Source: Pseudactinotalea suaedae (GTDB lineage Bacteria > Actinomycetota > Actinomycetes > Actinomycetales > Beutenbergiaceae). Taken from it: DNA of 64,000 nt. The stretch spans positions 310,001 through 374,000 of the forward strand of contig NZ_WNXY01000001.1 of assembly GCF_009733815.1 (NCBI RefSeq), written 5' to 3'. Under the pieces are notes generated by a model that had not been told where the DNA came from, searched no databases, and saw only the letters and a program-made list of their open reading frames with translations. The position numbers and the translations under genes are program-made. This document shows, piece after piece, positions 1-64,000 of the stretch. The first letter of the stretch is position 1. Each line of letters starts with the position of its first letter.

Positions 1-37
1 GGCGCAGCTGGTCCCACGTGTAGGCGCGGGTGCTCAT
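1..37 (-). CDS. Start of an unidentified gene, cut by the window edge
   Basis: Only the first 12 codons are present (M-S-T-R-A-Y-T-W-D-Q-L-R), so the product cannot be recognised. Its ATG overlaps the TGA stop of the upstream DUF1345 gene as ATGA on the minus strand. That overlap is the basis for the call and suggests the two genes are co-transcribed and translationally coupled. Confidence 0.5.
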   Translation of the reverse strand, partial: MSTRAYTWDQLR

Positions 38-807
38 CCGCTCGTCAGCAGCAACGAGATGACCATGCCGACGATCACCGTGTTGAAGACGAACGCGATC
101 AGGCTCTGCGACAGCACCTGCCCACGCAGCTCGGTGGTGCGGACACCGACATCGGTGGTCCCGAAGGTCGCCTGGATACCCGCGGCGAGATAGAAGTAGT
201 CGAGCAACCTGTTCGGGCGTTCCCCGGGGAACTCCAGGCCCCCGCGGGTCAGATCCACGCGGGCGTAGTGAACGGCGTAGGTCACGGCCACGCTGAACCA
301 CGCCGTGCCGACCATCACCAGCGCGATCACGAACGCCAGCGGCAGCTCGCGCAACGCCGGCCGCATCACCAGGGCCACGACCGCGACCAGCGCGAAGATC
401 GCGATCGACGTCGACCAGCTCGAGGGACCCACGCCCACGACCCAGCGGAACAACGTCCCGTCGCGACGCTTGTCGTACTTGAGCCAGCTCGGGTCGGCCG
501 TGATGGCGACGCGGAAGTCGTCGCCTCGCAGGCCGCGGTACGCGAGCCAGGTCAGCACCATGTGAGCGAGCGTGAACGCCGCCCACACCATCACGGGCAG
601 CAGCAGGGCCGCGCCGGGCAGGTCCTCCCTGGCCAGCTCGCGGAACGGTTCATAGCTGTTGACCAGGACGCGCTGCACCGTGAGCGATGTCACGACGGCG
701 ATCAGGACCGTGATGGCGACGCGCCGGTTCTCCGACAGCAACCAGATGGTGCGCGGCAGGTCGGGGGCCTCGGGCTCGCTCTCACCTGCGTCTTCGGATC
801 TCGTCAC
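34..807 (-). CDS. DUF1345 family integral membrane protein
   Basis: A 257-residue protein with an acidic, proline-rich N-terminus (about 25 residues) followed by at least five strongly hydrophobic segments, roughly at residues 30-50, 68-92, 130-165 and 235-255 with further ones between. The layout, and the conserved SWxxV/HYARxDLxxxGLEFPG-like part near residues 175-195, resemble the DUF1345 membrane family, which has no known function. The GTG start at 807 is chosen because a TAATCT hexamer lies seven bases upstream of it, which suits a leaderless transcript. The gene overlaps the next start by four bases. Confidence 0.75.
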   Translation of the reverse strand: MTRSEDAGESEPEAPDLPRTIWLLSENRRVAITVLIAVVTSLTVQRVLVNSYEPFRELAREDLPGAALLLPVMVWAAFTLAHMVLTWLAYRGLRGDDFRVAITADPSWLKYDKRRDGTLFRWVVGVGPSSWSTSIAIFALVAVVALVMRPALRELPLAFVIALVMVGTAWFSVAVTYAVHYARVDLTRGGLEFPGERPNRLLDYFYLAAGIQATFGTTDVGVRTTELRGQVLSQSLIAFVFNTVIVGMVISLLLTSG

Positions 808-857
808 CCCCGTGAGATTAGTCGGCAGGTGTGACGTACCTCTCTGGCCAAAATTGG

Positions 858-876
858 TGAGGCAAGGCTAGCCTTA
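858..876. promoter_or_regulatory. IdeR/DtxR-type iron box over the -10 region of the flavoprotein gene
   Basis: The 19-mer TGAGGCAAGGCTAGCCTTA matches the IdeR/DmdR consensus TTAGGTTAGGCTAACCTAA at 14 of 19 positions, including the central AGGCTA. The embedded TAGCCT at 869-874 is a plausible -10 hexamer seven bases before the ATG at 882. A bound iron-loaded repressor would block RNA polymerase directly. Iron repression is inferred from the motif and from the function of the downstream gene. Confidence 0.75.
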
Positions 877-881
877 TTCCG

Positions 882-1796
882 ATGACAGCGACCCTGACCC
901 GTACCGTCCAGCCCTGGCGGCTGTTCCGTACCACGGTCTCACGTGTGCAGCGCCTCAGCTCGAGCTTCCTGCGGATCACGTTCGCCGGTCCCGAGCTCAT
1001 GGCGCTCGGCGACGACCGAGACGACCAGCGTGTCAAGGTCATCCTGCCCGCGCCCGACGGGTCGCTCGACGTCGGTGACGCCGATGGTCTCAGCTGGTAC
1101 CAGGAGCTGATGGGCCGGGATGCGGCCAGCCGCAACGCGGTGCGCACCTACACCTCCCGCCACGTGCGTGCCGAGCAGGGCGAGGTCGACGTCGACTTCG
1201 TGCTCCACGGCGACGAGGGACCCGCCTCGCGCTGGGCCACGACCGCCACGGTGGGTGACGAGATCATCCTCTGCGGCCCGAACCTCGCGCACGGCGGCCC
1301 CTACGGTGGCACCAGCTTCAAGCCGGCACCGGGAACGGACCGGTTCCTCCTGGTCGCCGACGAGACCGCCGTACCGGCTGCGCTCGCGATTCTCGAGGGC
1401 CTGCCTGCGCACGCGATGGGCGCTGCCCTGCTCGAGGTCCCGCACGCCGACGACATGCTGCCGGTATCGGCCCCGCCCGGCGTGCAGGTGCGTTGGCTCG
1501 CCCGCGAGGACGCCGCCCACGGCGCGTTGCTCGAGCCCGCGGTCGGCAACCTGCTGCAGCTGTGGCTGGGTGACCGCCACGGCGCCGACAGCAGCGAGGT
1601 CGAGCTCCCCGTGGACCCCGACGGCTACCTCTGGGACGTGCCCGAGCAGACCGTGAGCGGCGAGTTCTACGCCTGGCTGGCCGGGGAGGCGGGAGTCGTC
1701 ACCCGGCTGCGCCGGACCCTGGTGCGCGAGCACGGCGTCGACCGTCGCTCGGTCGCCTTCATGGGCTACTGGCGAGCCGGGCGCGCCGAGGGCTGA
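882..1796 (+). CDS. Siderophore-interacting protein (FAD/NADPH ferric-siderophore reductase)
   Basis: At 304 residues it has the size and order of the ViuB/SIP family: an N-terminal FAD-binding beta-barrel, then a NAD(P)H-binding domain. The flavin-binding RxYT signature is visible as RTYT near residues 88-91, and the nucleotide domain starts at FLLVADETAVPA. Members reduce ferric iron in imported siderophores, releasing ferrous iron in the cytosol. There is no Shine-Dalgarno sequence; the ATG sits seven bases after a -10-like TAGCCT inside an iron box, so a leaderless, iron-repressed transcript is likely. No siderophore biosynthesis or uptake genes lie nearby. Confidence 0.88.
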   Translation: MTATLTRTVQPWRLFRTTVSRVQRLSSSFLRITFAGPELMALGDDRDDQRVKVILPAPDGSLDVGDADGLSWYQELMGRDAASRNAVRTYTSRHVRAEQGEVDVDFVLHGDEGPASRWATTATVGDEIILCGPNLAHGGPYGGTSFKPAPGTDRFLLVADETAVPAALAILEGLPAHAMGAALLEVPHADDMLPVSAPPGVQVRWLAREDAAHGALLEPAVGNLLQLWLGDRHGADSSEVELPVDPDGYLWDVPEQTVSGEFYAWLAGEAGVVTRLRRTLVREHGVDRRSVAFMGYWRAGRAEG

Positions 1797-1810
1797 CCTC
1801 CTGACCTCAC

Positions 1811-1840
1811 TCTGCCCAGGGCAGATCTGCTGCGGGCAGC
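1811..1840. promoter_or_regulatory. Tandem palindromes upstream of the clpP pair (candidate PopR/ClgR-type boxes)
   Basis: TCTGCCC-A-GGGCAGA at 1811-1825 is a perfect 7+7 inverted repeat around one base. A second copy, TCTGCTGCGGGCAGC at 1826-1840, follows immediately and matches the first at 11 of 15 positions. The pair lies about 60-90 bases before the clpP start at 1899. The nearby HTH gene at 3113-3433 is the obvious candidate to bind it. Binding itself is inferred. Confidence 0.6.
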
Positions 1841-1898
1841 ATGAGGTGAGATCCGCCGTCGGGCGGGTTCATGGTGGTTCCGACGAGAGGAAACCACC

Positions 1899-2489
1899 AT
1901 GGCAAATCTGGACGACAGACTGATCGAGAACCTCATGCAGCACCGCATCCTGGTGCTCGCGCAGCAGGTCGACGACGACATCGCGCGGCGGCTGACCAGC
2001 CAGTTGCTGCTGCTCGCGGCGGAGGACCCGCGAGCCGACATCGCGCTGCTGATCAACTCCCCGGGCGGCTCGGTCTCCGCGGGACTGGGGATCTACGACA
2101 CGATGCGCATGATCGGCAACGACGTGGTGACGGTCGCGACCGGGCTCGCGGCCAGCATGGGGCAGTTCCTGCTCTCGGCCGGCACGCCGGGCAAGCGGTA
2201 CGCCCAACCCCATGCGAGGGTGCTCATGCACCAGGGGTCGGCAGGGCTGCAGGGCTCGCCGATCGACATCGCCATCCAGGCCGAGAACCTCGAGCACACC
2301 AACGCCGTGATGACGGCCCTGACGGCGGAGCACACCGGCCAGAGCGTCGAGACGATCCACCGCGACTCCGACCGCGACCGCTGGTTCACCGCCGAGGAGG
2401 CGCTGGCGTACGGGTTCGTGGACGCGATCGCCGACGGACCGGACGTGCTGCGGCTGGCCGCGCGGCGCCGGGCGGGGGTGCTGGCCTGA
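1899..2489 (+). CDS. clpP: ClpP-family serine protease subunit (accessory copy, first of pair)
   Basis: A 196-residue protein with every ClpP hallmark: NSPGGSV near residue 53, nucleophile Ser86 in GLAASMG, His111 in VLMHQ, and Asp160 in the DSDRDRW stretch. The 25- and 49-residue spacing of this triad equals that of E. coli ClpP. The start follows AGAGGAAA five bases upstream. It is fused by a TGATG overlap to a second clpP, so the two subunits probably form one mixed tetradecamer. No clpX or tig is adjacent, unlike the housekeeping clpP1P2 locus of actinobacteria. With a PopR-like neighbour this looks like the clpP3-clpP4 type of conditional operon known from Streptomyces. Confidence 0.9.
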
Positions 2490-3109
2490 TGTCGACCACC
2501 ATGACGGCCAGCTACACGATCCCGAGCGTGGTGGAGACCACCGCGCAGGGGCAGCGGGCCTCCGACGTCTACTCGCGGCTGCTGTCGGATCGCATCGTCT
2601 TCCTCGGGACCGAGATCGACGACGGGGTCGCGAACACGATCATCGCGCAGCTGATCCATCTCGAGTCGGCCGACCCGGAGCGGGAGATCTCGCTCTACCT
2701 CAACTCCCCGGGCGGATCCGTCACGGCGAGCCTGGCGATCTACGACACGATGCAGTTCGTGCGCGCACCGGTCTCGACGATCTGCGTGGGGCAGGCGGCG
2801 TCGACGGCGGCGATGCTGCTGGCGGCGGGGGAGCCGGGTCGGCGTGGCATGCTGCCGCACGCGCGGGTGCTGCTGCACCCGCCGGAGGTCGGCGGCCGGG
2901 GCACGCTGCCCGACCTCCGGCTGGCCGCCAAAGAAGTGGCACGCACCCGGGCGCAGCTGGAGGAGATCCTCGCGCGGCACACCGGGCGGCCGGTCGAGCA
3001 GATCGCCGACGAGGTCAGTCGCGACCTGGTGCTGCCGGCCGAGCAGGCGCGGGCGTACGGCGTCGTCGACGAGGTGATCGGGAGCAGGAAGCTGCTGCCC
3101 GCGGTCTGA
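2489..3109 (+). CDS. clpP: ClpP-family serine protease subunit (accessory copy, second of pair)
   Basis: A 206-residue ClpP with NSPGGSV at 72-78, Ser105 in GQAASTAA, His130 in VLLHPP, and the late Asp in VSRDL, so the catalytic triad is intact. The residues after the nucleophile (TAAMLL) depart from the usual MGAFLL, as expected for a diverged partner. The N-terminus [25 protein letters not shown] fits the mature-end and axial-loop region of actinobacterial ClpP2-type subunits. Its ATG overlaps the stop of the first clpP, implying coupled equimolar synthesis. It ends four bases from the convergent regulator gene. Confidence 0.9.
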
Positions 3110-3112
3110 ATC

Positions 3113-3433
3113 TCAGGCGGCGAGCAGGACCGGACCCGAGGGGCGGGCCGAGGTGGCTGGGCCGGCGGGCGCGCTCATCGGCTCGGTGAGCTCGGCGACC
3201 CGGTTCGCCAGGGTGCTCAGATCGAGGTCGAGCGCGCCGAGGGCCGCTTCGAGGATCTCCGACGACGGCTCCTTGCGTCCGCGCTCGACCTCGCTCAGGT
3301 ACTGGGTCGAGATCCCGGCGGCCGCGGCGACATCTCCCTGGGTACGCTCCTGCGCCAGTCGCTCGCGCCGCAGCTCGTGCCCGACGGCCTCGCGCCAGAG
3401 CAAGGACCTCGGGAATGCGATGACGTCACCCAT
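3113..3433 (-). CDS. PopR/ClgR-like HTH transcriptional activator of clp genes
   Basis: A 106-residue protein with an XRE-type HTH at about residues 17-70. The YLSEVERGRKEPSSEIL segment is very close to the recognition region of ClgR and PopR, activators of clp genes in actinobacteria. It ends in LLAA. In Streptomyces, PopR and ClgR end in two alanines and are themselves degraded by ClpP, so this tail plausibly acts as a degron that closes a feedback loop. The gene converges on the clpP pair. No Shine-Dalgarno is seen; a TAGGTT hexamer six bases before the ATG suggests a leaderless message. Whether it is PopR or ClgR proper is not decidable here. Confidence 0.8.
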   Translation of the reverse strand: MGDVIAFPRSLLWREAVGHELRRERLAQERTQGDVAAAAGISTQYLSEVERGRKEPSSEILEAALGALDLDLSTLANRVAELTEPMSAPAGPATSARPSGPVLLAA

Positions 3434-3520
3434 GAGGGAAACCTAGAGCGATCGGGGTGGCCGCGCCCGCGTGTTCGTCAGGGGCGAACGGCATCCGGGG
3501 CTCGAGGGGCGGGCAGCTTC

Positions 3521-4591
3521 CTACGGCGCCCACGACTGCCGGGACGTTTGGACCTTCTCACCCGTCGTGGCGGCCCGCTGGATCATCAGGTCCAGGTACC
3601 GGTCCTGTGCCGCCTCGGCGAGCGAGTACGGCGCCGGGCCACCGCGGGCGTAGGAGCCGATGGCCTCCAGGATGCGCGCCATGGCGATCTCGTCCTCCGC
3701 GAGGCGGGCCCGCAGGTAGGGGTTGGTGAACGGCCACCGGCCCTCGAAGGTGTATCCGCGCAGGAACATCCCCTCGTGGTTGCCCGGGCCGCCGGCTGCC
3801 ACTCGCTCGAGGCGAGAGACCATCGGGGTGCGGGCGTCCAGGAAGCGCCGGACGACGGTGTCGCGGAGCTCGCCCGCGGTGCCGCGGATCAGCATGCTGG
3901 GCGAGCGCCCCCAGCTGCGGACCTGCTGGTCGTCGAAGTCGACGGCGCCGTGGCGGTCACCGAAGTCGAGCCAGGCCAGCGTGCGAACGCCGTCGACCAT
4001 CCTGTCCTCGGTCGGATCGCCGTAGCGGCTGGGCCCGAGCCGGACGGGGGAGGGCACCGTGGTCGCGGTGACCTCGGCGTCCTCGAAACCGATCCGCAAC
4101 GCCCGACGCAGCACGCTGACCCCGTGATAGCCGTGGGAGATCGAGGCCTGCGCCTGGGTGACCGTGCCGAGCAGCCCTTCGCGTGCGATCGAGAGCTGTG
4201 CCGACAGCAACGGCTCCAGGTGGTACTGCTCGGCCACCTGGATCCTCAGCCCGTCACGCTCGAGCGCACAGAGCGCCTCGAGCTCGGCGACGTCGACGCC
4301 GGGCGGGGTCTCGGCCAGCACGACAGGGCCGCGATCCTTGAGCTCGGCGATCACCTCGGCGCTCGCCGACCCGCGCACCGCCACGACGACGACGTCCACG
4401 GCCTCCAGGTCCGCGTCGGCGACCGACCGCCAGGTGGGGACACCGTGCTCAGCGGTGAACTCCGCGGCTCGATCCGGGTCGCGGACCACCGCACCCACGA
4501 GCCGTAGCGTGTCAGGGACGGCGGCGATCACCCGCGCGAACGTGTGCGAGCGGTAGCCGGAACCGATGAGCGCGACCTGGGTGGCTGTCAT
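3521..4591 (-). CDS. Gfo/Idh/MocA family oxidoreductase
   Basis: A 356-residue protein with an N-terminal Rossmann fold (VALIGSGYRSHTF, residues 6-18) and a C-terminal alpha/beta domain typical of NAD(P)-dependent sugar or inositol dehydrogenases. The usual EKP motif near residue 95 reads AETPPG, so the conserved lysine appears absent, which makes activity or substrate uncertain. It is the last gene of a three-gene minus-strand unit with an MFS carrier and an ADP-ribosylglycohydrolase-fold enzyme, 31 bases after the carrier gene. A role in oxidising or epimerising an imported sugar derivative is inferred from that context. Confidence 0.75.
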   Translation of the reverse strand: MTATQVALIGSGYRSHTFARVIAAVPDTLRLVGAVVRDPDRAAEFTAEHGVPTWRSVADADLEAVDVVVVAVRGSASAEVIAELKDRGPVVLAETPPGVDVAELEALCALERDGLRIQVAEQYHLEPLLSAQLSIAREGLLGTVTQAQASISHGYHGVSVLRRALRIGFEDAEVTATTVPSPVRLGPSRYGDPTEDRMVDGVRTLAWLDFGDRHGAVDFDDQQVRSWGRSPSMLIRGTAGELRDTVVRRFLDARTPMVSRLERVAAGGPGNHEGMFLRGYTFEGRWPFTNPYLRARLAEDEIAMARILEAIGSYARGGPAPYSLAEAAQDRYLDLMIQRAATTGEKVQTSRQSWAP

Positions 4592-4622
4592 GGAACCATG
4601 ATGCGGGCACCGGACGGCGTTC

Positions 4623-5879
4623 TCATCCGGTGCTCCCCAGGTGAGGGCGCACCCGCAGGTGGAACACCAGCGCGCCTGCGAGCACCGCCACGAGCATGAC
4701 GGAGGCCATCGCGACCACCCCGGTGGATCCGAACATGCCAGCCACCGGCGCGACGACGGCGGCCATCACCAGCGTCGCTGCGCCGGGAAGGGCAGTGGCT
4801 GCACCGGCGGCGTCGCCGAGGCGCTCCAGTGACAGGTGGGTGATGTGCGGAGTCATCACGCCAGCGGCCAGGTAGAGCAGGGCGATCGGAATCATGACGC
4901 CGAGCAGCCCGAGAGCGCCGGTCATGGCCGACACCCACAGCAGCGTCGTGACCACCACGACGGCCGCCAGGGCCAGACCGACCACGCGTCCACCCGACAC
5001 CTGCGCGCGGATCCGTGACCCGAGCTGCACACCGACCCAGCCACACAGAGCGTTGATTCCGAAGGCCAGCCCATACTCAGCCTCGGTCAGCCCCCAGACC
5101 GACTGAAACACGAACGGAGACGTCGTGATGTAGGTCCAGGCCGCCCCGCCCCAGACGAAGATGGTCACCAGGGTCAGTCCGACGTACCGCCGGTCGCGCA
5201 GCACGTACCGGTAGCCGGCGATCACGCGTGATCGGCCGACCGTGCGCCGGCGGACGATCGGCCCCTCGGGCACCCAGAGCACGTAGGCCGCCGATGCCGC
5301 GACCGTGAGCGCCCCGATGACCACGAACAGCCCACGCCAGCTCATGACGCTCAGCAGCAGGCCGCCGACCGTCGGAGCCAGCACGGGGACCGCCGCCGTC
5401 ACCGCGAGCACGTGCCCGATCGCCTTGATGAACGCCGCGCCCTGGTAGAGGTCTCGCACCGTCGCGGTAGCCACCACCACCCCCGCGGCGCACGCCACCC
5501 CCTGCACCACGCGTGCCGCCACCAGGACGGTGACGTCGGGGGCCGCCGCGCACACCAGCGCCGTGAGCATCAGCACGGCGTTGGCGATCAGCAGCGGGCG
5601 CCGCCGCCCGAAGCGGTCGGTCACCGGACCGAGCACCAGCTGGCCCACGGCGAAACCGATCAACGTACCGGTGAGCGTCGCCTGCACCCAGGTCTCGCTC
5701 GCTCCCAGCTCTTGCCCGATCCTCGGGAAGGCCGAGATGTACAGGTCGATCGACAGGGAACCCAGAGCGGCGACCGAGGCGAGGCTGAAGAGCACCCGCA
5801 TCGCGTGTTCCGGCTGCACCTGCTCGCCGGCGCGGGCAGGAGCGCCCGCACGGGCTGGGGGAGGTTCCTCAGGCGCCAT
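4623..5879 (-). CDS. Bcr/CflA-type major facilitator superfamily transporter
   Basis: A 418-residue protein with twelve predicted membrane segments. The first loop motif GPVTDRFGRRRPLL is the classic MFS motif A. The preceding TWVQATLTGTLIGFAVGQ is characteristic of the Bcr/CflA drug-resistance branch, a family of proton-driven exporters of drugs or small metabolites such as sulfonamide-like compounds and cysteine. A proline/alanine-rich cytosolic tail of about 28 residues precedes the first helix. The ATG overlaps the end of the upstream enzyme gene by 11 bases, so it is translated with it. In this setting it may move a sugar-derived compound; drug export cannot be excluded. Confidence 0.85.
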   Translation of the reverse strand: MAPEEPPPARAGAPARAGEQVQPEHAMRVLFSLASVAALGSLSIDLYISAFPRIGQELGASETWVQATLTGTLIGFAVGQLVLGPVTDRFGRRRPLLIANAVLMLTALVCAAAPDVTVLVAARVVQGVACAAGVVVATATVRDLYQGAAFIKAIGHVLAVTAAVPVLAPTVGGLLLSVMSWRGLFVVIGALTVAASAAYVLWVPEGPIVRRRTVGRSRVIAGYRYVLRDRRYVGLTLVTIFVWGGAAWTYITTSPFVFQSVWGLTEAEYGLAFGINALCGWVGVQLGSRIRAQVSGGRVVGLALAAVVVVTTLLWVSAMTGALGLLGVMIPIALLYLAAGVMTPHITHLSLERLGDAAGAATALPGAATLVMAAVVAPVAGMFGSTGVVAMASVMLVAVLAGALVFHLRVRPHLGSTG

Positions 5880-7188
5880 CGTCGGCGACCGCTCTCGTCC
5901 GCCGGGCGAGCTCGGTCACGGAGATCTCGTCGTAGCCGAACACCGCGGACCGGACCCGGTCTCCGATCGGCTCCCACCAGTGCGACTCGATCCCGGCGGT
6001 GCCGTGCAGGATCCCGGCCACCGAGCCAGATGTCGCCCCGTTGGAGTCCGTGTCGAGCCCGCCCAGCACGGTGAGCGCGATCGATCGAGTGAAACTGCCC
6101 TCGCCATGCAGGAGAGCCGCCGCGATCACGGCCACGTTGTTGACCGCATGCACCCAGTGGTACCCCGCCCACCGCTCGTCCACCTCGGTGAGCGTCTCGT
6201 CCCACGAGCGCCCGGCGTCGAACGCGCCGACCACGTGATCGAGAGCGACGGCGGTCCGGCTTCCCTGGGGCACGTAGCACCTTGCCTGGTCCAGCGCCTC
6301 GCGCGCCGTGGCGGAGGTGAAGGCTGCCGCCACCAGTGCTGCCGCCCACTGCTCGGCGTAGATGCCATTCGCGATGTGTGACACCCGTGCGTCGCGGTAG
6401 GCCAGCTCTGCAGCGCGACGAGGGTCGCCCGGGGTGACGTAGCCGAAGACGTCGGCCCGGATCAGCGCGCCGATCCACTCACGGAACGGGTTGTCGGGGA
6501 TGGCCGAGCCCGGAGGGCGCACGCCGTTGACGAGGTTCTTGTAGGCCTTCCGCTCGGCCGTGTAGGTCTGCTCGTAGGGGAGCAGGTGCAGCCACTGCTT
6601 GGCGACGTCGTCGGAGGTGAAGCCCAGGCCGTAGCGCTCCAGCACGTGCAGGTTGAGGATCGTGTAGTCGACGTCGTCGTCGCGGGAGGAACCGTCGATC
6701 GAGCCGAGCGTCGTCTCGGCCCAGTTGTCGGCGCGCAGCTCGTACCGCTCCCGCAGGTGCGCGGGCGCGGGGAAGTAGTCGGAGAGCGGCTCGGCGCCTG
6801 CGTCCCTCACGTAGTCACGCAGCCGCTCCCGCGTCCAGTACACGCCCTCCTCGACCGGCTTGCCCAACATGTTGCCGATCACCCGACCGCGCCAGCCCGC
6901 GAGCAGCCTGTCGTCGTAGTCCTGCGGACGCGGCGAGACCCCCCGGTGATCGGAGGGCCACAGCGCGGCGATCTCCTCCAGGTCGGAGGGCTCGTTCAGC
7001 GCGCTCGGTGCGGCCGCGCACTCTGCCTGGGCGCGGTCCAGCAGTGCCCGGAGGGTCTCGTCGTGGGCGCCGCCGGCGCCGCCCTCAGCCTGCGCGAGCG
7101 CGGCACGCAACGTCGTGGTGTCGTAACCCGTCTGATCCTGCTGATCGAGCTCGTGGGTGATGAGCACCCGAAGATCGTCGTAGTCCAC
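5869..7188 (-). CDS. ADP-ribosylglycohydrolase (DraG-fold) family protein
   Basis: A 439-residue protein of the ADP-ribosyl-GH family. The two metal-binding signatures are present: SSRDDDVDYT in the middle and LGGLDTDSNGATSGS near residue 375, both supplying aspartates for a dinuclear Mg centre. The start is placed at GTG 7188 because AGGAGG lies four bases upstream; an ATG 15 codons earlier lacks a ribosome site. It heads a unit with an MFS carrier and a Gfo/Idh/MocA dehydrogenase and is divergent from a GntR regulator, with a shared operator between them. Relatives remove ADP-ribose from proteins, but in sugar loci such proteins may cleave other N- or O-ribosyl-like bonds; this is inference. 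Confidence 0.85.
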   Translation of the reverse strand: MDYDDLRVLITHELDQQDQTGYDTTTLRAALAQAEGGAGGAHDETLRALLDRAQAECAAAPSALNEPSDLEEIAALWPSDHRGVSPRPQDYDDRLLAGWRGRVIGNMLGKPVEEGVYWTRERLRDYVRDAGAEPLSDYFPAPAHLRERYELRADNWAETTLGSIDGSSRDDDVDYTILNLHVLERYGLGFTSDDVAKQWLHLLPYEQTYTAERKAYKNLVNGVRPPGSAIPDNPFREWIGALIRADVFGYVTPGDPRRAAELAYRDARVSHIANGIYAEQWAAALVAAAFTSATAREALDQARCYVPQGSRTAVALDHVVGAFDAGRSWDETLTEVDERWAGYHWVHAVNNVAVIAAALLHGEGSFTRSIALTVLGGLDTDSNGATSGSVAGILHGTAGIESHWWEPIGDRVRSAVFGYDEISVTELARRTRAVADDGA

Positions 7189-7264
7189 TGACCCTCCTTG
7201 GTCTGCCTCCCGGACCCGGTGGCCGGGCAGCACGATGCCCGACGCTACACAGCGTCAGTGGGCC

Positions 7265-7282
7265 TGCGCAATCGAATGCGCA
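7265..7282. promoter_or_regulatory. LacI-like operator, site A (shared catabolic operator)
   Basis: TGCGCAATCGAATGCGCA is palindromic at 16 of 18 positions. It lies in the 161-base divergent promoter between the ADP-ribosylglycohydrolase-like gene and the GntR/FCD regulator gene. It shares the CAATCG core and TGCGCA arm with sites at 10204, 13507 and 30832. It could serve either direction. Confidence 0.6.
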
Positions 7283-7349
7283 TCATCAGTATCGCCGAGT
7301 TTCGGGGCGCGGTTTGAGGCGGAGGCCGGAGAGCGGCCACTACGATGCG

Positions 7350-8072
7350 ATGGTGGTCGACCGCAGCTCTCTCACCGATCAGACGGCCAGCGCCCTCGTC
7401 GACTACATCCGCGGCCACGGACTCGTCGAGGGCGATCCGCTCCCGCCGATCGATCAGATCTCCGCCTCGCTCGGCGTCAGCCGCACGGTGGCCCGCGAGG
7501 CGGTCGCCGAGCTCTCCGCGCAGGGGCTGCTGCTCAGGCGGCAGGGCTCAGGGACTACGGTCGCGGTGCCCGGCGCCGCGCAGCTGAGCCGGATCTTCGC
7601 CATGCGCTCGCTCGTGACCGATCTGGGCGCGCCGGTCGTGCAGGAGTTCCGCACCGCCATAGAGCTCGCGGCCGTCCGGCTCGCCGCCAGTCGCATCAGC
7701 GACGACGAGCTCGACGCGCTCAAGGAGCGGCTGGGCGACCTGGAGTCGGCCCGCGAGCTCGCCGACCTCTTCGACGCGGACGTCGCCTTCCACCAGGCGA
7801 TCGCCGACGCCAGCGGGAACGACCTGCTCCGGGTGGCGCTGGCATCGCTGACGCCGCTGCTCCACGAGCACCGCAGCGCCACCTGGGACGGATGGAAGCG
7901 GCGCGGCCGCGACCTCCGTGAGGGAGTCGCTCAGCATCGGCGCATCTTCGAGGCGCTGCAGCAGCGGGACGTCGACGCCGCGATCACCGCGATGTCCGAC
8001 CACCTCGACCAGGCGAGTTCCAGCATCGTGGCCCACGGCGAGAGTCGGCGGGGTCCCCGCGCCGGGGACTGA
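7350..8072 (+). CDS. GntR family (FadR/FCD subfamily) transcriptional regulator
   Basis: A 240-residue protein with a winged HTH at about residues 5-72 (LGVSRTVAREAVAELSAQG) and a C-terminal all-helical FCD domain. The metal- and ligand-site residues appear as DVAFHQAI and HRRIFEAL. FCD regulators usually sense sugar acids or other carboxylates and repress their catabolic genes. It diverges from the ADP-ribosylglycohydrolase/MFS/dehydrogenase unit, which it may control. The ATG at 7350 has no ribosome site. A TACGAT hexamer lies three bases before it and six bases before the next codon, GTG 7353, which may be the real leaderless start. Confidence 0.85.
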   Translation: MVVDRSSLTDQTASALVDYIRGHGLVEGDPLPPIDQISASLGVSRTVAREAVAELSAQGLLLRRQGSGTTVAVPGAAQLSRIFAMRSLVTDLGAPVVQEFRTAIELAAVRLAASRISDDELDALKERLGDLESARELADLFDADVAFHQAIADASGNDLLRVALASLTPLLHEHRSATWDGWKRRGRDLREGVAQHRRIFEALQQRDVDAAITAMSDHLDQASSSIVAHGESRRGPRAGD

Positions 8073-8078
8073 CTCCCG

Positions 8079-9083
8079 TCAGTTGCCGGCGACCTGCTGG
8101 AGCTCGGCGGGGTACTCGACGCCGAGATCGCGGCGCGCTGCGTCGAGCACGCGCATGATGTCCATGCTCGCTTCCGGCGTGAGGCACGGGCTGATCCGTT
8201 CGCCGGCATCCACCAGGCGCTGCATCTCGACCATCTCGTGGGTGAAGCCGGTGAAAGGGTCGGGCGAGACGAACTCTTCGACGACCTCGTTCGCACGGTT
8301 CACCCGGACGAAGGACGACGGCGCGTAGAAGTTGCGCGCGATGTCGATCCGGCCCGCGGTCCCCAGCACGGAGGCGGAGACCGGCCCGGGCGCGTTGCTC
8401 GCCGTGTGGGCGATGCCGCAGGCGCCTGCAGCATCGCGCACGACGACGGTCGCCTGCGCGTCGACCCCCGTCGACCTGAGCGAGCCGGTCGCGCTCACGG
8501 TGACCGGTGGGCCGAGCAGGTCCAGCACGAAGGCGATCGGGTAGACACCGAGATCGAGCAGGGCGCCGCCGCCGAGGTCGGGATTGTTGATCCGGTGCAG
8601 CGGGTCGTCGGTCAGTGCCTGGCTGTGGTCGGCGATCACGGAGACGAGCGCGCCGATGTGTCCCGCGCCGACGATCTCGCGGATGCGCCGCATCATCGGC
8701 AGATACCGGCTCCACATGCCGTCGAGCGCGATCAGCCCGCGCGCCGCGGCTCGCTCGTGGATCAGCTCGGCTTCGGCTGCGTTGACGGCGATCGGCTTCT
8801 CGACGAGCACGTGCTTGCCGGCGTCGAGCGCGAGGAGGGCGTGCTCGGCGTGCCATGTGTGAGGTGTGGCCACGTAGACGGCATCGACACGGTCGTCCGT
8901 CACCAGCTCCTCGTAGGAGCTGTGGACGACGGCGACCCCGTGGCTCGCCGCGTACGCGCGGCCGCGCTCGGGCGAGCGCGAGCCGACCGCCGAGATCGTG
9001 ATGCCGGCATGCCGGGCGGCGCGGCCGAATGTTCCCGCGACGTACCCCGCCCCGAGGACGCCCCATCGGATCCCTGTGCTCAC
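8079..9083 (-). CDS. Gfo/Idh/MocA family oxidoreductase
   Basis: A 334-residue protein with a Rossmann motif GVLGAGYVAGTFGRA at the N-terminus, the canonical EKPIAVN motif near residue 95, and a C-terminal substrate domain, all as in NAD(P)-dependent glucose-fructose oxidoreductase relatives. The GTG start at 9083 follows AGGGAGA six bases upstream. As sequenced, this frame is continuous with the preceding lacI gene and gives an apparent 690-residue fusion. The GTGA overlap with the lacI stop in the neighbouring frame argues that two separate genes were intended. It is the last gene of its unit and probably oxidises a sugar or glycoside released by the nearby catabolic enzymes. Confidence 0.85.
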   Translation of the reverse strand: MSTGIRWGVLGAGYVAGTFGRAARHAGITISAVGSRSPERGRAYAASHGVAVVHSSYEELVTDDRVDAVYVATPHTWHAEHALLALDAGKHVLVEKPIAVNAAEAELIHERAAARGLIALDGMWSRYLPMMRRIREIVGAGHIGALVSVIADHSQALTDDPLHRINNPDLGGGALLDLGVYPIAFVLDLLGPPVTVSATGSLRSTGVDAQATVVVRDAAGACGIAHTASNAPGPVSASVLGTAGRIDIARNFYAPSSFVRVNRANEVVEEFVSPDPFTGFTHEMVEMQRLVDAGERISPCLTPEASMDIMRVLDAARRDLGVEYPAELQQVAGN

Positions 9084-10151
9084 GTCCGGTCTCCCTGCTC
9101 CTGCCGCGCTTCGGCGACGTTCATGTGGTGGCCCAGGGCGTGCCCGGGACCCCTGACGACGGGTGAACACCATGGGAAGGACCTCAGCCACCGGGGGCCC
9201 GTCCTCACCGTCGAGGCGTTCCAGCACCCGCGCACCGGCCCGGGCGCCCATCGCGGTGGCGTCGATCGCGACGACCGACACGCCGAGCAGCTCGGTGACG
9301 GCGGTGTCGTCGAACGCCCGCACGGCGATTCGTTCCTCCGGGTGCCGGCGCCCGTGCGCGAGCAGCGCATGCAGGACGCCGTCGGCGATCAGGTTGTTGA
9401 GCGCGATGACGGAGTCGGGGCGCTCGGACCGTGCCAACATCTCCTCGGTGAGCTGGCTCGCGCGCGCGGCGTCGTGCGCACCCGAGCGGATCCAGCGCGC
9501 GTCATGGACCCCCGCGCGCACCAGAGCCGCCTCGCAGGCGGCGAGCCTGGTCTGAGCGGTGGCGGCCTGCGGGATGTCAGCGACGACGGCGATCCTGCGG
9601 CACCCCGCGGCAAGCAGGTCCTCGACCAGCATGACGGCGCCCCGCACATCGTCTGCCACCAGCGAGTCGACGGCCAGATGGGCGGCGGGGCGGTCCAGGG
9701 CCAGGATCACCGTGCCGAGCTCGGTGTCCGAGCGCAGGTACGACTGGTCGCCACCCGTGGGGACGAGCACGAGAGCCTGCACCCGGCGTCCGATCATGTT
9801 CTCGGCGACCGCCCGCTCCAGGGCAGGATCCTCCCCGGTCGAGGCGATCACCAGCTCCAGGCCGCGTCGCCGCAGCACCTGTTCGCAACCGGCGGCGATC
9901 TGCGAGTAGAACGGGTTCGCGAGATCGGCGATCGCGAGTCCGACCGATCGCGAGACCGCACCCGAGCGGAGCTCCCGTGCGAGCCTGTTCGGGCGGAAGT
10001 GGAGTCGTCGTGCCGCTGCCAGCACCCGCTCGCGCGTGTCCTCCGAGACGTGCGCGCTGTCGGTGAAGACACGGGAGACGCTCTTGGCGCTCACCCCGGC
10101 CAGCGCGGCGACGTGCGCCAGCGTCGAACGTGACGGGGCTGGTTCGCGCAC
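9080..10151 (-). CDS. LacI family transcriptional regulator with a frame-disrupted 3' end
   Basis: The N-terminal LacI HTH (THVAALAGVSAKSVSR-like, residues 10-30) is followed by a hinge with LARELRSG and a periplasmic-binding-like sensor domain. The frame used by the HTH runs on past 9080 into the dehydrogenase. Near base 9168, however, the +1 frame starts to encode PVVRGPG, the normal end of LacI proteins (LVVRGST-like), and then stops at 9080 overlapping the next GTG. A single extra base around 9165-9175 explains both. The GTG start at 10151 follows GAGGA. The operator-like site at 10204 lies in its promoter, which suggests autoregulation and makes it a candidate master repressor of the island. 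Confidence 0.8.
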
Positions 10152-10203
10152 GGCGTCCTCGCATCGTGGAACGGATCAGGAGATGTCCACGTTGACACTA
10201 GTG

Positions 10204-10221
10204 TGCGCACACGATTGTTCA
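10204..10221. promoter_or_regulatory. LacI-like operator, site B, upstream of the lacI gene
   Basis: TGCGCACACGATTGTTCA (minus strand TGAACAATCGTGTGCGCA) matches site D at 30832 at 15 of 18 positions. It overlaps the perfect 12-bp palindrome GTGTGCGCACAC at 10201-10212. It is located between the PhyH gene end (10230) and the lacI start (10151), in the same orientation to its downstream gene as sites C and D. Confidence 0.65.
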
Positions 10222-10229
10222 CCAGTGCG

Positions 10230-11087
10230 TCAGCACTCGGCGTCGGCGCCTTCTGGCCCGAACACCATCAGCCTCTCGGCATCGGAGGTTCGGACGGCGT
10301 CGCGGCGCAGGTAGTGGAACTGCAGCGCGCGCCGCCGCGTGCTCGTGACGTTCGCCGGGGTGCCGTGGTGCAGCAGCCCGTCGAAGAAGAGCGCGGCGCC
10401 GGGCGGCAAGGGGACGACGACGTCACGCGCCGTCGGGACCTTGCTGTCGCAGATCTGCCAGTCGCGCCGTCGTACGTGGGGGATGGGGCCCTCGAGGTGC
10501 GATCCCGGGATGACGTGCATGCAGCCGTTCGCCGGCGTGGCCTCGTCCAGCGCGATCCAGACCCCGACGATCGGGGTCTCCAGGCTCAGTGCGAAGAACG
10601 CCTTGTCCTGGTGCCACGGCTTCTCGCGACCACCGCCTGGAGGCTTGAGCAGCGCCATGTCCTGGAAGAGCACGACGTCGTCGGTGCCCAGGATCGCCCG
10701 GACCGGGCCGAGGACCTGCTCGGATGCTGCGACCTGCCGCAGCCGCTCGTCGGCGTGGACGAATCGCTGCAGCTTGCGGACGACGTCGAGCTGCTCGTCG
10801 GCCTCGAGCTGGGCCAGGCGCTCGTGCGCGAAGGCCTCCAGCTGGATGTCCACGCCCTCGGGCCGCCTGGCGGCCAGCTCGGCGAGGCCGTGGACGGCGT
10901 CCCGCACCTGGGCGGGCGAGATCACATCGGCCATGGCGAGGAACCCGAGATCTCGATACTCGCCGATCATGCGGTGATCCAGTGCGGTGCTCGACGGCAG
11001 CAGCGTGGCCGGCGTGTCATCGCGATAGAGCCCGCTGTCGTACTCCCCGCCCTCGTCGTCGGTGCGGGTGTTGGTCATCGTGGTCAT
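10230..11087 (-). CDS. Phytanoyl-CoA dioxygenase (PhyH) family protein
   Basis: A 285-residue non-haem Fe(II)/2-oxoglutarate oxygenase. The iron ligands are visible as HQD in KPWHQDKAFF near residue 158, and the distal histidine in FFDGLLHHGTPANVT. The following arginine for 2-oxoglutarate is in the STRRRALQF stretch. The ATG at 11087 follows GAGGA; an earlier start lacks one. Family members hydroxylate lipid acyl-CoAs, antibiotics or small acids, and no substrate can be assigned. It lies upstream of the lacI and dehydrogenase genes on the same strand, 78 bases before lacI, but site B between them suggests lacI has its own promoter. Confidence 0.85.
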   Translation of the reverse strand: MTTMTNTRTDDEGGEYDSGLYRDDTPATLLPSSTALDHRMIGEYRDLGFLAMADVISPAQVRDAVHGLAELAARRPEGVDIQLEAFAHERLAQLEADEQLDVVRKLQRFVHADERLRQVAASEQVLGPVRAILGTDDVVLFQDMALLKPPGGGREKPWHQDKAFFALSLETPIVGVWIALDEATPANGCMHVIPGSHLEGPIPHVRRRDWQICDSKVPTARDVVVPLPPGAALFFDGLLHHGTPANVTSTRRRALQFHYLRRDAVRTSDAERLMVFGPEGADAEC

Positions 11088-11173
11088 GGCGAGTCCTCGT
11101 GCCGATGGGGTGATGCCCACACGCTAGGACGGCCGCTGACGCGCGGTCGATGGCGCGAGCGCCCGCAAAGGTG

Positions 11174-12013
11174 TCACGAGTGACGGAACGAGCGCGGAGA
11201 TCGACCGAAGCGGGCACTGAACTGCTTGCTCAGCAGCACATGGTCGCCGTAACCGAGCATCTGGGCGATCCTGGTGATCGGGATATCGGTCTCGCCGACG
11301 AGCACGCGGGCTCGCTGGAGCCTCGACTCGAGCACGTAGTCGCGGAACGTCATGCCGTGATGGGTGCGGAACAGGGGCGCGAGATCCCGAGCGGTCACCC
11401 CGATCGCAGCGGCCACCTCCACGCCCGAGTGCCGCCGCGACGGGTCGGCGTCGACGATCGCGGCTGCGCGCTGCGCCAGTCGTGCGTCGGCCGCCGCGGC
11501 TCCGCTCAGCCGCGCGGGCAGCGCGTAGATCGCGGACACGAGCTGCATGAGCAGCGCCCTCGACCGGAGCGTGCGCATCGGTGCGCTTCCCTGCATGGTG
11601 CGGACCAGCGCTCCGAGAGCCGACGCCGCCTGGCCGCCCAGCTCGACGTGGTGCACGCGAGCAGGAAGCAGATCGGGCGGTATCACCACCGGACGGCCCG
11701 TGTGATCGAGCACCGCGAAGTGGCAGAACGTGACGCTGACCGGGTCGCTCTCGTCCTGCTCGATGCGGCCGTGGTCGCCGGGCCGCAGCAGCAGCAGCGT
11801 GCCCGGCGCCAGCTCGACCGGGTGCTCGCCGTCGAGCACGGCCCGGCCGCGACCGCCGCGGACCATCCACACGTCGAAGTCCCGCAGCCGCGGCCGCCAC
11901 GCCCAGCCGGGCAACGGCTCGTGCAGCCCGCACCGGTCGGAAGGCACGAGTCGGCGCTCGCCGAGCCATCGATCCACACGTTGTGCATGTGTCGTCAACG
12001 ACGCCGGGTTCAC
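11174..12013 (-). CDS. AraC family transcriptional regulator
   Basis: A 279-residue protein. The N-terminal half is a cupin-like arabinose-binding domain (VELAPGTLLLLRPGDHGRIE, residues 68-87). The C-terminal 100 residues hold two HTH motifs, ending in the family signature QMLGYGDHVLLSKQFSARFG. It should sense a sugar or sugar acid and activate neighbouring genes. The GTG at 12013 lies six bases after a CATACT hexamer on the minus strand, again consistent with leaderless transcription. It diverges from the enolase-superfamily gene, its most likely target, and is next to the PhyH gene. Confidence 0.88.
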   Translation of the reverse strand: MNPASLTTHAQRVDRWLGERRLVPSDRCGLHEPLPGWAWRPRLRDFDVWMVRGGRGRAVLDGEHPVELAPGTLLLLRPGDHGRIEQDESDPVSVTFCHFAVLDHTGRPVVIPPDLLPARVHHVELGGQAASALGALVRTMQGSAPMRTLRSRALLMQLVSAIYALPARLSGAAAADARLAQRAAAIVDADPSRRHSGVEVAAAIGVTARDLAPLFRTHHGMTFRDYVLESRLQRARVLVGETDIPITRIAQMLGYGDHVLLSKQFSARFGRSPRSFRHS

Positions 12014-12090
12014 GGGCTCAGTATGCCGACCTGTACGGTCCCGGGGCAGGCGGGCAGACGCCCGTCGTCGCGCAGGCAGAGGAGCCGACC

Positions 12091-13503
12091 ATCTTCGTCA
12101 TCGACAGGGTTCAGGCGTTCGTCGCACCGGTGGCCACCCGGTTGCCGTTCCGGTACGGCATCGCCGAGATGACCAACGCTCCGCACGTACTGGTCCGCGT
12201 GGACCTGCACGACGGCGCCACCACCGTGACCGGCCACGCCAGCGAGCACCTGCCGCCGAAATGGTTCGTCAAGGATGCTGCGCTGCCGTTCCAGGACGAG
12301 GTCGTGCAGCTGAGCGAAGCGATCCTCGCGGCGGCGGCGCATGCCCACGGTCTGCGAGCGGAGACGCCGTTCGACCTCGCGCTCGACCTCGATGAACGGC
12401 AGCGGGACTGGGCCAGGCGGCTCGGCGTCAGCGGTCTCGTGGCGGGCCTGGGGACCGCACTAATCGAGCGCGCGATCATCGACGCCGCCTGCCGCGGGCT
12501 GGGTCGGCCGTTCTGGGACGCGCTGGAGAGCGGGGCGCTGGGTCTCGACGCCGCGCGCGTGCACCCCGAGCTCGTGGGGCGACCACCGCGTCCGGTGCGG
12601 CGCGCCGCCCACATCGGCATCCGCCACACCGTCGGACTCGGCGACCCCCTCACGGACGCCGAGATCGTGGACGACCCCGATGACACCCTTCCCGTCAGCG
12701 TGCAGGGCGCGGTGCGGCGGCATGGTCTGCAGTGGCTGAAGCTCAAGACCGTGGGCGACATCGAGGCCGATGTCGAGCGGATCCGTCGTGTCGAGGAGAT
12801 CTGCGCAGCGGAGGGCGTCCGTCCCGCATTCACGATCGACGGCAACGAGTCGATGCGCAGCGGTGACGACCTGGTGACCTGGCTGCAGGGCCTGCGGAAC
12901 GCCCCGGCACTCGAGGGTGTCCTCGACCGGCTTGTCGCGGTCGAGCAGCCGCTGCACCGTTCGGTCGCGCTGTCGCGCGAGGTCACGCCGGCTCTGGAGC
13001 GCGCGGTCCGCATCGCCCCGGTGATCATCGACGAGTCGGACGAGGATCTGCACGCCGTCCGACGCGCGATGGACCTCGGGTACTCGGGTGGCACCTACAA
13101 GGGCTGCAAGGGCGTGTTCCGCGGTCTGGCGAACGCGGCGCTGATCGCCGCGCGGGGGGAGCGACGGCGCACTGTGCTGACCGCCGAGGACCTGTGCACG
13201 ATCCCACCGCTGACCGTCGGCCAGGATCTGGTGGTCTGTGCCGCCATGGGTCTGAGCCACGTCGAGCGCAACGGTCACCACTACTTCGGCCGACTGGCAC
13301 CGCTGGGCGCCGATGTCGACGAGCAGGCGGTGCTGGCTCACCCCGACGTCTACGCCGTCGAGGCCGGCCGGGTCCGGCTGCAGATCCGTGACGGCGGCGT
13401 CTCGCTCCGCACGCTGGGGGCCGCTCCGTTCGGGTACGGCGGGACGATCGACGACACGGGGATGGACACGCTGACCCCGGCGAGAGCAGCCGCACTGGCC
13501 TGA
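12091..13503 (+). CDS. Enolase superfamily (muconate lactonizing-type) enzyme
   Basis: The protein is about 470 residues long. Numbered from base 12091, the catalytic elements are K217-L-K219, metal ligands D250 (in IDGNE), E285 (in VEQP) and D314 (in IDESD), and K337 or K340 in TYKGCKG. This matches the MLE subgroup, which abstracts a proton alpha to a carboxylate (dehydratase, racemase or cycloisomerase). The start is problematic: homology begins at TIFVIDRV, where AGAGGAG lies six bases before an ATC codon. The only upstream ATG (11983) and GTG (11989) fall inside the divergent AraC gene. The frame is open from 11983, so the longer form remains possible. Confidence 0.75.
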   Translation: MFVIDRVQAFVAPVATRLPFRYGIAEMTNAPHVLVRVDLHDGATTVTGHASEHLPPKWFVKDAALPFQDEVVQLSEAILAAAAHAHGLRAETPFDLALDLDERQRDWARRLGVSGLVAGLGTALIERAIIDAACRGLGRPFWDALESGALGLDAARVHPELVGRPPRPVRRAAHIGIRHTVGLGDPLTDAEIVDDPDDTLPVSVQGAVRRHGLQWLKLKTVGDIEADVERIRRVEEICAAEGVRPAFTIDGNESMRSGDDLVTWLQGLRNAPALEGVLDRLVAVEQPLHRSVALSREVTPALERAVRIAPVIIDESDEDLHAVRRAMDLGYSGGTYKGCKGVFRGLANAALIAARGERRRTVLTAEDLCTIPPLTVGQDLVVCAAMGLSHVERNGHHYFGRLAPLGADVDEQAVLAHPDVYAVEAGRVRLQIRDGGVSLRTLGAAPFGYGGTIDDTGMDTLTPARAAALA

Positions 13504-13506
13504 GCA

Positions 13507-13524
13507 TGCACAATCGGTTGCGCA
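13507..13524. promoter_or_regulatory. LacI-like operator, site C, before the aldolase operon
   Basis: TGCACAATCGGTTGCGCA sits in the 65-base gap before the DapA-like gene. Its reverse complement differs from site D at only two positions (TGCGCAACCGATTGTGCA against AGCGCAACCGATTGTTCA). TTGCGC at its end could act as a -35 element, with TTCAAT 18 bases downstream as a weak -10. A bound repressor would then block the promoter directly. Confidence 0.65.
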
Positions 13525-13568
13525 CCGATGATCTTTCGTGGTTCAATCGCGGCCCGAGGAGGCTGTCG

Positions 13569-14624
13569 ATGACGACGACGATCGAACCCGCGCCAGGGCT
13601 GCAGGTGCTGCGTGACGGCGCCGTTCTGCCTGCGCACCCATTGGCGCTGACGGCCGACCGCACGCTGGACGAGCGCCGCCAGCGTGCGCTGACCCGGTAC
13701 TACCTCGACGCGGGCGCCGGCGGGATCGCGATCGGGGTGCACACCACCCAGTTCGGCATCCGTGCCGCCGGGTTGTACCGCCCCGTCCTGGAGCTGGCGG
13801 CGACGACGGCGCGCGAGTGGGCCGAGCGGCCCGTCGCGCTGGTCGCGGGCGTCGCGGGCCAGACGGCGCAGGCGGTCGCCGAGGCGGAGGTGGCGCACGA
13901 GCTGGGCTACACCGCCGCGCTTCTCAACATCGCGGCGTGGCGGGACCGTGACGAGGCCGCCGTCCTCGACCACGTGCGAACGGTCGCCGAGGTGCTCCCG
14001 CTGGTGGGCTTCGCCCTGCTGCCCGAGGTCGGGGGCTTTCATCTGTCCCGGCAGTTCTGGTACGAGCTGGCGGGTGTCGAGCGCGTCGTCGCGATCAAGA
14101 TGGCGCCCTTCGACCGCTACCGCACGGTGGACATCGTGCGCGGCGTGTTCGACGCCGGAGCCGAGGACCGCATCACCCTGTACACCGGCAACGACGACCA
14201 CATCGTGCTCGATCTGCTGCAGCCCTTCCGCTTCCGGCGCGGCGCCGAGACGGTCGACGTGCGTGTGCGCGGTGGTCTGCTGGGTCACTGGAGCGTCTGG
14301 ACGCGCCGCGCCGTCGAGCTGTTCGAGCTGCTCCGTGCCGACGGCCAAGGAGAGTCCGTGCCACGTGACCTGCTCGCGCTCGACGCCGCCGTCACCGATG
14401 CCAACGCCGCCGTCTACGACGCCCGCAACGCCCTTGCCGGCTGCATCCCCGGGTGCCACGAGGTGCTCCGTCGGCAGGGCCTGCTCGAGGGCACCTGGTG
14501 CCTCGACGAGCGTGAGCGCCTCTCACCCGGTCAGCTCGAGGAGATCGACCGGGTCTACGAGATCTACCCCGAGCTGACCGACGACGACTTCGTCGCCGCC
14601 GGGCTCGACCGCTGGCTCGCCTGA
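13569..14624 (+). CDS. Dihydrodipicolinate synthase/N-acetylneuraminate lyase family aldolase, atypical
   Basis: A 351-residue TIM-barrel protein of the DapA superfamily. The Schiff-base lysine is visible in VVAIKMAPFDR, and the substrate carboxylate motif appears as GVHTTQFG. The conserved tyrosine of the YNxP motif is not present: the matching stretch reads GFALLPEVGG, so Phe probably replaces it. It is also about 50 residues longer than most relatives. Such enzymes catalyse pyruvate-type aldol cleavage or 2-keto-acid dehydration; the altered tyrosine warns against assigning either. The start follows GAGGAGG six bases upstream. It leads a tight operon with an epimerase-like protein, CoA-transferase, enoyl-CoA hydratase and FAD oxidoreductase. 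Confidence 0.8.
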   Translation: MTTTIEPAPGLQVLRDGAVLPAHPLALTADRTLDERRQRALTRYYLDAGAGGIAIGVHTTQFGIRAAGLYRPVLELAATTAREWAERPVALVAGVAGQTAQAVAEAEVAHELGYTAALLNIAAWRDRDEAAVLDHVRTVAEVLPLVGFALLPEVGGFHLSRQFWYELAGVERVVAIKMAPFDRYRTVDIVRGVFDAGAEDRITLYTGNDDHIVLDLLQPFRFRRGAETVDVRVRGGLLGHWSVWTRRAVELFELLRADGQGESVPRDLLALDAAVTDANAAVYDARNALAGCIPGCHEVLRRQGLLEGTWCLDERERLSPGQLEEIDRVYEIYPELTDDDFVAAGLDRWLA

Positions 14625-14658
14625 GCCGGCCCGGAACACGAGATTGGACCTCGCCTCG

Positions 14659-15708
14659 ATGAGCCCACGCCTGCTGACCTTCGACGACCTCCCGGCGAGC
14701 TTCGCCGACGTCGACGATCTCGAGGAGTTCATGTCCCGGCCCACCGCGGAGACCGTCGCCGAGCTCGCCGCGCTCGAGGGTGACGTCATCGTGCTCGGGG
14801 TGGCCGGGAAGATGGGTGTCGGGCTCGCGACCCTGGTCAAGCGCGCGGCACCCGGTAAGCGGGTGGTCGGGGTCGCCCGGTTCAGCGAGGAGGGGGTGCA
14901 GCAACGGCTCGAGGATGCGGGCGTCGAGACCATCGTGGCCGACCTGCTGGACCCTGACGCCGTCGAGGCCCTCCCGAAGCTGCCGAACGTGCTCTACATG
15001 GCCGGTCTGAAGTTCGACGGCTCCGGTCGTGAGGACCTGCTGTGGGCGATGAACACGCTCGTGCCCTCCTACGTCGGCCGGGCGTTCCGGAACTCACGGA
15101 TCGTGGCGCTGTCGACCATCCACGTGTACCCGTGGAGCGACCCGCGCCAGGGCGGCGTGGATGAGGAGACGCCTCCGACCGCACGACCGGGGGAGTATGC
15201 GAACTCGGTGGTCGGGCGTGAGCGGGTCTTCCAGTACCTGTCGCGCCGCCACGGGACGCCGGGGAGGATCGTGCGCTTCGTGTACGCGATCGACATGCGG
15301 TACGGCGTGATGCAGGAGGTCGCGACGTGGGTGCGCGACGGCGTGCCGATCCCGCTCGCGACCGGCAACATCAACGTCCAGTGGCAGGGCGATGCGATCA
15401 ACGCGTTCGCCCGCCTCCTCACCCGCGTCGAGACGCCCACCACCCCGATCAACATCGGAGGGCCCGAGAACATCTCGATCCGGCGCCTGGCGCAGACGTT
15501 CGGTCGGTTGCTCGGCGTCGAGCCGGTCTTCGAGGGCACCGAGAGCGACCTGGCGCTGCTGGTGAACTGCGACCGCGCCCTGGCCGAGCTCGGCAACCCC
15601 GTGGTACCGGTCGAGCGGATGACCGCCTGGGTGGCCGACTGGGTGGCGCGGGATCAGCCGACCTACGGCAAGCCCAGCAAGTTCCAGGTCCGGAACGGGA
15701 TCTTCTGA
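14659..15708 (+). CDS. NAD(P)-dependent epimerase/dehydratase-like protein
   Basis: About 349 residues with an extended-SDR fold. The glycine motif GVAGKMGVG starts near residue 48 after a 45-residue N-terminal extension, and LSTIHVYPWSD gives the usual serine/threonine region. The active-site tyrosine lies in EYANSVVGRER, but the lysine of YxxxK is replaced by Val, so classical SDR chemistry is doubtful. The start is ambiguous between ATG 14659 and TTG 14644; neither has a strong ribosome site. The stop overlaps the CoA-transferase start as TGATG. It probably acts on a sugar or sugar-acid intermediate. Confidence 0.75.
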   Translation: MSPRLLTFDDLPASFADVDDLEEFMSRPTAETVAELAALEGDVIVLGVAGKMGVGLATLVKRAAPGKRVVGVARFSEEGVQQRLEDAGVETIVADLLDPDAVEALPKLPNVLYMAGLKFDGSGREDLLWAMNTLVPSYVGRAFRNSRIVALSTIHVYPWSDPRQGGVDEETPPTARPGEYANSVVGRERVFQYLSRRHGTPGRIVRFVYAIDMRYGVMQEVATWVRDGVPIPLATGNINVQWQGDAINAFARLLTRVETPTTPINIGGPENISIRRLAQTFGRLLGVEPVFEGTESDLALLVNCDRALAELGNPVVPVERMTAWVADWVARDQPTYGKPSKFQVRNGIF

Positions 15709-16886
15709 TGGCGTCCATGTTGGAGGGGATCCGCGTCGTCAGCTTCACCCACTTCCTCCAGGGCCCCTCGGCCTGCCAGCTGCTCGCCGACCTCGGTGCG
15801 GACGTCATCAAGATCGAGCCCGCCGGCGGTGCGTTCGAGCGGAGCTGGACCGGCCCGGGCCGGTTCCTCGACGGCTACTCGCCCTTCTTCGCGCTCGCGA
15901 ACCGCAATGTCCGCAGCATCGTCGCCGACCTCAAGCGCCCCGAGGCGCTCGAGGTGGTCCGGCGCCTCATCGAGGGCGCCGACGTGCTCGTCGAGAGCTT
16001 CCGACCCGGCACCATGGAGCGGCTGGGGCTGGGATACGAGGAGCTCTCGGCCCGCAACCCTCGGTTGGTGTACACCTCCTTGTCGGGGTACGGCTCCGAC
16101 GGTCCCTACAAGGACATGCCGGGCCAGGACGTGCTCGTGCAGGCACTCTCCGGACTGGCGGCGGCGACCGGCCGCGCCGACCAGCCGCCGACGCCGGTCG
16201 GTGCCTGCGTCGTCGATCAGCACGCCGCCGTGCTCGGCGCGTTCGGGATCCTCGCCGCGCTCCACGGGCGCGAGCGCACCGGCGTGGGCACCAAGGTCGA
16301 GTCCAACCTCCTCAACGCTGCGCTGGACCTCCAGATCGAGCCACTGGCGTATCGGCTCAACGGATTCGAGCCGCAGCGATCGAGTACTGGTGTGTCCTCG
16401 CCCTTCTACACCGCGCCCTACGGTGTCTTCGCCACCTCCGACGGCTATCTCTGCATCTCGTTGACCAGCCCGGACCGGCTCGCAGCCGTTCTCGAGGACG
16501 ACTGGTTCACCCAGATCGGCCCGGACGAGGCCTACGACCGGCGCGACGAGCTCAACGCGCGGGTGGCTGATCATCTGCGTGGCCGTAGCAGCGGAGACTG
16601 GAGCCAGCACTTCGCCGCCAGCAAGATGTGGTTCGCGCCGGTGCAGGACTACGACCAGGTGCTCGCCGATCCGCAGGTGCTGCACAACGACAGCATCGAC
16701 TCCTTCCACGACGAGCGGGCCGGCGAGGTGCGGGTGCTCAAGCACCCGGTCCGCTACGGCGGCGTGCGTCCCGGCGTGCGAACCCCGCCCCCCGGGCTCG
16801 GGGAGCACACCGAGGCGGTGCTGGCGGAGCTCGGTTACGACGCGGACACGATCGCGGAGCTCCAGGAGCAGGGAGCGATGGCATGA
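15708..16886 (+). CDS. Class III CoA-transferase (CaiB/BaiF family)
   Basis: A 392-residue protein with the N-terminal LADLGADVIKIEPAGG signature and the catalytic aspartate region MPGQDVLVQALSG of family III CoA-transferases. These enzymes move CoA between carboxylic acids through an aspartyl-CoA anhydride. It is translationally coupled at both ends (TGATG with the epimerase-like gene, ATGA with the enoyl-CoA hydratase). An acid made by the upstream aldolase or dehydrogenase steps is therefore probably activated here and passed to the hydratase. The actual acid is unknown. Confidence 0.9.
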   Translation: MASMLEGIRVVSFTHFLQGPSACQLLADLGADVIKIEPAGGAFERSWTGPGRFLDGYSPFFALANRNVRSIVADLKRPEALEVVRRLIEGADVLVESFRPGTMERLGLGYEELSARNPRLVYTSLSGYGSDGPYKDMPGQDVLVQALSGLAAATGRADQPPTPVGACVVDQHAAVLGAFGILAALHGRERTGVGTKVESNLLNAALDLQIEPLAYRLNGFEPQRSSTGVSSPFYTAPYGVFATSDGYLCISLTSPDRLAAVLEDDWFTQIGPDEAYDRRDELNARVADHLRGRSSGDWSQHFAASKMWFAPVQDYDQVLADPQVLHNDSIDSFHDERAGEVRVLKHPVRYGGVRPGVRTPPPGLGEHTEAVLAELGYDADTIAELQEQGAMA

Positions 16887-17674
16887 CGACTCAGACGGCC
16901 GACGGTCTGGTCCAGACCGTGCGCGAGGGCCGGGTGCTCGCGATCGAGCTCGCACGACCCGCGGCGCGCAACGCGATCTCGGCGGCGATGCTGCAGGTGC
17001 TGCTCGAGGCCGTCGACGAGGCAGCGGCCGAGGGCGTCGCGGTGGTCACGCTGACGGGAGCCGGCCCGGCGTTCTGCGCGGGTGCCGACATCCGGTCCTA
17101 CCGGGACGCAGACGCGGACCCCGCCGCGCTACGGGAGTTCACGGCCGCCGCCGGCCGGCTCTGCGACGCGTTGGAGCAGCTGGATGCGGTCGTGGTGGCC
17201 GGGGTGCACGGAGCGTGCCTGGGCGGTGGTTTCGAGCTCGCGCTCAGCGCCGACCTCGTCATCGCGGCCGACGACGCCCGGTTCGGTCTGCCCGAGGTCC
17301 GTCTCGGGCTGATCCCAGGCTGGGGTGGCACGCAGCGGCTCACGCGTGCCGTCGGACCGAACCTGGCACGATCGATGATCCTGCGGGCGCACCAGATCGA
17401 CGCCGAGACGGCGCACCGGGTGGGGTTGGTCAGCCAGGTCGTGCCCGCAGCCGCGCTGCGATCGACGATGACAGAGCTCGCGCACGAGCTGGCGTCAGGC
17501 CCCACCCGCGCCCTGGTCGCGGCCACACGTGCGATCCGCGCGGCTGCCGCCGTCTCCGCGAGCGGCATGCAGCTCGAGCGTGAGGAGCTGCTGGCCCTCT
17601 TCGGGACGAGGGACGGCATGGAGGGCGTCGCTGCCTTCACCGAGCGCCGTCCGCCCAGGTTCGTCGGTGCCTGA
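16883..17674 (+). CDS. Enoyl-CoA hydratase/isomerase (crotonase) family protein
   Basis: A 263-residue crotonase. The oxyanion-hole segments FCAGADIRSY and GACLGGGFELAL are intact, and both catalytic glutamates of hydratases seem present (GGGFELA and FGLPEVRLGL), followed by the GWGGTQRL signature. It likely hydrates an enoyl-CoA formed after the CoA-transferase step; isomerase or lyase activity is possible in this family. It overlaps the CoA-transferase stop by four bases and is followed three bases later by the FAD oxidoreductase gene. GGAG lies upstream of the start. Confidence 0.9.
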   Translation: MTTQTADGLVQTVREGRVLAIELARPAARNAISAAMLQVLLEAVDEAAAEGVAVVTLTGAGPAFCAGADIRSYRDADADPAALREFTAAAGRLCDALEQLDAVVVAGVHGACLGGGFELALSADLVIAADDARFGLPEVRLGLIPGWGGTQRLTRAVGPNLARSMILRAHQIDAETAHRVGLVSQVVPAAALRSTMTELAHELASGPTRALVAATRAIRAAAAVSASGMQLEREELLALFGTRDGMEGVAAFTERRPPRFVGA

Positions 17675-17677
17675 ACG

Positions 17678-19060
17678 ATGAGCCTGCCGCAGCACACCTC
17701 GCCCCACCTCGCCACGTGGCAGCTGGAGCAACGCTTCGCGCCCGACCACGGCCTTCCGGTGCTGGCCGACGTCGACGTGCTCGTCGCCGGCGCCGGTGCC
17801 GCGGGAGTGGCGGCAGCGGTCACGGCAGCCGAGTCCGGGTGCAGCGTGGTCGTCGTCGAGCGTTACGGGTTCGCGGGTGGTGCCGCGGTGGCCGGGATGT
17901 CGGGGACCATCTGCGGCATGTACCTGGCGTCCCGCGACGCCGACCGCCCGACGGCGGTCGTCGGCGGCTTCACGCGCCGGTTCGCCGACGAGCTGGCACG
18001 CCGGGGCGGGCTGACGCCGCCCCAGCGCTACGGGCTGACCTGGACCAGCGCGCACGACCCGCTGATGTGGCGCGAGAGCGCCGACGACCTCATGACCGCT
18101 GCCGGGGTACGCATCCTCTACCACTGCGCCGTGGTCGGTGTGATCCTCGACGGCGACCGGTACCTGGGTGTCGTCGTCGACTCGAACGCAGGGCGGGTCG
18201 CCATCCACGCACGCTGCACGGTCGACGCGTCCGGGGACGGGTCGGTGGTGGCACGGGCGGGCGGCCGCTATGCCTTCGGGGCGGAGGGTCGGATCCAGAA
18301 CCCGACCATGTTCTTCCGGCTGGGGAACGTGGACACCGAGAGGTTCTGGGCGGCGTACGGCGAGGACACCATCTGTCCGCCCGAGGTCACCGCCGCGATC
18401 GCGAGCGCGCGCGAGCAGGGTGCGGACCTGCCGCGCGAGAAGATCTGGGTCTTCCGCACCACCCGACCGGGTGAGCTGCTCGTCAACGCGACCCGGCTGA
18501 CGGCGGCCGACGGACGCGTGCTCAACGTCATCGATCCGGAGGACTTCACGATCGCCGAGGTGGCGGGGCGGCGTCAGGTGCGCGAGTACGAGCGCTTCCT
18601 GGTGGCAACCCTGCCCGGCTGCGCCGAGGCGTTCGTCGTCGACACCGGTGTGGAGGCCGGGATCCGGCAGACGCGGAGCATCGCTGCACGCGAGACGCTG
18701 CGCAACGACGACGTCGTCTCCTGCCGCAAACGTGACGACGGGATCGCGCGCTCACCCTGGCCGATCGAGCTCCACGACGGCACTCGGCCTCGGCTGCACT
18801 GGCTGCTCGACGACTGGTACGACGTGCCCTACGCCAGCCTCGTGCCCGAGCGGGGTGAGGGGATCATCGTCGCGGGCCGGTGCCTGGGCGCCGAGCACGA
18901 GGCTCTCGCATCGGCGCGCGTGACCGCGCAGTGCTTCGAGTACGGTCACGCGGCCGGCCACGCCGCAGCGATCTCGCTCCGGACCGGAGCGGACCTCGCC
19001 GACGTCGACGTCGACGAGATCCGTGCACGCATGACGGAGCGGGGGAGCCTCCTCGCGTGA
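17678..19060 (+). CDS. FAD-dependent oxidoreductase (FAD_oxidored, PF12831-like)
   Basis: A 460-residue flavoprotein. The dinucleotide fold VLVAGAGAAGVAAAV starts near residue 31 and is followed by VVVVERYGFAGGAAVAG, the conserved region of the FAD_oxidored family. The C-terminal part contains ARCLGAEHEALASARV, typical of the flavin-closing segment. Family members oxidise diverse small molecules. It follows the hydratase by three bases and ends the operon of the aldolase and CoA-transferase, so it should oxidise an intermediate of that route. No signal peptide is seen, so it is cytosolic. Confidence 0.85.
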   Translation: MSLPQHTSPHLATWQLEQRFAPDHGLPVLADVDVLVAGAGAAGVAAAVTAAESGCSVVVVERYGFAGGAAVAGMSGTICGMYLASRDADRPTAVVGGFTRRFADELARRGGLTPPQRYGLTWTSAHDPLMWRESADDLMTAAGVRILYHCAVVGVILDGDRYLGVVVDSNAGRVAIHARCTVDASGDGSVVARAGGRYAFGAEGRIQNPTMFFRLGNVDTERFWAAYGEDTICPPEVTAAIASAREQGADLPREKIWVFRTTRPGELLVNATRLTAADGRVLNVIDPEDFTIAEVAGRRQVREYERFLVATLPGCAEAFVVDTGVEAGIRQTRSIAARETLRNDDVVSCRKRDDGIARSPWPIELHDGTRPRLHWLLDDWYDVPYASLVPERGEGIIVAGRCLGAEHEALASARVTAQCFEYGHAAGHAAAISLRTGADLADVDVDEIRARMTERGSLLA

Positions 19061-19083
19061 TCGAATCGGTAGCATCTCGGCCC

Positions 19084-20097
19084 ATGGTCCGGCTTCGCGA
19101 CGTCGCAGCGCGGGCGGGTGTCTCGTTGTCGGTCGCCTCGCGGGCGTTGACGAAGGACGCTGCCGCCCGCATCAGTGACGAGACGCGGGCGCGGGTCGAA
19201 CAGGCCGCGGCTGAGCTGAACTACGTCCCCGACCACCGTGCGCGTGCGCTGCGGCTGTCGCGCTCGGGCGCCATCGCCCTGGTGGTGCCCGAGGTCAACA
19301 ACGCCCTGTTCGCTGCGGTGCACGCCGGCGTGCACGCGGTCTGCACCCCGCGGCAGATCTCGGTGCTGCTCGGTCAGATCGACCCCTCCGACCTCGGCCA
19401 GGGCGCCGCCCTGTCCAGCCTGATCGGCAACGGGAGGGTCGACGGCGTCGTGCTGCAGCGCTCCGAGCAGTTCTCCGACGATGACGTCAGCGAGGTCATC
19501 GACGTCGACGTCCCTGTGATCCTCTTCAACTCCTCGCTGCCCACCCACATCGGTTCGGTCGCGCTGGACGACCGCGCAGCGGTGCAGGTCGCCGTCGAGC
19601 ACCTGACGTCGCTCGGCCACCGGGACGTCGCCTACATCGGTGGCCCCGCCCGGCACGACGCGGCGTTCCGCCGCCGCGCCGCTTTCGACCAGCTGGCAGC
19701 CACCGGCGGCCTGCGTACCCTCCCGGAGTGGGACGTGCCCGGCGGCTGGGACGCACCGGCGGGTCATGCCGCCATGACCGCGCTGCTGCAGGCGAGCACG
19801 CGGCCGACGGCAGTGCTGGTCGCGAACATCAATGCCGCCGTCGGGGTGCTCGCCGCCGCCGCGGCCCAGGGCGTCACGGTGCCGCGCGACCTCTCGGTCA
19901 TCGCCGTCCACGACACCTGGATCGGTGCCTACACCTGCCCGGCGCTGACCACCGTGCTGCTGCCGATGGAGGAGGCCGGGGTGCGTGCGGCGACGATGCT
20001 GCTCGACCATCTCGAGGGCGGTGCGCTCGAGGACGTCGTGGTGGCAGCGCCCGCCCCCGCCCTGGTGCTCAGGGACTCGACGGCGCCCCCTCGTTGA
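19084..20097 (+). CDS. LacI family transcriptional regulator
   Basis: A 337-residue LacI protein with the HTH at residues 3-25 (VAARAGVSLSVASRAL), hinge helix ARALRLSR, and a sensor domain ending in VLRDSTAPP, the normal LacI C-terminus. ATG 19084 is used because the HTH should begin at once and a TAGCAT hexamer lies eight bases upstream. A GTG at 19057 overlapping the previous stop would instead couple it to the operon. With the other LacI protein it is one of two candidates for the shared 18-bp operators. Its 3' end overlaps the convergent DUF6807 gene by 29 bases. Confidence 0.88.
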   Translation: MVRLRDVAARAGVSLSVASRALTKDAAARISDETRARVEQAAAELNYVPDHRARALRLSRSGAIALVVPEVNNALFAAVHAGVHAVCTPRQISVLLGQIDPSDLGQGAALSSLIGNGRVDGVVLQRSEQFSDDDVSEVIDVDVPVILFNSSLPTHIGSVALDDRAAVQVAVEHLTSLGHRDVAYIGGPARHDAAFRRRAAFDQLAATGGLRTLPEWDVPGGWDAPAGHAAMTALLQASTRPTAVLVANINAAVGVLAAAAAQGVTVPRDLSVIAVHDTWIGAYTCPALTTVLLPMEEAGVRAATMLLDHLEGGALEDVVVAAPAPALVLRDSTAPPR

Positions 20098-20980
20098 GCA
20101 GCCGCCTCACGGCATCGGGGCGGTGGTGGCCGTCGAGAAGCGCGAGCCGGTGCTGGAATCGGAGCTCGCCGTCGACCGGGACGGTCAGCCCCTCGTCGTA
20201 GGCGACGGCCCAGCAGATCGCGGCGAACGGCTCGAACCGGTGCAGCCAGGAACGGGTGCCGGGCGTCGGGCCGTCCCGGAACGCGGTCCCGATCGTCACC
20301 GGTGCGCCGTCGGCCATCCGGCCGTGCACCACCATGGTGTCGGAGCGGCCACCGGACTCGCTGACGTCGGTGCCCTCCTCGCCTATCACCCCCACGAGGG
20401 TGAAGCCCTCCTGCAGCCGGAGGAAGAGGCCACCGTAACCGCCGTCGGGCCGACCGTTCTGCGCGGGCGTCTGCAGCGAGACCGCAGCTCCGGTCGCGCT
20501 GCGCAGGGTGGTGTCGAGGTCGATCACCAGCGCCGGGTCGTCGGTGAGAGCGACCTGCCACGAGCGTGACTCGCTCAGGAGCGGCTCACCGTTCATGCCG
20601 TCCCAGCGCAGCTCCTCGGACACGCCGGCGCGTTCGCCCGCATCGGGTTGCGACCAGCCCAGGTGGGTGATGACGCCGTGGTTGTCGACAGGCTGGTAGC
20701 CCTGCTCCGGGCTGAGGTACGTGCCCCCACCCCACAGGTTGTGGTCATCGACACGGGGCATGGCGAACTCCAGCCCGTGGTGCCAGGGGTGGTCCTCCGG
20801 TCCGAACCCGGTGACCACCACCCCGGCCGGGGTGCGCAGGGGGTGCACGTGCGGCTTCGGCGTGTCGGCGGCGGCGATGCCGCGACCGGTCGCGAACGTG
20901 GCGAGCTCGCCCGCGCCGCCGTGAAGTCGGAGGCTGCCGTCGGCGTCCTGCTGCCAGGTCAGTCCGGTCTGCTTGTGCAT
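20069..20980 (-). CDS. DUF6807 (PmoA-like) family protein
   Basis: A 303-residue soluble protein with the DUF6807 landmarks DHPWHHGLEF, NLWGGGTY and a later HRFEPF region; the aromatic/histidine-rich pattern suggests a beta-sandwich related to galactose-mutarotase folds. Its function is unknown. In other bacteria the family sits with Gfo/Idh/MocA dehydrogenases and LacI regulators in glycan loci, as here. GTG 20983 or ATG 20980 can start it; both overlap the stop of the upstream dehydrogenase. It is the last gene of the eight-gene transport and lyase operon. Confidence 0.75.
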   Translation of the reverse strand: MHKQTGLTWQQDADGSLRLHGGAGELATFATGRGIAAADTPKPHVHPLRTPAGVVVTGFGPEDHPWHHGLEFAMPRVDDHNLWGGGTYLSPEQGYQPVDNHGVITHLGWSQPDAGERAGVSEELRWDGMNGEPLLSESRSWQVALTDDPALVIDLDTTLRSATGAAVSLQTPAQNGRPDGGYGGLFLRLQEGFTLVGVIGEEGTDVSESGGRSDTMVVHGRMADGAPVTIGTAFRDGPTPGTRSWLHRFEPFAAICWAVAYDEGLTVPVDGELRFQHRLALLDGHHRPDAVRRLLNEGAPSSP

Positions 20981-22074
20981 CACGCCAGCACCTCCTGGAC
21001 GGCGCGGCCGTGAAGGGCGGCGTAGAAGGGGTCACCGGCGACGATCTCGCCACGGTCGACGAAACGGCCGGTCGCCGACGACTTGTACAGCGCGGTGATG
21101 AGCTCGAGCGTGCGTCGTGACTCTGTTGTGGTGAGCTCTGGCTGACGGCCCTCTCGCCACGCTGCGAGCAGCTCGGCGAGCTGGGCGCGATGCCCGTTGA
21201 CGCTCATCTCCGCCTCGGCCTCCGGGAACTCCGGGTGCGGCGCGGGGGCGCCGGCCGCGTCGGTTGTGCTGACGCTCCACTCCGACAGCAGCGGGAGGTA
21301 GAGCGAGCGCAGCGTCGCGGTCGCTTGCGAGGCGACCACCTGCACGGTGGTGGCCGGCTCGTGGGACAGCACGGTCGTCACGATGCTCCCGATCCCCCCG
21401 CCGGGGAACTGGATGGTGGCCACGCTGGCGTCCTCGACCTCGATCGGGCGCTCGAGCGTCCGGGCGACTCCGCTGACACGGTCCCACTCGCCACCCATCA
21501 GCCACAGCAGGAGATCGATCGCGTGATAGGCCTGCGTCGTGGTGGAGCCACCGAACTCGGTCGCGTAGCGGCCGCGCCACGGGGCGTCCCAGTACTCGGG
21601 GCCGCGGTACCAGGTGGTGTGCGAGATGCCGAGCAGCGGTCGGCCCCAACGGCCGTCGTGCAGATGACGCCGCACCTGTGCCGAGCCGCCCGCGTACCGG
21701 AACTGCGACACGGTGACGCACCACCGACCCGTCTCGACCTCGGTCTGCGCGATCCGGTCGGCCTCGGCGAGCGACCCGGTGAGCGGCTTCTCGCAGTACA
21801 CCCAGGCCCCTGCTCGCATCGACCGCACCGCGCCGTCGGCGTGCAGGTGAGGAGGTGTCGCGAGCACCACGAGGTCGGGGGAGAGCGCGAGGGCCTCGTC
21901 GAGGTCGGCGAACGCCGCGCACCCGAACTGCTCGCCGGCGAGGGTGCGTCGCTCGACGTCGGGGTCGACGACGCCGATGAGCTCGCACTCCTCGGGCAGG
22001 GCGGCGATCGCCGGGAGGTGGGCGGTGACGCCGATCCCTCCTGCGCCGACGACGACGACACGGGCTCGGGACAT
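20980..22074 (-). CDS. Gfo/Idh/MocA family oxidoreductase
   Basis: A 364-residue NAD(P)-dependent dehydrogenase: Rossmann motif VVVGAGGIGVTAHL at residues 6-19, catalytic-site motif CEKPLTG near residue 95, and a C-terminal domain with the metal-free GGxxxxxxxHxIDLLLWL pattern (TTQAYHAIDLLLW). ATG 22074 is preferred over ATG 22080 because GAGAAGAGG is then six bases away. It lies between the 622-residue unknown and the DUF6807 gene with stop/start overlaps. It probably oxidises or epimerises the sugar unit released by the lyase and hydrolase encoded upstream. Confidence 0.88.
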   Translation of the reverse strand: MSRARVVVVGAGGIGVTAHLPAIAALPEECELIGVVDPDVERRTLAGEQFGCAAFADLDEALALSPDLVVLATPPHLHADGAVRSMRAGAWVYCEKPLTGSLAEADRIAQTEVETGRWCVTVSQFRYAGGSAQVRRHLHDGRWGRPLLGISHTTWYRGPEYWDAPWRGRYATEFGGSTTTQAYHAIDLLLWLMGGEWDRVSGVARTLERPIEVEDASVATIQFPGGGIGSIVTTVLSHEPATTVQVVASQATATLRSLYLPLLSEWSVSTTDAAGAPAPHPEFPEAEAEMSVNGHRAQLAELLAAWREGRQPELTTTESRRTLELITALYKSSATGRFVDRGEIVAGDPFYAALHGRAVQEVLA

Positions 22075-22076
22075 GG

Positions 22077-23945
22077 TCATCCTCTTCTCGGCCCGCGGTC
22101 GCGGGCAGGTTCGGTCGGAGCGGGCTGGGGCACGCGCGGTGCTGCCTGCCCGTGGTCGTGGTCCTGGGTGGTGAGCGAGGCGAAGTCCAGCACGCGTTCC
22201 AGGTCACCGTGCCGGATGCTCACCCGTCCCGACCCCAGCGTGCTGGTCATGTGGGTGCCCTCGAAGAGCTGCCAGGAGGACGGGTCGTCGGCGGCGCCCT
22301 CGATCAGGGTGGCGCGACCGTGCTCGGCCTCGATGCGCCGGTTCCGCAGCGTGGTCATGCGCACCCAGGGGCGGGGCTCGACACCGTGCTCGAAGGCGCA
22401 GGCGTCGACCGCGTCGGCGAACGCCTCGAGGCTCTCGTGGTCGGAGGCGCGCGCGACCTGGACCACCGTTCCGGTGCGGCGGTGGCGTGTGACCAGAAGC
22501 CGGCTCTCGGTCTCACGCGCCGAGGCGGGATCCCAGGGCGTCGGCCACGTCCGGTGCGGTGCGACGTCGTACGGGGTCAGCACCCGGAGCGCGACGAAGG
22601 CGTCCCCACCCCGGCCGACCAGCCACCCGGTCGGTGTCGTCGTGACATCGCGCAGGTCCTTGGACAGGAAGGTGTTGACGTGCGGGTGCGGGGAGTCCTC
22701 GGGGATCGCGTACAGGGCGACGACGGTGTCGAGGTCCTGCGAGACCTCCTCGTAGGGGGAGACGCCGATCAGCTTGTCGGGCTCGAGGTAGGAGGGCTTG
22801 CCCTCGAACGGGATGCTCAGCGCCATCGGCTCGGGCGGGCTGCTGAAGAACTTCTGCAGGACGGCGCCGCTGTGGTGCGGATGCGTCGAGAACAGCGTGG
22901 GGTGCATCCCGCGGGGGTCGGTCTCGTGCCACGTGACGTCCCAGGCGTGGCCCTGGATGGCGTCGGAGAGCCCGCCCTGGGTGGACCCGACGGCGTACTC
23001 GGGCCTCAGGTACTGCGTCTTGCAGACCGAGCGGAACTCGACGTCGCTGCCCCTCAGCATCCGCCGCGAGCGGGCGCGGTCGCGCTGCAACCGCTCGGCG
23101 GGCGGTGACACCGCGATCCGCCGGATCACCTCCGGAGGACGGTAGGTGTGTGCGAGCTGCGCGAGCGCTGTGCCCCACCAGTCGTCCAGGCTCGAGGGGG
23201 GATGCGTGGTCCCGAAGAGCAGCCAGGAGTACAGCGAGGCCATCGCGCTCCACCGCTCGACGACCGAGACGTCGTCGGTCCGGGAGTTCGGACCGCGCAG
23301 CACACCGTGCAGGCTGACGGTCGCGAGCTCGGCGAAGAGGAAGTCGAGCATCATGCGGGCCGCGTCGGCGACCTCCGGCTCGCGTGCCCACGCCACCAGC
23401 ATCAGCAAGGGGACCGCGTACTCGGCGACGTAGTGCGTCGGGTTGTACTCGGACTGCCCCAGTCGCGTCGCGCCATGGATCCAGACCCCGAGCCACTCCT
23501 TGGCCTCGGCCATGTTCTCGGCCGAGGTGAGCCCGTTGTTCCAGCTCATCCGGTCGTCGTCGTACTCCTGAGCGGCCAGGTACAGGGACGCGTGGTAGAG
23601 CACCCAGTGGTTCTCGGTGTCACCGCGCTGCTGCCGGACGGTCTCCCACGAGCGGGCGATCCGGTCCAGGGTGTCCGGCGCGAGGTGCTGGCGTGCACCG
23701 TACGTCAGCATGACGAGCGGCATCATCCAGAACGGCCCGGTACCCGGGTGCTCGAGGTTGGTGATGACCGCCGCGTTGCACGCGTCGACGTCGCGACCTG
23801 CGCGCAGCAGCATCGCCACCTCGGCCAGGTTGGCCCCGGCGATGTCGGCGTCGTCGGGGAACCGGCGCGCCGTCGCCTCGACGAGCACTTCGAGTCGATC
23901 CTCGTAGCTGGTGCTCGACCAGTCCTGCCGGTCCTGCGTGCTCAT
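22077..23945 (-). CDS. Uncharacterised 622-residue protein, probably an alpha-barrel carbohydrate enzyme
   Basis: I do not recognise a named family. The N-terminal half is helical and tryptophan-rich (ENHWVLYHASLYLAAQEY, NPTHYVAEYAVPLLM). It resembles the (alpha/alpha)6 toroids of polysaccharide lyases and unsaturated glucuronyl hydrolases. The C-terminal half looks like beta-sandwich (FSTHPHHSGAVLQKFF, HVNTFLSKDL). There is no signal peptide, so it is cytosolic. It is joined by ATGA overlaps to the BNR-repeat gene before it and the dehydrogenase after it. Candidate catalytic residues include the His/Tyr pairs in YNPTHYVAEY and THPHHSG. The enzyme role is inference. Confidence 0.6.
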   Translation of the reverse strand: MSTQDRQDWSSTSYEDRLEVLVEATARRFPDDADIAGANLAEVAMLLRAGRDVDACNAAVITNLEHPGTGPFWMMPLVMLTYGARQHLAPDTLDRIARSWETVRQQRGDTENHWVLYHASLYLAAQEYDDDRMSWNNGLTSAENMAEAKEWLGVWIHGATRLGQSEYNPTHYVAEYAVPLLMLVAWAREPEVADAARMMLDFLFAELATVSLHGVLRGPNSRTDDVSVVERWSAMASLYSWLLFGTTHPPSSLDDWWGTALAQLAHTYRPPEVIRRIAVSPPAERLQRDRARSRRMLRGSDVEFRSVCKTQYLRPEYAVGSTQGGLSDAIQGHAWDVTWHETDPRGMHPTLFSTHPHHSGAVLQKFFSSPPEPMALSIPFEGKPSYLEPDKLIGVSPYEEVSQDLDTVVALYAIPEDSPHPHVNTFLSKDLRDVTTTPTGWLVGRGGDAFVALRVLTPYDVAPHRTWPTPWDPASARETESRLLVTRHRRTGTVVQVARASDHESLEAFADAVDACAFEHGVEPRPWVRMTTLRNRRIEAEHGRATLIEGAADDPSSWQLFEGTHMTSTLGSGRVSIRHGDLERVLDFASLTTQDHDHGQAAPRVPQPAPTEPARDRGPRRG

Positions 23946-24889
23946 GCTGACACCCCGATCACGAAGGCCCGGACCTCGGACCCTGCCATGCCGCCGTGCT
24001 CCCAGCTGAGCCCCAGGTCGGTCGAGGTGTGGAGCCCGCTCCCGTAGGTCGCGAGGAACAGCGCACCGCTGCGGGGCTCGACTCCGACCCGATGTGCGCG
24101 CACGGGACCGGGGAGGTCGGGCCGGCTCTGTCGCCAGCGCTCGCCGCCGTCCTCGCTCAGCCAGAGCCCGTGGTCGTGGTCGACGACGGCGACCAGACCG
24201 CGGTGCACCTCCGCGGTCGTGACGTCGTACAGCGTGCTCGTGGGGCCCGGCAAGGACACCTGCCGCCAGCGCTCACCGGCGTCGTCGGAGCGCCAGAGCC
24301 CGTCCTGCTCGGTCGTGGCGAACCAGCGCTCGCGCACCAGGGCGTCCTGGACGACGGCCGTGGTCGTCGCCCTGGTCGGCACCCGCAGCCACCAGCGACG
24401 ACCGGCGTCGCGGGTGGCGTAGAGACCGGACTCGCAGGCCGCGAAGGCGAACCCCGGTCGATCGCGATCGACCGCCACCGCCTGGGTGTAGCGGCCACGC
24501 ACCGGCAGCCCGTCCTCACGCCGGGTCCAGGTCCGTCCGCCGTCCGGGGAGTGCCCGATGCCGTCCGGCAGGGCGAGGTAGACCTCGTCGGGTCGGCTCG
24601 GGTCGAGCGCCAGACCGCGGGCGTCGGTGAAGCGCCACGAGTTCATGATCCGCCAGCTCGCGCCGCGGTCCTGGCTTCGCCACATGCCGTTCTGCGCGCT
24701 CGTCACGACGACAGCAGGGTCGCGAGGATCGATGACGAGGCCGGTGATCGTGGTGTCGTCGGCGCCCCAGTGGCGCCAACGCGTAGCCGCGGCGTCGTAG
24801 CGGTAGGTGCCGCTGAGGAACGCCGCCTGGGCGCCGACGACGTAGTGCTGCGTGCGATTGACGCACATGTGGAGCTCGGGCGTGCTCAT
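23942..24889 (-). CDS. BNR/Asp-box repeat (sialidase-like beta-propeller) protein
   Basis: A 315-residue protein with about six Asp-box motifs: SQDRGASW, SPDGGRTW, TRDAGRRW, SDDAGERW, SEDGGERW and STDLGLSW, spaced roughly 40-50 residues apart. This predicts a beta-propeller as in sialidases, VPS10-like and photosystem-assembly-type proteins. The FRIP motif and the arginine triad of true sialidases are not evident, so hydrolase activity is uncertain. No signal peptide is seen. Both ends overlap their neighbours as ATGA, placing it between a heparinase-like lyase and the 622-residue unknown. Confidence 0.8.
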   Translation of the reverse strand: MSTPELHMCVNRTQHYVVGAQAAFLSGTYRYDAAATRWRHWGADDTTITGLVIDPRDPAVVVTSAQNGMWRSQDRGASWRIMNSWRFTDARGLALDPSRPDEVYLALPDGIGHSPDGGRTWTRREDGLPVRGRYTQAVAVDRDRPGFAFAACESGLYATRDAGRRWWLRVPTRATTTAVVQDALVRERWFATTEQDGLWRSDDAGERWRQVSLPGPTSTLYDVTTAEVHRGLVAVVDHDHGLWLSEDGGERWRQSRPDLPGPVRAHRVGVEPRSGALFLATYGSGLHTSTDLGLSWEHGGMAGSEVRAFVIGVSA

Positions 24890-27018
24890 CGGCCTGCCTT
24901 GCTGTGGTCGGGGACCGCGATGTCGACCAGCCAGGGCCGCAGCAGCACCTGCAGAGGGGCGCCGGTCCGCCCACCGTCGCTACGCACCGTGGTCCCCGGC
25001 ACCTCGTCGCTGCAGCCACGCAGCTCCCAGCACTCGACGCCGTCGCCCAGCGTGACCACGATCCTGCCGTCAGGTACCGTGCTGACGTCCTGGACCGCCC
25101 CGCCGGAGTCGATGACGGTGACGAACGTGGTCTCCTCGGCGGCGGCCGACCGGAGCACCATCGTCTGCTCCTCGTCGAGGTGCGCGCCGGGGCACTCGGT
25201 CACCAGCGTGCGGCTGCCCGGGGGGTCGAGAGCCCAGAGTCGCGTGGTCACGCCGTCGACGGTCCAGCTGCCCTGCCAGGGTCCCGCCGGCAGCTCACGC
25301 ACCGAACGAAGGTAGTCGCGCTGGGTGTCGCCGAGAGGCTGCCAGTCGGAGGACTCGAGCGGTGAGGACGCCGTCGTCAGCTCGCCACGCAGCCGCCAGC
25401 CCAGGTCGACCCGGGCGCGCGAGGGCACCCGGGTCGAGACGATGTCGACGAGGTAGCCGTGCTGTGACCACAGCACCACCCGCCGCATGCCGGCGTCCTC
25501 GTACTCGGGCGGGAAGGGCAGCCGCGGCTCGTGCAGCCAGGAGCCGGCGTCGGCGCGGTCGAGGTCGGACCAGGTCACCCCCGCGTCGAGCACCGCCGCG
25601 GCGCCCGGGCGTGCGGCATGGGGCGCGGAGAGCAGCGTCCCAGCCGCGGGCGGCTGCGAGAGCCCGGCGATCGTGGCCGTGTTGTGCGAGAGCGTCTGCC
25701 GGATCCACGGGCCCTGCAGCGGGGAGTTGTAGGCGGGGGAGCCCAGGTCCGGTGCCACCCGGACGCCGCGCACGTGGAGGTCGAGCTGCAGCTTGTCAGG
25801 ATGTCCGTGACCACCGCCGTGCGGGCCGAACTTGAGCAGCAACGAGCGGTCGTCATCGGCGAGCACCGCGTATCCGCTGGCCTCGTGGACGCCGCGGGTC
25901 GGCGGCAAGGGGTGCGACCCGTTCAGCAGCTCGGGCGCAGGGCCATGGCTGAGCGCCTCCGGGTCCGTGCGAGGGACACCGGCGCCGTAGAGCGCCCCGA
26001 GCAGCGCCAGCACCGAGTCCGAGCTCCAGATCGTCCACGCCAGCTCGTACAGCGGGGTGTACTGGGCCACCCCGTTGGTCTCGGAGATGTCGAACCAGCC
26101 GTCGTTGAGCGCCGCCAGGCTGAGATCGGGCCGCAGCATCGTCAGCGGGGTGTCGACCATGGCGCGCACGCGTGCGGAGTCCACGAGAGCCGGGTGCGAC
26201 CGGCGAAGCGCGCGGCATGCCAGCGCGACGGCGGTCAGCATGTAGAAGTGGTAGTGGGGCGACCCCTCGGACCACCAGCCGTCCTCGCGGATGCCCGCGT
26301 CCAGCTGGGCCTGCAGGCCGTACGGCCCCGTGATCGCGGCGGCCACCAGATCGTCACGTCCGGCCACGGCCGCGAGGTTGATCTGGCTCGCGAGGTGCCA
26401 GCACTCGATGTTGTGGATCTTGCCCATCAGCTCGCCCGTGACCTGGTCGAGGACCTGGCCGAGCAAGGTGTCGGCGGTCGAGCGCTCGGCGTCGCTCAGC
26501 GCCGGGCGCAGGTCGTCGACGAGCCGGGCGAGCTTGATCCCCCAGACCGACTCCTCCAGGGCGGTGCCGTGCACGCGTCCCAGCCCCACGATGCTCCCGT
26601 GCGGCTCGATCAGCGGGTAGCGGGCGGCGTACGCCTCCAGCACGTCGACGGCGAGCCGTCGGCAGCGCTCGTCACCGTTCGCCAGCCAGACCTCGGCGCA
26701 CGCGAGCGCACCCTCGATGGCCTCGTTGCTGAGCCGGCTGCGCCAGGCGGCGTCCATGTGATCGCCCACGACGTTCTCGCCGTCGACGGGGCATCGGTGC
26801 TCATCCGGACGCGAGGCGTCGAAGCCCAGCGGCACCGAGTGCGTGGGGCAGTGGTAGTGGTGACCCCAACCGCCGCCCTCGGACGGGGGCAGCAACCGAT
26901 CCCGGAGGGCGCGCTCGGCGCGGTCGGTGAGGGTGCCCCAGGCTTCGGCGAACGCAGGGTCGGTGTGTCGGGTCGTGAGCCGGTGGATCTCGTCGGGCGT
27001 GCGGAGGAGTCGGGGCAT
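24886..27018 (-). CDS. Heparinase II/III-like family protein (putative polyuronide lyase)
   Basis: A 710-residue protein: a helical toroid of about 380 residues with the catalytic-type segments NIECWHLASQINLA and GSPHYHFYML, then a beta-sandwich with GGGHGHPDKLQLDLH and LSHNTATIAG. These are the hallmarks of heparinase II/III-like lyases (PL12, PL15, PL17 and PL21 relatives), which cleave uronic-acid-containing oligosaccharides by beta-elimination using Tyr/His pairs. A HYHCPTH segment and a Cys-containing loop at the N-terminus may bind metal. With no signal peptide it should act on imported oligomers. It follows the binding-protein gene after a stem-loop and overlaps the BNR gene. Confidence 0.85.
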   Translation of the reverse strand: MPRLLRTPDEIHRLTTRHTDPAFAEAWGTLTDRAERALRDRLLPPSEGGGWGHHYHCPTHSVPLGFDASRPDEHRCPVDGENVVGDHMDAAWRSRLSNEAIEGALACAEVWLANGDERCRRLAVDVLEAYAARYPLIEPHGSIVGLGRVHGTALEESVWGIKLARLVDDLRPALSDAERSTADTLLGQVLDQVTGELMGKIHNIECWHLASQINLAAVAGRDDLVAAAITGPYGLQAQLDAGIREDGWWSEGSPHYHFYMLTAVALACRALRRSHPALVDSARVRAMVDTPLTMLRPDLSLAALNDGWFDISETNGVAQYTPLYELAWTIWSSDSVLALLGALYGAGVPRTDPEALSHGPAPELLNGSHPLPPTRGVHEASGYAVLADDDRSLLLKFGPHGGGHGHPDKLQLDLHVRGVRVAPDLGSPAYNSPLQGPWIRQTLSHNTATIAGLSQPPAAGTLLSAPHAARPGAAAVLDAGVTWSDLDRADAGSWLHEPRLPFPPEYEDAGMRRVVLWSQHGYLVDIVSTRVPSRARVDLGWRLRGELTTASSPLESSDWQPLGDTQRDYLRSVRELPAGPWQGSWTVDGVTTRLWALDPPGSRTLVTECPGAHLDEEQTMVLRSAAAEETTFVTVIDSGGAVQDVSTVPDGRIVVTLGDGVECWELRGCSDEVPGTTVRSDGGRTGAPLQVLLRPWLVDIAVPDHSKAGR

Positions 27019-27050
27019 GGTCCTGAGGTGTCGGTCCGGTCATGGACGAG

Positions 27051-27085
27051 CCAGCCGGGTGACGCTGTGGGCGCCACCCGGCTGG
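27051..27085 (-). terminator. Intercistronic stem-loop after the binding-protein gene
   Basis: CCAGCCGGGTG at 27051-27061 and CACCCGGCTGG at 27075-27085 form a perfect 11-bp stem with a 13-base loop. It falls between the stop of the lipoprotein gene (27096) and the lyase start (27018). There is no T-run, so it more likely stabilises the upstream mRNA or partly attenuates transcription than ends it. Confidence 0.55.
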
Positions 27086-27095
27086 TCGGGCGAGA

Positions 27096-28739
27096 TCAGG
27101 AGGCGTTCTGCAGCGCCTCGGTGAGCTCGTCGCACATCTGGGTGCCACCGCCGCTGAGGTAGTTCTCGACCGCGCCGTCCCAGTCGCTGACCGGCTTGCG
27201 ACCCGACACGATGTCGAGGCTGACCGCCAGGATCTCGGCCTCCAGCGCCGGCCCGTCACCGGAGCGGGTCTCGGAGTACAGACCGTACGCCGGGTCGGTC
27301 GCCGCGTTCTCGGTGAGCTGCTTCTGGTGCTCCTGCATCCGCTTGACCTCCTCGCCGAGGCCGGTGTAGTAGAGGTGCGCGGGACCGTCGATCAGGTACG
27401 CCTGACCCACGGCCGCCTCCGGTGCGGTCGCGGTGTCGGGGACCGGCACGCCGTCCTCCCAGTTGTAGTGGACACCTTCGACGCCGAACTTGCGGAAGAG
27501 GAACTCGGTGGTGCCGAACGGTGTCGCGAGGAAGTTCGCGATGTTGAGGATCGTCGGGATGCGCGCCGGGTCGGCGTTCGAGATCGCCGACAGGATGTTG
27601 TTGGGCTCGCCCAGCTGAGCCATGCCCTGCCCGTCGCCCTCCCAGTCGGGGATCTGCAGCATGTTGAGGTTGCCGGCCGGGACGCCGAGGCTGAAGAAGA
27701 AGCCTAGGAATCCTGAGTAGGTGTCCCACGTCATCGCTGTCTGCCCGGCGACGAGCCACTGCTTGCTCTGGTTGGCGTGCTGACCGATCGCGTCCGGGAT
27801 CACCAGGCCCGAGGCGTACAGGTCACGCGCCGCCTCCAGCGCCTCCTTCTGCCCCTCGTGCGTGTACGCCGAGGTGAAGGTGCCGTTCTCCTCGATGAAG
27901 TAACGCGGGATCGAGAGCATCGAGCGCAGGTAGTCGAGCGGGTTCGCACCGATCGCCCAGCGCGTGCCGTCGGTCTTGGTCAGCTCGACGCACATCGAGC
28001 GGAACTCCTCGTAGCTGGAGGGGCTCGCGGGGACGCCGACCTCGTCGAAGATGTCCTGACGGTTGGTCATCACCCACGTGGAGGTCAGGCCGCGCGGGAT
28101 GGGCAACGTCATGATCTTGCCGTCGAAGATGCAGCCCTTCCACGAGTCCGACGGGATGTTGGCCAAGGCCGGGTAGTCGTTGATCGCGTCGCCGGCCAGG
28201 TGCTCGGTGAGGTCGGCCGCGGCGGCGTCGAGCAGCTGGCCCATGCCGGCGTACTGGAACGGGATGGGGAACATGTCCGGCAGGTCCCCGGAGGCCAGCA
28301 GCGTGGGGAACTTGGTGGCGTAGTCCGGCGTGAGGGACAGGATCGGCTCGTAGGGGCTGCCGAGCTGCTCCTCCAGCGCCTGCCAGAACCGGTTCTGGTC
28401 GCGTCCGGGCACGTTCTCGTGCACGAACGACCACACCTTGAAGGGCTGTCCGTCGCCGGGGGTGTCGCTGAGCATCTGGATCGGCTCGGGGAACGTGGTC
28501 GACCCTGAGGTGAACCGACCGACCTCGCCCGGCAGGTCGTAGGTGACACCCTCCCAGGGCGTGTAGGTCGGCATCACCGAGCCGCCGCCCCCGCCGGTGC
28601 CGCCGCCACCACCGCCGCCACCACCGCCACCTGTGCTCCCACCGCTGCCGGGCTGGGAGCAGGCGGCGACGGTGGTCGCCGTCAAGGCGCCTGCGAACCC
28701 GGCGAGAACGGAGCGACGGCTGATCGAGTGACGCGTCAT
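27096..28739 (-). CDS. ABC importer substrate-binding lipoprotein (LipO/YtcQ-like)
   Basis: A 547-residue extracellular solute-binding protein. The N-terminus has a Tat-like RRS motif (SISRRSVLAG) and a lipobox ending TVAAC at residue 27, so it should be exported and lipid-anchored. A very glycine-rich linker (24 of about 30 residues) follows. The mature domain resembles the large binding proteins of the YtcQ/AlgQ group, which take uronate- or rhamnose-containing oligosaccharides. ATG 28739 is chosen because the signal peptide starts there and GAGAGAGG lies upstream. Flanking stem-loops suggest it is expressed more strongly than its operon partners. Confidence 0.88.
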   Translation of the reverse strand: MTRHSISRRSVLAGFAGALTATTVAACSQPGSGGSTGGGGGGGGGGGTGGGGGSVMPTYTPWEGVTYDLPGEVGRFTSGSTTFPEPIQMLSDTPGDGQPFKVWSFVHENVPGRDQNRFWQALEEQLGSPYEPILSLTPDYATKFPTLLASGDLPDMFPIPFQYAGMGQLLDAAAADLTEHLAGDAINDYPALANIPSDSWKGCIFDGKIMTLPIPRGLTSTWVMTNRQDIFDEVGVPASPSSYEEFRSMCVELTKTDGTRWAIGANPLDYLRSMLSIPRYFIEENGTFTSAYTHEGQKEALEAARDLYASGLVIPDAIGQHANQSKQWLVAGQTAMTWDTYSGFLGFFFSLGVPAGNLNMLQIPDWEGDGQGMAQLGEPNNILSAISNADPARIPTILNIANFLATPFGTTEFLFRKFGVEGVHYNWEDGVPVPDTATAPEAAVGQAYLIDGPAHLYYTGLGEEVKRMQEHQKQLTENAATDPAYGLYSETRSGDGPALEAEILAVSLDIVSGRKPVSDWDGAVENYLSGGGTQMCDELTEALQNAS

Positions 28740-28766
28740 GAGGGTGAACCTCTCTCTCGGTGGTGT

Positions 28767-28791
28767 GCCGATGTCAGCGTTGACAGTCGGC
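28767..28791 (-). repeat. Stem-loop between permease and binding-protein genes
   Basis: GCCGATGTCA pairs with TGACA-G-TCGGC (one bulged base) around a four-base loop GCGT. It lies between the permease stop (28834) and the lipoprotein start (28739). A structure at the 5' side of a binding-protein cistron can protect a processed mRNA. No promoter is obvious here. Confidence 0.45.
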
Positions 28792-28833
28792 GCTAGGGGT
28801 GGTCTCAACTGCTGGGGTGAACGGATCTGGGGG

Positions 28834-29787
28834 TCAGCCCTTGACAGCTCCGGTGAGCATGCCCTTGGCGAAGTTCTTCTGCAGGAAGGGGTAGACGATG
28901 AGGATCGGGACGATGGAGATGACGAGGATGGCCATCGCCAGGGACGAGGGCGCAGCCATCTGCTCGATGAGGGAGACGTCGAGCGTGGTGAACTGCGAGT
29001 CGTCCACGACGAACGACCGCACGATCATCTGCAGCGGCCACTTGGTCGTGTCGTTGATGTAGATGAGCGCGTTGAAGAAGGCGTTCCAGTAGCCGACGGC
29101 GTAGAACAGCCCGATCACGGACAGCGAGGCGCGTGAGAGCGGGAGCACGATCATCGTGAGGATCCGGCGCTCACCCGCACCGTCGATCTTGGCGGCGTCG
29201 AAGAGCTCCTCGGGGATGCCCAGGAAGAAGGCGCGCAGCACGATGACGTTGAACCCGCTGACGGCGGTCGGGAGGATCAGCGACCAGATCGAGTCGATGA
29301 GTCCGACCTGCTTGACCACCAGGAACGTCGGGATGATGCCGGGGGCGAAGAACAGCGTGACGAGCACCGTCCAGAGCATCGCGCCGCGACCGCGCAGACC
29401 CGGTCGGGCCAGGGCGTAGGCGAGCATCGCGGAGGCCGTCAGCGAGATGAGCGTCCCGACGACGGTGACGAAGGCGGAGATCCACATCGCACGCGTGACC
29501 GCGCCGCCCTCGAGAACCTGCACATAGGCCTGGAAGGAGAGGGTCTCGGGCCACAGCACGATGCCGCCGCTGGCGTTGACCTGCGAGCGGGGCGCGAGCG
29601 AGGTCGAGACGATCGACAGGAACGGGATCAGCACCAGCAGCGAGACGCCCAGGAGCGCGATGCCGTTCATGATGCGCATCGGCATCGACGGTGCCGGTTG
29701 GCCGTTGTCCAGGACCGGGCGACGGCGTTGCTGGTTCACGGGCCGCGTGGGCCGGGCTGCGTCAGTGTGAGACACGTCGGTACACAC
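28834..29787 (-). CDS. ABC importer permease (YtcP/AraQ-type, inner membrane)
   Basis: A 317-residue permease with six membrane segments beginning near residue 38 (IALLGVSLLVLIPFL). The EAA loop, which contacts the ATPase, reads DAAKIDGAGERRILTMIVLP near residue 205, matching carbohydrate importers of the YtcP type. The GTG at 29787 overlaps the upstream permease by 26 bases and has GGAG six bases upstream. It pairs with the LplB-type permease and the lipoprotein at 27096-28739. No ATP-binding subunit is encoded in the operon. Confidence 0.92.
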   Translation of the reverse strand: MCTDVSHTDAARPTRPVNQQRRRPVLDNGQPAPSMPMRIMNGIALLGVSLLVLIPFLSIVSTSLAPRSQVNASGGIVLWPETLSFQAYVQVLEGGAVTRAMWISAFVTVVGTLISLTASAMLAYALARPGLRGRGAMLWTVLVTLFFAPGIIPTFLVVKQVGLIDSIWSLILPTAVSGFNVIVLRAFFLGIPEELFDAAKIDGAGERRILTMIVLPLSRASLSVIGLFYAVGYWNAFFNALIYINDTTKWPLQMIVRSFVVDDSQFTTLDVSLIEQMAAPSSLAMAILVISIVPILIVYPFLQKNFAKGMLTGAVKG

Positions 29788-30781
29788 CGTCCTCTCCGAA
29801 GATGTGGGCGACCTTGTTGGCCCCGAGCACGATCGCGACCGAGATGATCGACTTCATCAGGCCGACGGCCGCCGCCATGCCCCAGTCGCCACCGATGAGG
29901 CCGTTGTTGTAGACGTAGGTGTCGAGGACCTCGGAGGCGTCTCGCCCGACGGCGTTCTGCTGCAGGATGATCTGCTCGAAGCCCACGCTGAGTGCGTTGC
30001 CCAGCTTGAGGATCAAGAGCATGATCACGATCCCCTTCAGACCGGGCATCGTGATGTGCCACAGCTGCCGCATCCGGCTCGCGCCGTCCACGGAAGCCGC
30101 CTCGTAGAGGTTGCGGTCGATCTGGGCGAGTGCGGCGAAGAACAGGATCGCCGCCCAGCCGGCGTCCTTCCAGATCACCTGGGCGGTCACCAGGCTGATG
30201 AACAGGTCCGGGTTCGTCATGATCTCGAGGGGCCTGCCTCCGGTGGCCCGCAGGATGTGGTTGATCACCCCGGCTGCCCCGAAGACCTCCTGGAACACGG
30301 CGACGACGATCACCCAGGAGAGGAAGTGCGGCATGTACACGATCGCCTGCACGGTCTGCCGGAGCCGCTGCGACATCATGCTGTTGAGCATCAGCGCGAG
30401 CACCAGCGGGGCCGGGAACACCAGCACCACCTGCACGAACGTGATGATCAGGGTGTTGGTCAGTGCCCGGTAGAAGTCCTGGTCGGCCAGCGCATCGGTG
30501 AAGTTCTCCCACCCGACCCAGGGGGACTCGAGGATCCCGATGAAAGGCAGGTAGGACTTGAAGGCGATGATGTTGCCCAGCAGCGGCACGTAGTGGAACA
30601 GCACCAGCAGGAGCAGCCCCGGGAGCGCGAAGAGGTACAGCACCGAGGATGGTCGCGTGATCGTGCTGGTGCGCTTGCGCGACCGCGCGGGTGGCCTGGT
30701 GCCGGCGCTCCACGCCGCGGGCGCGTCGGGGCCGGGGAGCTGTTCCTGCTCCGGTGGGGATGTCGTGCTGGGCGATGTCAT
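29762..30781 (-). CDS. ABC importer permease (LplB/YteP-type)
   Basis: A 339-residue permease with a 45-residue cytosolic tail, then VLYLFALPGLLLLVLFHYVP as the first membrane helix, six helices in all. The EAA loop is EAASVDGASRMRQLWHITMP. The LplB/YteP group imports complex or uronate-containing oligosaccharides and usually borrows a shared MsmX-like ATPase. AAGGAG lies ten bases before the ATG. It is the first gene of an eight-gene operon, and the operator at 30832 lies in its promoter. Confidence 0.92.
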   Translation of the reverse strand: MTSPSTTSPPEQEQLPGPDAPAAWSAGTRPPARSRKRTSTITRPSSVLYLFALPGLLLLVLFHYVPLLGNIIAFKSYLPFIGILESPWVGWENFTDALADQDFYRALTNTLIITFVQVVLVFPAPLVLALMLNSMMSQRLRQTVQAIVYMPHFLSWVIVVAVFQEVFGAAGVINHILRATGGRPLEIMTNPDLFISLVTAQVIWKDAGWAAILFFAALAQIDRNLYEAASVDGASRMRQLWHITMPGLKGIVIMLLILKLGNALSVGFEQIILQQNAVGRDASEVLDTYVYNNGLIGGDWGMAAAVGLMKSIISVAIVLGANKVAHIFGEDGVYRRVSH

Positions 30782-30831
30782 CGTTGACCTACTCCTTGGG
30801 GACGACGTGATTCAAGCACCGTCTGTCACGA

Positions 30832-30849
30832 AGCGCAACCGATTGTTCA
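30832..30849. promoter_or_regulatory. LacI-like operator, site D, before the transport/lyase operon
   Basis: On the minus strand this reads TGAACAATCGGTTGCGCT. It matches site C (16 of 18) and site B, and lies 51 bases before the permease start in the same orientation. TTGCGC at its end could be the -35, with a weak TTGAAT about 17 bases on. Binding would shut off the whole eight-gene operon. Confidence 0.7.
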
Positions 30850-30888
30850 TCGCGCCTGGTCACAGGTCGGTCACAGCCCGATCGACCG

Positions 30889-33273
30889 TCAGCACCACCC
30901 GGGGACAGCAGGAGCCGAGGGCGGTACCCAGCCCGGTGACCAGGGTGCGACGATCTCGTGGTCGCCGGCGGGAAGCTCGAGCAGCGGCCACGGGTCGGGT
31001 GAGAGCACGCGGGCGTGACGGGCGTCGATGGCGTCCGGTTCCGTCGTCGGGACGGCCACCCGGCACCCGGCGGGTGAGGTGACCCGGAGCTGGATCGATT
31101 CCCCGTCCGTGCGCCAGGCGCTCGCCAGCCGACCGGCCGGGCTGAGCCGCTCCGCGGCGGCCTGCGTCAGGGCGGCACCGGGGTAGGGGCGGATCGTCAC
31201 GTCGTCCCAGCCGATGACGCCGGGCCGTAGCCCCGCCACGTACTCGTGCAGCCACTCGGCGACCGAGCCGAGCGCGTAGTGGTTGAGCGAGTTCATGAAC
31301 GGCGTCTGGAACCCGACGTCCTCCCGCCAGCCGTCCCATCGCTCCCAGATGGTCGTCGCGCCGCGGTCGACGGCGTACAGCCACGAGGGGTAGTCGCGCC
31401 GCAGCAGCAGCGCGTAGGCCACGTCGAGCGACCCCGTCTCGCTCAGCGCCGGTAGCAGGAACCGGGTGCCGTGGATCCCGGTGGTGAGCGCCGTGCCGTT
31501 GCCGGTGACCGCCTCTCGGAGGCGTGCTCCCAGCTCCGCCCGCGTGGGGTCGTCGACCAGCCGGCCCATGATGGCCATGGCCAGCACGGTCTGGCTGCCT
31601 CGCCCCGGGCCGCCGGCCAGCAGCGCCTCGGCGAACGGGTCGCGGATGGCGGCGGCGGAGGCGCTCCAGCGCTCGACGTCGTCCGCCCGGTCCAGAGCCC
31701 GGGCCGCGGCCGTCATGGCGTCAGCGCAGAGCGCCCAGTGCGCCGTCGCGAACAGCGCCTTGTCCGTCGGGTCGTCGAGGTTCAACCAGTCTCCGTAGCT
31801 GCGGCTGAGCGCGCGCGACCGGTAGTGGTCCGGGTTGTTCCGCTCCAGGTGGTCCATGAACGCGGACATCGCGGGATAGTGCGCCTCGAGGGTGGCCCGC
31901 GGCCCGCCGTACCGGTGATGGCGCCAGGGCACCAGCACCCCGGCGTCAGCCCAGGCCGGCGCTCCTTCGGCGTCGACGACGACTCGCGGGGCGACGTCGG
32001 GAAACGCGCCGTTGGGGTGCTGCCCGTCGCGGACGTCGACGAACCAGGAGGCCAGGTAGTCATCCATGTCCAGGCTGAAGAGCATCGTGGCGCTGATGGC
32101 GCTCGCGTCGCCCATCCATCCCAGCCGCTCGTCGCGCTGCGGGCAGTCCGTGGGAGCGCCGACCAGGTTGTTCCGAATGGTGCGGAGCACGTTGTCGTGC
32201 AGCGTGTTCACCGTCTGGTCGCTGCAGCTGAAGCTCCCGACGGTGCTCACGCGGGGCCCGATGACCAGGCCGCTGACGTCGTCCGGCGTCACGGTGCCCG
32301 GGTACCCCACGATCTCGACGTACCTGAAGCCGTGGAACGTGAACTCGGGATCGAACACCCACTCGGTGTCCGTGATGACCGCGATGTCGTGCGCCAGCGC
32401 TGCGCGCAGGTTCTCCGTGTACAGGGTGCCGTCGCCGTTCAGCGCCTCGCCGTGGCGCAGGTGGATGTGGGCACCTGCGGGCCGTGCGGCGCTCGCCGCG
32501 GGGATCCTGAGGCGGACGCGGCCGACGATGTTGACGCCGAGGTCGATGAGTGTGGTGCCGGGCGCGATCGTGGTGATCGCCGTAGGCGTGAGGACGTCGG
32601 TGACGACGAGGTCCGGCGCGACCTGCGGCTCGAAGCGTGCCGACGGTGGGTCCGTCACCACCGCGGGAACGGCGCCCGGCTGGTCGGCCGCGGGGTCGTG
32701 CCAGCCCGCCGGTTCGCGGCGTGGGTCGGTCATCTGGCCGAGCATCGGGTCGGCATGGAGTGTGCCTCCGTCGCTGACCACCCAGCCATCGTCGGTGACG
32801 TGGCGGATGACCGCTCCGTCCGCGGTGCGCATCTCGAGCTCGCCGATGACGCTGGTGTGCTCGCCGTAGTGTCGCGCGCGTCGCCCGGCGTCCATCCCGA
32901 GGAACCCGGAGAACCAACCGGGTCCGAGCTCGACGGACCAGACCTGGGGCCCGGGTGCGAGGTGGGCGGTGACGTCCACCGTCCGGTAGGTGATCCGGTG
33001 GTGGTAGTCGGTCCAGCCGGGGGCGAGCTGGACGTCGTCGACCCGGCGTCCACCCAGACGAGCGACATAGACCCCGCGCGCGCTCATGCGCAGCGTGGCG
33101 GACACGAGCTGCTCGGGGATCTCCACGACGCGGCGCAGCAGCAGCGCCGGTTCGCCGGAGATGAGCGCCATCGGGGTGTCCTGCGGTCCCGATCGCGGGT
33201 CGAACTCGGGCACGTAGAGCGGGTCTCGCCCGATCCACCGCGCGCTCGGGTCCAGGGGGTGGGGGGAGCTCAC
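30889..33273 (-). CDS. Alpha-L-rhamnosidase (GH78 family)
   Basis: A 794-residue enzyme with the GH78 domain order: N-terminal beta-domains (WTDYHHRITYRTVDV), a concanavalin-like region, then the (alpha/alpha)6 catalytic barrel and a C-terminal beta-sandwich. The catalytic region PTDCPQRDERLGWMGD holds the expected Asp/Glu residues, and TTIWERWDGW supplies the general-base glutamate. It removes terminal L-rhamnose from glycosides or oligosaccharides by inversion. No signal peptide means it works on imported substrate. It lies downstream of the PIG-L and enolase-superfamily genes, with GTG 33273 after AGGA. Confidence 0.92.
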   Translation of the reverse strand: MSSPHPLDPSARWIGRDPLYVPEFDPRSGPQDTPMALISGEPALLLRRVVEIPEQLVSATLRMSARGVYVARLGGRRVDDVQLAPGWTDYHHRITYRTVDVTAHLAPGPQVWSVELGPGWFSGFLGMDAGRRARHYGEHTSVIGELEMRTADGAVIRHVTDDGWVVSDGGTLHADPMLGQMTDPRREPAGWHDPAADQPGAVPAVVTDPPSARFEPQVAPDLVVTDVLTPTAITTIAPGTTLIDLGVNIVGRVRLRIPAASAARPAGAHIHLRHGEALNGDGTLYTENLRAALAHDIAVITDTEWVFDPEFTFHGFRYVEIVGYPGTVTPDDVSGLVIGPRVSTVGSFSCSDQTVNTLHDNVLRTIRNNLVGAPTDCPQRDERLGWMGDASAISATMLFSLDMDDYLASWFVDVRDGQHPNGAFPDVAPRVVVDAEGAPAWADAGVLVPWRHHRYGGPRATLEAHYPAMSAFMDHLERNNPDHYRSRALSRSYGDWLNLDDPTDKALFATAHWALCADAMTAAARALDRADDVERWSASAAAIRDPFAEALLAGGPGRGSQTVLAMAIMGRLVDDPTRAELGARLREAVTGNGTALTTGIHGTRFLLPALSETGSLDVAYALLLRRDYPSWLYAVDRGATTIWERWDGWREDVGFQTPFMNSLNHYALGSVAEWLHEYVAGLRPGVIGWDDVTIRPYPGAALTQAAAERLSPAGRLASAWRTDGESIQLRVTSPAGCRVAVPTTEPDAIDARHARVLSPDPWPLLELPAGDHEIVAPWSPGWVPPSAPAVPGWC

Positions 33274-33330
33274 GTGAGGGTCCTGTCTGCTAAGTGGGGT
33301 GCGACGGTGGTGGGTCGGTTGCTGTCCTGC

Positions 33331-34035
33331 TCAGGGGAGCAGCCGGTAGTCGGCCACGAAGCCTTGGATCTGGTAGCCGACGAAACCCTCGGCGTAGCGG
33401 GTACCGGACTGCAAGCCACGGAGGCGGGACAGCACCATCGAGGCCTCGGCGAAGTCATCCTCGAAGAACTCTCCCATCCACGCGCGCTGGCTCACGTGGG
33501 TGTTGATGAGGCTCGCCTTCTGCTCGGCGTGCTCGCTGATGTCGACGTAGGCCTCCGGGTCGAACCGCAGACCGGCGGCGATGTCCCAGAAGAACAACGA
33601 GGGCGCCTTGGTGATCGGGGGCACGTCCGACGGATGCAGGTTGCCGCCGAGCGAGAGCATGAGGTCCGCGACCAGCTTGCCCGTGACCGCGTGGTCGGTG
33701 CTCATGTCCCAGGGCGGGTTGGTGAGGATCACGTCCGGGTTCGCCCAGCGGATCGCGGAGCGCACCGCACGCCGCGTCTGCGGGGTGTCGTGAAGGCCCT
33801 GGTCGTCGAAGCGGAGGAACCGCACCTCCGCGTCGTAACCGCGGGCGGCGACCAGCTGCTCCGCCTCGCGGGTGGCGGCGACCTCGGCGGTGGTGGGGAT
33901 GACGTTTGAGCCGGCGTTCCCGCTCGTGGTGAGCGCCAGGAAGATCCGGTGCCCGGCTGCCCGGTACCTGAGTAGCGTTCCCGAGCAGAAGCACTCGATG
34001 TCGTCGGGGTGCGCGCCGACGGCGAGGATGTTCAT
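33331..34035 (-). CDS. PIG-L/LmbE family deacetylase
   Basis: A 234-residue protein starting with the zinc-binding signature AVGAHPDDIE. Further conserved residues are in TNPPWDMSTDHAVTGKLV, which provides the third zinc ligand. PIG-L proteins remove N-acetyl groups from GlcNAc-type sugars or related conjugates. Its ATG overlaps the stop of the enolase-superfamily gene, and the rhamnosidase follows 58 bases later. It may deacetylate the imported oligosaccharide before hydrolysis. That would fit a substrate carrying N-acetyl (or O-acetyl) groups, but this is inference. Confidence 0.88.
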   Translation of the reverse strand: MNILAVGAHPDDIECFCSGTLLRYRAAGHRIFLALTTSGNAGSNVIPTTAEVAATREAEQLVAARGYDAEVRFLRFDDQGLHDTPQTRRAVRSAIRWANPDVILTNPPWDMSTDHAVTGKLVADLMLSLGGNLHPSDVPPITKAPSLFFWDIAAGLRFDPEAYVDISEHAEQKASLINTHVSQRAWMGEFFEDDFAEASMVLSRLRGLQSGTRYAEGFVGYQIQGFVADYRLLP

Positions 34036-35201
34036 GCGTCAGTCCGATCGGGTCGTCCGAGGGTGGTCTGAGGAAACCGCGCCAGCGCATCGGTGTCGAG
34101 GGTGATCCCGAGGCCGGAACCGGCGGGGATCGCGAGCATCCCGTCGGGTTCGAGCGACATCGTGCCGTCGAGGAGCTCGGTCATGTAGTCGCCGGAGTCG
34201 ACGTACTCGATCTGCCGGCAGTGCGGCAGCGCGGAGGCCAGCTGGAGGTCGGCGGCGAGCCCGACGACGTTGTTCCAGCCGTGCGGCACGTACTCGAGAC
34301 CGGCGTCGTGCGAGGCCCAGCCGATCCGCCGTGCCTCCGACAGCCCGCCCACCTTGGTGGTGTCGGGCTGCACGACGTCGAGGCACCGGTCGGCGATGAG
34401 GCGGCGGTAGGACTGGCGGCGCGTCAGCACCTCACCCGTGGCGATGCGGACGGGGGAGTGCATGCGCAGCGTGCGATAGCCGTCGAGGTCGTCCGGGTCC
34501 AACGGCTCCTCGAACCAGTAGACGTCGTGGTCGGCGAGCAGCTGCGCGGTCCGGCGCGCCCAGGCGTGCCGGTGGGGCCAGAAGGCGGCGCTCCCCCCGG
34601 CGTCGATCATCAGCCGTCCGTCGCCGACGGCGTCCCGCGCCACCCGGACCAACCTCTCGTCGGTCGCGACCGACTCCCACCCGAACGGCTGCCAGCCGAG
34701 CTTCACGTCGAGGTAGCCCTTCTCCCGTGCTGCCGTGACGACGTCCCACGTGTGCTCGGCGGTGCCGAAGGGGAGCGAGGCGTAGGGGCGCACCCGGTCC
34801 CGGTAGCGACCGCCCATGAGAACGCCGATCGGTTGTCCGCACACTTTGCCCCACAGGTCCCAGAGCGCGATGTTGACGGCGCTGATCACCGTGGTCAGCG
34901 CGCCGCCGCGGCCCTGCCAGTACGCACGCTGGTGCAGCTGCTCGGTACGCCGCTCCGGCTCGTCCACGCTGGTGCCGATGAACCACGGGGCGAGCAGCTC
35001 CATCGCGGCCGCCGCCAACCCGAGACTGGTGTACGCAGCTCCGTAACCGACCAGCCCGTCACCCGTCTCGAGGACCAGCAGCGTCTGCCGGCTCTCCTGC
35101 TCGTGCACGTCGTCACCCCAGGCGGCGCCCGTGTCGCGGCCCTGCAGGCCGATCAGCCGGGCGCCGATGATCGTGACGTCGGAGCCCGTCGCGGTGTCCA
35201 T
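34032..35201 (-). CDS. Mandelate racemase/muconate lactonizing enzyme family protein
   Basis: A 389-residue enolase-superfamily enzyme of the MR subgroup. Catalytic and metal residues appear in order: Lys in DVKLGW, Asp in LMIDAGG, Glu in WFEEPLD, Glu in IATGEV, and an Asp/His dyad in VVQPD and YVPHGWNN. MR-type members dehydrate sugar acids to 2-keto-3-deoxy acids. It is clearly paralogous to the enzyme at 42913-44058 (shared YWQGRGGA, WDLWGK, HGWNN blocks). TACGGT lies seven bases before the ATG, so the message is probably leaderless, transcribed from the divergent promoter at 35202-35330. Confidence 0.9.
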   Translation of the reverse strand: MDTATGSDVTIIGARLIGLQGRDTGAAWGDDVHEQESRQTLLVLETGDGLVGYGAAYTSLGLAAAAMELLAPWFIGTSVDEPERRTEQLHQRAYWQGRGGALTTVISAVNIALWDLWGKVCGQPIGVLMGGRYRDRVRPYASLPFGTAEHTWDVVTAAREKGYLDVKLGWQPFGWESVATDERLVRVARDAVGDGRLMIDAGGSAAFWPHRHAWARRTAQLLADHDVYWFEEPLDPDDLDGYRTLRMHSPVRIATGEVLTRRQSYRRLIADRCLDVVQPDTTKVGGLSEARRIGWASHDAGLEYVPHGWNNVVGLAADLQLASALPHCRQIEYVDSGDYMTELLDGTMSLEPDGMLAIPAGSGLGITLDTDALARFPQTTLGRPDRTDA

Positions 35202-35330
35202 GCGGCTGACCGTAGGGAGCCCACCTACAGATTGTCAACCATACGATGTGTGGTGAGTCAGACACCTGATTGTTGACAAACCTGAGGTCCGGGTCTACGT
35301 TCGGCGCACCGATCGTCGATGGGAGCGTCC
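35202..35330. promoter_or_regulatory. Divergent promoter with a symmetric TTGACA pair
   Basis: Rightward: TTGACA at 35273-35278, 17 bases, then TACGTT at 35296-35301. Leftward: TTGACA (complement of 35233-35238), 18 bases, then TACGGT seven bases before the ATG at 35201. Each -35 sits in one arm of an inverted repeat TTGTCAAC (35232-35239) / GTTGACAA (35272-35279). The space between holds GGTG-N7-CACC. One regulator binding this dyad could control both operons; the GntR protein at 44761 is a candidate. Confidence 0.65.
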
Positions 35331-36311
35331 GTGGCCGTTGTCGCAACACCGCCCGAGCGCCGACCCGCGTCCGGACCGGACGGCGCGAGCACCGAGCCGA
35401 GGCCTGCGTCCCGGCGAGAGCGGCCGCGCGGGCTGGCACGCATCGAGGCTCGCAACAGCTACCTGTTCATGCTGCCCGCGGTGCTCGGATTCCTGCTCTT
35501 CACGCTCGGCCCCATGATCTTCAGCCTCGTCATGAGCTTCATGGACTACGGCGTCATCACCGCGCCGCAGTGGGTCGGCCTCGACAACTGGCGACGGGCG
35601 CTGTTCGAGGACCCGCTGGTCTGGCAGTCGCTGCGGGTCACCCTCTACTACGCGGTCGGCTCGGTCGTGCTCACCTCGGTGCTGGCGTTCCTGGTGGCGC
35701 TCCTGATGAACCAGCCGATCGTCGGGCAACGCGTGTTCCGCACCATCTACTACATGCCCTCCGTCATCAGCGGCGTGCCGGTCGCGATCCTGTGGACCTG
35801 GATCTTCAACCCGACGATCGGCGTGATCAACACCGCGTTGCGCTGGGTCGGCATCGAGGGGCCGCGGTGGCTCACCTCGCCGGAGTGGGTGATCCCCGCA
35901 CTGATCCTGATGTCGAGCTGGAGCATCGGCGGCGCGATGGTCATCTACCTCGCCGGGTTGCAGGGCGTCCCGAACGAGCTCTACGAGGCCGCGCAGCTGG
36001 ACGGCGCGGGCGCGGTGCGCCGAACCCTCAGCATCACGCTGCCGATGGTCTCTCCGGTCATCTTCTTCAACCTCGTGATGAGCATCATCGGCTCGCTCCA
36101 GGTCTTCACCCAGGCCTATGTGATGACCGAGGGCGGCCCGATCAACTCGAGCCTGTTCGCCGTGCTCTACATCTACCGCAACGCCTTCTTCTACTTCCAG
36201 ATGGGCTATGGCAGCACGCTCGCCTGGATCCTCTTCCTCGTCATCGGTCTGCTGACACTGCTGGTCTTCCGTTCCCAGCGGATCTGGGTGCACGAGGAGG
36301 CGCAGTCGTGA
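35331..36311 (+). CDS. ABC importer permease (carbohydrate, MalF/UgpA-type)
   Basis: A permease of 326 residues with six membrane helices starting near residue 42 (NSYLFMLPAVLGFLLF). The EAA loop reads EAAQLDGAGAVRRTLSITLP. GTG 35331 is chosen because GGGAG lies five bases upstream; an in-frame ATG at 35319 overlaps that ribosome site. It is the first gene of the second importer operon and pairs with the next permease through a GTGA overlap. It belongs to the classic CUT1 type, different from the LplB-type importer at 28834-30781. Confidence 0.9.
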   Translation: MAVVATPPERRPASGPDGASTEPRPASRRERPRGLARIEARNSYLFMLPAVLGFLLFTLGPMIFSLVMSFMDYGVITAPQWVGLDNWRRALFEDPLVWQSLRVTLYYAVGSVVLTSVLAFLVALLMNQPIVGQRVFRTIYYMPSVISGVPVAILWTWIFNPTIGVINTALRWVGIEGPRWLTSPEWVIPALILMSSWSIGGAMVIYLAGLQGVPNELYEAAQLDGAGAVRRTLSITLPMVSPVIFFNLVMSIIGSLQVFTQAYVMTEGGPINSSLFAVLYIYRNAFFYFQMGYGSTLAWILFLVIGLLTLLVFRSQRIWVHEEAQS

Positions 36312-37177
36312 CCGACGTGCTGGAACGGCCGCGGGTCACCGGTCGCCGACGCTGGACCGCGGGCAGGGTGGTCGCGCAGCTGATCGTGCTCCTCGGAGCC
36401 GCGATCATCCTCGTCCCGTTCCTGTGGATGCTGCGCACCGCGGTCATGCCCCTGGAGGATCTCTTCAGACTTCCCGTCCAGTGGCTGCCGACCACGGTCG
36501 AGTGGAGCAACTTCGCCGAGGCGTGGGTGCGTGGCAAGGTCGGTCGCTACGCGCTCAACAGCTTCATCGTCGCCGGGCTGGCCACCCTCGGGACCGTGGT
36601 GACCGCCTCAATCAGTGCCTACGGGTTCGCCTACCTGCGCTCGCGGTGGCGCTCGGCGCTCTTCGCGATGGTGCTGAGCGGCCTGATGATCCCCGGCATC
36701 GTGACGCTCGTCCCGACCTACGTGATCTTCCGCGAGCTCGGCTGGCTCAACACCTGGATGCCGCTCATCGCACCGTCGTGGTTCGGTGGCGGCGCCTTCA
36801 GCGTGTTCCTTCTCCGCCAGTTCTTCCGCACCATCCCGCGGGAGCTGCGCGAGGCGGCCACGCTCGACGGCGCCAGCGAGCTCCGCATCTACGCGCGCGT
36901 GATCGCGCCGCTGGCGATGCCGGCGCACGCCGCCGTCGCGATCTTCAGCTTCCTCGGGGTGTGGAACGACCTCTTCGGGCCGCTCATCTACATCAACGAC
37001 GATGCGTTGCAGCTGCTCCCCGTGGGCCTGGCGGCCTTCCCCAACCCCCAGGGCGTCACGGCGTGGAACCTCATGATGGCCGGCGCCCTGATGGGGATGC
37101 TGCCGTGTCTCGTCCTGTTCTTCCTATTCCAGCGCTACTTCATCCAGGGCATCGTGACCTCCGGTCTGCGGGGCTGA
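36308..37177 (+). CDS. ABC importer permease (carbohydrate, MalG/UgpE-type)
   Basis: A 289-residue permease with six membrane helices; the first is VVAQLIVLLGAAIILVPFLW. The EAA loop is EAATLDGASELRIYARVIAP, typical of the second CUT1 permease. The GTG start overlaps the stop of the first permease (GTGA), implying coupled translation. The cognate binding protein is encoded at 41508-42878, after two DUF6259 genes. No ATPase gene is present, so a shared UgpC/MsmX-like ATPase elsewhere is needed. Confidence 0.92.
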   Translation: MTDVLERPRVTGRRRWTAGRVVAQLIVLLGAAIILVPFLWMLRTAVMPLEDLFRLPVQWLPTTVEWSNFAEAWVRGKVGRYALNSFIVAGLATLGTVVTASISAYGFAYLRSRWRSALFAMVLSGLMIPGIVTLVPTYVIFRELGWLNTWMPLIAPSWFGGGAFSVFLLRQFFRTIPRELREAATLDGASELRIYARVIAPLAMPAHAAVAIFSFLGVWNDLFGPLIYINDDALQLLPVGLAAFPNPQGVTAWNLMMAGALMGMLPCLVLFFLFQRYFIQGIVTSGLRG

Positions 37178-37181
37178 GACC

Positions 37182-39326
37182 GTGAGAGAGCAGAACCTGA
37201 TGACCGCACCGATCAGGATGGTCAACGAGGTCGTCGCGGTGGACCTCGACGAGCGCGGGGCCGTGCTGCAGCTGACCGATGCGCGGACCGGCAGCCCCGT
37301 CCGGGGTTCCGCGGTTCCCGCCGACAGCTGGAAGCTCGTCACCCTGACCGACGGATACCCCGTGCGGCACATCCGGGGACGTGACCAGGTGCCCGACGCC
37401 GTCGAGCGCGACGCGGACCAAGTCACCTTCCGCTACGACGCCGTCGAGCACGACGGCGAGCGGCTGGATATCCGGGTGGCGTACACCGTGCAGCTCGTCC
37501 AGGACGAGGTCCGGTTCTCGATGGAGATCGGCAACGGCGGCCGGTTCCGCATCCGGGAGGTCTGGTGCCCGGTGCTCACCGGCCTGGACGGCGCCTGGGG
37601 GCGAGCGCTCGACGCCCCAGCCGCCGACCTCTCGATGACGACGAGCAACTGGCAGCAGCCCGACGTGCTGCACCAGCCGCTGGCTCGGCAGGAGTTCACC
37701 TTCAACGTCGACGTGCTCGCCGAGGTCGCCCACTACCGCTACCCACGGCAGCTGAAGATGCAGTGGCTCGACCTCTCCGGCCCCGACCGCGGGTTGCTGC
37801 TCTACGTGCGCGACGCCGGCCTGACGACCACCAGCTTCCGGATCGAGAAGTACCCACCGGAGTTCGGTGACTTCACCGGCGCGCACCACTACCCGGAGGG
37901 GACCGAGCGTCACCTCACGGCCGCCGTGCAGCGACTGACCTCGATCGACCCGGGGGAGACCTGGCAGGGAGCACCGGTCGTGCTGCATCCCCACGACGGC
38001 GACTGGCACGCCGCCGCCAGCCGCTACCGCGCGTGGGCCAGGTCCGCCTACACGTGGTGCGACCGTCCGGACTGGCTGCAGGGGTTCACGGGCTTCCAGC
38101 ACCTGCTGGGCAAGACCCACCTCAACGAGACCTACTTCACCTTCGACCGGTTCGCCGAGACGTTCGCGCAGACCCAGCCGCGCGACGGCATCAACGTCCT
38201 GATGACCTACGGGCACGAGCACCGCGGCTGCGAGAGCGCCGACTTCGACATCCAGCCGGCTCAGTCGCTGGGCGGCTCGGAGGGCTTCGCCGAGCTGGCG
38301 CGGCGGGTGCACGCGCAGGGCGGCCGGGTGATGATCATGACCCATCGGCATGCTGCGCTGGCGACCGACGACCCGGCGACCGCGCTGTTCGCCGACTGGT
38401 TCGTGGTGACGCGCGAGGGTATGCCGCGTCAGGAGATCTGGCCCAAGACATCGCTGGAGTCCTACGGCCGCTCCATGCTGCGCACCTACGAGGCGACCGG
38501 TCCGATCTGGCAGCGCGTGTGCGCGTTCTCCGACTCCTGGTGGGAGACGTTCCTCGACCAGCTGCTGCAGCTGATCGACCTCGGCCTCGACGGCGTGCAG
38601 ATGGATCTCATGGTGGACGAGGGGCCGATCTGCTACGCCACCGGTCACGGGCACAAGGCGGGTGCCCCGGAGGAGCAGCTGCGCAAGCTGGGGGAGCGCC
38701 TGGCCTGGTTGCGGCAGCGCGTCCAGGAGGTCAACCCGGACTTCACTCTCATGGGTGAGGAGTTCTCCGACTGGCTCTACCAGTACCTCGACGTGTCCTT
38801 CAGCCGCTACCCCGAGGCGTACGACGACCGGGGCACCCCGACCGGGGCGCGCATCTTCCGGTACGCGCTGCCTGAGCTGCTCGAGACGTGCTCGGTCGGC
38901 GCCTTCGCCTACGACCAGCTCAGCAAGGCGGTGATGACCGGTCGCGGCTTCGGCGTCGAGGTGCTGCTGATCAAGCGACCCATCCTCGACGACCCCGCGT
39001 TCCATCGCGCCATCGCCGAGGCCAACGCGCTGCGCATCGGCCTCGCCGACCTGCTGATGAGCGGCGGCTTCCAGGACACCGACGGCCTCAGCATCGAGGG
39101 GCGGGTCGAGCACGGCGTCCATCGGAGCGCGGCAGGCGTGGCCGTCGTCGTCGCCAACGTCACCGACCAGCCGCAGAGTTTCACGATCGAGCCGGGACGG
39201 CTGCCCGCCGCGCAGCTGCACCGACCGGGTGAGCCGCCGACGTCCTGGTCGAGCGGCCCGGTCGACCTCGAGCCCCACAGCTTCTGTGTCCTCACCATCA
39301 GGGAGCACGCCGATGTACCGGCCTGA
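37182..39326 (+). CDS. DUF6259 family protein, putative glycoside-active TIM barrel (copy 1)
   Basis: A 714-residue cytosolic protein. The N-terminal 250 residues look like a beta-sandwich of the galactose-mutarotase type (WCPVLTGLDG, FTFNVDVLAE). The middle is a TIM barrel with VLMTYGHEHRGCESADFDI, then GVQMDLMVDEGP and LMGEEFSDWLYQ, whose Asp and Glu residues sit where retaining hydrolases carry nucleophile and acid. A short beta-domain ends it. The family has no assigned activity. GTG 37182 follows a GGGG site; ATG 37200 is an alternative. It is followed by a paralogue overlapping by 14 bases. Confidence 0.75.
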   Translation: MREQNLMTAPIRMVNEVVAVDLDERGAVLQLTDARTGSPVRGSAVPADSWKLVTLTDGYPVRHIRGRDQVPDAVERDADQVTFRYDAVEHDGERLDIRVAYTVQLVQDEVRFSMEIGNGGRFRIREVWCPVLTGLDGAWGRALDAPAADLSMTTSNWQQPDVLHQPLARQEFTFNVDVLAEVAHYRYPRQLKMQWLDLSGPDRGLLLYVRDAGLTTTSFRIEKYPPEFGDFTGAHHYPEGTERHLTAAVQRLTSIDPGETWQGAPVVLHPHDGDWHAAASRYRAWARSAYTWCDRPDWLQGFTGFQHLLGKTHLNETYFTFDRFAETFAQTQPRDGINVLMTYGHEHRGCESADFDIQPAQSLGGSEGFAELARRVHAQGGRVMIMTHRHAALATDDPATALFADWFVVTREGMPRQEIWPKTSLESYGRSMLRTYEATGPIWQRVCAFSDSWWETFLDQLLQLIDLGLDGVQMDLMVDEGPICYATGHGHKAGAPEEQLRKLGERLAWLRQRVQEVNPDFTLMGEEFSDWLYQYLDVSFSRYPEAYDDRGTPTGARIFRYALPELLETCSVGAFAYDQLSKAVMTGRGFGVEVLLIKRPILDDPAFHRAIAEANALRIGLADLLMSGGFQDTDGLSIEGRVEHGVHRSAAGVAVVVANVTDQPQSFTIEPGRLPAAQLHRPGEPPTSWSSGPVDLEPHSFCVLTIREHADVPA

Positions 39327-41496
39327 GCGGATGACGCCGATCGAGATCGACGGCACCCCGGCGCAGCCGCCGGTCACCACGACCCTGCGTGCCGAGGGCA
39401 TCGCGGTCGACCTCGACCGACGCGGCAGCGTGGTGCAGCTGACGAACCTGGCCAACGGCCGCACGGCGCGCGCCGACCACGAGCTGCCCGAGAGCTGGAA
39501 GCTCGTCGTGCAGTCCGACGGCTACCCGATCTGGCACGTGTGGGGATCCGACCAGGTGCCGCGCGAGGTCGTCGTCACCGAGACGACGGCGCGCTACCAC
39601 TACGACCGGGTGGTGGCACGGGAGTCGGCCACGGCGCCCGCCACCACCTGGGTACCGATCGCCGTCACCTACGAGGTCCTGCTCGACGGCGACGAGGCGA
39701 GCTTCCGGCTGCACGTCGGGAACGAGCACAGCCACCGGGTCCGCGAGGTCTGGTGCCCGGTGCTGACGGCGCTGCAGGCCTGGGGGCAACCGGGGGAGGA
39801 CCGTGCCGACCTGGTCACCAGCAACGCGGCGCAGCCGGACGTGCTGCACCACCGCCTCGCCGACCAGGAGTACATCTTCAACTCCGAGGTGCTGCTGGAG
39901 ACCGCGCACTACACCTACCCGCGCAAGCTCAAGAGCCAGTGGCTCGACTACAGCGGGCCGGAGGACGGCCTGATGTTCTGGGTCGCCGACACCAGCCTCA
40001 CCACGACCAGCTTCCGGGTGGAGAAGGCGCCGGCGGAGTTCGGTGACTTCACCGGGGTGCACCATCTGCCACCGGGTACACCGCACTACCTCAACATCGC
40101 GATCCAGCGACTGGTCGCGATCGACCAGGGCCAGGAATGGGAGGGCGAGACGACCCGTGTCCGCGCCCACCTCGGCGACTGGCACGCCGCGGCAGACCGC
40201 TACCGCTCGTGGGCGCGGGCCACCTTCAGCTGGCCGACCCGGCCCGCGTGGATGGCGGAGTTCACCGGGTTCCAGCACCTGCTCGCGAAGACCCACCTCG
40301 ACGAGCGCTTCCACACCTTCGACGAGCTCGCCGCGATCATGGAGCAGACCTACCCGGTCGACGGCGTCGACGTGCTGATGGTCTACGGGCACGAGCACCG
40401 AGGAGCGGAGAGCGCCGACTCCGACATCCAGCCGGCCGACGACCTCGGCGGCGCGGCGGGCTTCGCGCGGATGTGCGAACGCGTCCACGCCGTCGGGGGC
40501 CGCGTCGTCGTGATGACCCATCGGCAGAGCTGCCTCGCCACAGATGACCCGCAAGCAGCACGCTTCGAACCGTGGGTTGTCGTCGACCGCGAGGGCACGC
40601 CGCGGCAGGAGGTGTGGCCCAAGACCACGCTGGAGTCGTTCTCCGAGTCCATGCTGCGCACCTACGAGGCAACCGGTCCGATCTGGCAGCGGATCTGCCC
40701 CTTCAGCGACGACTGGTGGGAAACCTTCACCGAGGAGCTGCGCAGCCTCGCACGCCTCGGGCTCGACGGCGTCCAGATGGACCTGCTCTGCGACGAGGCG
40801 CCGATCTGCTACGCCGACCACCACGGCCACACCCCCGGTGCCCCCGAGGAGCAGCTGCGCCGGCTGGACACCCGGCTGGCGGCCCTGCGCTCGCGGATGC
40901 AGGTCGAGTTCCCCGATTTCGTCCTGGCCGGTGAAGAGGTCCCGGACTGGATGCACCAGCACCTCGACTTCGCCTACGGGCGGCACTTCGACCCGCACAG
41001 CGCGCGCATCCAGGCGTACACGCTGCCAGAGCTGCTCGAGACCTGCGCCGTGGGAGCTTGGGGGTACGACCAGATCGGGAAGGCCGTGATGACCGCCCGC
41101 CCGGTCGACGTCGAGACCTGGTTCCTGCGTCGGCCGGTCTCCGCCGACCCCGCGTTCCACGCCTACCTCGCCGCGGCGCTGAAGCTGCGTCGAGAGCTGG
41201 CCGAGCACCTGGATCCCCACGACTTTCGTGACCATCACGGGATCGAGGTGACGGGCGACGTCGAGCACGCCGTCTTCGTCTCGCAGCACGGCACCGCCGT
41301 CGTGCTGCACAACAGCGGCGACGAACCGGTCGCGGCGCACCTGCCTGCCTGGGACTCCCGGGACCTGCTCGTGCACGCCCCGCAGTCGCCGCCTGCCCGG
41401 GTGCACGGATCCGCACCGATCCTGCTGGCCCCGCACCGGTTCGTCGTCGCACTCCGCGCCGTCTCGGACCATCCCTCCCCCTCGCACCACCAGTGA
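39313..41496 (+). CDS. DUF6259 family protein, putative glycoside-active TIM barrel (copy 2)
   Basis: A 727-residue paralogue of the preceding protein, sharing the whole domain layout: the N-terminal sandwich, VLMVYGHEHRGAESADSDI, GVQMDLLCDEAP, LAGEEVPDWMHQ and the barrel end. The likely catalytic acids are conserved in both. ATG 39313 has GGGAG eight bases upstream and overlaps the previous gene by 14 bases. Two retained copies in one operon suggest related but distinct substrates or linkages. It is followed 11 bases later by the binding-protein gene. Confidence 0.75.
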   Translation: MYRPERMTPIEIDGTPAQPPVTTTLRAEGIAVDLDRRGSVVQLTNLANGRTARADHELPESWKLVVQSDGYPIWHVWGSDQVPREVVVTETTARYHYDRVVARESATAPATTWVPIAVTYEVLLDGDEASFRLHVGNEHSHRVREVWCPVLTALQAWGQPGEDRADLVTSNAAQPDVLHHRLADQEYIFNSEVLLETAHYTYPRKLKSQWLDYSGPEDGLMFWVADTSLTTTSFRVEKAPAEFGDFTGVHHLPPGTPHYLNIAIQRLVAIDQGQEWEGETTRVRAHLGDWHAAADRYRSWARATFSWPTRPAWMAEFTGFQHLLAKTHLDERFHTFDELAAIMEQTYPVDGVDVLMVYGHEHRGAESADSDIQPADDLGGAAGFARMCERVHAVGGRVVVMTHRQSCLATDDPQAARFEPWVVVDREGTPRQEVWPKTTLESFSESMLRTYEATGPIWQRICPFSDDWWETFTEELRSLARLGLDGVQMDLLCDEAPICYADHHGHTPGAPEEQLRRLDTRLAALRSRMQVEFPDFVLAGEEVPDWMHQHLDFAYGRHFDPHSARIQAYTLPELLETCAVGAWGYDQIGKAVMTARPVDVETWFLRRPVSADPAFHAYLAAALKLRRELAEHLDPHDFRDHHGIEVTGDVEHAVFVSQHGTAVVLHNSGDEPVAAHLPAWDSRDLLVHAPQSPPARVHGSAPILLAPHRFVVALRAVSDHPSPSHHQ

Positions 41497-41507
41497 AAGG
41501 TCCTCCG

Positions 41508-42878
41508 ATGGCGAAGAACACACGGCACGCCCTGTCCCGGCGCGGCTTCCTGCTCGGGTCCGGCGCGCTCGCCGGATCCCTGACCTTGGCTGCATGCGGC
41601 CCCAACGCCGACCCGCCCGCTGGCGGCGCCTCGTCGGGCTCGGGGGAGCTGGAGTTCCTGTGGCGCAACCTCGAGCCCGAGGAGCCCGTGCTCAAGGAGC
41701 TCATCGCCCAGTTCATGTCCGAGAACGAGGGCATCACGGTCAACGAGACCTACGTGCCGATCGACGGCTACGACCAGCGGGTCGACCTGCTGATCGCCGG
41801 CGGCACGCCACCCGCCGTCTGGGGATCGCTCTACAACCGCGGGTTGCGCTACTACGCCTCCCGTGACCAGATGACTCCGCTGGACGACTACGTGGCCGAC
41901 AGCTCGATCGACCTCGGCGACTACACCGAGGCCGCGATCGAGCTCAGCACCTGGGACGGCCAGCTGCTGAGCGTGCCGAACGAGGCGCTCACGGTCGCGC
42001 TCGTCTACAACAAGACGATGTTCGAGGAGGCGGGTGTCCCGCTGCCGCCGAAGGACTGGGGCGACAGGTCCTGGACCTGGGACGCGTTCCTGGAGGCCGC
42101 GCAGGCGCTCACCCAGGGCACTGACCAGTTCGGGTTCCAGGGCTGGCAGGACCCGCGATACGAGCTCGCGAACTTCGGCGTCAACCTCTGGGACGACGAG
42201 GGTGATGTCACGGGCTACCCGACCGAGCTCAACACCAGCCCCGAGCTCATCGAGGCCATCCAGTTCATGGGCGATCTCATCAACCGCCACAAGGTGCAGC
42301 CGGACGCCTCCCAGACGGAGGCGCTCGCCAGCCAAGGGCTTCCCGACCTCTTCGTCTCCGGCACGTTCGGCATGAAGGTCACGTTCATGGGCGCGATCGC
42401 CACGTACGCGACGATCGAGGACTTCGAGTGGGGCATCGCCGCGATCCCGGCTCCGGTCAGCCTGCCGCGGCGTGGCTACCAGTACCTCGGCAACCTGGCG
42501 ATCCCGCTCAACCAGCCCGATGAGCAGGCCGCCTTCCGGCTTCTCGAGTTCCTGGCGTCCGCCGAGTCCCAGGCGAGATTCCCGATCGCGGCCCAGAACT
42601 GGATGTCGTCCAAGCTGTCGCTGGCCGGGGACTGGACGAGCACGGTCAGCGCCGCGACCGGTGTGCCGGCCGAGGAGCTCGCCGTGTTCCAGGAGTCGCA
42701 GGCCGTCAGCAAGCCGGCCTTCGGCGCGTACGCCGTCGAGTGGCAGCAGCTCTGGGACACGGTCTACCAGCCCCAGATCGAGTCGGTCACCCTGGGTCGC
42801 GCGACCGCGGCCGAGGCGGTGGCAGCCATGCAGGAACCGTTCGACCGGGTCGTCGCCAACAGTGGCGGCGGGTCCTAG
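41508..42878 (+). CDS. ABC importer substrate-binding lipoprotein (CUT1 type)
   Basis: A 456-residue solute-binding protein. The signal peptide has a twin-arginine start (LSRRGFLLGS) and a lipobox LTLAAC with the cysteine near residue 27, so it should be exported by Tat and lipid-anchored. The mature protein has the type-1 family pattern (MSENEGITVNETY, LLIAGGTPPAVWG). It serves the two permeases upstream at 35331-37177. ATG 41508 is used because the signal peptide begins there. It has no long glycine linker, unlike the other lipoprotein. Confidence 0.92.
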   Translation: MAKNTRHALSRRGFLLGSGALAGSLTLAACGPNADPPAGGASSGSGELEFLWRNLEPEEPVLKELIAQFMSENEGITVNETYVPIDGYDQRVDLLIAGGTPPAVWGSLYNRGLRYYASRDQMTPLDDYVADSSIDLGDYTEAAIELSTWDGQLLSVPNEALTVALVYNKTMFEEAGVPLPPKDWGDRSWTWDAFLEAAQALTQGTDQFGFQGWQDPRYELANFGVNLWDDEGDVTGYPTELNTSPELIEAIQFMGDLINRHKVQPDASQTEALASQGLPDLFVSGTFGMKVTFMGAIATYATIEDFEWGIAAIPAPVSLPRRGYQYLGNLAIPLNQPDEQAAFRLLEFLASAESQARFPIAAQNWMSSKLSLAGDWTSTVSAATGVPAEELAVFQESQAVSKPAFGAYAVEWQQLWDTVYQPQIESVTLGRATAAEAVAAMQEPFDRVVANSGGGS

Positions 42879-42912
42879 GCAACTTCCTCGACAGGTCGCA
42901 GAACGGAGCAGC

Positions 42913-44058
42913 ATGCGCATCACCGGCGTCGTCACCATCCCCCTCGTGGGGCACACACCCGCCTCCGGGTGGGTGCACGAGACCGACCTCGACACCAACA
43001 TCCAGACGATCGTCGTCGTGACCGACGACGAGGGTCGGCTGGGCTACGGCGGGGTCTACACCAGCCAGGCGCTGGTCGAGGCGGCGCTGGACCTGGTCAG
43101 GCCGTGGTTGCTCGGGCGGGACGTCGACTCGCCCGAGCACACCACCGATCACCTGGACACCATGCTGTTCTGGCAGGGTCGCGGAGGCGCGGTCGGCCAC
43201 GCGCTCTCCGGGCTGGACATCGCGCTCTGGGACCTCTGGGGCAAGATCCAGGGCGTCTCGGTCTCGACCCTGCTGGGTGGCCGCTACCGCGAGCGGGTGC
43301 GGCCCTACGCCTCCCTGCTGTTCGACCCGCCCGAGCAGCTCGAGCAGCGGCTCGAGGCCGTGCTGGCGCTCGGCTACCGCGCGATGAAGATCGGCTGGAA
43401 GCCCTTCGGCCGCCTCGACCACGCGACCGACGAGGAGCTGGTGCGGACGGCCCGACGGGTCGTCGGGCCCGACATCGAGCTCATGATCGACGCCGGCGCC
43501 AGCGAGCAGGCGTGGCCCCACGGCCGGGCCTGGGCCATCCGGACCGCCCGGATGCTCGCCGATCACGACATCGCGTGGTTCGAGGAGGCGCTCCCTCCCG
43601 ACGACGTCGAGGGGTATCGGTTGCTGCGTGAGGCCTCGCCCGTGCCGATCGCCACCGGGGAGGTCCTCGTCGGCAGGCGCGCGTTCGCGGCCCTGCTCGA
43701 CCGGAGCGCCGTCGACATCATCCAGCCCGACACCACCAAGTGCGGTGGGCTGTCCGAGGCCCGCAAGATCGGGTGGATGGCGGAGGACGCGGGGGTGCAG
43801 ATGGTCTCGCACGGCTGGAACAACGCCGTCGGGCTGACCGCCGACCTGCACCTGGCGAGCGCCCGCCCGCTCGGGACGCTCGTGGAGTACGTGACGCCGT
43901 CGGCGTACATCGACGGCCTGCTCGCCTCGCCTCCCGCCCTCGATCACGACGGCATGCTCGCGGTGCCCGACGGCCCCGGTCTCGGTGTGGAGCTCGATCC
44001 GGAGGCGCTCGCGTTCTACGCGGCCGCATCGCCCTACCCGGGGCTGGTGACCCGATGA
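42913..44058 (+). CDS. Mandelate racemase/muconate lactonizing enzyme family protein
   Basis: A 381-residue MR-subgroup enzyme. Key residues in order: Lys in [10 protein letters not shown], Asp in LMIDAGA, Glu in WFEEALP, Glu in IATGEV, Asp in IIQPD and His in VSHGWNN. Sugar-acid dehydration to a 2-keto-3-deoxy acid is the usual reaction. It is a paralogue of the enzyme at 34032-35201. Its stop overlaps the start of an RraA-type gene, a natural partner that could cleave the keto-deoxy acid. ATG 42913 is the first start in register with the family N-terminus ([10 protein letters not shown]). Confidence 0.9.
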
Positions 44059-44711
44059 CGGAGGTTGCCGTGGACCTGGAGATCATCCGCACCGAGCTGG
44101 GGTCGGCGGTCGTCGGTGACGTGCTCGACCGGCTCGGGCACCGGCACCGGTTCCTGCCGCCCGAGGTGCAACCGCTGGACCGCTCCATGACGGTCGCCGG
44201 CTGGGCGATGCCGGTGCTCATCGGCGATGTCTTCGGCGAGCCTGCCGAGCCCTTCGGACGACTGACCGAGGCGCTCGACGACCTGCACCAGGACGACATC
44301 TACCTGGCCCGGAGCGGTCGGCTCGCCTGCGCGGCGTGGGGGGAGCTGCTCACCGCGACGGCACGCGTGCGCGGCGCCGCCGGGGCCGTCATCGACGGCT
44401 ACCACCGCGACACCCGCGGCGTCCTCGCCCAGTCGTGGCCGGTGTTCTCGCGCGGCGCCTACGCCCAGGACGCCGGGGCGCGCGCCGCGGTGCTGGACTT
44501 CCGCGTGCCGATCGAGATCGAGGGCGTGGCGGTGACTCCCGGCGACCTGCTGGTCGGCGATGCCGACGGCGTCGTCGTCGTGCCTGCCGAGGTGGTCCCC
44601 GAGGTCGTCGAGGCTGCGCTCGAGAAGGTCCGTGCCGAGCGTGAGGTGCGGCGAGAGATCGAGGCGGGGATGACGAGCACCGAGGCCTACCGACGCTACG
44701 GGGTGCTCTGA
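44055..44711 (+). CDS. RraA-family protein (candidate 2-keto acid aldolase)
   Basis: A 218-residue member of the RraA/HMG-aldolase family. The conserved [14 protein letters not shown] block carries the metal- and substrate-binding Asp/Arg residues; the usual VRD reads HRD. Relatives are 4-hydroxy-4-methyl-2-oxoglutarate aldolases or 2-keto-3-deoxy-acid aldolases that yield pyruvate, while true RraA inhibits RNase E. The ATGA overlap with an MR-family dehydratase strongly favours the aldolase role. One base separates it from the next open frame. Confidence 0.82.
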
Positions 44712-44760
44712 GATGCCCGGTTCCGAGGTCCGCCGACCGCCTGTGCCTAGACTCACCGGC

Positions 44761-45450
44761 ATGCTGCGCGACTCGGGTGACGGCGCCCTGCCACGCCTGG
44801 GTCAGGGTGGCCCCGTCGGTGTCCGAGCACTGCGCGACCAGGTGGCCGCGGTGGTGCGGGAGCAGATCATCAGCGGTGAGCTGCCACCCGGCGTGCGGCT
44901 GCGCGAGCAGGAGCTGAGCGACCGGCACCAGGTCAGCCGCGGGCCGCTCCGCGAGGCGCTCCGGCAGCTCGAGGTCGAGGGTCTTGTCCGCTCCGAGCCC
45001 TACCGGGGCTCGGTGGTGACCCAGATCGACACCTTGACCGTGCACGAGGTCCTGATGCCGGTCCGGGTGGTGCTCGAGATCTGCGGGTTCCGGCACGCGC
45101 GCGCGCACCTCGACGAGGCGGCCGCCGCCGACCTGGGAGCGCACCTGGCGCGGATGGCCGAGGCTGCGCGCCGGGGCGACACGCAGGCCGTGGTCGAGCT
45201 CGACGTCGACTTCCACCGTGCCGTCATGCAGCTGTCCGGGATGGCCGAGGCGTCGCGCCTGTGGGAGTCGCTGTCCGGCTCGATCCGCCGCTTCTTTTAC
45301 ACGACGACACAGCACTCGGCGCAGTACCTCAACGACAGCGTCGTCGACCACCAGCGGTTGCTCGACGCGCTGCGGGACGCACCGCCGGAGGAGCTCGAGA
45401 GCCTCGTGCGCTCGCACATCCTCGACGTCCCCGGCTACCCGCAGCGCTGA
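44761..45450 (+). CDS. GntR family (FCD subfamily) transcriptional regulator
   Basis: A 229-residue regulator: winged HTH (HQVSRGPLREALRQLEVEG) and a C-terminal FCD ligand domain with DVDFHRAVMQ and DHQRLLDAL. FCD proteins sense sugar acids and related carboxylates. ATG 44761 is preferred to ATG 44713 since a TAGACT hexamer ends seven bases before it, giving a leaderless start and its own promoter within the operon. It closes the second importer/dehydratase unit. It may bind the dyad at 35232-35279 or the repeat at 47387. Confidence 0.85.
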   Translation: MLRDSGDGALPRLGQGGPVGVRALRDQVAAVVREQIISGELPPGVRLREQELSDRHQVSRGPLREALRQLEVEGLVRSEPYRGSVVTQIDTLTVHEVLMPVRVVLEICGFRHARAHLDEAAAADLGAHLARMAEAARRGDTQAVVELDVDFHRAVMQLSGMAEASRLWESLSGSIRRFFYTTTQHSAQYLNDSVVDHQRLLDALRDAPPEELESLVRSHILDVPGYPQR

Positions 45451-45470
45451 GCCCCCCGGTGCCGCCTCAC

Positions 45471-46334
45471 TCAGGCGGGCGCCACCTCGAGCTCGATCGT
45501 CCAGCTCAGCGGCCGCCCGGGGACGAGCTCGGTGGCGCGATGCTGCTCGATGGCGACGTCGAGCGCGTCGACGTACCCCGTCGACGGCTCGATCGCGATG
45601 GTCGGCTCGTTGCTGAACGCGGCCGCGTCGAACCAGATCCCGAGATAGGGCGTCTCAGGCCCCATCCGCACGGTGAGACGCCGCGGGCCACGGATCAGGC
45701 TCACGCTCGTGGCGGCCCGCTCCGGTGGCACGTTCCACTTCCGGTAGCCGCCTCGGACCACGGTGTCGATCTCCGCCAGGTCAGGCGTGAACGGCACCCG
45801 CGGCAACCCGGGCTCGAGGACCTCGACGACCTCCTCGACCGGTTCTCCGAGCTCCACCCTCGCCCCGGGTGGAGCGACCAGCTGCGGGTGGGCGGCCCAG
45901 AGGAACGGGACCACATCGGTGAGCGCCTGCGCCTCGTACTCGATCCGCGCGCCGGCGTCGGTCGGCAGCACGCGTCGTCGGAACCGGTAGCCGAGGGACG
46001 TCCCGTCGGCCTCGAGCCCGTCGCCACCCGCGCGGAACCGTGCGGTCCACAGGTCGCCGTGGTCCGGTATCGGCCGGCCGCCCACGGTGCAGGGATGGGT
46101 CGACGGCGCGCACTCGTCCCAGCCGCACATCTCCGCGTCGACGAAGACGGCGCCGGGTGCCGCCGGCGGTGACAACGCACCTGCCGGCTGGCACAGCCAC
46201 TCGCCTCCCTCCCGGTCGCGCAGCGAGACGATCTTGCCGCCGCGCTCCGGCGAGATCAGGACCGTCAGCGCGCCGCCGGTGACCGCCTGGACCTGCTCGC
46301 CGTGCCAGCTCGCGCGACCCGGGTCGCTGCTCAT
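45471..46334 (-). CDS. Aldose 1-epimerase-like (galactose mutarotase fold) protein
   Basis: A 287-residue beta-sandwich protein. The family-type histidines appear in IPDHGDLW and LWAAHPQLV, and a glutamate near the C-terminus in TIAIEPSTGY, the arrangement used by mutarotases to interconvert anomers. Substrate is not readable. Its ATG overlaps the stop of the upstream alcohol dehydrogenase gene, so the two are made together. It converges on the GntR gene with a 20-base gap. A role would be presenting the proper anomer of a free sugar for oxidation by that dehydrogenase. Confidence 0.82.
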   Translation of the reverse strand: MSSDPGRASWHGEQVQAVTGGALTVLISPERGGKIVSLRDREGGEWLCQPAGALSPPAAPGAVFVDAEMCGWDECAPSTHPCTVGGRPIPDHGDLWTARFRAGGDGLEADGTSLGYRFRRRVLPTDAGARIEYEAQALTDVVPFLWAAHPQLVAPPGARVELGEPVEEVVEVLEPGLPRVPFTPDLAEIDTVVRGGYRKWNVPPERAATSVSLIRGPRRLTVRMGPETPYLGIWFDAAAFSNEPTIAIEPSTGYVDALDVAIEQHRATELVPGRPLSWTIELEVAPA

Positions 46335-47362
46335 CGGTGCGCGGCCACGGGCTCGTTCGTGTCCGTGAAACAGATGAGCACCTTGCCCGCGGGCGGCGCG
46401 GGGGAGGCGAGCCAGTCGAAGGTCGCCGCGCTCTCCTCGGGGCTGACGACGGTCGAGACGAGCGTGGCCGCCTGCTGGGGTCGCGTCGTCAGCACGTCGA
46501 CCGCCCGCCGCAGGTCGGTGGGCGTGTAGCAGTAGCTGCCGTGAAGGCTCCGTTCCCCGGTGGTGAGCGCGAAGGCGTCGATCGTCACCTGCTGGCTGTG
46601 CAGCCCGATGACCACGGTGCGCGAGCCCCGGCGCGTCGTGCTCAGCGCGGCGGCGTAGGTGGCGGGGTGGCCGACCGCGTCGATCACCAGATCTGTCGGG
46701 GCGCCCGCTCCGGTCGAACCGGGGTCGAACGGAAGGGCGCCGAGGTCGGTGCACAGCCGTCTCCGGTCTGCGTTGGGCTCGCTGATGAGGACCCGAGCCT
46801 GCGGCTCGAGCACCGACAGCGCGAGCACGACAGACTGCCCGATCGGTCCGCCACCCAGCACGGCGACGACCTCGCCGCGCTGCGGGCGTCCGAGCTCGAT
46901 GGCGTGCACGGCGACCGCGAGCGGCTCGACGAGCGCGGCCAGGCGCAGCGACAGCGCCGCCGGGAGGGCGACCAGGTTCCCGGCCGGGACGATCACGACG
47001 TCGGCGTAGGCACCGGGGGAGGACGGGGTCACCCCGATGACGGACTGGTCGGGGCACTGCTGGGCCTGGCCGCGCAGGCACGCACCGCACGCACCGCATC
47101 CGACGAGGGGATTGATCACGACGCGGTCGCCGATGCTCACCCCGACCACGTCCGCCGCGGTGGAGAGCACGACCCCGGACGCCTCGTGGCCCATGACCTG
47201 TCCCGATCGCCGTCGTCCGTTGGACCCGGTGTAGCCGTGGATGTCTGTGCCGCAGATGCCGCTGTAGGCGACCGCGACGGCGACGCAGCCGGCGGGCGGG
47301 TGCGGCTCCTCCTCGTGATGGAGGGTGAGGCGGCCGAAGTCTTCGAGAACCAGGGATCGCAC
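46331..47362 (-). CDS. Zinc-dependent alcohol/sugar dehydrogenase (MDR family)
   Basis: A 343-residue medium-chain dehydrogenase. The catalytic zinc site is seen in GICGTDIHG and VMGHEASG, structural zinc cysteines in GCGACGACLRGQAQQC, and the NAD fold in VLGGGPIGQSV. Relatives oxidise sugars, polyols or threonine. GTG 47362 is the start, with GGAG six bases upstream; the frame is open farther but without a ribosome site. It is divergent from the hydroxyacid dehydrogenase gene and co-transcribed with a mutarotase. It may oxidise a free sugar to its lactone. Confidence 0.9.
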   Translation of the reverse strand: MRSLVLEDFGRLTLHHEEEPHPPAGCVAVAVAYSGICGTDIHGYTGSNGRRRSGQVMGHEASGVVLSTAADVVGVSIGDRVVINPLVGCGACGACLRGQAQQCPDQSVIGVTPSSPGAYADVVIVPAGNLVALPAALSLRLAALVEPLAVAVHAIELGRPQRGEVVAVLGGGPIGQSVVLALSVLEPQARVLISEPNADRRRLCTDLGALPFDPGSTGAGAPTDLVIDAVGHPATYAAALSTTRRGSRTVVIGLHSQQVTIDAFALTTGERSLHGSYCYTPTDLRRAVDVLTTRPQQAATLVSTVVSPEESAATFDWLASPAPPAGKVLICFTDTNEPVAAHR

Positions 47363-47386
47363 GCCGTCTCCAACCTGTATGGTGAT

Positions 47387-47405
47387 ACTACGAATATACC
47401 GTAGT
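47387..47405. promoter_or_regulatory. Inverted repeat in the divergent dehydrogenase promoter
   Basis: ACTACG-N7-CGTAGT is a perfect 6+6 inverted repeat with an AT-rich spacer AATATAC, rare in this GC-rich DNA. It lies between the GTG at 47362 and the ATG at 47420. GGTGATAC just before it resembles a half-site of GntR/FadR-type operators. A regulator binding here could control both directions. Confidence 0.5.
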
Positions 47406-47419
47406 GCGACGGGAGTGAC

Positions 47420-48343
47420 ATGGCGGTCGTAGCGATCACCGACACCGATCTGGGAGACGGGTCGATCGAGCGAGAGATCCTCGGGGACCACACCCTCCGG
47501 TTGCTGCACGCCCAGCACGCCGACGACATCCGGGAGCAGGCTCAGGACGCCGACGCCCTGCTCGTCCAGTGGTTGCCGGTCGACGCCGCCACCATGGATG
47601 CGCTGCCGCGGCTGCGCGCCATCGTCCGCTACGGCATCGGCATGGACAACCTCGACCTGGACGCCGCCGCTGCGCGCTCGATCACGGTCGCCAACGTCCC
47701 CGACTACTGCCTGCGCGAGGTCACCGCGCACACGGTCGCGCTCGTGCTGGCGCACGCCCGCCGGCTCCGCCCGCTGACCGACTCGGTGCGAGCGGGCTCC
47801 TGGACCGTTGCCGAGATCGACGCGCCGTTCGCCCCTGCCGACGACCCCGTCGGCGTCGTGGGGCTCGGTCGGATCGGGCTCATGGTCGCGCACCAGCTCG
47901 CCGCGCTCGGGCACCCGGTGCTCGCGTGGGACCCCTACCTCAGCTCATGGCCGGACGGGGTGGAGCAGGTGAGCGACGTCGTCGAGCTGGCCGGCCGGGT
48001 GCACCACCTGACCCTGCACGCCCCGCTGACGCCGGAGTCGGCGGCCATGATCGATGCGCGCGTTCTGACCGCGCTCGGACCTGCGGGCCATCTCGTCAAC
48101 ACCTCGCGCGGCGGGCTCGTGAACGAGAGCGAGCTGCTCGCGTCGCTGGAGTCCGGGGCGCTCGGGTCCGCCTCGCTCGACGTGCTGACCGTCGAGCCGC
48201 CCACGGGCGACGTGCTCGGACGGCTGCGCAGTCACCCGCGCGTGCAGATGACGCCGCACGCCGCGTACTACTCGGCGGCGTCGAAGATCAACCTGCAGCG
48301 GCGGGCCGCGCAGATCATGGCCGACCTGCTCGCGGCCCGCTGA
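47420..48343 (+). CDS. D-isomer 2-hydroxyacid dehydrogenase family protein
   Basis: A 307-residue NAD-dependent dehydrogenase. The cofactor fold is VGVVGLGRIGLMVA, and the catalytic residues are Arg in NTSRGGLV, Glu in VLTVEPP and His in TPHAAYY. It interconverts a 2-keto acid and a D-2-hydroxy acid, or oxidises phosphoglycerate-like substrates. The first signature (GIGMDNLDL) is also intact. GGGAG lies four bases before the ATG. It begins a four-gene unit with a metallo-beta-lactamase-fold protein and two SDRs. Confidence 0.9.
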   Translation: MAVVAITDTDLGDGSIEREILGDHTLRLLHAQHADDIREQAQDADALLVQWLPVDAATMDALPRLRAIVRYGIGMDNLDLDAAAARSITVANVPDYCLREVTAHTVALVLAHARRLRPLTDSVRAGSWTVAEIDAPFAPADDPVGVVGLGRIGLMVAHQLAALGHPVLAWDPYLSSWPDGVEQVSDVVELAGRVHHLTLHAPLTPESAAMIDARVLTALGPAGHLVNTSRGGLVNESELLASLESGALGSASLDVLTVEPPTGDVLGRLRSHPRVQMTPHAAYYSAASKINLQRRAAQIMADLLAAR

Positions 48344-48398
48344 GACCGACCACCGCGCACCCGCATCGGCCAGACTGGTCGGAAGGAGAGGAGTCCCC

Positions 48399-49175
48399 AT
48401 GAGTGCCGTCCACACGGTGCGTCTGCTCGACGTCGGACGGGCGGAGGTGCCCGGCCCCGAGCTGTTCTGGATGAAGGACTTCGACCGCTGGTACGAGCTG
48501 TGCTTCCAGGTCGCCGTCGTCGAGGGTCCGCAGAGCCTCGTGCTGGTCAACACCGGGCCGGCGCAGGACCTGGGCCCGATGAACGCGGGCTGGACGTCGT
48601 TCCTCGGTGAGCGGGCCGCGATGCGCAGCCGCCCCGGGATGTTCCTGCTCGACCAGCTGGCGGGTCTCGGCATCGCGCCGGACGACGTCACGCACGTGGT
48701 CCTGACGCCGCTGCAGCTGTACACGATCTCCAACGTGCTGGCGTTCCCGCGGGCCGAGATCTGCCTGAGCCGCTTGGGCTGGGAGCACTTCCACAACGGT
48801 CCGGCGCTGCTGCACGACGCCCGTCGCACCTCGATACCCGACGAGATCCTGGTGCCGCTGGTGACGACGGAACGGCACCGGGTGCGGCTGCTGGGGCGCG
48901 AGGACGAGATCGTCCCCGGCGTGCGGAGCTGGTGGTCCCTGACCCATCACCGCGCCTCGCTCAACCTCGACGTCGACACCGAGGCCGGGGTGGTCGCGCT
49001 GTCGGACAGCTATTTCTGGCTCCAGAACGTCGTCGAGAACCACCCGATCGGGATCAGCGAGAGCATCTGGGAGGCCTTCAGCACCTACGAGCGGGTGCGC
49101 CGGACCGCCGACGTGGTGCTGCCGCTCTACGACCCCGCGAACTTCGAACGCTTCCCGGGTGGAGGGGTGGCATGA
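48399..49175 (+). CDS. Metallo-beta-lactamase-fold protein lacking the HxHxDH metal motif
   Basis: A 258-residue protein whose layout follows metallo-hydrolases: an early strand VLVNTGPA, then VTHVVLTPLQLYTISNVLAF where hydrolases have THxHxDHxGG, then the LTHHRASLNLD and VALSDSYFW strands. The three key metal ligands of the HxHxDH motif are replaced by TPLQLY, so a dinuclear site cannot form in the usual way. It may be a catalytically altered lactonase relative or a binding protein. GGAAGGAGAGGAG precedes the start, and the stop overlaps the first SDR gene. Confidence 0.7.
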   Translation: MSAVHTVRLLDVGRAEVPGPELFWMKDFDRWYELCFQVAVVEGPQSLVLVNTGPAQDLGPMNAGWTSFLGERAAMRSRPGMFLLDQLAGLGIAPDDVTHVVLTPLQLYTISNVLAFPRAEICLSRLGWEHFHNGPALLHDARRTSIPDEILVPLVTTERHRVRLLGREDEIVPGVRSWWSLTHHRASLNLDVDTEAGVVALSDSYFWLQNVVENHPIGISESIWEAFSTYERVRRTADVVLPLYDPANFERFPGGGVA

Positions 49176-49954
49176 GCGAGCGCATCGCGATCGTGACGGG
49201 AGGCGCGAACGGGATCGGCCGCGCGATCGCCCTCGAGCTGGCGGCCGCGGGTGGTGTCGTCGCCGTGCTGGACCGCGAGGCCGAGGCCGCTGCCGCGGTC
49301 GCCGCCGAGATCGGCGGCCGCAGCATCGCGCTGCCGCTCGACGTCTCCGACAGCGAGGCGTGCCGGTCCACGGTCGCCGAGGTCCACCGGCGCTTCGGCC
49401 GCATCGACCACCTCGTGAACTCGGCCGGCAGCTTCATCGCCGCCGGCCAGCACGCCACCGACGCGGACTGGGATCGGATCCTGGCGGTCAACGTGCGCGG
49501 CTGCGCCACCATGGTCGCCGCCGTCGCCCCCCTCATGGCTGCCGGCGGCGGTGGCGCGATCGTCAACATCGGAAGCGTGTCCGCCAAGGTCGCGCAGGCG
49601 GGCCGCTGGACCTACAACGCGACCAAGGGTGCTATCACCACCCTCACGAAGTGCCAGGCGCTCGATCTCGCTGCCGACGGCATCCGGGTCAACGTCGTGC
49701 AGCCCGGATGGGTCTGGACCCGGGAGGTGGAGCGTGCCGCCGGTGGTGACCGGGAGCGCTGGGAGCCGGTGTGGGGCCGCTACGCCATGCTGCGACGACT
49801 GGCCGACCCCTGGGAGATCGCCCGACCGACCGCCTTCCTCCTCGGTGAGGGCGCCTCCTTCATCACCGGTGCCGAGATCCCCGTCGACGGTGGCTACCTC
49901 GCGCTGGGTCCCGAAGGGCTGGGCGAGACGGCCGCCTTCGCGGGCTCGGACTGA
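49172..49954 (+). CDS. Short-chain dehydrogenase/reductase (SDR)
   Basis: A 260-residue classical [11 protein letters not shown] cofactor motif at residues 10-17, NSAG, an active-site serine in NIGSVSA, and YNATKGA supplying Tyr and Lys. The C-terminal PVDGGY is typical. It oxidises or reduces a sugar, polyol or hydroxy acid with NAD(P). The start overlaps the previous stop as ATGA and has GGAGGGG upstream. The second SDR follows with a one-base overlap, so the two may catalyse successive oxidations. Confidence 0.9.
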
Positions 49955-50706
49955 TGACGGCGCCCGCGCGTGCCCTCGTCACCGGCGCCGGGTCGGGGAT
50001 CGGGCGAGCTGTCGCGCTCGCGCTCGCCGATCGCTACGACGTCGTGCTTCTCGATCGCAGCCCCGAGGTGGCCGAGGCCGCCGAGCTGGTCCGCTCGCGA
50101 GGTGGCGCCGCCGATGCCGTGCAGGTCGACGTCGGTGACGCCGCGGCGATGACCGCCGCTTTCGCCGAGCTGCTGACCGACCCGCGTCCCTTGCGGTGCG
50201 CGGTCGCCTGTGCCGGCGTGCAGCTCATGGATCGCGACGCGCCGGTCGGCGAGCTGCCGCTCGAGGTCTGGGACGCCACGATCCGGACGAACCTCTCCGG
50301 GATCTTCCTCACCATGCGTCACGCGCTGCCGGCGATCGTGGCGGCCGGAGGTGGCTCGGTCGTCGTCGTGGGGTCCCCGAACGGCCTCTTCGGCTACGAG
50401 CCGTGGTGCACGGCCTACAGCGCCAGCAAGGCCGGCACCCACGGGCTGGCGCGCGCGATGGCGGTTGAGCACGCCAAGGACGGCGTCCGGGTCAACGTCG
50501 TCGTGCCCGGGTTCATCGACACGCCGATGAACGCCTCGGTGCTCAACGACGGCGCGGCCACGGCGGCGGCGTCGGCGCAGATCCCGCTCGGTCGCCCGGG
50601 CCGGCCGGACGAGGTTGCGGACGCCGTGGCCTTCCTGTGCAGCCCGGCGGCGTCCTACATCACCGGCTCCTACCTGTTCGTCGACGGGGGTCTGACCGCA
50701 TCCTGA
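49954..50706 (+). CDS. Short-chain dehydrogenase/reductase (SDR)
   Basis: A 250-residue classical SDR with TGAGSGIG at residues 10-17, CAGVQ in place of NNAG, a catalytic serine region in [16 protein letters not shown] with Tyr and Lys, and FVDGGLT at the end. It begins at the last base of the preceding SDR stop. It ends the four-gene dehydrogenase unit, which is also the right edge of the catabolic island; the SOS polymerase gene follows after 42 bases with its own promoter. Confidence 0.9.
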
Positions 50707-50740
50707 ACCGGTTGATGATCGCCGCGGACATCCGTCATAC

Positions 50741-50756
50741 TCGAACGCATGTTCGA
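50741..50756. promoter_or_regulatory. LexA (SOS) box spanning the dnaE2 start codon
   Basis: TCGAAC-GCAT-GTTCGA is a perfect palindrome matching the actinobacterial/mycobacterial SOS box. The ATG of dnaE2 (50749) is inside it. TTGATG at 50712-50717, an 18-base spacer and CATACT at 50736-50741 make a promoter whose start site would be near the ATG, so the transcript is probably leaderless and LexA would sit on the initiation point. Confidence 0.88.
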
Positions 50757-53700
50757 CGAGTCGAGGGGTGCGACGCACCCGGGGTACGCCGAGCTGCACG
50801 CCCACTCGGCGTTCAGCTTCCTCGACGGAGCGAGCCAGCCCGAGGAGCTGGTGGTGGAGGCCGTGGGGCGCGGGCTGTCCGGGCTGGCGCTGACGGACCA
50901 CGACGGGTTCTACGGCGTCGTGCGCTTCGCGGAGGCTGCGCGCGGCCTCGGGCTGCCCAGCATCTTCGGGTCCGAGCTCACCATGGGCCAGGAGCACCTG
51001 CTCGTGCTCGCCCGGGGTCCGGAGGGCTACCGGCGGCTCTCGCGCGCCATCGCGACCGCGCACCTCGCCACCGGTCGCAAGGGCGAGGCGGACTATCGCC
51101 TCGATGAGCTGGCCGAGCACGCCGAAGGTCACTGGACCGTGCTCACCGGCTGCCGGCAGGGTGCCGTGCGCCGCGCGCTGGAGCCGACTCCGGGCGCCTG
51201 GGACGTCCCCGCAGCGCGCGCCGAGCTGGAGCTGCTGATCGAGGCGTTCGGCAGGCAGAACGTGGTCGTCGAGGTCACCGACCGGGGGTTGCCGCTCGAT
51301 GCCGCCCGCAGCCAGGTGCTGGTCGATCTCGCGCACGCGGCCGGGGTCACGGCGGTCGCCACCGGGAACGTCCACTGCGCCGCGCCCCGGGACCAGCCGC
51401 TCGCCGACACCCTGGCCGCCGTGCACGCCCGCAGCAGCCTCGACCAGCTCGACGGGTGGCTGCCGCCCACCGCGAAGCACATCCGCTCGCCGCAGGAGAT
51501 GGCGCACGTGCACCGCCGCCACCCGCGGCTGCTCACCGCCAGCCTCGAGATCGCCGAGCAGTGCGCCTTCGACCTCGAGCTCGTCGCCCCCGAGCTGCCG
51601 CCGCACCCGGTGCCCGCCGGCCACACCGAGGCCACCTGGCTGCGGCACCTCACCGAGGTCGGCGCGGCCGAGCGCTACGGCCCTCGCCACGCCGAGCGCC
51701 AGCCCGGCGCCTACGCGATGATCGAGCACGAGCTCGGCATCATCGAACGGCTCGGCTTCCCCGGCTACTTCCTCATCGTCGGTGAGATCGTCGACTTCTG
51801 CCGCCGCAACGGCATCCTCTGCCAGGGCCGGGGCAGCGCGGCCAACTCGGCCGTCTGCTACGCGCTCGGCATCACCGCCGTCGACGCCGTGCAGCACAAG
51901 CTCCTCTTCGAACGCTTCCTCTCCGAGGGCCGCCGGGGCTACCCCGACATCGACGTCGACATCGAGTCCCGGCGCCGTGAGGAGGTCATCCAGTTCGTCT
52001 ACGAACGTTACGGACGCCGGCACGCCGCCCAGGTGGCGAACGTCATCTCCTACCGGCCCCGCTCCGCCGTCCGCGATGCCGCCAAGGCGTTCGGCTACGA
52101 CATCGGCCAGCAGGACGCCTGGTCGAAGGGCATCGAACGCTGGGGCTCGCTGCGCCCACACGAGCCCCGCCCCGACGGCGAGCAGCCGCCCTCGCCCGAA
52201 CGCCTCAGCGAGCAGGAGCGGCTGCGCCGTGACGGGCCCTGGACCCCCAGCGCGGAGGTCGATGCCGCCGCGACCGGCGACACCGACGACATCCCGGTCC
52301 ATGTCGTCGACATGGCCGAGCAGATGCTGCGGCTGCCACGCCACCTCGGCATCCACTCGGGCGGCATGGTGCTGTGCAAGGGCCCGGTGATCGACGTCTG
52401 CCCCGTCGAGTGGGCCACCATGCCGGGCCGCACCGTGCTGCAGTGGGACAAGGACGACTGCGCCGACGCCGGACTCGTCAAGTTCGACCTCCTCGGCCTC
52501 GGCATGCTGACCGCGCTGCGGCTGGCCTTCACCTGGGTGAAGGAGATCGAGGGGATCGAGGTGGACCTCCACTCGATCCCGCAGGAGGACCCGGCGGTCT
52601 ACGACCTGCTGTGCGCCGCCGACACGGTGGGCGTGTTCCAGGTGGAGTCCCGCGCCCAGATGGCCACGCTGCCGCGGCTGCGGCCACGCCGGTTCTACGA
52701 CATCGTCGTCGAGGTCGCGCTCATCCGCCCCGGCCCGATCCAGGGGCAGAGCGTGCACCCCTTCATCAACCGCAAGAACGGGCGTGAGCCCATCACCTAC
52801 CTGCACCCGCTGCTGGAGCCGGCGCTGGAGAAGACGCTCGGGGTGCCGCTGTTCCAGGAGCAGCTGATGCAGATCGCGATCGACGTCGCCGGCTTCTCAC
52901 CCGGTGAGGCCGACCAGCTGCGCCGGGCGATGGGCTCCAAGCGTTCGATGGAGCGCATGGAGGCGCTGCACCAGCGCCTGCTCGACGGCATGGCCGAGCG
53001 CGGCATCGGGCCCGACATCGGCGAGCAGATCTTCGACAAGCTGAAGGCGTTCGCCGACTTCGGCTTCCCGGAGTCGCACGCCTTCTCGTTCGCCTACCTC
53101 GTCTACGCCAGCTCATGGTTGAAGGTCCATCACCCCGAGGCCTTCTACGCCGGTCTGCTCGCCGCCCAGCCGATGGGGTTCTACTCACCGGCCTCGCTCG
53201 TCGCGGACGCCACCCGTCGAGGGGTCCGGGTCGAGCGGGCGGACGTCGCCCTCTCGCAGGTCCAGGCCTGCGTCCAGCGAGTTGATGAAGGCACAGGCGG
53301 CGGCTCCCTCGTGGTCCGGCTCGGGCTCGCACCGGTGCGGGGCATCGGTGAGAAGAGCGCCGAGCGGCTGGTCGCTGCTCGGGAGCGGGCACCGTTCGCG
53401 GATGTCGCCGACCTCTCGCGTCGGGTGGGTCTCTCGGCCGCGCAGCTGGAGTCGCTGGCCACCGCGGGTGCGCTGGCCAGCTTCGACCACACCCGCCGCG
53501 AGGCGCTGTGGCTCGCGGGCGCCCTGGCGGGGGAGAGTGGACGGCGTCATGGAGCCTTCGTGCAGGAGCCGCTGCCGTTCACCGCGGTGGGGCTGGAGGT
53601 CCCGGAGCTCCCGGTGATGGACCCGCTCACCCAGGCTGTCGCCGATGTGTGGGCCACCGGGCTGTCCACCGACTCCTTCCCCACCCAGTTCCGGCGCGCC

Positions 53701-54030
53701 GATCTCGACGCTGCCGGGGTGCTGACGATCGCGCAGGTACCGGGAGCAGGACCAGGCGCCCGGGTACGCGTCGCGGGTGTGGTCACCCATCGACAGCGAC
53801 CGGCGACCGCCCGCGGTGTCACGTTCCTGTCGCTGGAGGACGAGACCGGTCTGCTCAACGTCATCTGCTCGGCCGGGGTGTGGGGCCGCCACCGCAAGGC
53901 CGCGCGCGGCAGCGCCGCGCTCGTGATCCGGGGCACCGTCGAGCACGCGGACGGCGTCACGAACCTCATGGCCGAACGGATCGAGCCGCTCAGCCTCCGG
54001 GTGCCGAGCCGGTCCCGGGACTTCCAGTGA
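50749..54030 (+). CDS. dnaE2: Error-prone DNA polymerase DnaE2 (ImuC)
   Basis: At 1093 residues it has DnaE2 length. The N-terminal PHP domain starts at ELHAHSAFSFLDGA, the polymerase active-site aspartates are in YPDIDVDIE (residues 399-404) and VKFDLLGL (Asp580), and a helix-hairpin-helix (PVRGIGEKSAERLVAARE) and OB-fold (VRVAGVVTHRQRP) end the protein. DnaE2 carries out mutagenic lesion bypass in the SOS response, normally with ImuA' and ImuB. Neither partner is encoded in this window. The LexA box over its start shows it is damage-induced. Its 3' end overlaps a convergent gene by 41 bases. Confidence 0.95.
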   Translation: MFDESRGATHPGYAELHAHSAFSFLDGASQPEELVVEAVGRGLSGLALTDHDGFYGVVRFAEAARGLGLPSIFGSELTMGQEHLLVLARGPEGYRRLSRAIATAHLATGRKGEADYRLDELAEHAEGHWTVLTGCRQGAVRRALEPTPGAWDVPAARAELELLIEAFGRQNVVVEVTDRGLPLDAARSQVLVDLAHAAGVTAVATGNVHCAAPRDQPLADTLAAVHARSSLDQLDGWLPPTAKHIRSPQEMAHVHRRHPRLLTASLEIAEQCAFDLELVAPELPPHPVPAGHTEATWLRHLTEVGAAERYGPRHAERQPGAYAMIEHELGIIERLGFPGYFLIVGEIVDFCRRNGILCQGRGSAANSAVCYALGITAVDAVQHKLLFERFLSEGRRGYPDIDVDIESRRREEVIQFVYERYGRRHAAQVANVISYRPRSAVRDAAKAFGYDIGQQDAWSKGIERWGSLRPHEPRPDGEQPPSPERLSEQERLRRDGPWTPSAEVDAAATGDTDDIPVHVVDMAEQMLRLPRHLGIHSGGMVLCKGPVIDVCPVEWATMPGRTVLQWDKDDCADAGLVKFDLLGLGMLTALRLAFTWVKEIEGIEVDLHSIPQEDPAVYDLLCAADTVGVFQVESRAQMATLPRLRPRRFYDIVVEVALIRPGPIQGQSVHPFINRKNGREPITYLHPLLEPALEKTLGVPLFQEQLMQIAIDVAGFSPGEADQLRRAMGSKRSMERMEALHQRLLDGMAERGIGPDIGEQIFDKLKAFADFGFPESHAFSFAYLVYASSWLKVHHPEAFYAGLLAAQPMGFYSPASLVADATRRGVRVERADVALSQVQACVQRVDEGTGGGSLVVRLGLAPVRGIGEKSAERLVAARERAPFADVADLSRRVGLSAAQLESLATAGALASFDHTRREALWLAGALAGESGRRHGAFVQEPLPFTAVGLEVPELPVMDPLTQAVADVWATGLSTDSFPTQFRRADLDAAGVLTIAQVPGAGPGARVRVAGVVTHRQRPATARGVTFLSLEDETGLLNVICSAGVWGRHRKAARGSAALVIRGTVEHADGVTNLMAERIEPLSLRVPSRSRDFQ

Positions 54031-54499
54031 CCGGGCCGGTGGCGAACCAGTCCCGCATCGGGACCAGGTTCGTGATCGGGGCGAACAGGTCGAGCGTGCC
54101 GTAGTCCACGACGAACCCGGTCACGCCGCTGCCGGCCATCGACGCCGCCCAGTCGGCGGCAGCGGGCAGCGGCACCGTGAGCACGAGTCCTGCCTCGTCC
54201 CCGCTGAGACCGTTCGCCATCCCGGCGGTGCGTGCGCGAGCCGCGGTGGTGAACGCCAGCACGAGCGGGCCCTGCTGGTGCGCGATCGCATACGGGCGCG
54301 GGCTCTGCGGCTCGCCGCGCGCGATGAACAGCCAGTGCTTCAGCCCGTAGACGGCGCGCCACACCGCATCCATGGCACCGGCATCCTGCGGGGCCGCGCG
54401 CAAGGCCGCGGCGCGGCGGTCGATCTCGGCCACCACCTCCGGCGCGGGATCGATGCTCGAGATCGGCTGGCCGGGCTGCGGGTCGTTCGACGCGGTCAT
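53990..54499 (-). CDS. Uncharacterised 169-residue protein
   Basis: I recognise no family with certainty. The sequence has a short disordered N-terminus, a helix (EVVAEIDRRAAALRAAP), then an alternating strand/helix domain (KHWLFIARG, PLVLAFTTAARARTAG, GFVVDYGTLDLFAP) resembling SseB-like N-terminal domains. It ends in a Gly/Ser/Pro tail encoded opposite the dnaE2 end. ATG 54499 is the first start fitting that domain. It lies five bases after the DAHP synthase stop on the same strand, so it is probably co-transcribed with aroG. Confidence 0.55.
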   Translation of the reverse strand: MTASNDPQPGQPISSIDPAPEVVAEIDRRAAALRAAPQDAGAMDAVWRAVYGLKHWLFIARGEPQSPRPYAIAHQQGPLVLAFTTAARARTAGMANGLSGDEAGLVLTVPLPAAADWAASMAGSGVTGFVVDYGTLDLFAPITNLVPMRDWFATGPVTGSPGTGSAPGG

Positions 54500-54504
54500 G
54501 CGTC

Positions 54505-55596
54505 TCAGCGTGTCACAGCGGCGGCGAGGTGCTCGAGCACCTCGACCGTGGTGTCCCACCCCAGGCACGCGTCGGTGACGCTCTGCCCGTAGGTGAGCGC
54601 CGGGTGCCCGGGCCGCGGGTCGAGGCGCTGGGCACCGCCCACGAGGAAGCTCTCGAGCATCACACCCGCGAGCACGGGCGCACCGGCGGCGCGCTCGGCC
54701 GCCACCTGCTCGGCGATCTCGTGCGCCACCACCGCCTGTCGCCGGTGGTCCTTGCCGCTGTTGCCGTGGCTGGCGTCGACCATCACACGCGCGGGCATAC
54801 CGGCGGCGCGCAGCCGCTCCGCAGCGGCCTGCACGTGAGCGGCCGAGTAGTTCGGTCCGCTGCTCGAGCCGCGCAGGATGACGTGCGTGTCCGGGTTGCC
54901 GGACGTGCGCACGAGCGCCGCCCGCCCCTGCGGGTCGATCCCGAGGAACGACTGCGCGGACCCGGCCGCGGTGCACCCGTCGAGAGCTACGTCGAGGCTG
55001 CCGTCGGTGCCGTTCTTGAACCCGATCGGCATCGACAGCCCCGAGGCGAGCTGTCGATGGATCTGGCTCTCCGCCGTCCGGGCCCCGATCGCGCCCCAGC
55101 TGATCAGGTCCGCGAGGTACTGCGGGCTGATCGGCTCCAGGAACTCGGTCGCGGTGGGCAGCCCGAGGTCGACCACGTCACGCAGGAACTCACGTGCCCG
55201 GTGCAGGCCGGTGGCGATGTCGTGGCTGCCGTCCAGGTGCGGGTCGTTGACCAGCCCCTTCCAGCCGATGGTGGTCCGTGGCTTCTCGAAGTAGGTCCGC
55301 ATCACCACGAGCAGGCGGTCGTCGAGCCGCTGCGCCACGGTGGCCAGCCGGCGCGCGTACTCCAGACCCGCCTCGGTGTCGTGGATCGAGCACGGACCGA
55401 CGATCACCAGCAACCGGTCGTCGGTCCCGAGCAGGGCGGCGCGCACAGCCTCGCGAGAGCGAGCGACGCGGCGGAGCGCGGTGTCGTCGGCGGGCAGCTG
55501 GTCCAGCAGCTCGGCCGGGCTGGGCAGCGGCTCGATCTCGGCGACGTGCAGGTCCGAGGTGCGGGCGGCGGCTCGGGTCAGCGCAGACAGGGACAT
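54505..55596 (-). CDS. aroG: 3-deoxy-7-phosphoheptulonate (DAHP) synthase, class I
   Basis: A 363-residue class I-alpha DAHP synthase, which condenses phosphoenolpyruvate and erythrose 4-phosphate to open the shikimate pathway. Hallmarks are VIVGPCSIHD, MRTYFEKPRTTIGWKGL, the metal/substrate residues in GIDPQGRAALVRTSGN, and DASHGNSGK. The feedback-inhibited aroF/aroG/aroH type cannot be split further by eye. The start has GGAAGGA upstream. A 145-base leader with a 19-codon peptide containing Trp, Tyr and Phe codons and competing stem-loops lies before it, pointing to attenuation by aromatic amino acids. Confidence 0.95.
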   Translation of the reverse strand: MSLSALTRAAARTSDLHVAEIEPLPSPAELLDQLPADDTALRRVARSREAVRAALLGTDDRLLVIVGPCSIHDTEAGLEYARRLATVAQRLDDRLLVVMRTYFEKPRTTIGWKGLVNDPHLDGSHDIATGLHRAREFLRDVVDLGLPTATEFLEPISPQYLADLISWGAIGARTAESQIHRQLASGLSMPIGFKNGTDGSLDVALDGCTAAGSAQSFLGIDPQGRAALVRTSGNPDTHVILRGSSSGPNYSAAHVQAAAERLRAAGMPARVMVDASHGNSGKDHRRQAVVAHEIAEQVAAERAAGAPVLAGVMLESFLVGGAQRLDPRPGHPALTYGQSVTDACLGWDTTVEVLEHLAAAVTR

Positions 55597-55597
55597 G

Positions 55598-55721
55598 GGG
55601 TCCTTCCCGGCGGACCCAGCAGAGCCCGCCTGTGGCGGCGGCGGGCAGAAGAGGACGTCTCTGCCCGGTGGCTCTGGGGGTGTCGTGGCGTCAGTGCGCG
55701 GTCGGCCCCTCCAGAGCCACC
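55598..55721 (-). promoter_or_regulatory. Probable attenuator with mutually exclusive stems before aroG
   Basis: In the minus-strand RNA, segment 1 (GGTGGCTCTGG, 55721-55711) is inside the leader peptide just after its Trp-Arg-Tyr-Phe codons. It pairs perfectly over 11 bp with segment 2 (CCAGAGCCACC within 55680-55667). Segment 2 can instead pair with segment 3 (GGCTCTG, 55626-55620), closing a nested GGGCAGA/TCTGCCC hairpin (55666-55643). A last GGGTCC/GGACCC hairpin (55617-55598) would bury the aroG ribosome site and shares three bases with segment 3. Stalled ribosomes would cover segment 1 and favour 2:3, freeing the ribosome site. Confidence 0.7.
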
Positions 55722-55750
55722 ACGAAATAGCGCCAACGACGATCGGTCAC
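55691..55750 (-). CDS. Aromatic leader peptide for aroG
   Basis: GTG opens a 19-residue peptide VTDRRWRYFVVALEGPTAH ending in TGA at 55691. Trp, Tyr and Phe fall within four codons (W-R-Y-F), exactly the three end products that control DAHP synthase. The GTG lies six bases after a TAGCCT hexamer (55762-55757), so the peptide is probably translated from the very 5' end of the mRNA. Downstream stems overlap its second half. A peptide gene of this kind is too short for usual gene callers. Confidence 0.75.
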   Translation of the reverse strand: MTDRRWRYFVVALEGPTAH

Positions 55751-55759
55751 GCTGTGAGG

Positions 55760-56413
55760 CTACCGCGTGGCGGCGTACACCCAGTACTCCTCGTCACGAT
55801 GTGAGAGCTGTACCGGTACCCGGACAATCCGGACCTGCCCGATCGTGGTGCGCAGCTCCCGCTCGAGGGTGTGCGCCGGATGGGCGCTCCACACCACCAG
55901 CATCCCTCCCGGCGCGAGCGCACGGCGGGCGAGTGCGAGCCCACCACGGTCGTACAGCGCGCGGTTGGACAGGTGCACGAGCTGGTCGGGTCCGTTGTCG
56001 ACGTCGAGAAGCACGACGTCGTAGCTCGCCCGTGCGGCCGCGCCCAGATGGGCGAGGACGTCGGTCACGTGAACGCTCAGGCGTGCGTCCGCGAGCAGGT
56101 CCGGTCCGTGCGGGACCGTGCCGTCCGCCAACCAGTCGACGACGGCCTGCTCGATCTCGACCACGTCGACGTGCTCGACGCGCGGGTCCGCCAGCAGCTC
56201 GGCGGTGGTGTACCCCAGCCCCAGACCACCGACGAGGACACGGAACGGCCTGGCTGAGCGCTCCAGGGCCACGCGTGCGAGCGCTCGTTCGCTCGTCGTC
56301 TGCTCGGTGTCCATGACGAAGACGCCGTTGACACGCAGCTCGAGCACGCCGTCCGCGCGGGTGGACAGGACGAGCTCACCGCGGGCAGAGACCGCCCGTG
56401 CCACGGTGCTCAT
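55760..56413 (-). CDS. Spermidine synthase-like methyltransferase-fold protein
   Basis: A 217-residue Rossmann-fold protein. VLVGGLGLGYTTAELL is the nucleotide-binding loop, VDVVEIEQAVVDWL the acidic strand, and YDVVLLDVDNGPDQLV the catalytic-site strand of the spermidine-synthase/SAM-methyltransferase superfamily. The N-terminal domain is short compared with true spermidine synthases, and the aspartates for polyamine binding are not convincing, so aminopropyl transfer is uncertain. The stop codon overlaps the -10 element of the aroG leader. It lies five bases after the AI-2E-type transporter gene on the same strand. Confidence 0.75.
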   Translation of the reverse strand: MSTVARAVSARGELVLSTRADGVLELRVNGVFVMDTEQTTSERALARVALERSARPFRVLVGGLGLGYTTAELLADPRVEHVDVVEIEQAVVDWLADGTVPHGPDLLADARLSVHVTDVLAHLGAAARASYDVVLLDVDNGPDQLVHLSNRALYDRGGLALARRALAPGGMLVVWSAHPAHTLERELRTTIGQVRIVRVPVQLSHRDEEYWVYAATR

Positions 56414-56417
56414 GCCG

Positions 56418-57722
56418 TCAGTCCTTGCTGGACATCTGGTCGCGGGCAGCGATGACCTTCATCTTGATCGCGGACATCTCGTCGGTGTTCATCGGAGGGT
56501 CGAGATGGCGCAGCTTGGCGTACACGGCCCAGATCACGGCGACGATCGGGATGATGATGACGGCGCCCAGGATGCCCGCCACCAGGGTTCCCGACGTCAC
56601 CGAGAGCGCCACCGCCACCGGGTGCAGCGAGACCTGCTTGCCCATGATCAAGGGCGTCAGCACGTGGCCCTCGAACTGCCCGATCAGCGCGATGCCGATA
56701 CCCACGACGACCGCGATCAACGGCCCCTGCGTGGCCAGGGCCACAATCATCGCGACGACCATCGCGGCCGGGGCGCCGACCAGCGGGATGAACGCACCGA
56801 TGAACACCAGCACCGCCAGCGGTGCCGCCAGCGGCACCTGGAGGGCGGTCAGGATGATCGCGGCGAGGATGCCGTCGGCGAGCGCGACCAGGACCGTGCC
56901 ACGGGCGAACCCGGAGAACGTGTACCAGGCGACCTCACCGCCGATGACCCACGACTCACGCACGCGCGCCGGGAGCTGGTTGATGAACCACTCCCACATC
57001 TGTGAGCCGCGCGCGAGGAAGAACACCGTGCAGAACGTCGCGATCGCCAGGATCGCGAACACCTCGAACAGCGAACCTGCCCCCTCGGCCGCTCCGGTCG
57101 CGGCCCGGTTGATGAGGTCCTGCTGATTCTCCTCGATCCACTGCTCGCCCTGGGCGATCCACTCCTGGATCTGGTCGCTCGTGACCGTCAGGCCGAAGGG
57201 GAGGTGCTCGAGCTGGCTCAGCAGGTCCTGGATCCCGGCGCTGAACTCGACCGACAGGTTCTGCCACTGCCCGCGCACCGACTGCACCACGAACGTGACG
57301 ATGCCGCCCATGACAAGGATCGAGGCGAGCATCGAGGCCACCACGGCGAGCGGGCGGGGTATCCAGCGGTCGAGCAGGTTGACCAGCGGACGCAGCACCG
57401 AGGCGAACACCAGCGCCAGGAACACCGCCACGAACACGAGCTGGATGCGGGCCGTGGCATACACCAGGACCACCACGACCGCGAGGATCACCAGCAGCCG
57501 CCACGAGACCCCGGCGGCCCTGCGCATCCAACGCGGAGCGCCGTCGCCGTTCTCCTCCAGGCGCATGTGGCCCTCGGGGAGCCGCCGCACCCGCGGCGCA
57601 CCACCGCGCGAGGGCGGACGCGTGGTGACCGGGCGCGGGAGGCGCCGCTCGTCGGGCTGCGGGACAGCGGTCGTGCTGGGGGCGGCACGAGACGCGCGAC
57701 GCAGGATCGCCGGCATCTTCAT
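56418..57722 (-). CDS. AI-2E family (PerM/YdiK-like) transporter
   Basis: A 434-residue protein with a 75-residue basic N-terminal tail and eight predicted membrane helices, the first pair at about residues 85-130. The conserved IGAFIPLVGAPAAMV and GIALIGQFEGHVLTPLIMGK segments identify the AI-2E transporter family (PF01594), which exports small molecules or Na+ by an antiport mechanism. ATG 57722 gives the expected N-terminus; the frame stays open upstream, but without a family match. It precedes the spermidine-synthase-like gene by five bases. Confidence 0.88.
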   Translation of the reverse strand: MKMPAILRRASRAAPSTTAVPQPDERRLPRPVTTRPPSRGGAPRVRRLPEGHMRLEENGDGAPRWMRRAAGVSWRLLVILAVVVVLVYATARIQLVFVAVFLALVFASVLRPLVNLLDRWIPRPLAVVASMLASILVMGGIVTFVVQSVRGQWQNLSVEFSAGIQDLLSQLEHLPFGLTVTSDQIQEWIAQGEQWIEENQQDLINRAATGAAEGAGSLFEVFAILAIATFCTVFFLARGSQMWEWFINQLPARVRESWVIGGEVAWYTFSGFARGTVLVALADGILAAIILTALQVPLAAPLAVLVFIGAFIPLVGAPAAMVVAMIVALATQGPLIAVVVGIGIALIGQFEGHVLTPLIMGKQVSLHPVAVALSVTSGTLVAGILGAVIIIPIVAVIWAVYAKLRHLDPPMNTDEMSAIKMKVIAARDQMSSKD

Positions 57723-57766
57723 CTCGTCAGTGTGCCTCAGCGGTCTCGTCCCGGTAACGATCTGGG

Positions 57767-58738
57767 TCAGGCAGGTCCGAGCGTGTCGGCGATGTCGGCC
57801 CAGGTCTGCGCCTCCGCGAGCTGCACGAGAGCAGCCGCCTGTCGCTCGGGTGTCGGCCACGTCTCCAGCTGCCACAGCACCGACTCGACGGTGCGGGCCA
57901 GACCCCACAGGGCGACGCGCTGCGGCGGCAGCCCCAGGGCCTGGCTCGACCGGAGCAGCCGCGGGAGCAGCACGGCCTGCGGGTCCGGGTGGCCGAACGG
58001 GTCGTCGATCTGGTTCAGCACGGGCCACAGCTCGTAGGCCGGGTCACCGAGCATCGGCTTGGGGTCGATCGCCAGCCAGTGCGGCGTTCCGGGGTCGTCG
58101 AGGAGGATGTTCCCGGGGTTGAGGTCGCCGTGCAGCAGCACGGTGGGGGCGTCGTCGCCCGCGAACGCCCGGAGCTGCTCGATCCCGCGGGAGACGATCG
58201 CCACCCGGTCTCCCAGCAGCGACATCCAGCGGCTGGCGCGCTCGGAGGCGAGCGTGACCCAGTAGTGAGCGACCTCCCGCAGGATCGGCACGCCCAGGTC
58301 GGCGATCGGAGCCCGATGCAGGTTCGCGAGGACGCCGACGCAGGCGTCGATCTGCTGCTCCGGGCTACCCGGGGTGGCGAGCAGGGTCGTGCCGGGATGC
58401 GCGCGACGCAGCAGCAGCGCCCAGTCCTCGGCGTCGTGAGCGAGCAGCTCGACGGCGGCCGAGCCGCGCCACATCCCGAGCGCGACCGCCTCGTAGCGGG
58501 CCTCCTCGTGCGGAAAGCTGATCTTGAGCACCACGGGCGTGCCGTCGGCCATGGTGGCGGGCGCGGTCCAGGAGGCGGTGCCCACGCCGAACGGCTCACC
58601 GACCTGCAGCTGCCACCGGTGCGCGGCCCGCTGCACCAGCGTGGGCACGGTGCTCAGCCACGCGGCGCCCGCCGCGGTCGAGGCGGCACCACCGGGTTGG
58701 GTCAGGACAGCGGGGATGTTCACCTGCACGATCACCAC
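57767..58738 (-). CDS. Aminoglycoside 6-phosphotransferase-like kinase (APH(6) family)
   Basis: A 323-residue kinase-fold protein of the APH_6_hur group. The catalytic loop HGDLNPGNILLDD and the metal-binding AIDPKPMLGDPAYEL segment are complete; VVLKISFPHEE carries the ATP-binding lysine. Relatives phosphorylate streptomycin or hydroxyurea, but most chromosomal copies in actinobacteria have unknown substrates and do not confer resistance. It is separated from the trmL gene by one base and from the AI-2E gene by 44 bases. Confidence 0.88.
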   Translation of the reverse strand: MVIVQVNIPAVLTQPGGAASTAAGAAWLSTVPTLVQRAAHRWQLQVGEPFGVGTASWTAPATMADGTPVVLKISFPHEEARYEAVALGMWRGSAAVELLAHDAEDWALLLRRAHPGTTLLATPGSPEQQIDACVGVLANLHRAPIADLGVPILREVAHYWVTLASERASRWMSLLGDRVAIVSRGIEQLRAFAGDDAPTVLLHGDLNPGNILLDDPGTPHWLAIDPKPMLGDPAYELWPVLNQIDDPFGHPDPQAVLLPRLLRSSQALGLPPQRVALWGLARTVESVLWQLETWPTPERQAAALVQLAEAQTWADIADTLGPA

Positions 58739-58739
58739 G

Positions 58740-59213
58740 TTATCCGGGCGCGGCGTAGCCGTGCTGTCGCCAGGCCTCGTAGACCGCGAGGGCCGCCGAG
58801 TTCGACAGGTTGAGCGAGCGGATACCGGGAAGCATCGGAATCTTGACCCTCTCGGTCACCCGCGTGTCGTCGAGCACGTCATCCGGCAGCCCGTCCGGCT
58901 CCGGGCCGAGCAGCAGTGCGTCACCGGGCTGGTAGGCGATCTCGTGGAAGTTCGTGGTGGCTCGGCCCGTGAACGCGTAGACCCGGCCGGTGCCGTGCTC
59001 GGCCAGGTGCGTCAGCGTGTCCTCCCAGTCAGGGTGCACGACGACGTTCGCCAGGTCGTGGTAGTCCAGGCCGGCTCGGCGGAGCTTGGCGTCGGTGAGG
59101 TCGAAACCCAGGGGCTCGACCAGGTGCAGCGTGCAGCCGGTCGCGGCGACCATCCGGATCGCGTTGCCGGTGTTCGGCGGGATCCTCGGCTCGTAGAAGA
59201 CGACGTGGAACAT
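58740..59213 (-). CDS. trmL: tRNA (cytidine(34)-2'-O)-methyltransferase TrmL
   Basis: A 157-residue SPOUT methyltransferase of the TrmL size. The three motifs are PRIPPNTGNAIRM near the N-terminus, LLLGPEPDGLP in the middle, and IPMLPGIRSLNLSNSAALAVYEAWRQ forming the C-terminal knot that binds S-adenosylmethionine. It methylates the wobble ribose of tRNA-Leu isoacceptors. Here it is followed immediately by the APH-like gene, with which it is probably co-transcribed. The upstream AAA ATPase gene ends 20 bases before it. Confidence 0.93.
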   Translation of the reverse strand: MFHVVFYEPRIPPNTGNAIRMVAATGCTLHLVEPLGFDLTDAKLRRAGLDYHDLANVVVHPDWEDTLTHLAEHGTGRVYAFTGRATTNFHEIAYQPGDALLLGPEPDGLPDDVLDDTRVTERVKIPMLPGIRSLNLSNSAALAVYEAWRQHGYAAPG

Positions 59214-59233
59214 GGGGGCGCGCTCCGCTCTCG

Positions 59234-60391
59234 TTACCGCTTCGGCCAGGACCAGGAGGGGCGGGACAGCATGCCCTGGCCGGCGACCCGGGTCTCGCCG
59301 AGCTCCTTGACCAGCTCGATCCGCGTGACGTCGTCGCCCAGGGCGCTCGCGAGCGGTGCGGAGTGCGTGACCAGCACGATCTGGGTGTGCTCGGAGGCCG
59401 CGCGCACCATGGCGGCGAGCGGTCCGAGCAGGTCGGGGTGCAGCGAGGTCTCGGGCTCGTTGAGCACGAACAGCTGCGGCGGGCGGGGGCTGAGCAGCGC
59501 CGCGGCCAGCAGCAGGAAGCGCAGCGTGCCGTCGGAGAGCTCGTCGGCGCGCAGCGGCCGCAGCATCCCAGGCTGGCGCAGCAGCAGCGTGAACCGGCCG
59601 TTCTCCGCCTCGACCTGCAGGCTCGAGCCGTCGAAAGCCGCGTCGACGGCCTCGGCGAGCGTGTCGCCGCGCCCGATCTCGCTGATCGTCGCGATCGCAG
59701 CAGCCAGGTCGGAGCCGTCACCGGCCAGCACCGGGGTCCGGGTGCCCACGGCGGTGGCACGCGCGGGGGCGTGGGAGTCGGTGCGGAGGTGGTCGTAGAA
59801 GCGCCATCCACGCATCTGCTCGCGCAGTGTCAGCAGCTCGGGCGCTCGGGCGGGGTCGGCGAGCTCGGACAGCATCGAGGAGTAGCTGGGCAACCCGTGG
59901 GTCAGGCCTTCCCACCCGGCGTCGGTGCGCGTGGTGACGACCGGCCCGTGCCGCTGGGCCAGCATCGAGGCGGGCCGAGGAGCAGGACCGCTCCAGACGT
60001 GCTCGGCCTTGATCTCGGGGTCGAGCTCGAAGCGGGTGGGCACGTCACGCTGGGGCAGTCCGAGATCCATCGCGTAGCCGAGGGAGTCGGATGCGAACCC
60101 GATCTGCAGGCGCACCGGACCGGTCCGTCGGGTGCCCTGCACCGGGACCTCACCGCGGCGCATCGAGCCGGAGATCGTCTCGGGTCCGGCCCACAGCGTC
60201 GAGGGAAGGCCGCCCTCGCGTGCGAGCGCCGCGACCGCCTCACCACGCGAGGCGTCCGCGAGCAGCCGCAGCGCCCGGTACAGGCTCGACTTGCCGGTGC
60301 CGTTCGCGCCGGTGACCACCGTGACCCGGCCCAGCTCCACGACGACGTCACGGAGCGACCGGTAGCCGGAGATCGCGAGCGTGGTGAGCAC
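59234..60391 (-). CDS. AAA family ATPase (AAA_21/RecF-like)
   Basis: A 385-residue ABC-type ATPase of the SMC/RecF-like group: Walker A GANGTGKSS near residue 28, signature LSDGTLRFLLLAA, Walker B LFVLNEPETSLHPDL and the switch histidine in VTHSAPLA. A coiled-coil arm is not evident, and no TOPRIM domain follows, so it is not a full OLD nuclease. GTG 60391 is chosen because TAGGTT ends seven bases before it (leaderless) and the fold starts at once (TTLAISGYRSL). Function unknown; no partner gene suggests a defence system. Confidence 0.85.
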   Translation of the reverse strand: MLTTLAISGYRSLRDVVVELGRVTVVTGANGTGKSSLYRALRLLADASRGEAVAALAREGGLPSTLWAGPETISGSMRRGEVPVQGTRRTGPVRLQIGFASDSLGYAMDLGLPQRDVPTRFELDPEIKAEHVWSGPAPRPASMLAQRHGPVVTTRTDAGWEGLTHGLPSYSSMLSELADPARAPELLTLREQMRGWRFYDHLRTDSHAPARATAVGTRTPVLAGDGSDLAAAIATISEIGRGDTLAEAVDAAFDGSSLQVEAENGRFTLLLRQPGMLRPLRADELSDGTLRFLLLAAALLSPRPPQLFVLNEPETSLHPDLLGPLAAMVRAASEHTQIVLVTHSAPLASALGDDVTRIELVKELGETRVAGQGMLSRPSWSWPKR

Positions 60392-60473
60392 GGTGGTCAA
60401 CCTACTGGGGGACACAGACAGCCCAGGGGGCCGGCCAACCCAGGCGCGTGGCGGCCCAGGCTGCGCAGCGCAC

Positions 60474-62975
60474 TCAGCGGCGGCGCAGGCTGATCTCGAC
60501 CGACCGGCCGTAGAGGCCACGCACGTCGACCGTGAGCTCGGAGCCGCGCTCGTGCCGGGCCTCGCGGCAGCGGCGGTCGCTCGCGACCCGGTACCGGCGC
60601 GGCAACCGCAGCCTCACCTGGGAACGCTGCGTCGTCGGGTCCGCGACCGCGACGCTCAGGCCTTCCCGTGTCGGGCGGAGCAGCACGCTGGCCGGGCCCT
60701 CGACCGCGACCTCCCGCGACCGGTGCCAGCCTGAGGTGAACGTGTTGATCCCGACGAGCCCGGAGCTGCGGTCGGCCACCGCCTGGATCGTCGTGGAGTT
60801 CTCCCGCACGCTCACCGAGGGTCGTGCCGCGAGCGAGGCCTCGTCGGCACCGGGGTGGATCGACCACGCGAAGGTCCCGGGCCGGTCACCGGCGGGCACC
60901 CGCGCCGTCAGCGAGAACACCTCGCTCTCGACGCGCGTGTCGGGGTTGCTGGTGCGGACGCTGCGGCGGCTCGCGCTCACGCGGTCCAGTCCCACCTGCA
61001 CCTGCGGGGCCGTCAGCAGCCGGTACCCGATGCTGTGGTCGCCGTCGCGCTGCAGCAGCCACCTCAGCCGCGCCGACCCGGCGCCCGACCACGGCCGGCC
61101 GTCGGTCTGCTCGCCCACGACGACGGCCGCGCCGGTCCGGCGCCGGTCGAGCGTGAGAAGCACGTCGCGTCCCTCCTCGTCGCCGACACCGGCTGCGAGC
61201 AGCACCACGCCGTCGTCGAGGAAGAACCAGCTGCGCACCGCGCGGGCGTTGGCCCAGGTGCGCAGGTCCTCGGGCAGCAGCCCACGCTGGGAGTCGCGGT
61301 GCGCGACGTCGTCGGAGAGCACCATCGATGCGCTGCCGACGTCCCCCAGCACCGCGCCGCCCGAGTGGGGGTGGGTTCCGGTCGGGAAGTACACGTAGGT
61401 GTTCTGCGACTCCGAGGACGACGTGAACTCCAGCGGGTGGTCCGGGTTCTCGTACCAGGCACGGTTGTACAGCTCCGGGACCGTCAGCCTCTCCTCGTCC
61501 GGCGCGATGAGTCCAGGGAGACCCTGGGCCGGATGGAGCACGAGGCCGTCGACGCCGTGCACGCTCGCGTGGTCCTGGTCGGTCAGGTACAGCTGGTGGA
61601 CACCCTCGCCCTGGAACCAGCTCCGGAGGTTCTCCGAGCTCATGTACTCGTACTTGCTGATCCGGTCCGAGGACCGCGAGAGCGTGAAGGTCCACCCCGG
61701 CCGGCGGTGCACGCTGCGCTCCATCGCGGCGAAGTGGTGGTGCGCCGTGGCAGCGACGGCGTCGGCACCCACCAGGCCGTCGTCGGCCAGGATCGCCGTC
61801 GCGAGCGCGATGCTGGGGGGCGACACCATCCGCGCCGGATCCGTCGCCGAGGTCTCCAGGAGGTGCTTGGCGTAGGGCCGGAGCCACTCGACAGCGGGTG
61901 CGTGCTGGGTGAGGGCCACCACGGCCTCCGCGACGGTGGCCACGTCGGTGTACCCGGTCGCGGTGCGCGAGACGGCGCGACCCTTGACGGCCTCCATCAT
62001 CCATCCCTGCGCGACCAGCGGGGCGAACCCGCGCTGGACCCAGGTCAGCACCGTGTCGACGAGCGCGCCGTCGTCACCCCAGGCGGTGCCGCGCAGCACA
62101 CCCAGGGTCTGCATGACGCGCGTCAGCAGCGCCCGCCCGTAGGAGCCGGTGTAGGCGACCGAGTGGTGCTGGATGAAGGAGCCGTCGGCGTAGTAGCCGT
62201 CGGTGACGCCGTGCTGGAGGTTGTACGGGTCGACGGTCGCGAACACCGTGCGCTGGTCGGTCAGCGCCTTGGAGATCCGTTCGGCATCTCCCGTCAGGGC
62301 GCCCTGGAGCACACGGTTGCCGGTGATGTCGGCGAGGTTGGCGCCGGTGTGGAACCGCGAGTCGAGGTCGACGTCGCCGTCCTCGCCGTTGAGCAGGAAC
62401 GCGTCCATCGCGCTCACGCACCGCTGCACCAGCTCGGGGTCGACCGAGTCGCGCGTGAGCACGAGCGTGCGGGTCACCGTGGTGGGGATGCCGATCTCCC
62501 ACTGGAACCAGTTGCCGTAGTATCCGGCGTCCACGTCGGCGTAGTGCTCCGACTGCAGCCGCTCGAGCGTGGCGATCGCACGGTTCGTGACCTCGGCGTC
62601 GCCGAAGAGCGGCGAGGTCGGGGTGGCGGTCGCGAGCGCGATCTCGGAGACGTAGGTGAACGCGCGCGCGAGGGCGGCCTCGTCGCTGCCGAGGGTCAGG
62701 CCCGCGAAGATCTCGTCACCGGTCGCGCGGTCGAGCAGGTCGAGCCGGCTGCGCGCGTTCGCGGTGATCACCTCGACCTTCGCCGCCACCGCGGGCGTCC
62801 CGTTGATGTCCGGGGTTCCGGCCAGCAACGTCGTCGCGTTGGCCAGCAACGCCTCGGCGTCCTCGGGTCCCACCGGTGGTGCGGCAGCAGCAGGCAGCGT
62901 GACCGCGCCTCCCACGACGGTGGCCAGCCCGACGGCGGGCATGGTGGCGAGCAAGGTTCGGCGCGTGACGCTCAC
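60474..62975 (-). CDS. Secreted polysaccharide lyase family 8 (hyaluronate/xanthan lyase-like)
   Basis: An 833-residue enzyme with a Tat-like signal peptide (TRRTLLATMPAVGLATVV, cleavage near ALPAAAAP-like residues about 32). The helical toroid holds the PL8 catalytic block DGSFIQHHSVAYTGSYG (His and Tyr) and NWFQWEIG with its conserved Asn/Trp; three beta-sandwich domains follow. PL8 enzymes cleave hyaluronan, chondroitin or xanthan by beta-elimination outside the cell. GTG 62975 is preferred, with GGGGAGAGA upstream. It lies far from the catabolic island and no copy of the shared operator is seen near it. Confidence 0.92.
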   Translation of the reverse strand: MSVTRRTLLATMPAVGLATVVGGAVTLPAAAAPPVGPEDAEALLANATTLLAGTPDINGTPAVAAKVEVITANARSRLDLLDRATGDEIFAGLTLGSDEAALARAFTYVSEIALATATPTSPLFGDAEVTNRAIATLERLQSEHYADVDAGYYGNWFQWEIGIPTTVTRTLVLTRDSVDPELVQRCVSAMDAFLLNGEDGDVDLDSRFHTGANLADITGNRVLQGALTGDAERISKALTDQRTVFATVDPYNLQHGVTDGYYADGSFIQHHSVAYTGSYGRALLTRVMQTLGVLRGTAWGDDGALVDTVLTWVQRGFAPLVAQGWMMEAVKGRAVSRTATGYTDVATVAEAVVALTQHAPAVEWLRPYAKHLLETSATDPARMVSPPSIALATAILADDGLVGADAVAATAHHHFAAMERSVHRRPGWTFTLSRSSDRISKYEYMSSENLRSWFQGEGVHQLYLTDQDHASVHGVDGLVLHPAQGLPGLIAPDEERLTVPELYNRAWYENPDHPLEFTSSSESQNTYVYFPTGTHPHSGGAVLGDVGSASMVLSDDVAHRDSQRGLLPEDLRTWANARAVRSWFFLDDGVVLLAAGVGDEEGRDVLLTLDRRRTGAAVVVGEQTDGRPWSGAGSARLRWLLQRDGDHSIGYRLLTAPQVQVGLDRVSASRRSVRTSNPDTRVESEVFSLTARVPAGDRPGTFAWSIHPGADEASLAARPSVSVRENSTTIQAVADRSSGLVGINTFTSGWHRSREVAVEGPASVLLRPTREGLSVAVADPTTQRSQVRLRLPRRYRVASDRRCREARHERGSELTVDVRGLYGRSVEISLRRR

Positions 62976-63034
62976 GTGTTCTCTCTCCCCGAGGACGGCG
63001 GTCTCCAGCAGGTTAACGAGCGCCTGCGCCAGAG

Positions 63035-64000
63035 TCATCCAGCAGCTGTCAGCTTGGCGGCGCCATCCGGCGAATCCTCACGCTCCGCATCCAGCTCGGC
63101 GTTGACGATCCCGCCGAGCAGCACCGCGATGCTGGCCAGCCAGAGCCACAGCACCCCGGCGAGGACGAGGCTGAGCATCTGCGCGGCGGCCTGCACCACG
63201 ACGGCGTTGGCGGCGTCGGCCGAGAGGGGGTTCGGGGCGAACGCGCGCACGTAGACCGCGAAGCCCGCGGAGACCGCCAGCAGCCCGGCGGACCCGACCA
63301 CCGCGCCCGGCAGGCAGGTGAGCCAGTGGTGGTTCGCGTTCGGCGCGTAGCGGTACAGGAACGTCAGGAACAGCATCCCCAGGCCCAGCGCGACCGGCCA
63401 GCGCAGCACCTCCCAGGACACCCGGAACACCTCACCCAGCCCGAGCGCCTCGGCCAGCACGTCGCCACCGCCGAGCAACGGCCCGACGACCACGAGAAGC
63501 GCGATCGTGAGCAGCGTGACCAGGGCAGCGACCGTGAACACCAGGCCGAGCAGGAACTGGGCCACCACGTTGCGCCTGGCCGTGACCCGGTAGGCGTCGT
63601 CGAGGGCGCGCACGGCCGCGCGGAACACCCGGCTCGCGAGGTAGAGCGTGATCAGCAACGCCCCGATCGCCACCGAGGCCCGGCCCTCGTCGAGCAGCCC
63701 GTCGACCAGCGGCGCGAGGATGTCGCCGGCGACCTGCTCGGCGAAGATCGTCGTCAGCCCGTCGACGATCGAGGTGCGGATCTCCTCGACCTGCTCGTCC
63801 CCGAGCAACCTGCGCAGGAACCCCAGGCTCGAGCCGAGCGCCGTCGAGATGGGGACCAGCGAGATCAATGCGTAGTAGCTCATCTCGGCTGCCAGCCCGG
63901 TGACGCGCACGTCGGAGGCGCGCGCCACCGACCGCGCCACGACCGCGACGACGTTCCAGCGACCCACCCGCCACGGCACCGCATCGGCCCCGGCGATCAC
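63035..64000 (-). CDS. YihY/BrkB-family membrane protein, possibly truncated by window edge
   Basis: The 321 visible residues hold six hydrophobic segments and the YihY/virulence BrkB family landmarks: GLAAEMSYYALISLVPI near the first helix and YRYAPNANHHWLTCLPGAVVGS in the middle. The family has been called a putative transporter or, wrongly, RNase BN; its function is unclear. The first in-frame codon at the window edge is GTG (64000), which may be the true start or an internal valine. The PL8 gene follows downstream after 59 bases. Confidence 0.85.
   Translation of the reverse strand: MIAGADAVPWRVGRWNVVAVVARSVARASDVRVTGLAAEMSYYALISLVPISTALGSSLGFLRRLLGDEQVEEIRTSIVDGLTTIFAEQVAGDILAPLVDGLLDEGRASVAIGALLITLYLASRVFRAAVRALDDAYRVTARRNVVAQFLLGLVFTVAALVTLLTIALLVVVGPLLGGGDVLAEALGLGEVFRVSWEVLRWPVALGLGMLFLTFLYRYAPNANHHWLTCLPGAVVGSAGLLAVSAGFAVYVRAFAPNPLSADAANAVVVQAAAQMLSLVLAGVLWLWLASIAVLLGGIVNAELDAEREDSPDGAAKLTAAG

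Follow-up and report, generated by a model that had tools for sequence, protein, structure and literature searches.

A putative leaderless aromatic-codon attenuator upstream of class-I DAHP synthase in Pseudactinotalea suaedae and related actinobacteria

Described attenuators and the leader in the window

In Escherichia coli, entry into the aromatic pathway is controlled by repressors together with three isoenzymes. The closest known system to the element described here is aroR–aroF of Corynebacterium glutamicum, in which the aroF leader peptide carries a Phe-Tyr-Phe run and is described as acting by ribosome-mediated transcriptional attenuation (Neshat et al., 2014; PMC11802643, PMC4046766); starvation is reported to raise expression there, and by the account in PMC11802643 it is limitation of Phe, not of Tyr, that acts. 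The trpL-type attenuators (E. coli trp and the trp leaders of Corynebacterium and Streptomyces) combine control codons, mutually exclusive stems and a biosynthetic target gene. The LEU element of actinobacterial leuA involves a pseudoknot and the pairing of its control codons with the Shine–Dalgarno box (Seliverstov et al., 2005; PMC1262725); that 2005 survey of actinobacterial RNA elements reported none for Phe/Tyr operons. The uORFC-13-1 motif of Acholeplasma aroF places an upstream ORF with a Phe codon before a DAHP synthase gene (PMC8632094), and the leaderless leader peptides listed for Streptomyces lividans (PMC8079986), like that of C. glutamicum ilvB, begin right at the RNA 5′ end, in some cases with no obvious terminator.

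We analysed a 64-kb stretch of Pseudactinotalea suaedae DNA (hereafter, the window). On its minus strand a spermidine-synthase-like gene (56413–55760) is followed by a 19-codon ORF (55750–55691; VTDRRWRYFVVALEGPTAH) and then by a class-I DAHP synthase gene (55596–54505; start codon ATG, 55596–55594), whose product also scores above the NCBIfam cut-off as aroFGH. The leader ORF opens GTG ACC GAT CGT CGT TGG CGC TAT TTC, with the TGG CGC TAT TTC run at 55735–55724, and closes after 19 codons with TGA (55693–55691); its GTG lies 6 nt 3′ of the hexamer TAGCCT and 154 nt 5′ of the DAHP synthase gene. A sequence-only reading of this DNA had proposed just such a frame, beginning six bases after TAGCCT and carrying consecutive Trp-Arg-Tyr-Phe codons, and every coordinate of it checks on the minus strand. 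The ORF is the only one on either strand of the 64 kb that combines 12–30 codons, at least three aromatic residues within five codons and a TANNNT motif 6–8 nt upstream. The spermidine-synthase-like gene (55760–56413, minus strand) has its TAG stop codon within this hexamer, which places the putative leader promoter inside that gene. Elsewhere in the window, a 1093-aa ORF on the plus strand (50749–54030) resembles, by eye, an error-prone DNA polymerase III alpha subunit (DnaE2-like). The features of the locus are as follows.

55757..55762, minus strand: −10-like hexamer TAGCCT, putative leader promoter (from the sequence, and TANNNT at 6–8 nt in 134/134 relatives)
55691..55750, minus strand: putative leaderless leader ORF with GTG start, VTDRRWRYFVVALEGPTAH (homologous ORFs at 134 loci)
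55735–55733, 55729–55727 and 55726–55724, minus strand: putative control codons TGG, TAT and TTC, within the leader ORF
55711..55721, minus strand: segment 1 (GGTGGCTCTGG), pairing with segment 2 (covariation; partner swaps, 21/21 clades)
55667..55677, minus strand: segment 2 (CCAGAGCCACC), pairing with segment 1 or, through its core at 55676–55670, with segment 3
55642..55667, minus strand: hairpin P2 (CGGGCAGAG / TTCTGCCCG), arms 55667–55659 and 55650–55642 (two-sided changes; partner swaps, 21/21 clades)
55620..55626, minus strand: segment 3 (GGCTCTG), pairing with segment 2 (partner swaps, 17/21 clades)
55609..55630, minus strand: stem 3:4, GGCGGG (55630–55625) with TCCGCC (55614–55609), predicted anti-sequestor (partner swaps, 19/20 clades)
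55598..55617, minus strand: stem 4:ribosome site, GGGTCC (55617–55612) with GGACCC (55603–55598), putative sequestor of the DAHP synthase Shine–Dalgarno region (partner swaps, 17/21 clades)
54505..55596, minus strand: class-I DAHP synthase (aroF/G type), the gene thought to be regulated (Pfam PF00793, E 1.3e-82; NCBIfam TIGR00034 and PRK12755 above cut-off)

Segments 1 and 2 form 11 perfect base pairs, a stem matched by only 2 of 2000 dinucleotide shuffles, and the 7-nt core of segment 2 (CAGAGCC) can pair instead with segment 3 (GGCTCTG). The 11-bp stem, the alternative pairing of segment 2 with segment 3 and the GGGTCC/GGACCC hairpin over the DAHP synthase ribosome site had all been put forward from the sequence, and all three hold up at their positions, with the comparative support given below. 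Stems 2:3 and 4:ribosome site were matched in 140 and 201 of 2000 shuffles, respectively, and so, being unremarkable in the window sequence by itself, they rest on comparative evidence. Hairpin P2 and stem 3:4, the latter competing with both 2:3 and the ribosome-site stem, are additions of the present analysis. P2 is a spacer or pause hairpin in the window and terminator-like in some relatives.

The element thus has a short ORF with codons for the products of the pathway in front of a biosynthetic gene, and is of the same kind as aroR–aroF, from which it is set apart by its Trp codons, its lack of a terminator and its ribosome-site cascade. Both have an aromatic-codon leader peptide before a DAHP synthase gene; compared through a leader of the aroR type from Corynebacterium ulceribovis, with peptide MSVQRFYFGGAPVG (Phe-Tyr-Phe) and stem 1:2 formed by GGGCTCCGGTTG/CAACCGGAGCCC, they also share a P2 of the same design. 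The window leader has Trp, Tyr and Phe codons, whereas that of aroR, as presented in the accounts cited, has Phe and Tyr codons only, and it lacks a T-rich stretch after P2 and has a stem closing the ribosome site, whereas aroR is described there as transcriptional. With the trpL type it shares control codons, mutually exclusive stems and a biosynthetic target. It departs from that type in the gene concerned, DAHP synthase, in one extra alternative stem, in the want of a T-run terminator as the OFF structure in the window (some relatives are T-rich after P2), in a segment 1 that mostly begins 3 nt past the last aromatic codon instead of overlapping the control codons, and in a stem 1:2 that seems to form in the ON state. 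The LEU element differs in amino acid and gene. The uORFC-13-1 motif has a ribosome-binding site, precedes an intrinsic terminator and belongs to another phylum (PMC8632094), while the S. lividans list concerns other amino acids and includes no leader for DAHP synthase (PMC8079986).

Conservation of the leader and its stems

DAHP synthase homologues were drawn from named genomes and from others at genus, family, order and class level. Equivalent leaders precede DAHP synthase at 134 actinobacterial loci, among them those of all three species of the window's genus, where the design is the same. By family handle, the leader is present at 17/17 loci in f1, 13/13 in f6, 7/7 in f12, 2/2 in f19, 15/17 in f9 (both misses being additional copies within a single genome), 20/20 in f22, 19/20 in f38, 3/3 in f45, 2/2 in f53 and 1/1 in f58; it is missing from the DAHP synthase loci of f4 (0/4, a bifidobacterium-like group), f35 (0/18) and f37 (0/1). 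Examples are MTNRWYAYFSLALEGPASN in Arthrobacter, MTRWYAYFESALEGPAPE in Microbacterium, VKIGVRAYWRFIVAPGGTRDTASG in Mycobacterium, VKRCYWRFFEWPALVPGDSADR in Kribbella and MSVQRFYFGGAPVGADDAAASSSR in Corynebacterium ulceribovis. A covariance-model scan (E<=1e-5) of 246 genomes of the phylum gave zero matches outside the class, and within the genomes sampled the element is restricted to one actinobacterial class. Weak matches to the model in other genomes, and a second one in the window's own genome (C2:89158; E 9e-5), fall in unrelated places and are apparently due to chance. At gathering score, no Rfam 15 family matches the window or eight relatives; the sub-threshold Rfam matches were discarded as miRNA-like chance matches.

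A TANNNT motif lies 6, 7 or 8 nt 5′ of the start in 134/134 leaders (49, 81 and 4, respectively), compared with 6 of 1197 other ATG or GTG codons within 200 nt (0.5%). Because the −10 motif was one criterion for choosing among nested starts, the figure of 134/134 is partly circular, but with a control rate of 0.5% circularity cannot account for it. Shine–Dalgarno-like 4-mers precede the DAHP synthase start in 115/133 cases and the leader start in 3/134; among control starts the rate is 23%. The leader ORFs span 17–24 codons. Of 133 leaders, 111 have codons for all three of Trp, Tyr and Phe, 17 for Tyr and Phe and 5 for Trp and Tyr, so that each has at least two of the three kinds. Aromatics make up 35% of residues 3–12 and 0.9% of those past residue 12, and both this aromatic cluster and the complementarity are kept even though the C-terminal half of the peptide is variable. 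A leaderless start, conserved aromatic codons and covarying stems were each called for by the sequence-only reading: the first is supported by the hexamer and the scarcity of Shine–Dalgarno-like motifs, the second by the 111 leaders with all three codons, and the third, most strongly for stems 1:2 and P2, by the following tests.

RNAalifold applied to an alignment of 40 diverse leaders (A1) recovered stems 1:2 and P2, with two-sided changes in 11/17 pairs. Across both stems 95.4% of cells were paired, and there were 98 two-sided cells against a shuffled mean of 29 (0/500 shuffles reached 98); sliding the partner by 1–3 columns lowered the pairing to 33–57%. For P2 alone, 98.1% of cells were paired in the 40 sequences and 7/8 pairs had two-sided changes. 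Nearer the gene, sequences differ too much between clades to align, and those stems were therefore examined by exchanging partners between clades within windows fixed by position; long gapped duplex searches proved too permissive, and ungapped helices were used. The clade's own partner was the better one in 21/21 clades for stem 1:2, in 17/21 (p 0.004) for 2:3 and in 17/21 (p 0.004) for 4:ribosome site. P2 also gave 21/21, a value biased by its having been chosen beforehand as the best hairpin, so that the alignment count is the better evidence. Stem 3:4 gave 19/20, segment 3 having been picked for that test by its pairing with segment 2, not 4, and the swap window having been shortened for the window's genus. 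Control pairings had no such support: 1:3 (11/21), 3:ribosome site (11/21), 1:ribosome site (11/21), 2:ribosome site (6/21) and ORF start:ribosome site (8/21), and a codon:Shine–Dalgarno pairing of the LEU type is accordingly not seen in the values for the ORF start and segment 1. Segment 3:ribosome site was also considered as a general sequestor and rejected (9/20 and 11/21), although such pairing may occur in Arthrobacter-type leaders. In both congeners GGGTCC/GGACCC has become CGGTCC/GGACCG, changed on both sides together; a mycobacterial leader has a striking GGCACCTG/CAGGTGCC pairing over the ribosome site, and the family member L090 a near-complete helix there. A further short hairpin just after P2 in relatives (UUCGYC ... 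GRCGGG) seems to covary between clades in its CGYC/GRCG stem (C-G to U-A; swaps 15/20, p 0.02).

The comparison shows the predicted leaderless aromatic ORF and stems 1:2 and P2 kept together before DAHP synthase across much of one class. Less strongly, it points to a chain of exclusive stems, 2:3, 3:4 and 4:ribosome site, kept with the leader, and covariation and swaps together indicate mutually exclusive stems that link the ORF to an expression platform. The leader probably lets ribosomes sense aromatic starvation and raise DAHP synthase.

Proposed switch and its polarity

We favour, at a probability of roughly two in three, a ribosome-mediated attenuator that controls translation of the class-I DAHP synthase with inverted polarity. 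Of its parts, the attenuator is strongly supported and the translational platform supported, and we infer the polarity. Transcription would start at the GTG and a ribosome would load on the 5′ end of the RNA. With charged aromatic tRNAs plentiful, it would reach the stop codon and sit between segments 1 and 2, so that 2:3 forms and segment 4 is left free to close the Shine–Dalgarno region (OFF). Were an aromatic tRNA scarce, the ribosome would halt at the Trp, Tyr or Phe codons, no further on than the 5′ edge of segment 1, and stems 1:2 and 3:4 would form with the ribosome site open (ON). Stem 1:2 would then go with expression, opposite to its part in the E. coli trp leader. A rise in expression on starvation is also the direction reported for aroR (PMC11802643).

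The proposed polarity follows from which stems are compatible: as 3:4 excludes 4:ribosome site and 2:3 excludes 3:4, the sets are 1:2 with 3:4 (open) and 2:3 with 4:ribosome site (closed), and stalling should therefore favour 1:2. The spacing is consistent with this. Segment 1 most commonly begins three nucleotides past the last aromatic codon (68/117 leaders). Stem 1:2 has a median of 15/15 bp uncovered when the ribosome stands at the first aromatic codon, and segments 1 and 2 lie 28 nt apart (IQR 26–30), about one ribosome footprint, with the stop codon in between. In 19/21 clades (92 versus 21 sequences), leaders folded up to the start codon had a ribosome site that opened more easily when the ribosome was placed at the first aromatic codon and not at the stop codon. 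This signal shrank as coding sequence was added, to 17/21 clades with 9 nt past the start codon and to 13/21 with 24 nt. A whole-ensemble fold that took in 25 nt of coding sequence, with the site drawn slightly wider, did not separate the polarities (57 versus 50 sequences) and was set aside. The fold-based signal is moderate; the window's genus is mixed (L081, 5.5 versus 7.6; L082, 3.4 versus 8.7; L083, 7.1 versus 6.3 kcal/mol). Modelling thus lends the inverted polarity support at the level of the family and is ambiguous for the window itself.

Transcriptional attenuation, with P2 terminating or Rho acting on the untranslated leader RNA and the ribosome-site stem secondary, is an unlikely alternative, although one that deserves a hearing. 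C. glutamicum aroR is described in PMC11802643 as acting on transcription, and T-rich stretches follow P2 in mycobacterial leaders and in the group with a DAHP synthase-like/chorismate mutase gene considered below. In the window, however, P2 is followed by GCCGCCGCC, with no T-run after it or after any later stem, no anti-terminator partner for the P2 5′ strand was found in the ORF start or in segments 1 and 2 (swaps 8/20 each), and P2 as such is absent from several loci that keep 2:3 (PSE group). The earlier view that control is translational, not transcriptional, is plausible for the window's genus, where nothing T-rich follows P2; in the lineages that are T-rich there, the stretch points to transcription termination.

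We regard as rather improbable a classical trpL-like polarity, apparently assumed by the sequence-only reading, in which the stalled ribosome covers segment 1 and 2:3 forms (ON), whereas without a stall 1:2 forms and the site is closed. With the last aromatic codon in the A site, about half of stem 1:2 would be covered (median 8/15 bp left), and in the fold of the window sequence a stall at Phe, unlike one at Trp or Tyr, gives 2:3. Segment 3 of Arthrobacter-type leaders, moreover, is able to bind the ribosome site directly, which would mean classical polarity there. Yet a stall at the conserved Trp, the first aromatic, leaves segment 1 uncovered, the swaps favour 3:4 and 4:ribosome site but not 3:ribosome site (9/20, 11/21), and the fold comparisons have the opposite sign in 19/21 clades.

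It is quite unlikely that the leader is mostly read within a longer transcript from the spermidine-synthase-like gene, and so is not leaderless in practice: that gene does end at 55760, with its stop codon within TAGCCT, but the hexamer at its 6–8-nt spacing recurs at 134/134 loci and Shine–Dalgarno-like motifs are rarer before the leader start than at control starts. Slighter still is the chance that the leader is kept for another reason, as a protein- or metabolite-binding RNA or for a functional micropeptide with incidental aromatics, since the good conservation of P2 and the nucleotides after it is set against a peptide whose C-terminal half varies around a constant aromatic cluster and complementarity, the want of any Rfam family, and leaders without Trp codons before a chorismate mutase fusion (Tyr/Phe branch).

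Here a single RNA element, placed at the 5′ end of a single mRNA, could respond to the combined supply of the three aromatic products, although the reported response of the C. glutamicum relative to Phe and not Tyr counts against assuming that the three are sensed equally. If the polarity is right, attenuation can be wired with an unmasked segment 1 as the ON state, and a start-codon mutant of the leader would be constitutive. The family, unrecorded by automatic annotation (ORFs of <30 codons) and by Rfam, would offer a comparative model for leaderless translation as a sensor and an engineering target for aromatic production in actinobacteria.

A second target gene and additional copies

With the covariance model R1 the element is also detected in ten f35 genomes, 5′ of a different gene (L243–L252; match ~200 nt from the leader end). 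At the eight loci read, the downstream ORF joins a weak, degenerate class-I-beta-like DAHP synthase domain to a type II chorismate mutase (Pfam PF00793 and PF01817 in the three scanned). The leaders there, for example MNRSFAFIEPAPGSRS and MGRYSSFTRPAPGGPVA, have Phe and Tyr codons and no Trp, as expected of a gene of the Phe/Tyr branch. A T5–T6 run follows P2 at these loci, where transcription termination may be used. We would put even odds on the wider picture of a class-wide attenuator outside Rfam, with one leaderless ORF reading three aromatics through an inverted four-stem cascade, fitted to two pathway genes with matching codons.

Class-I DAHP synthase genes of family f35 (e.g. L170, L174, L176) have a leader in 0/18 cases, which suggests that the element was lost or moved there. 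In one order-level genome (G285) with three class-I DAHP synthase genes (L125, L135, L136), the leader stands before the first only.
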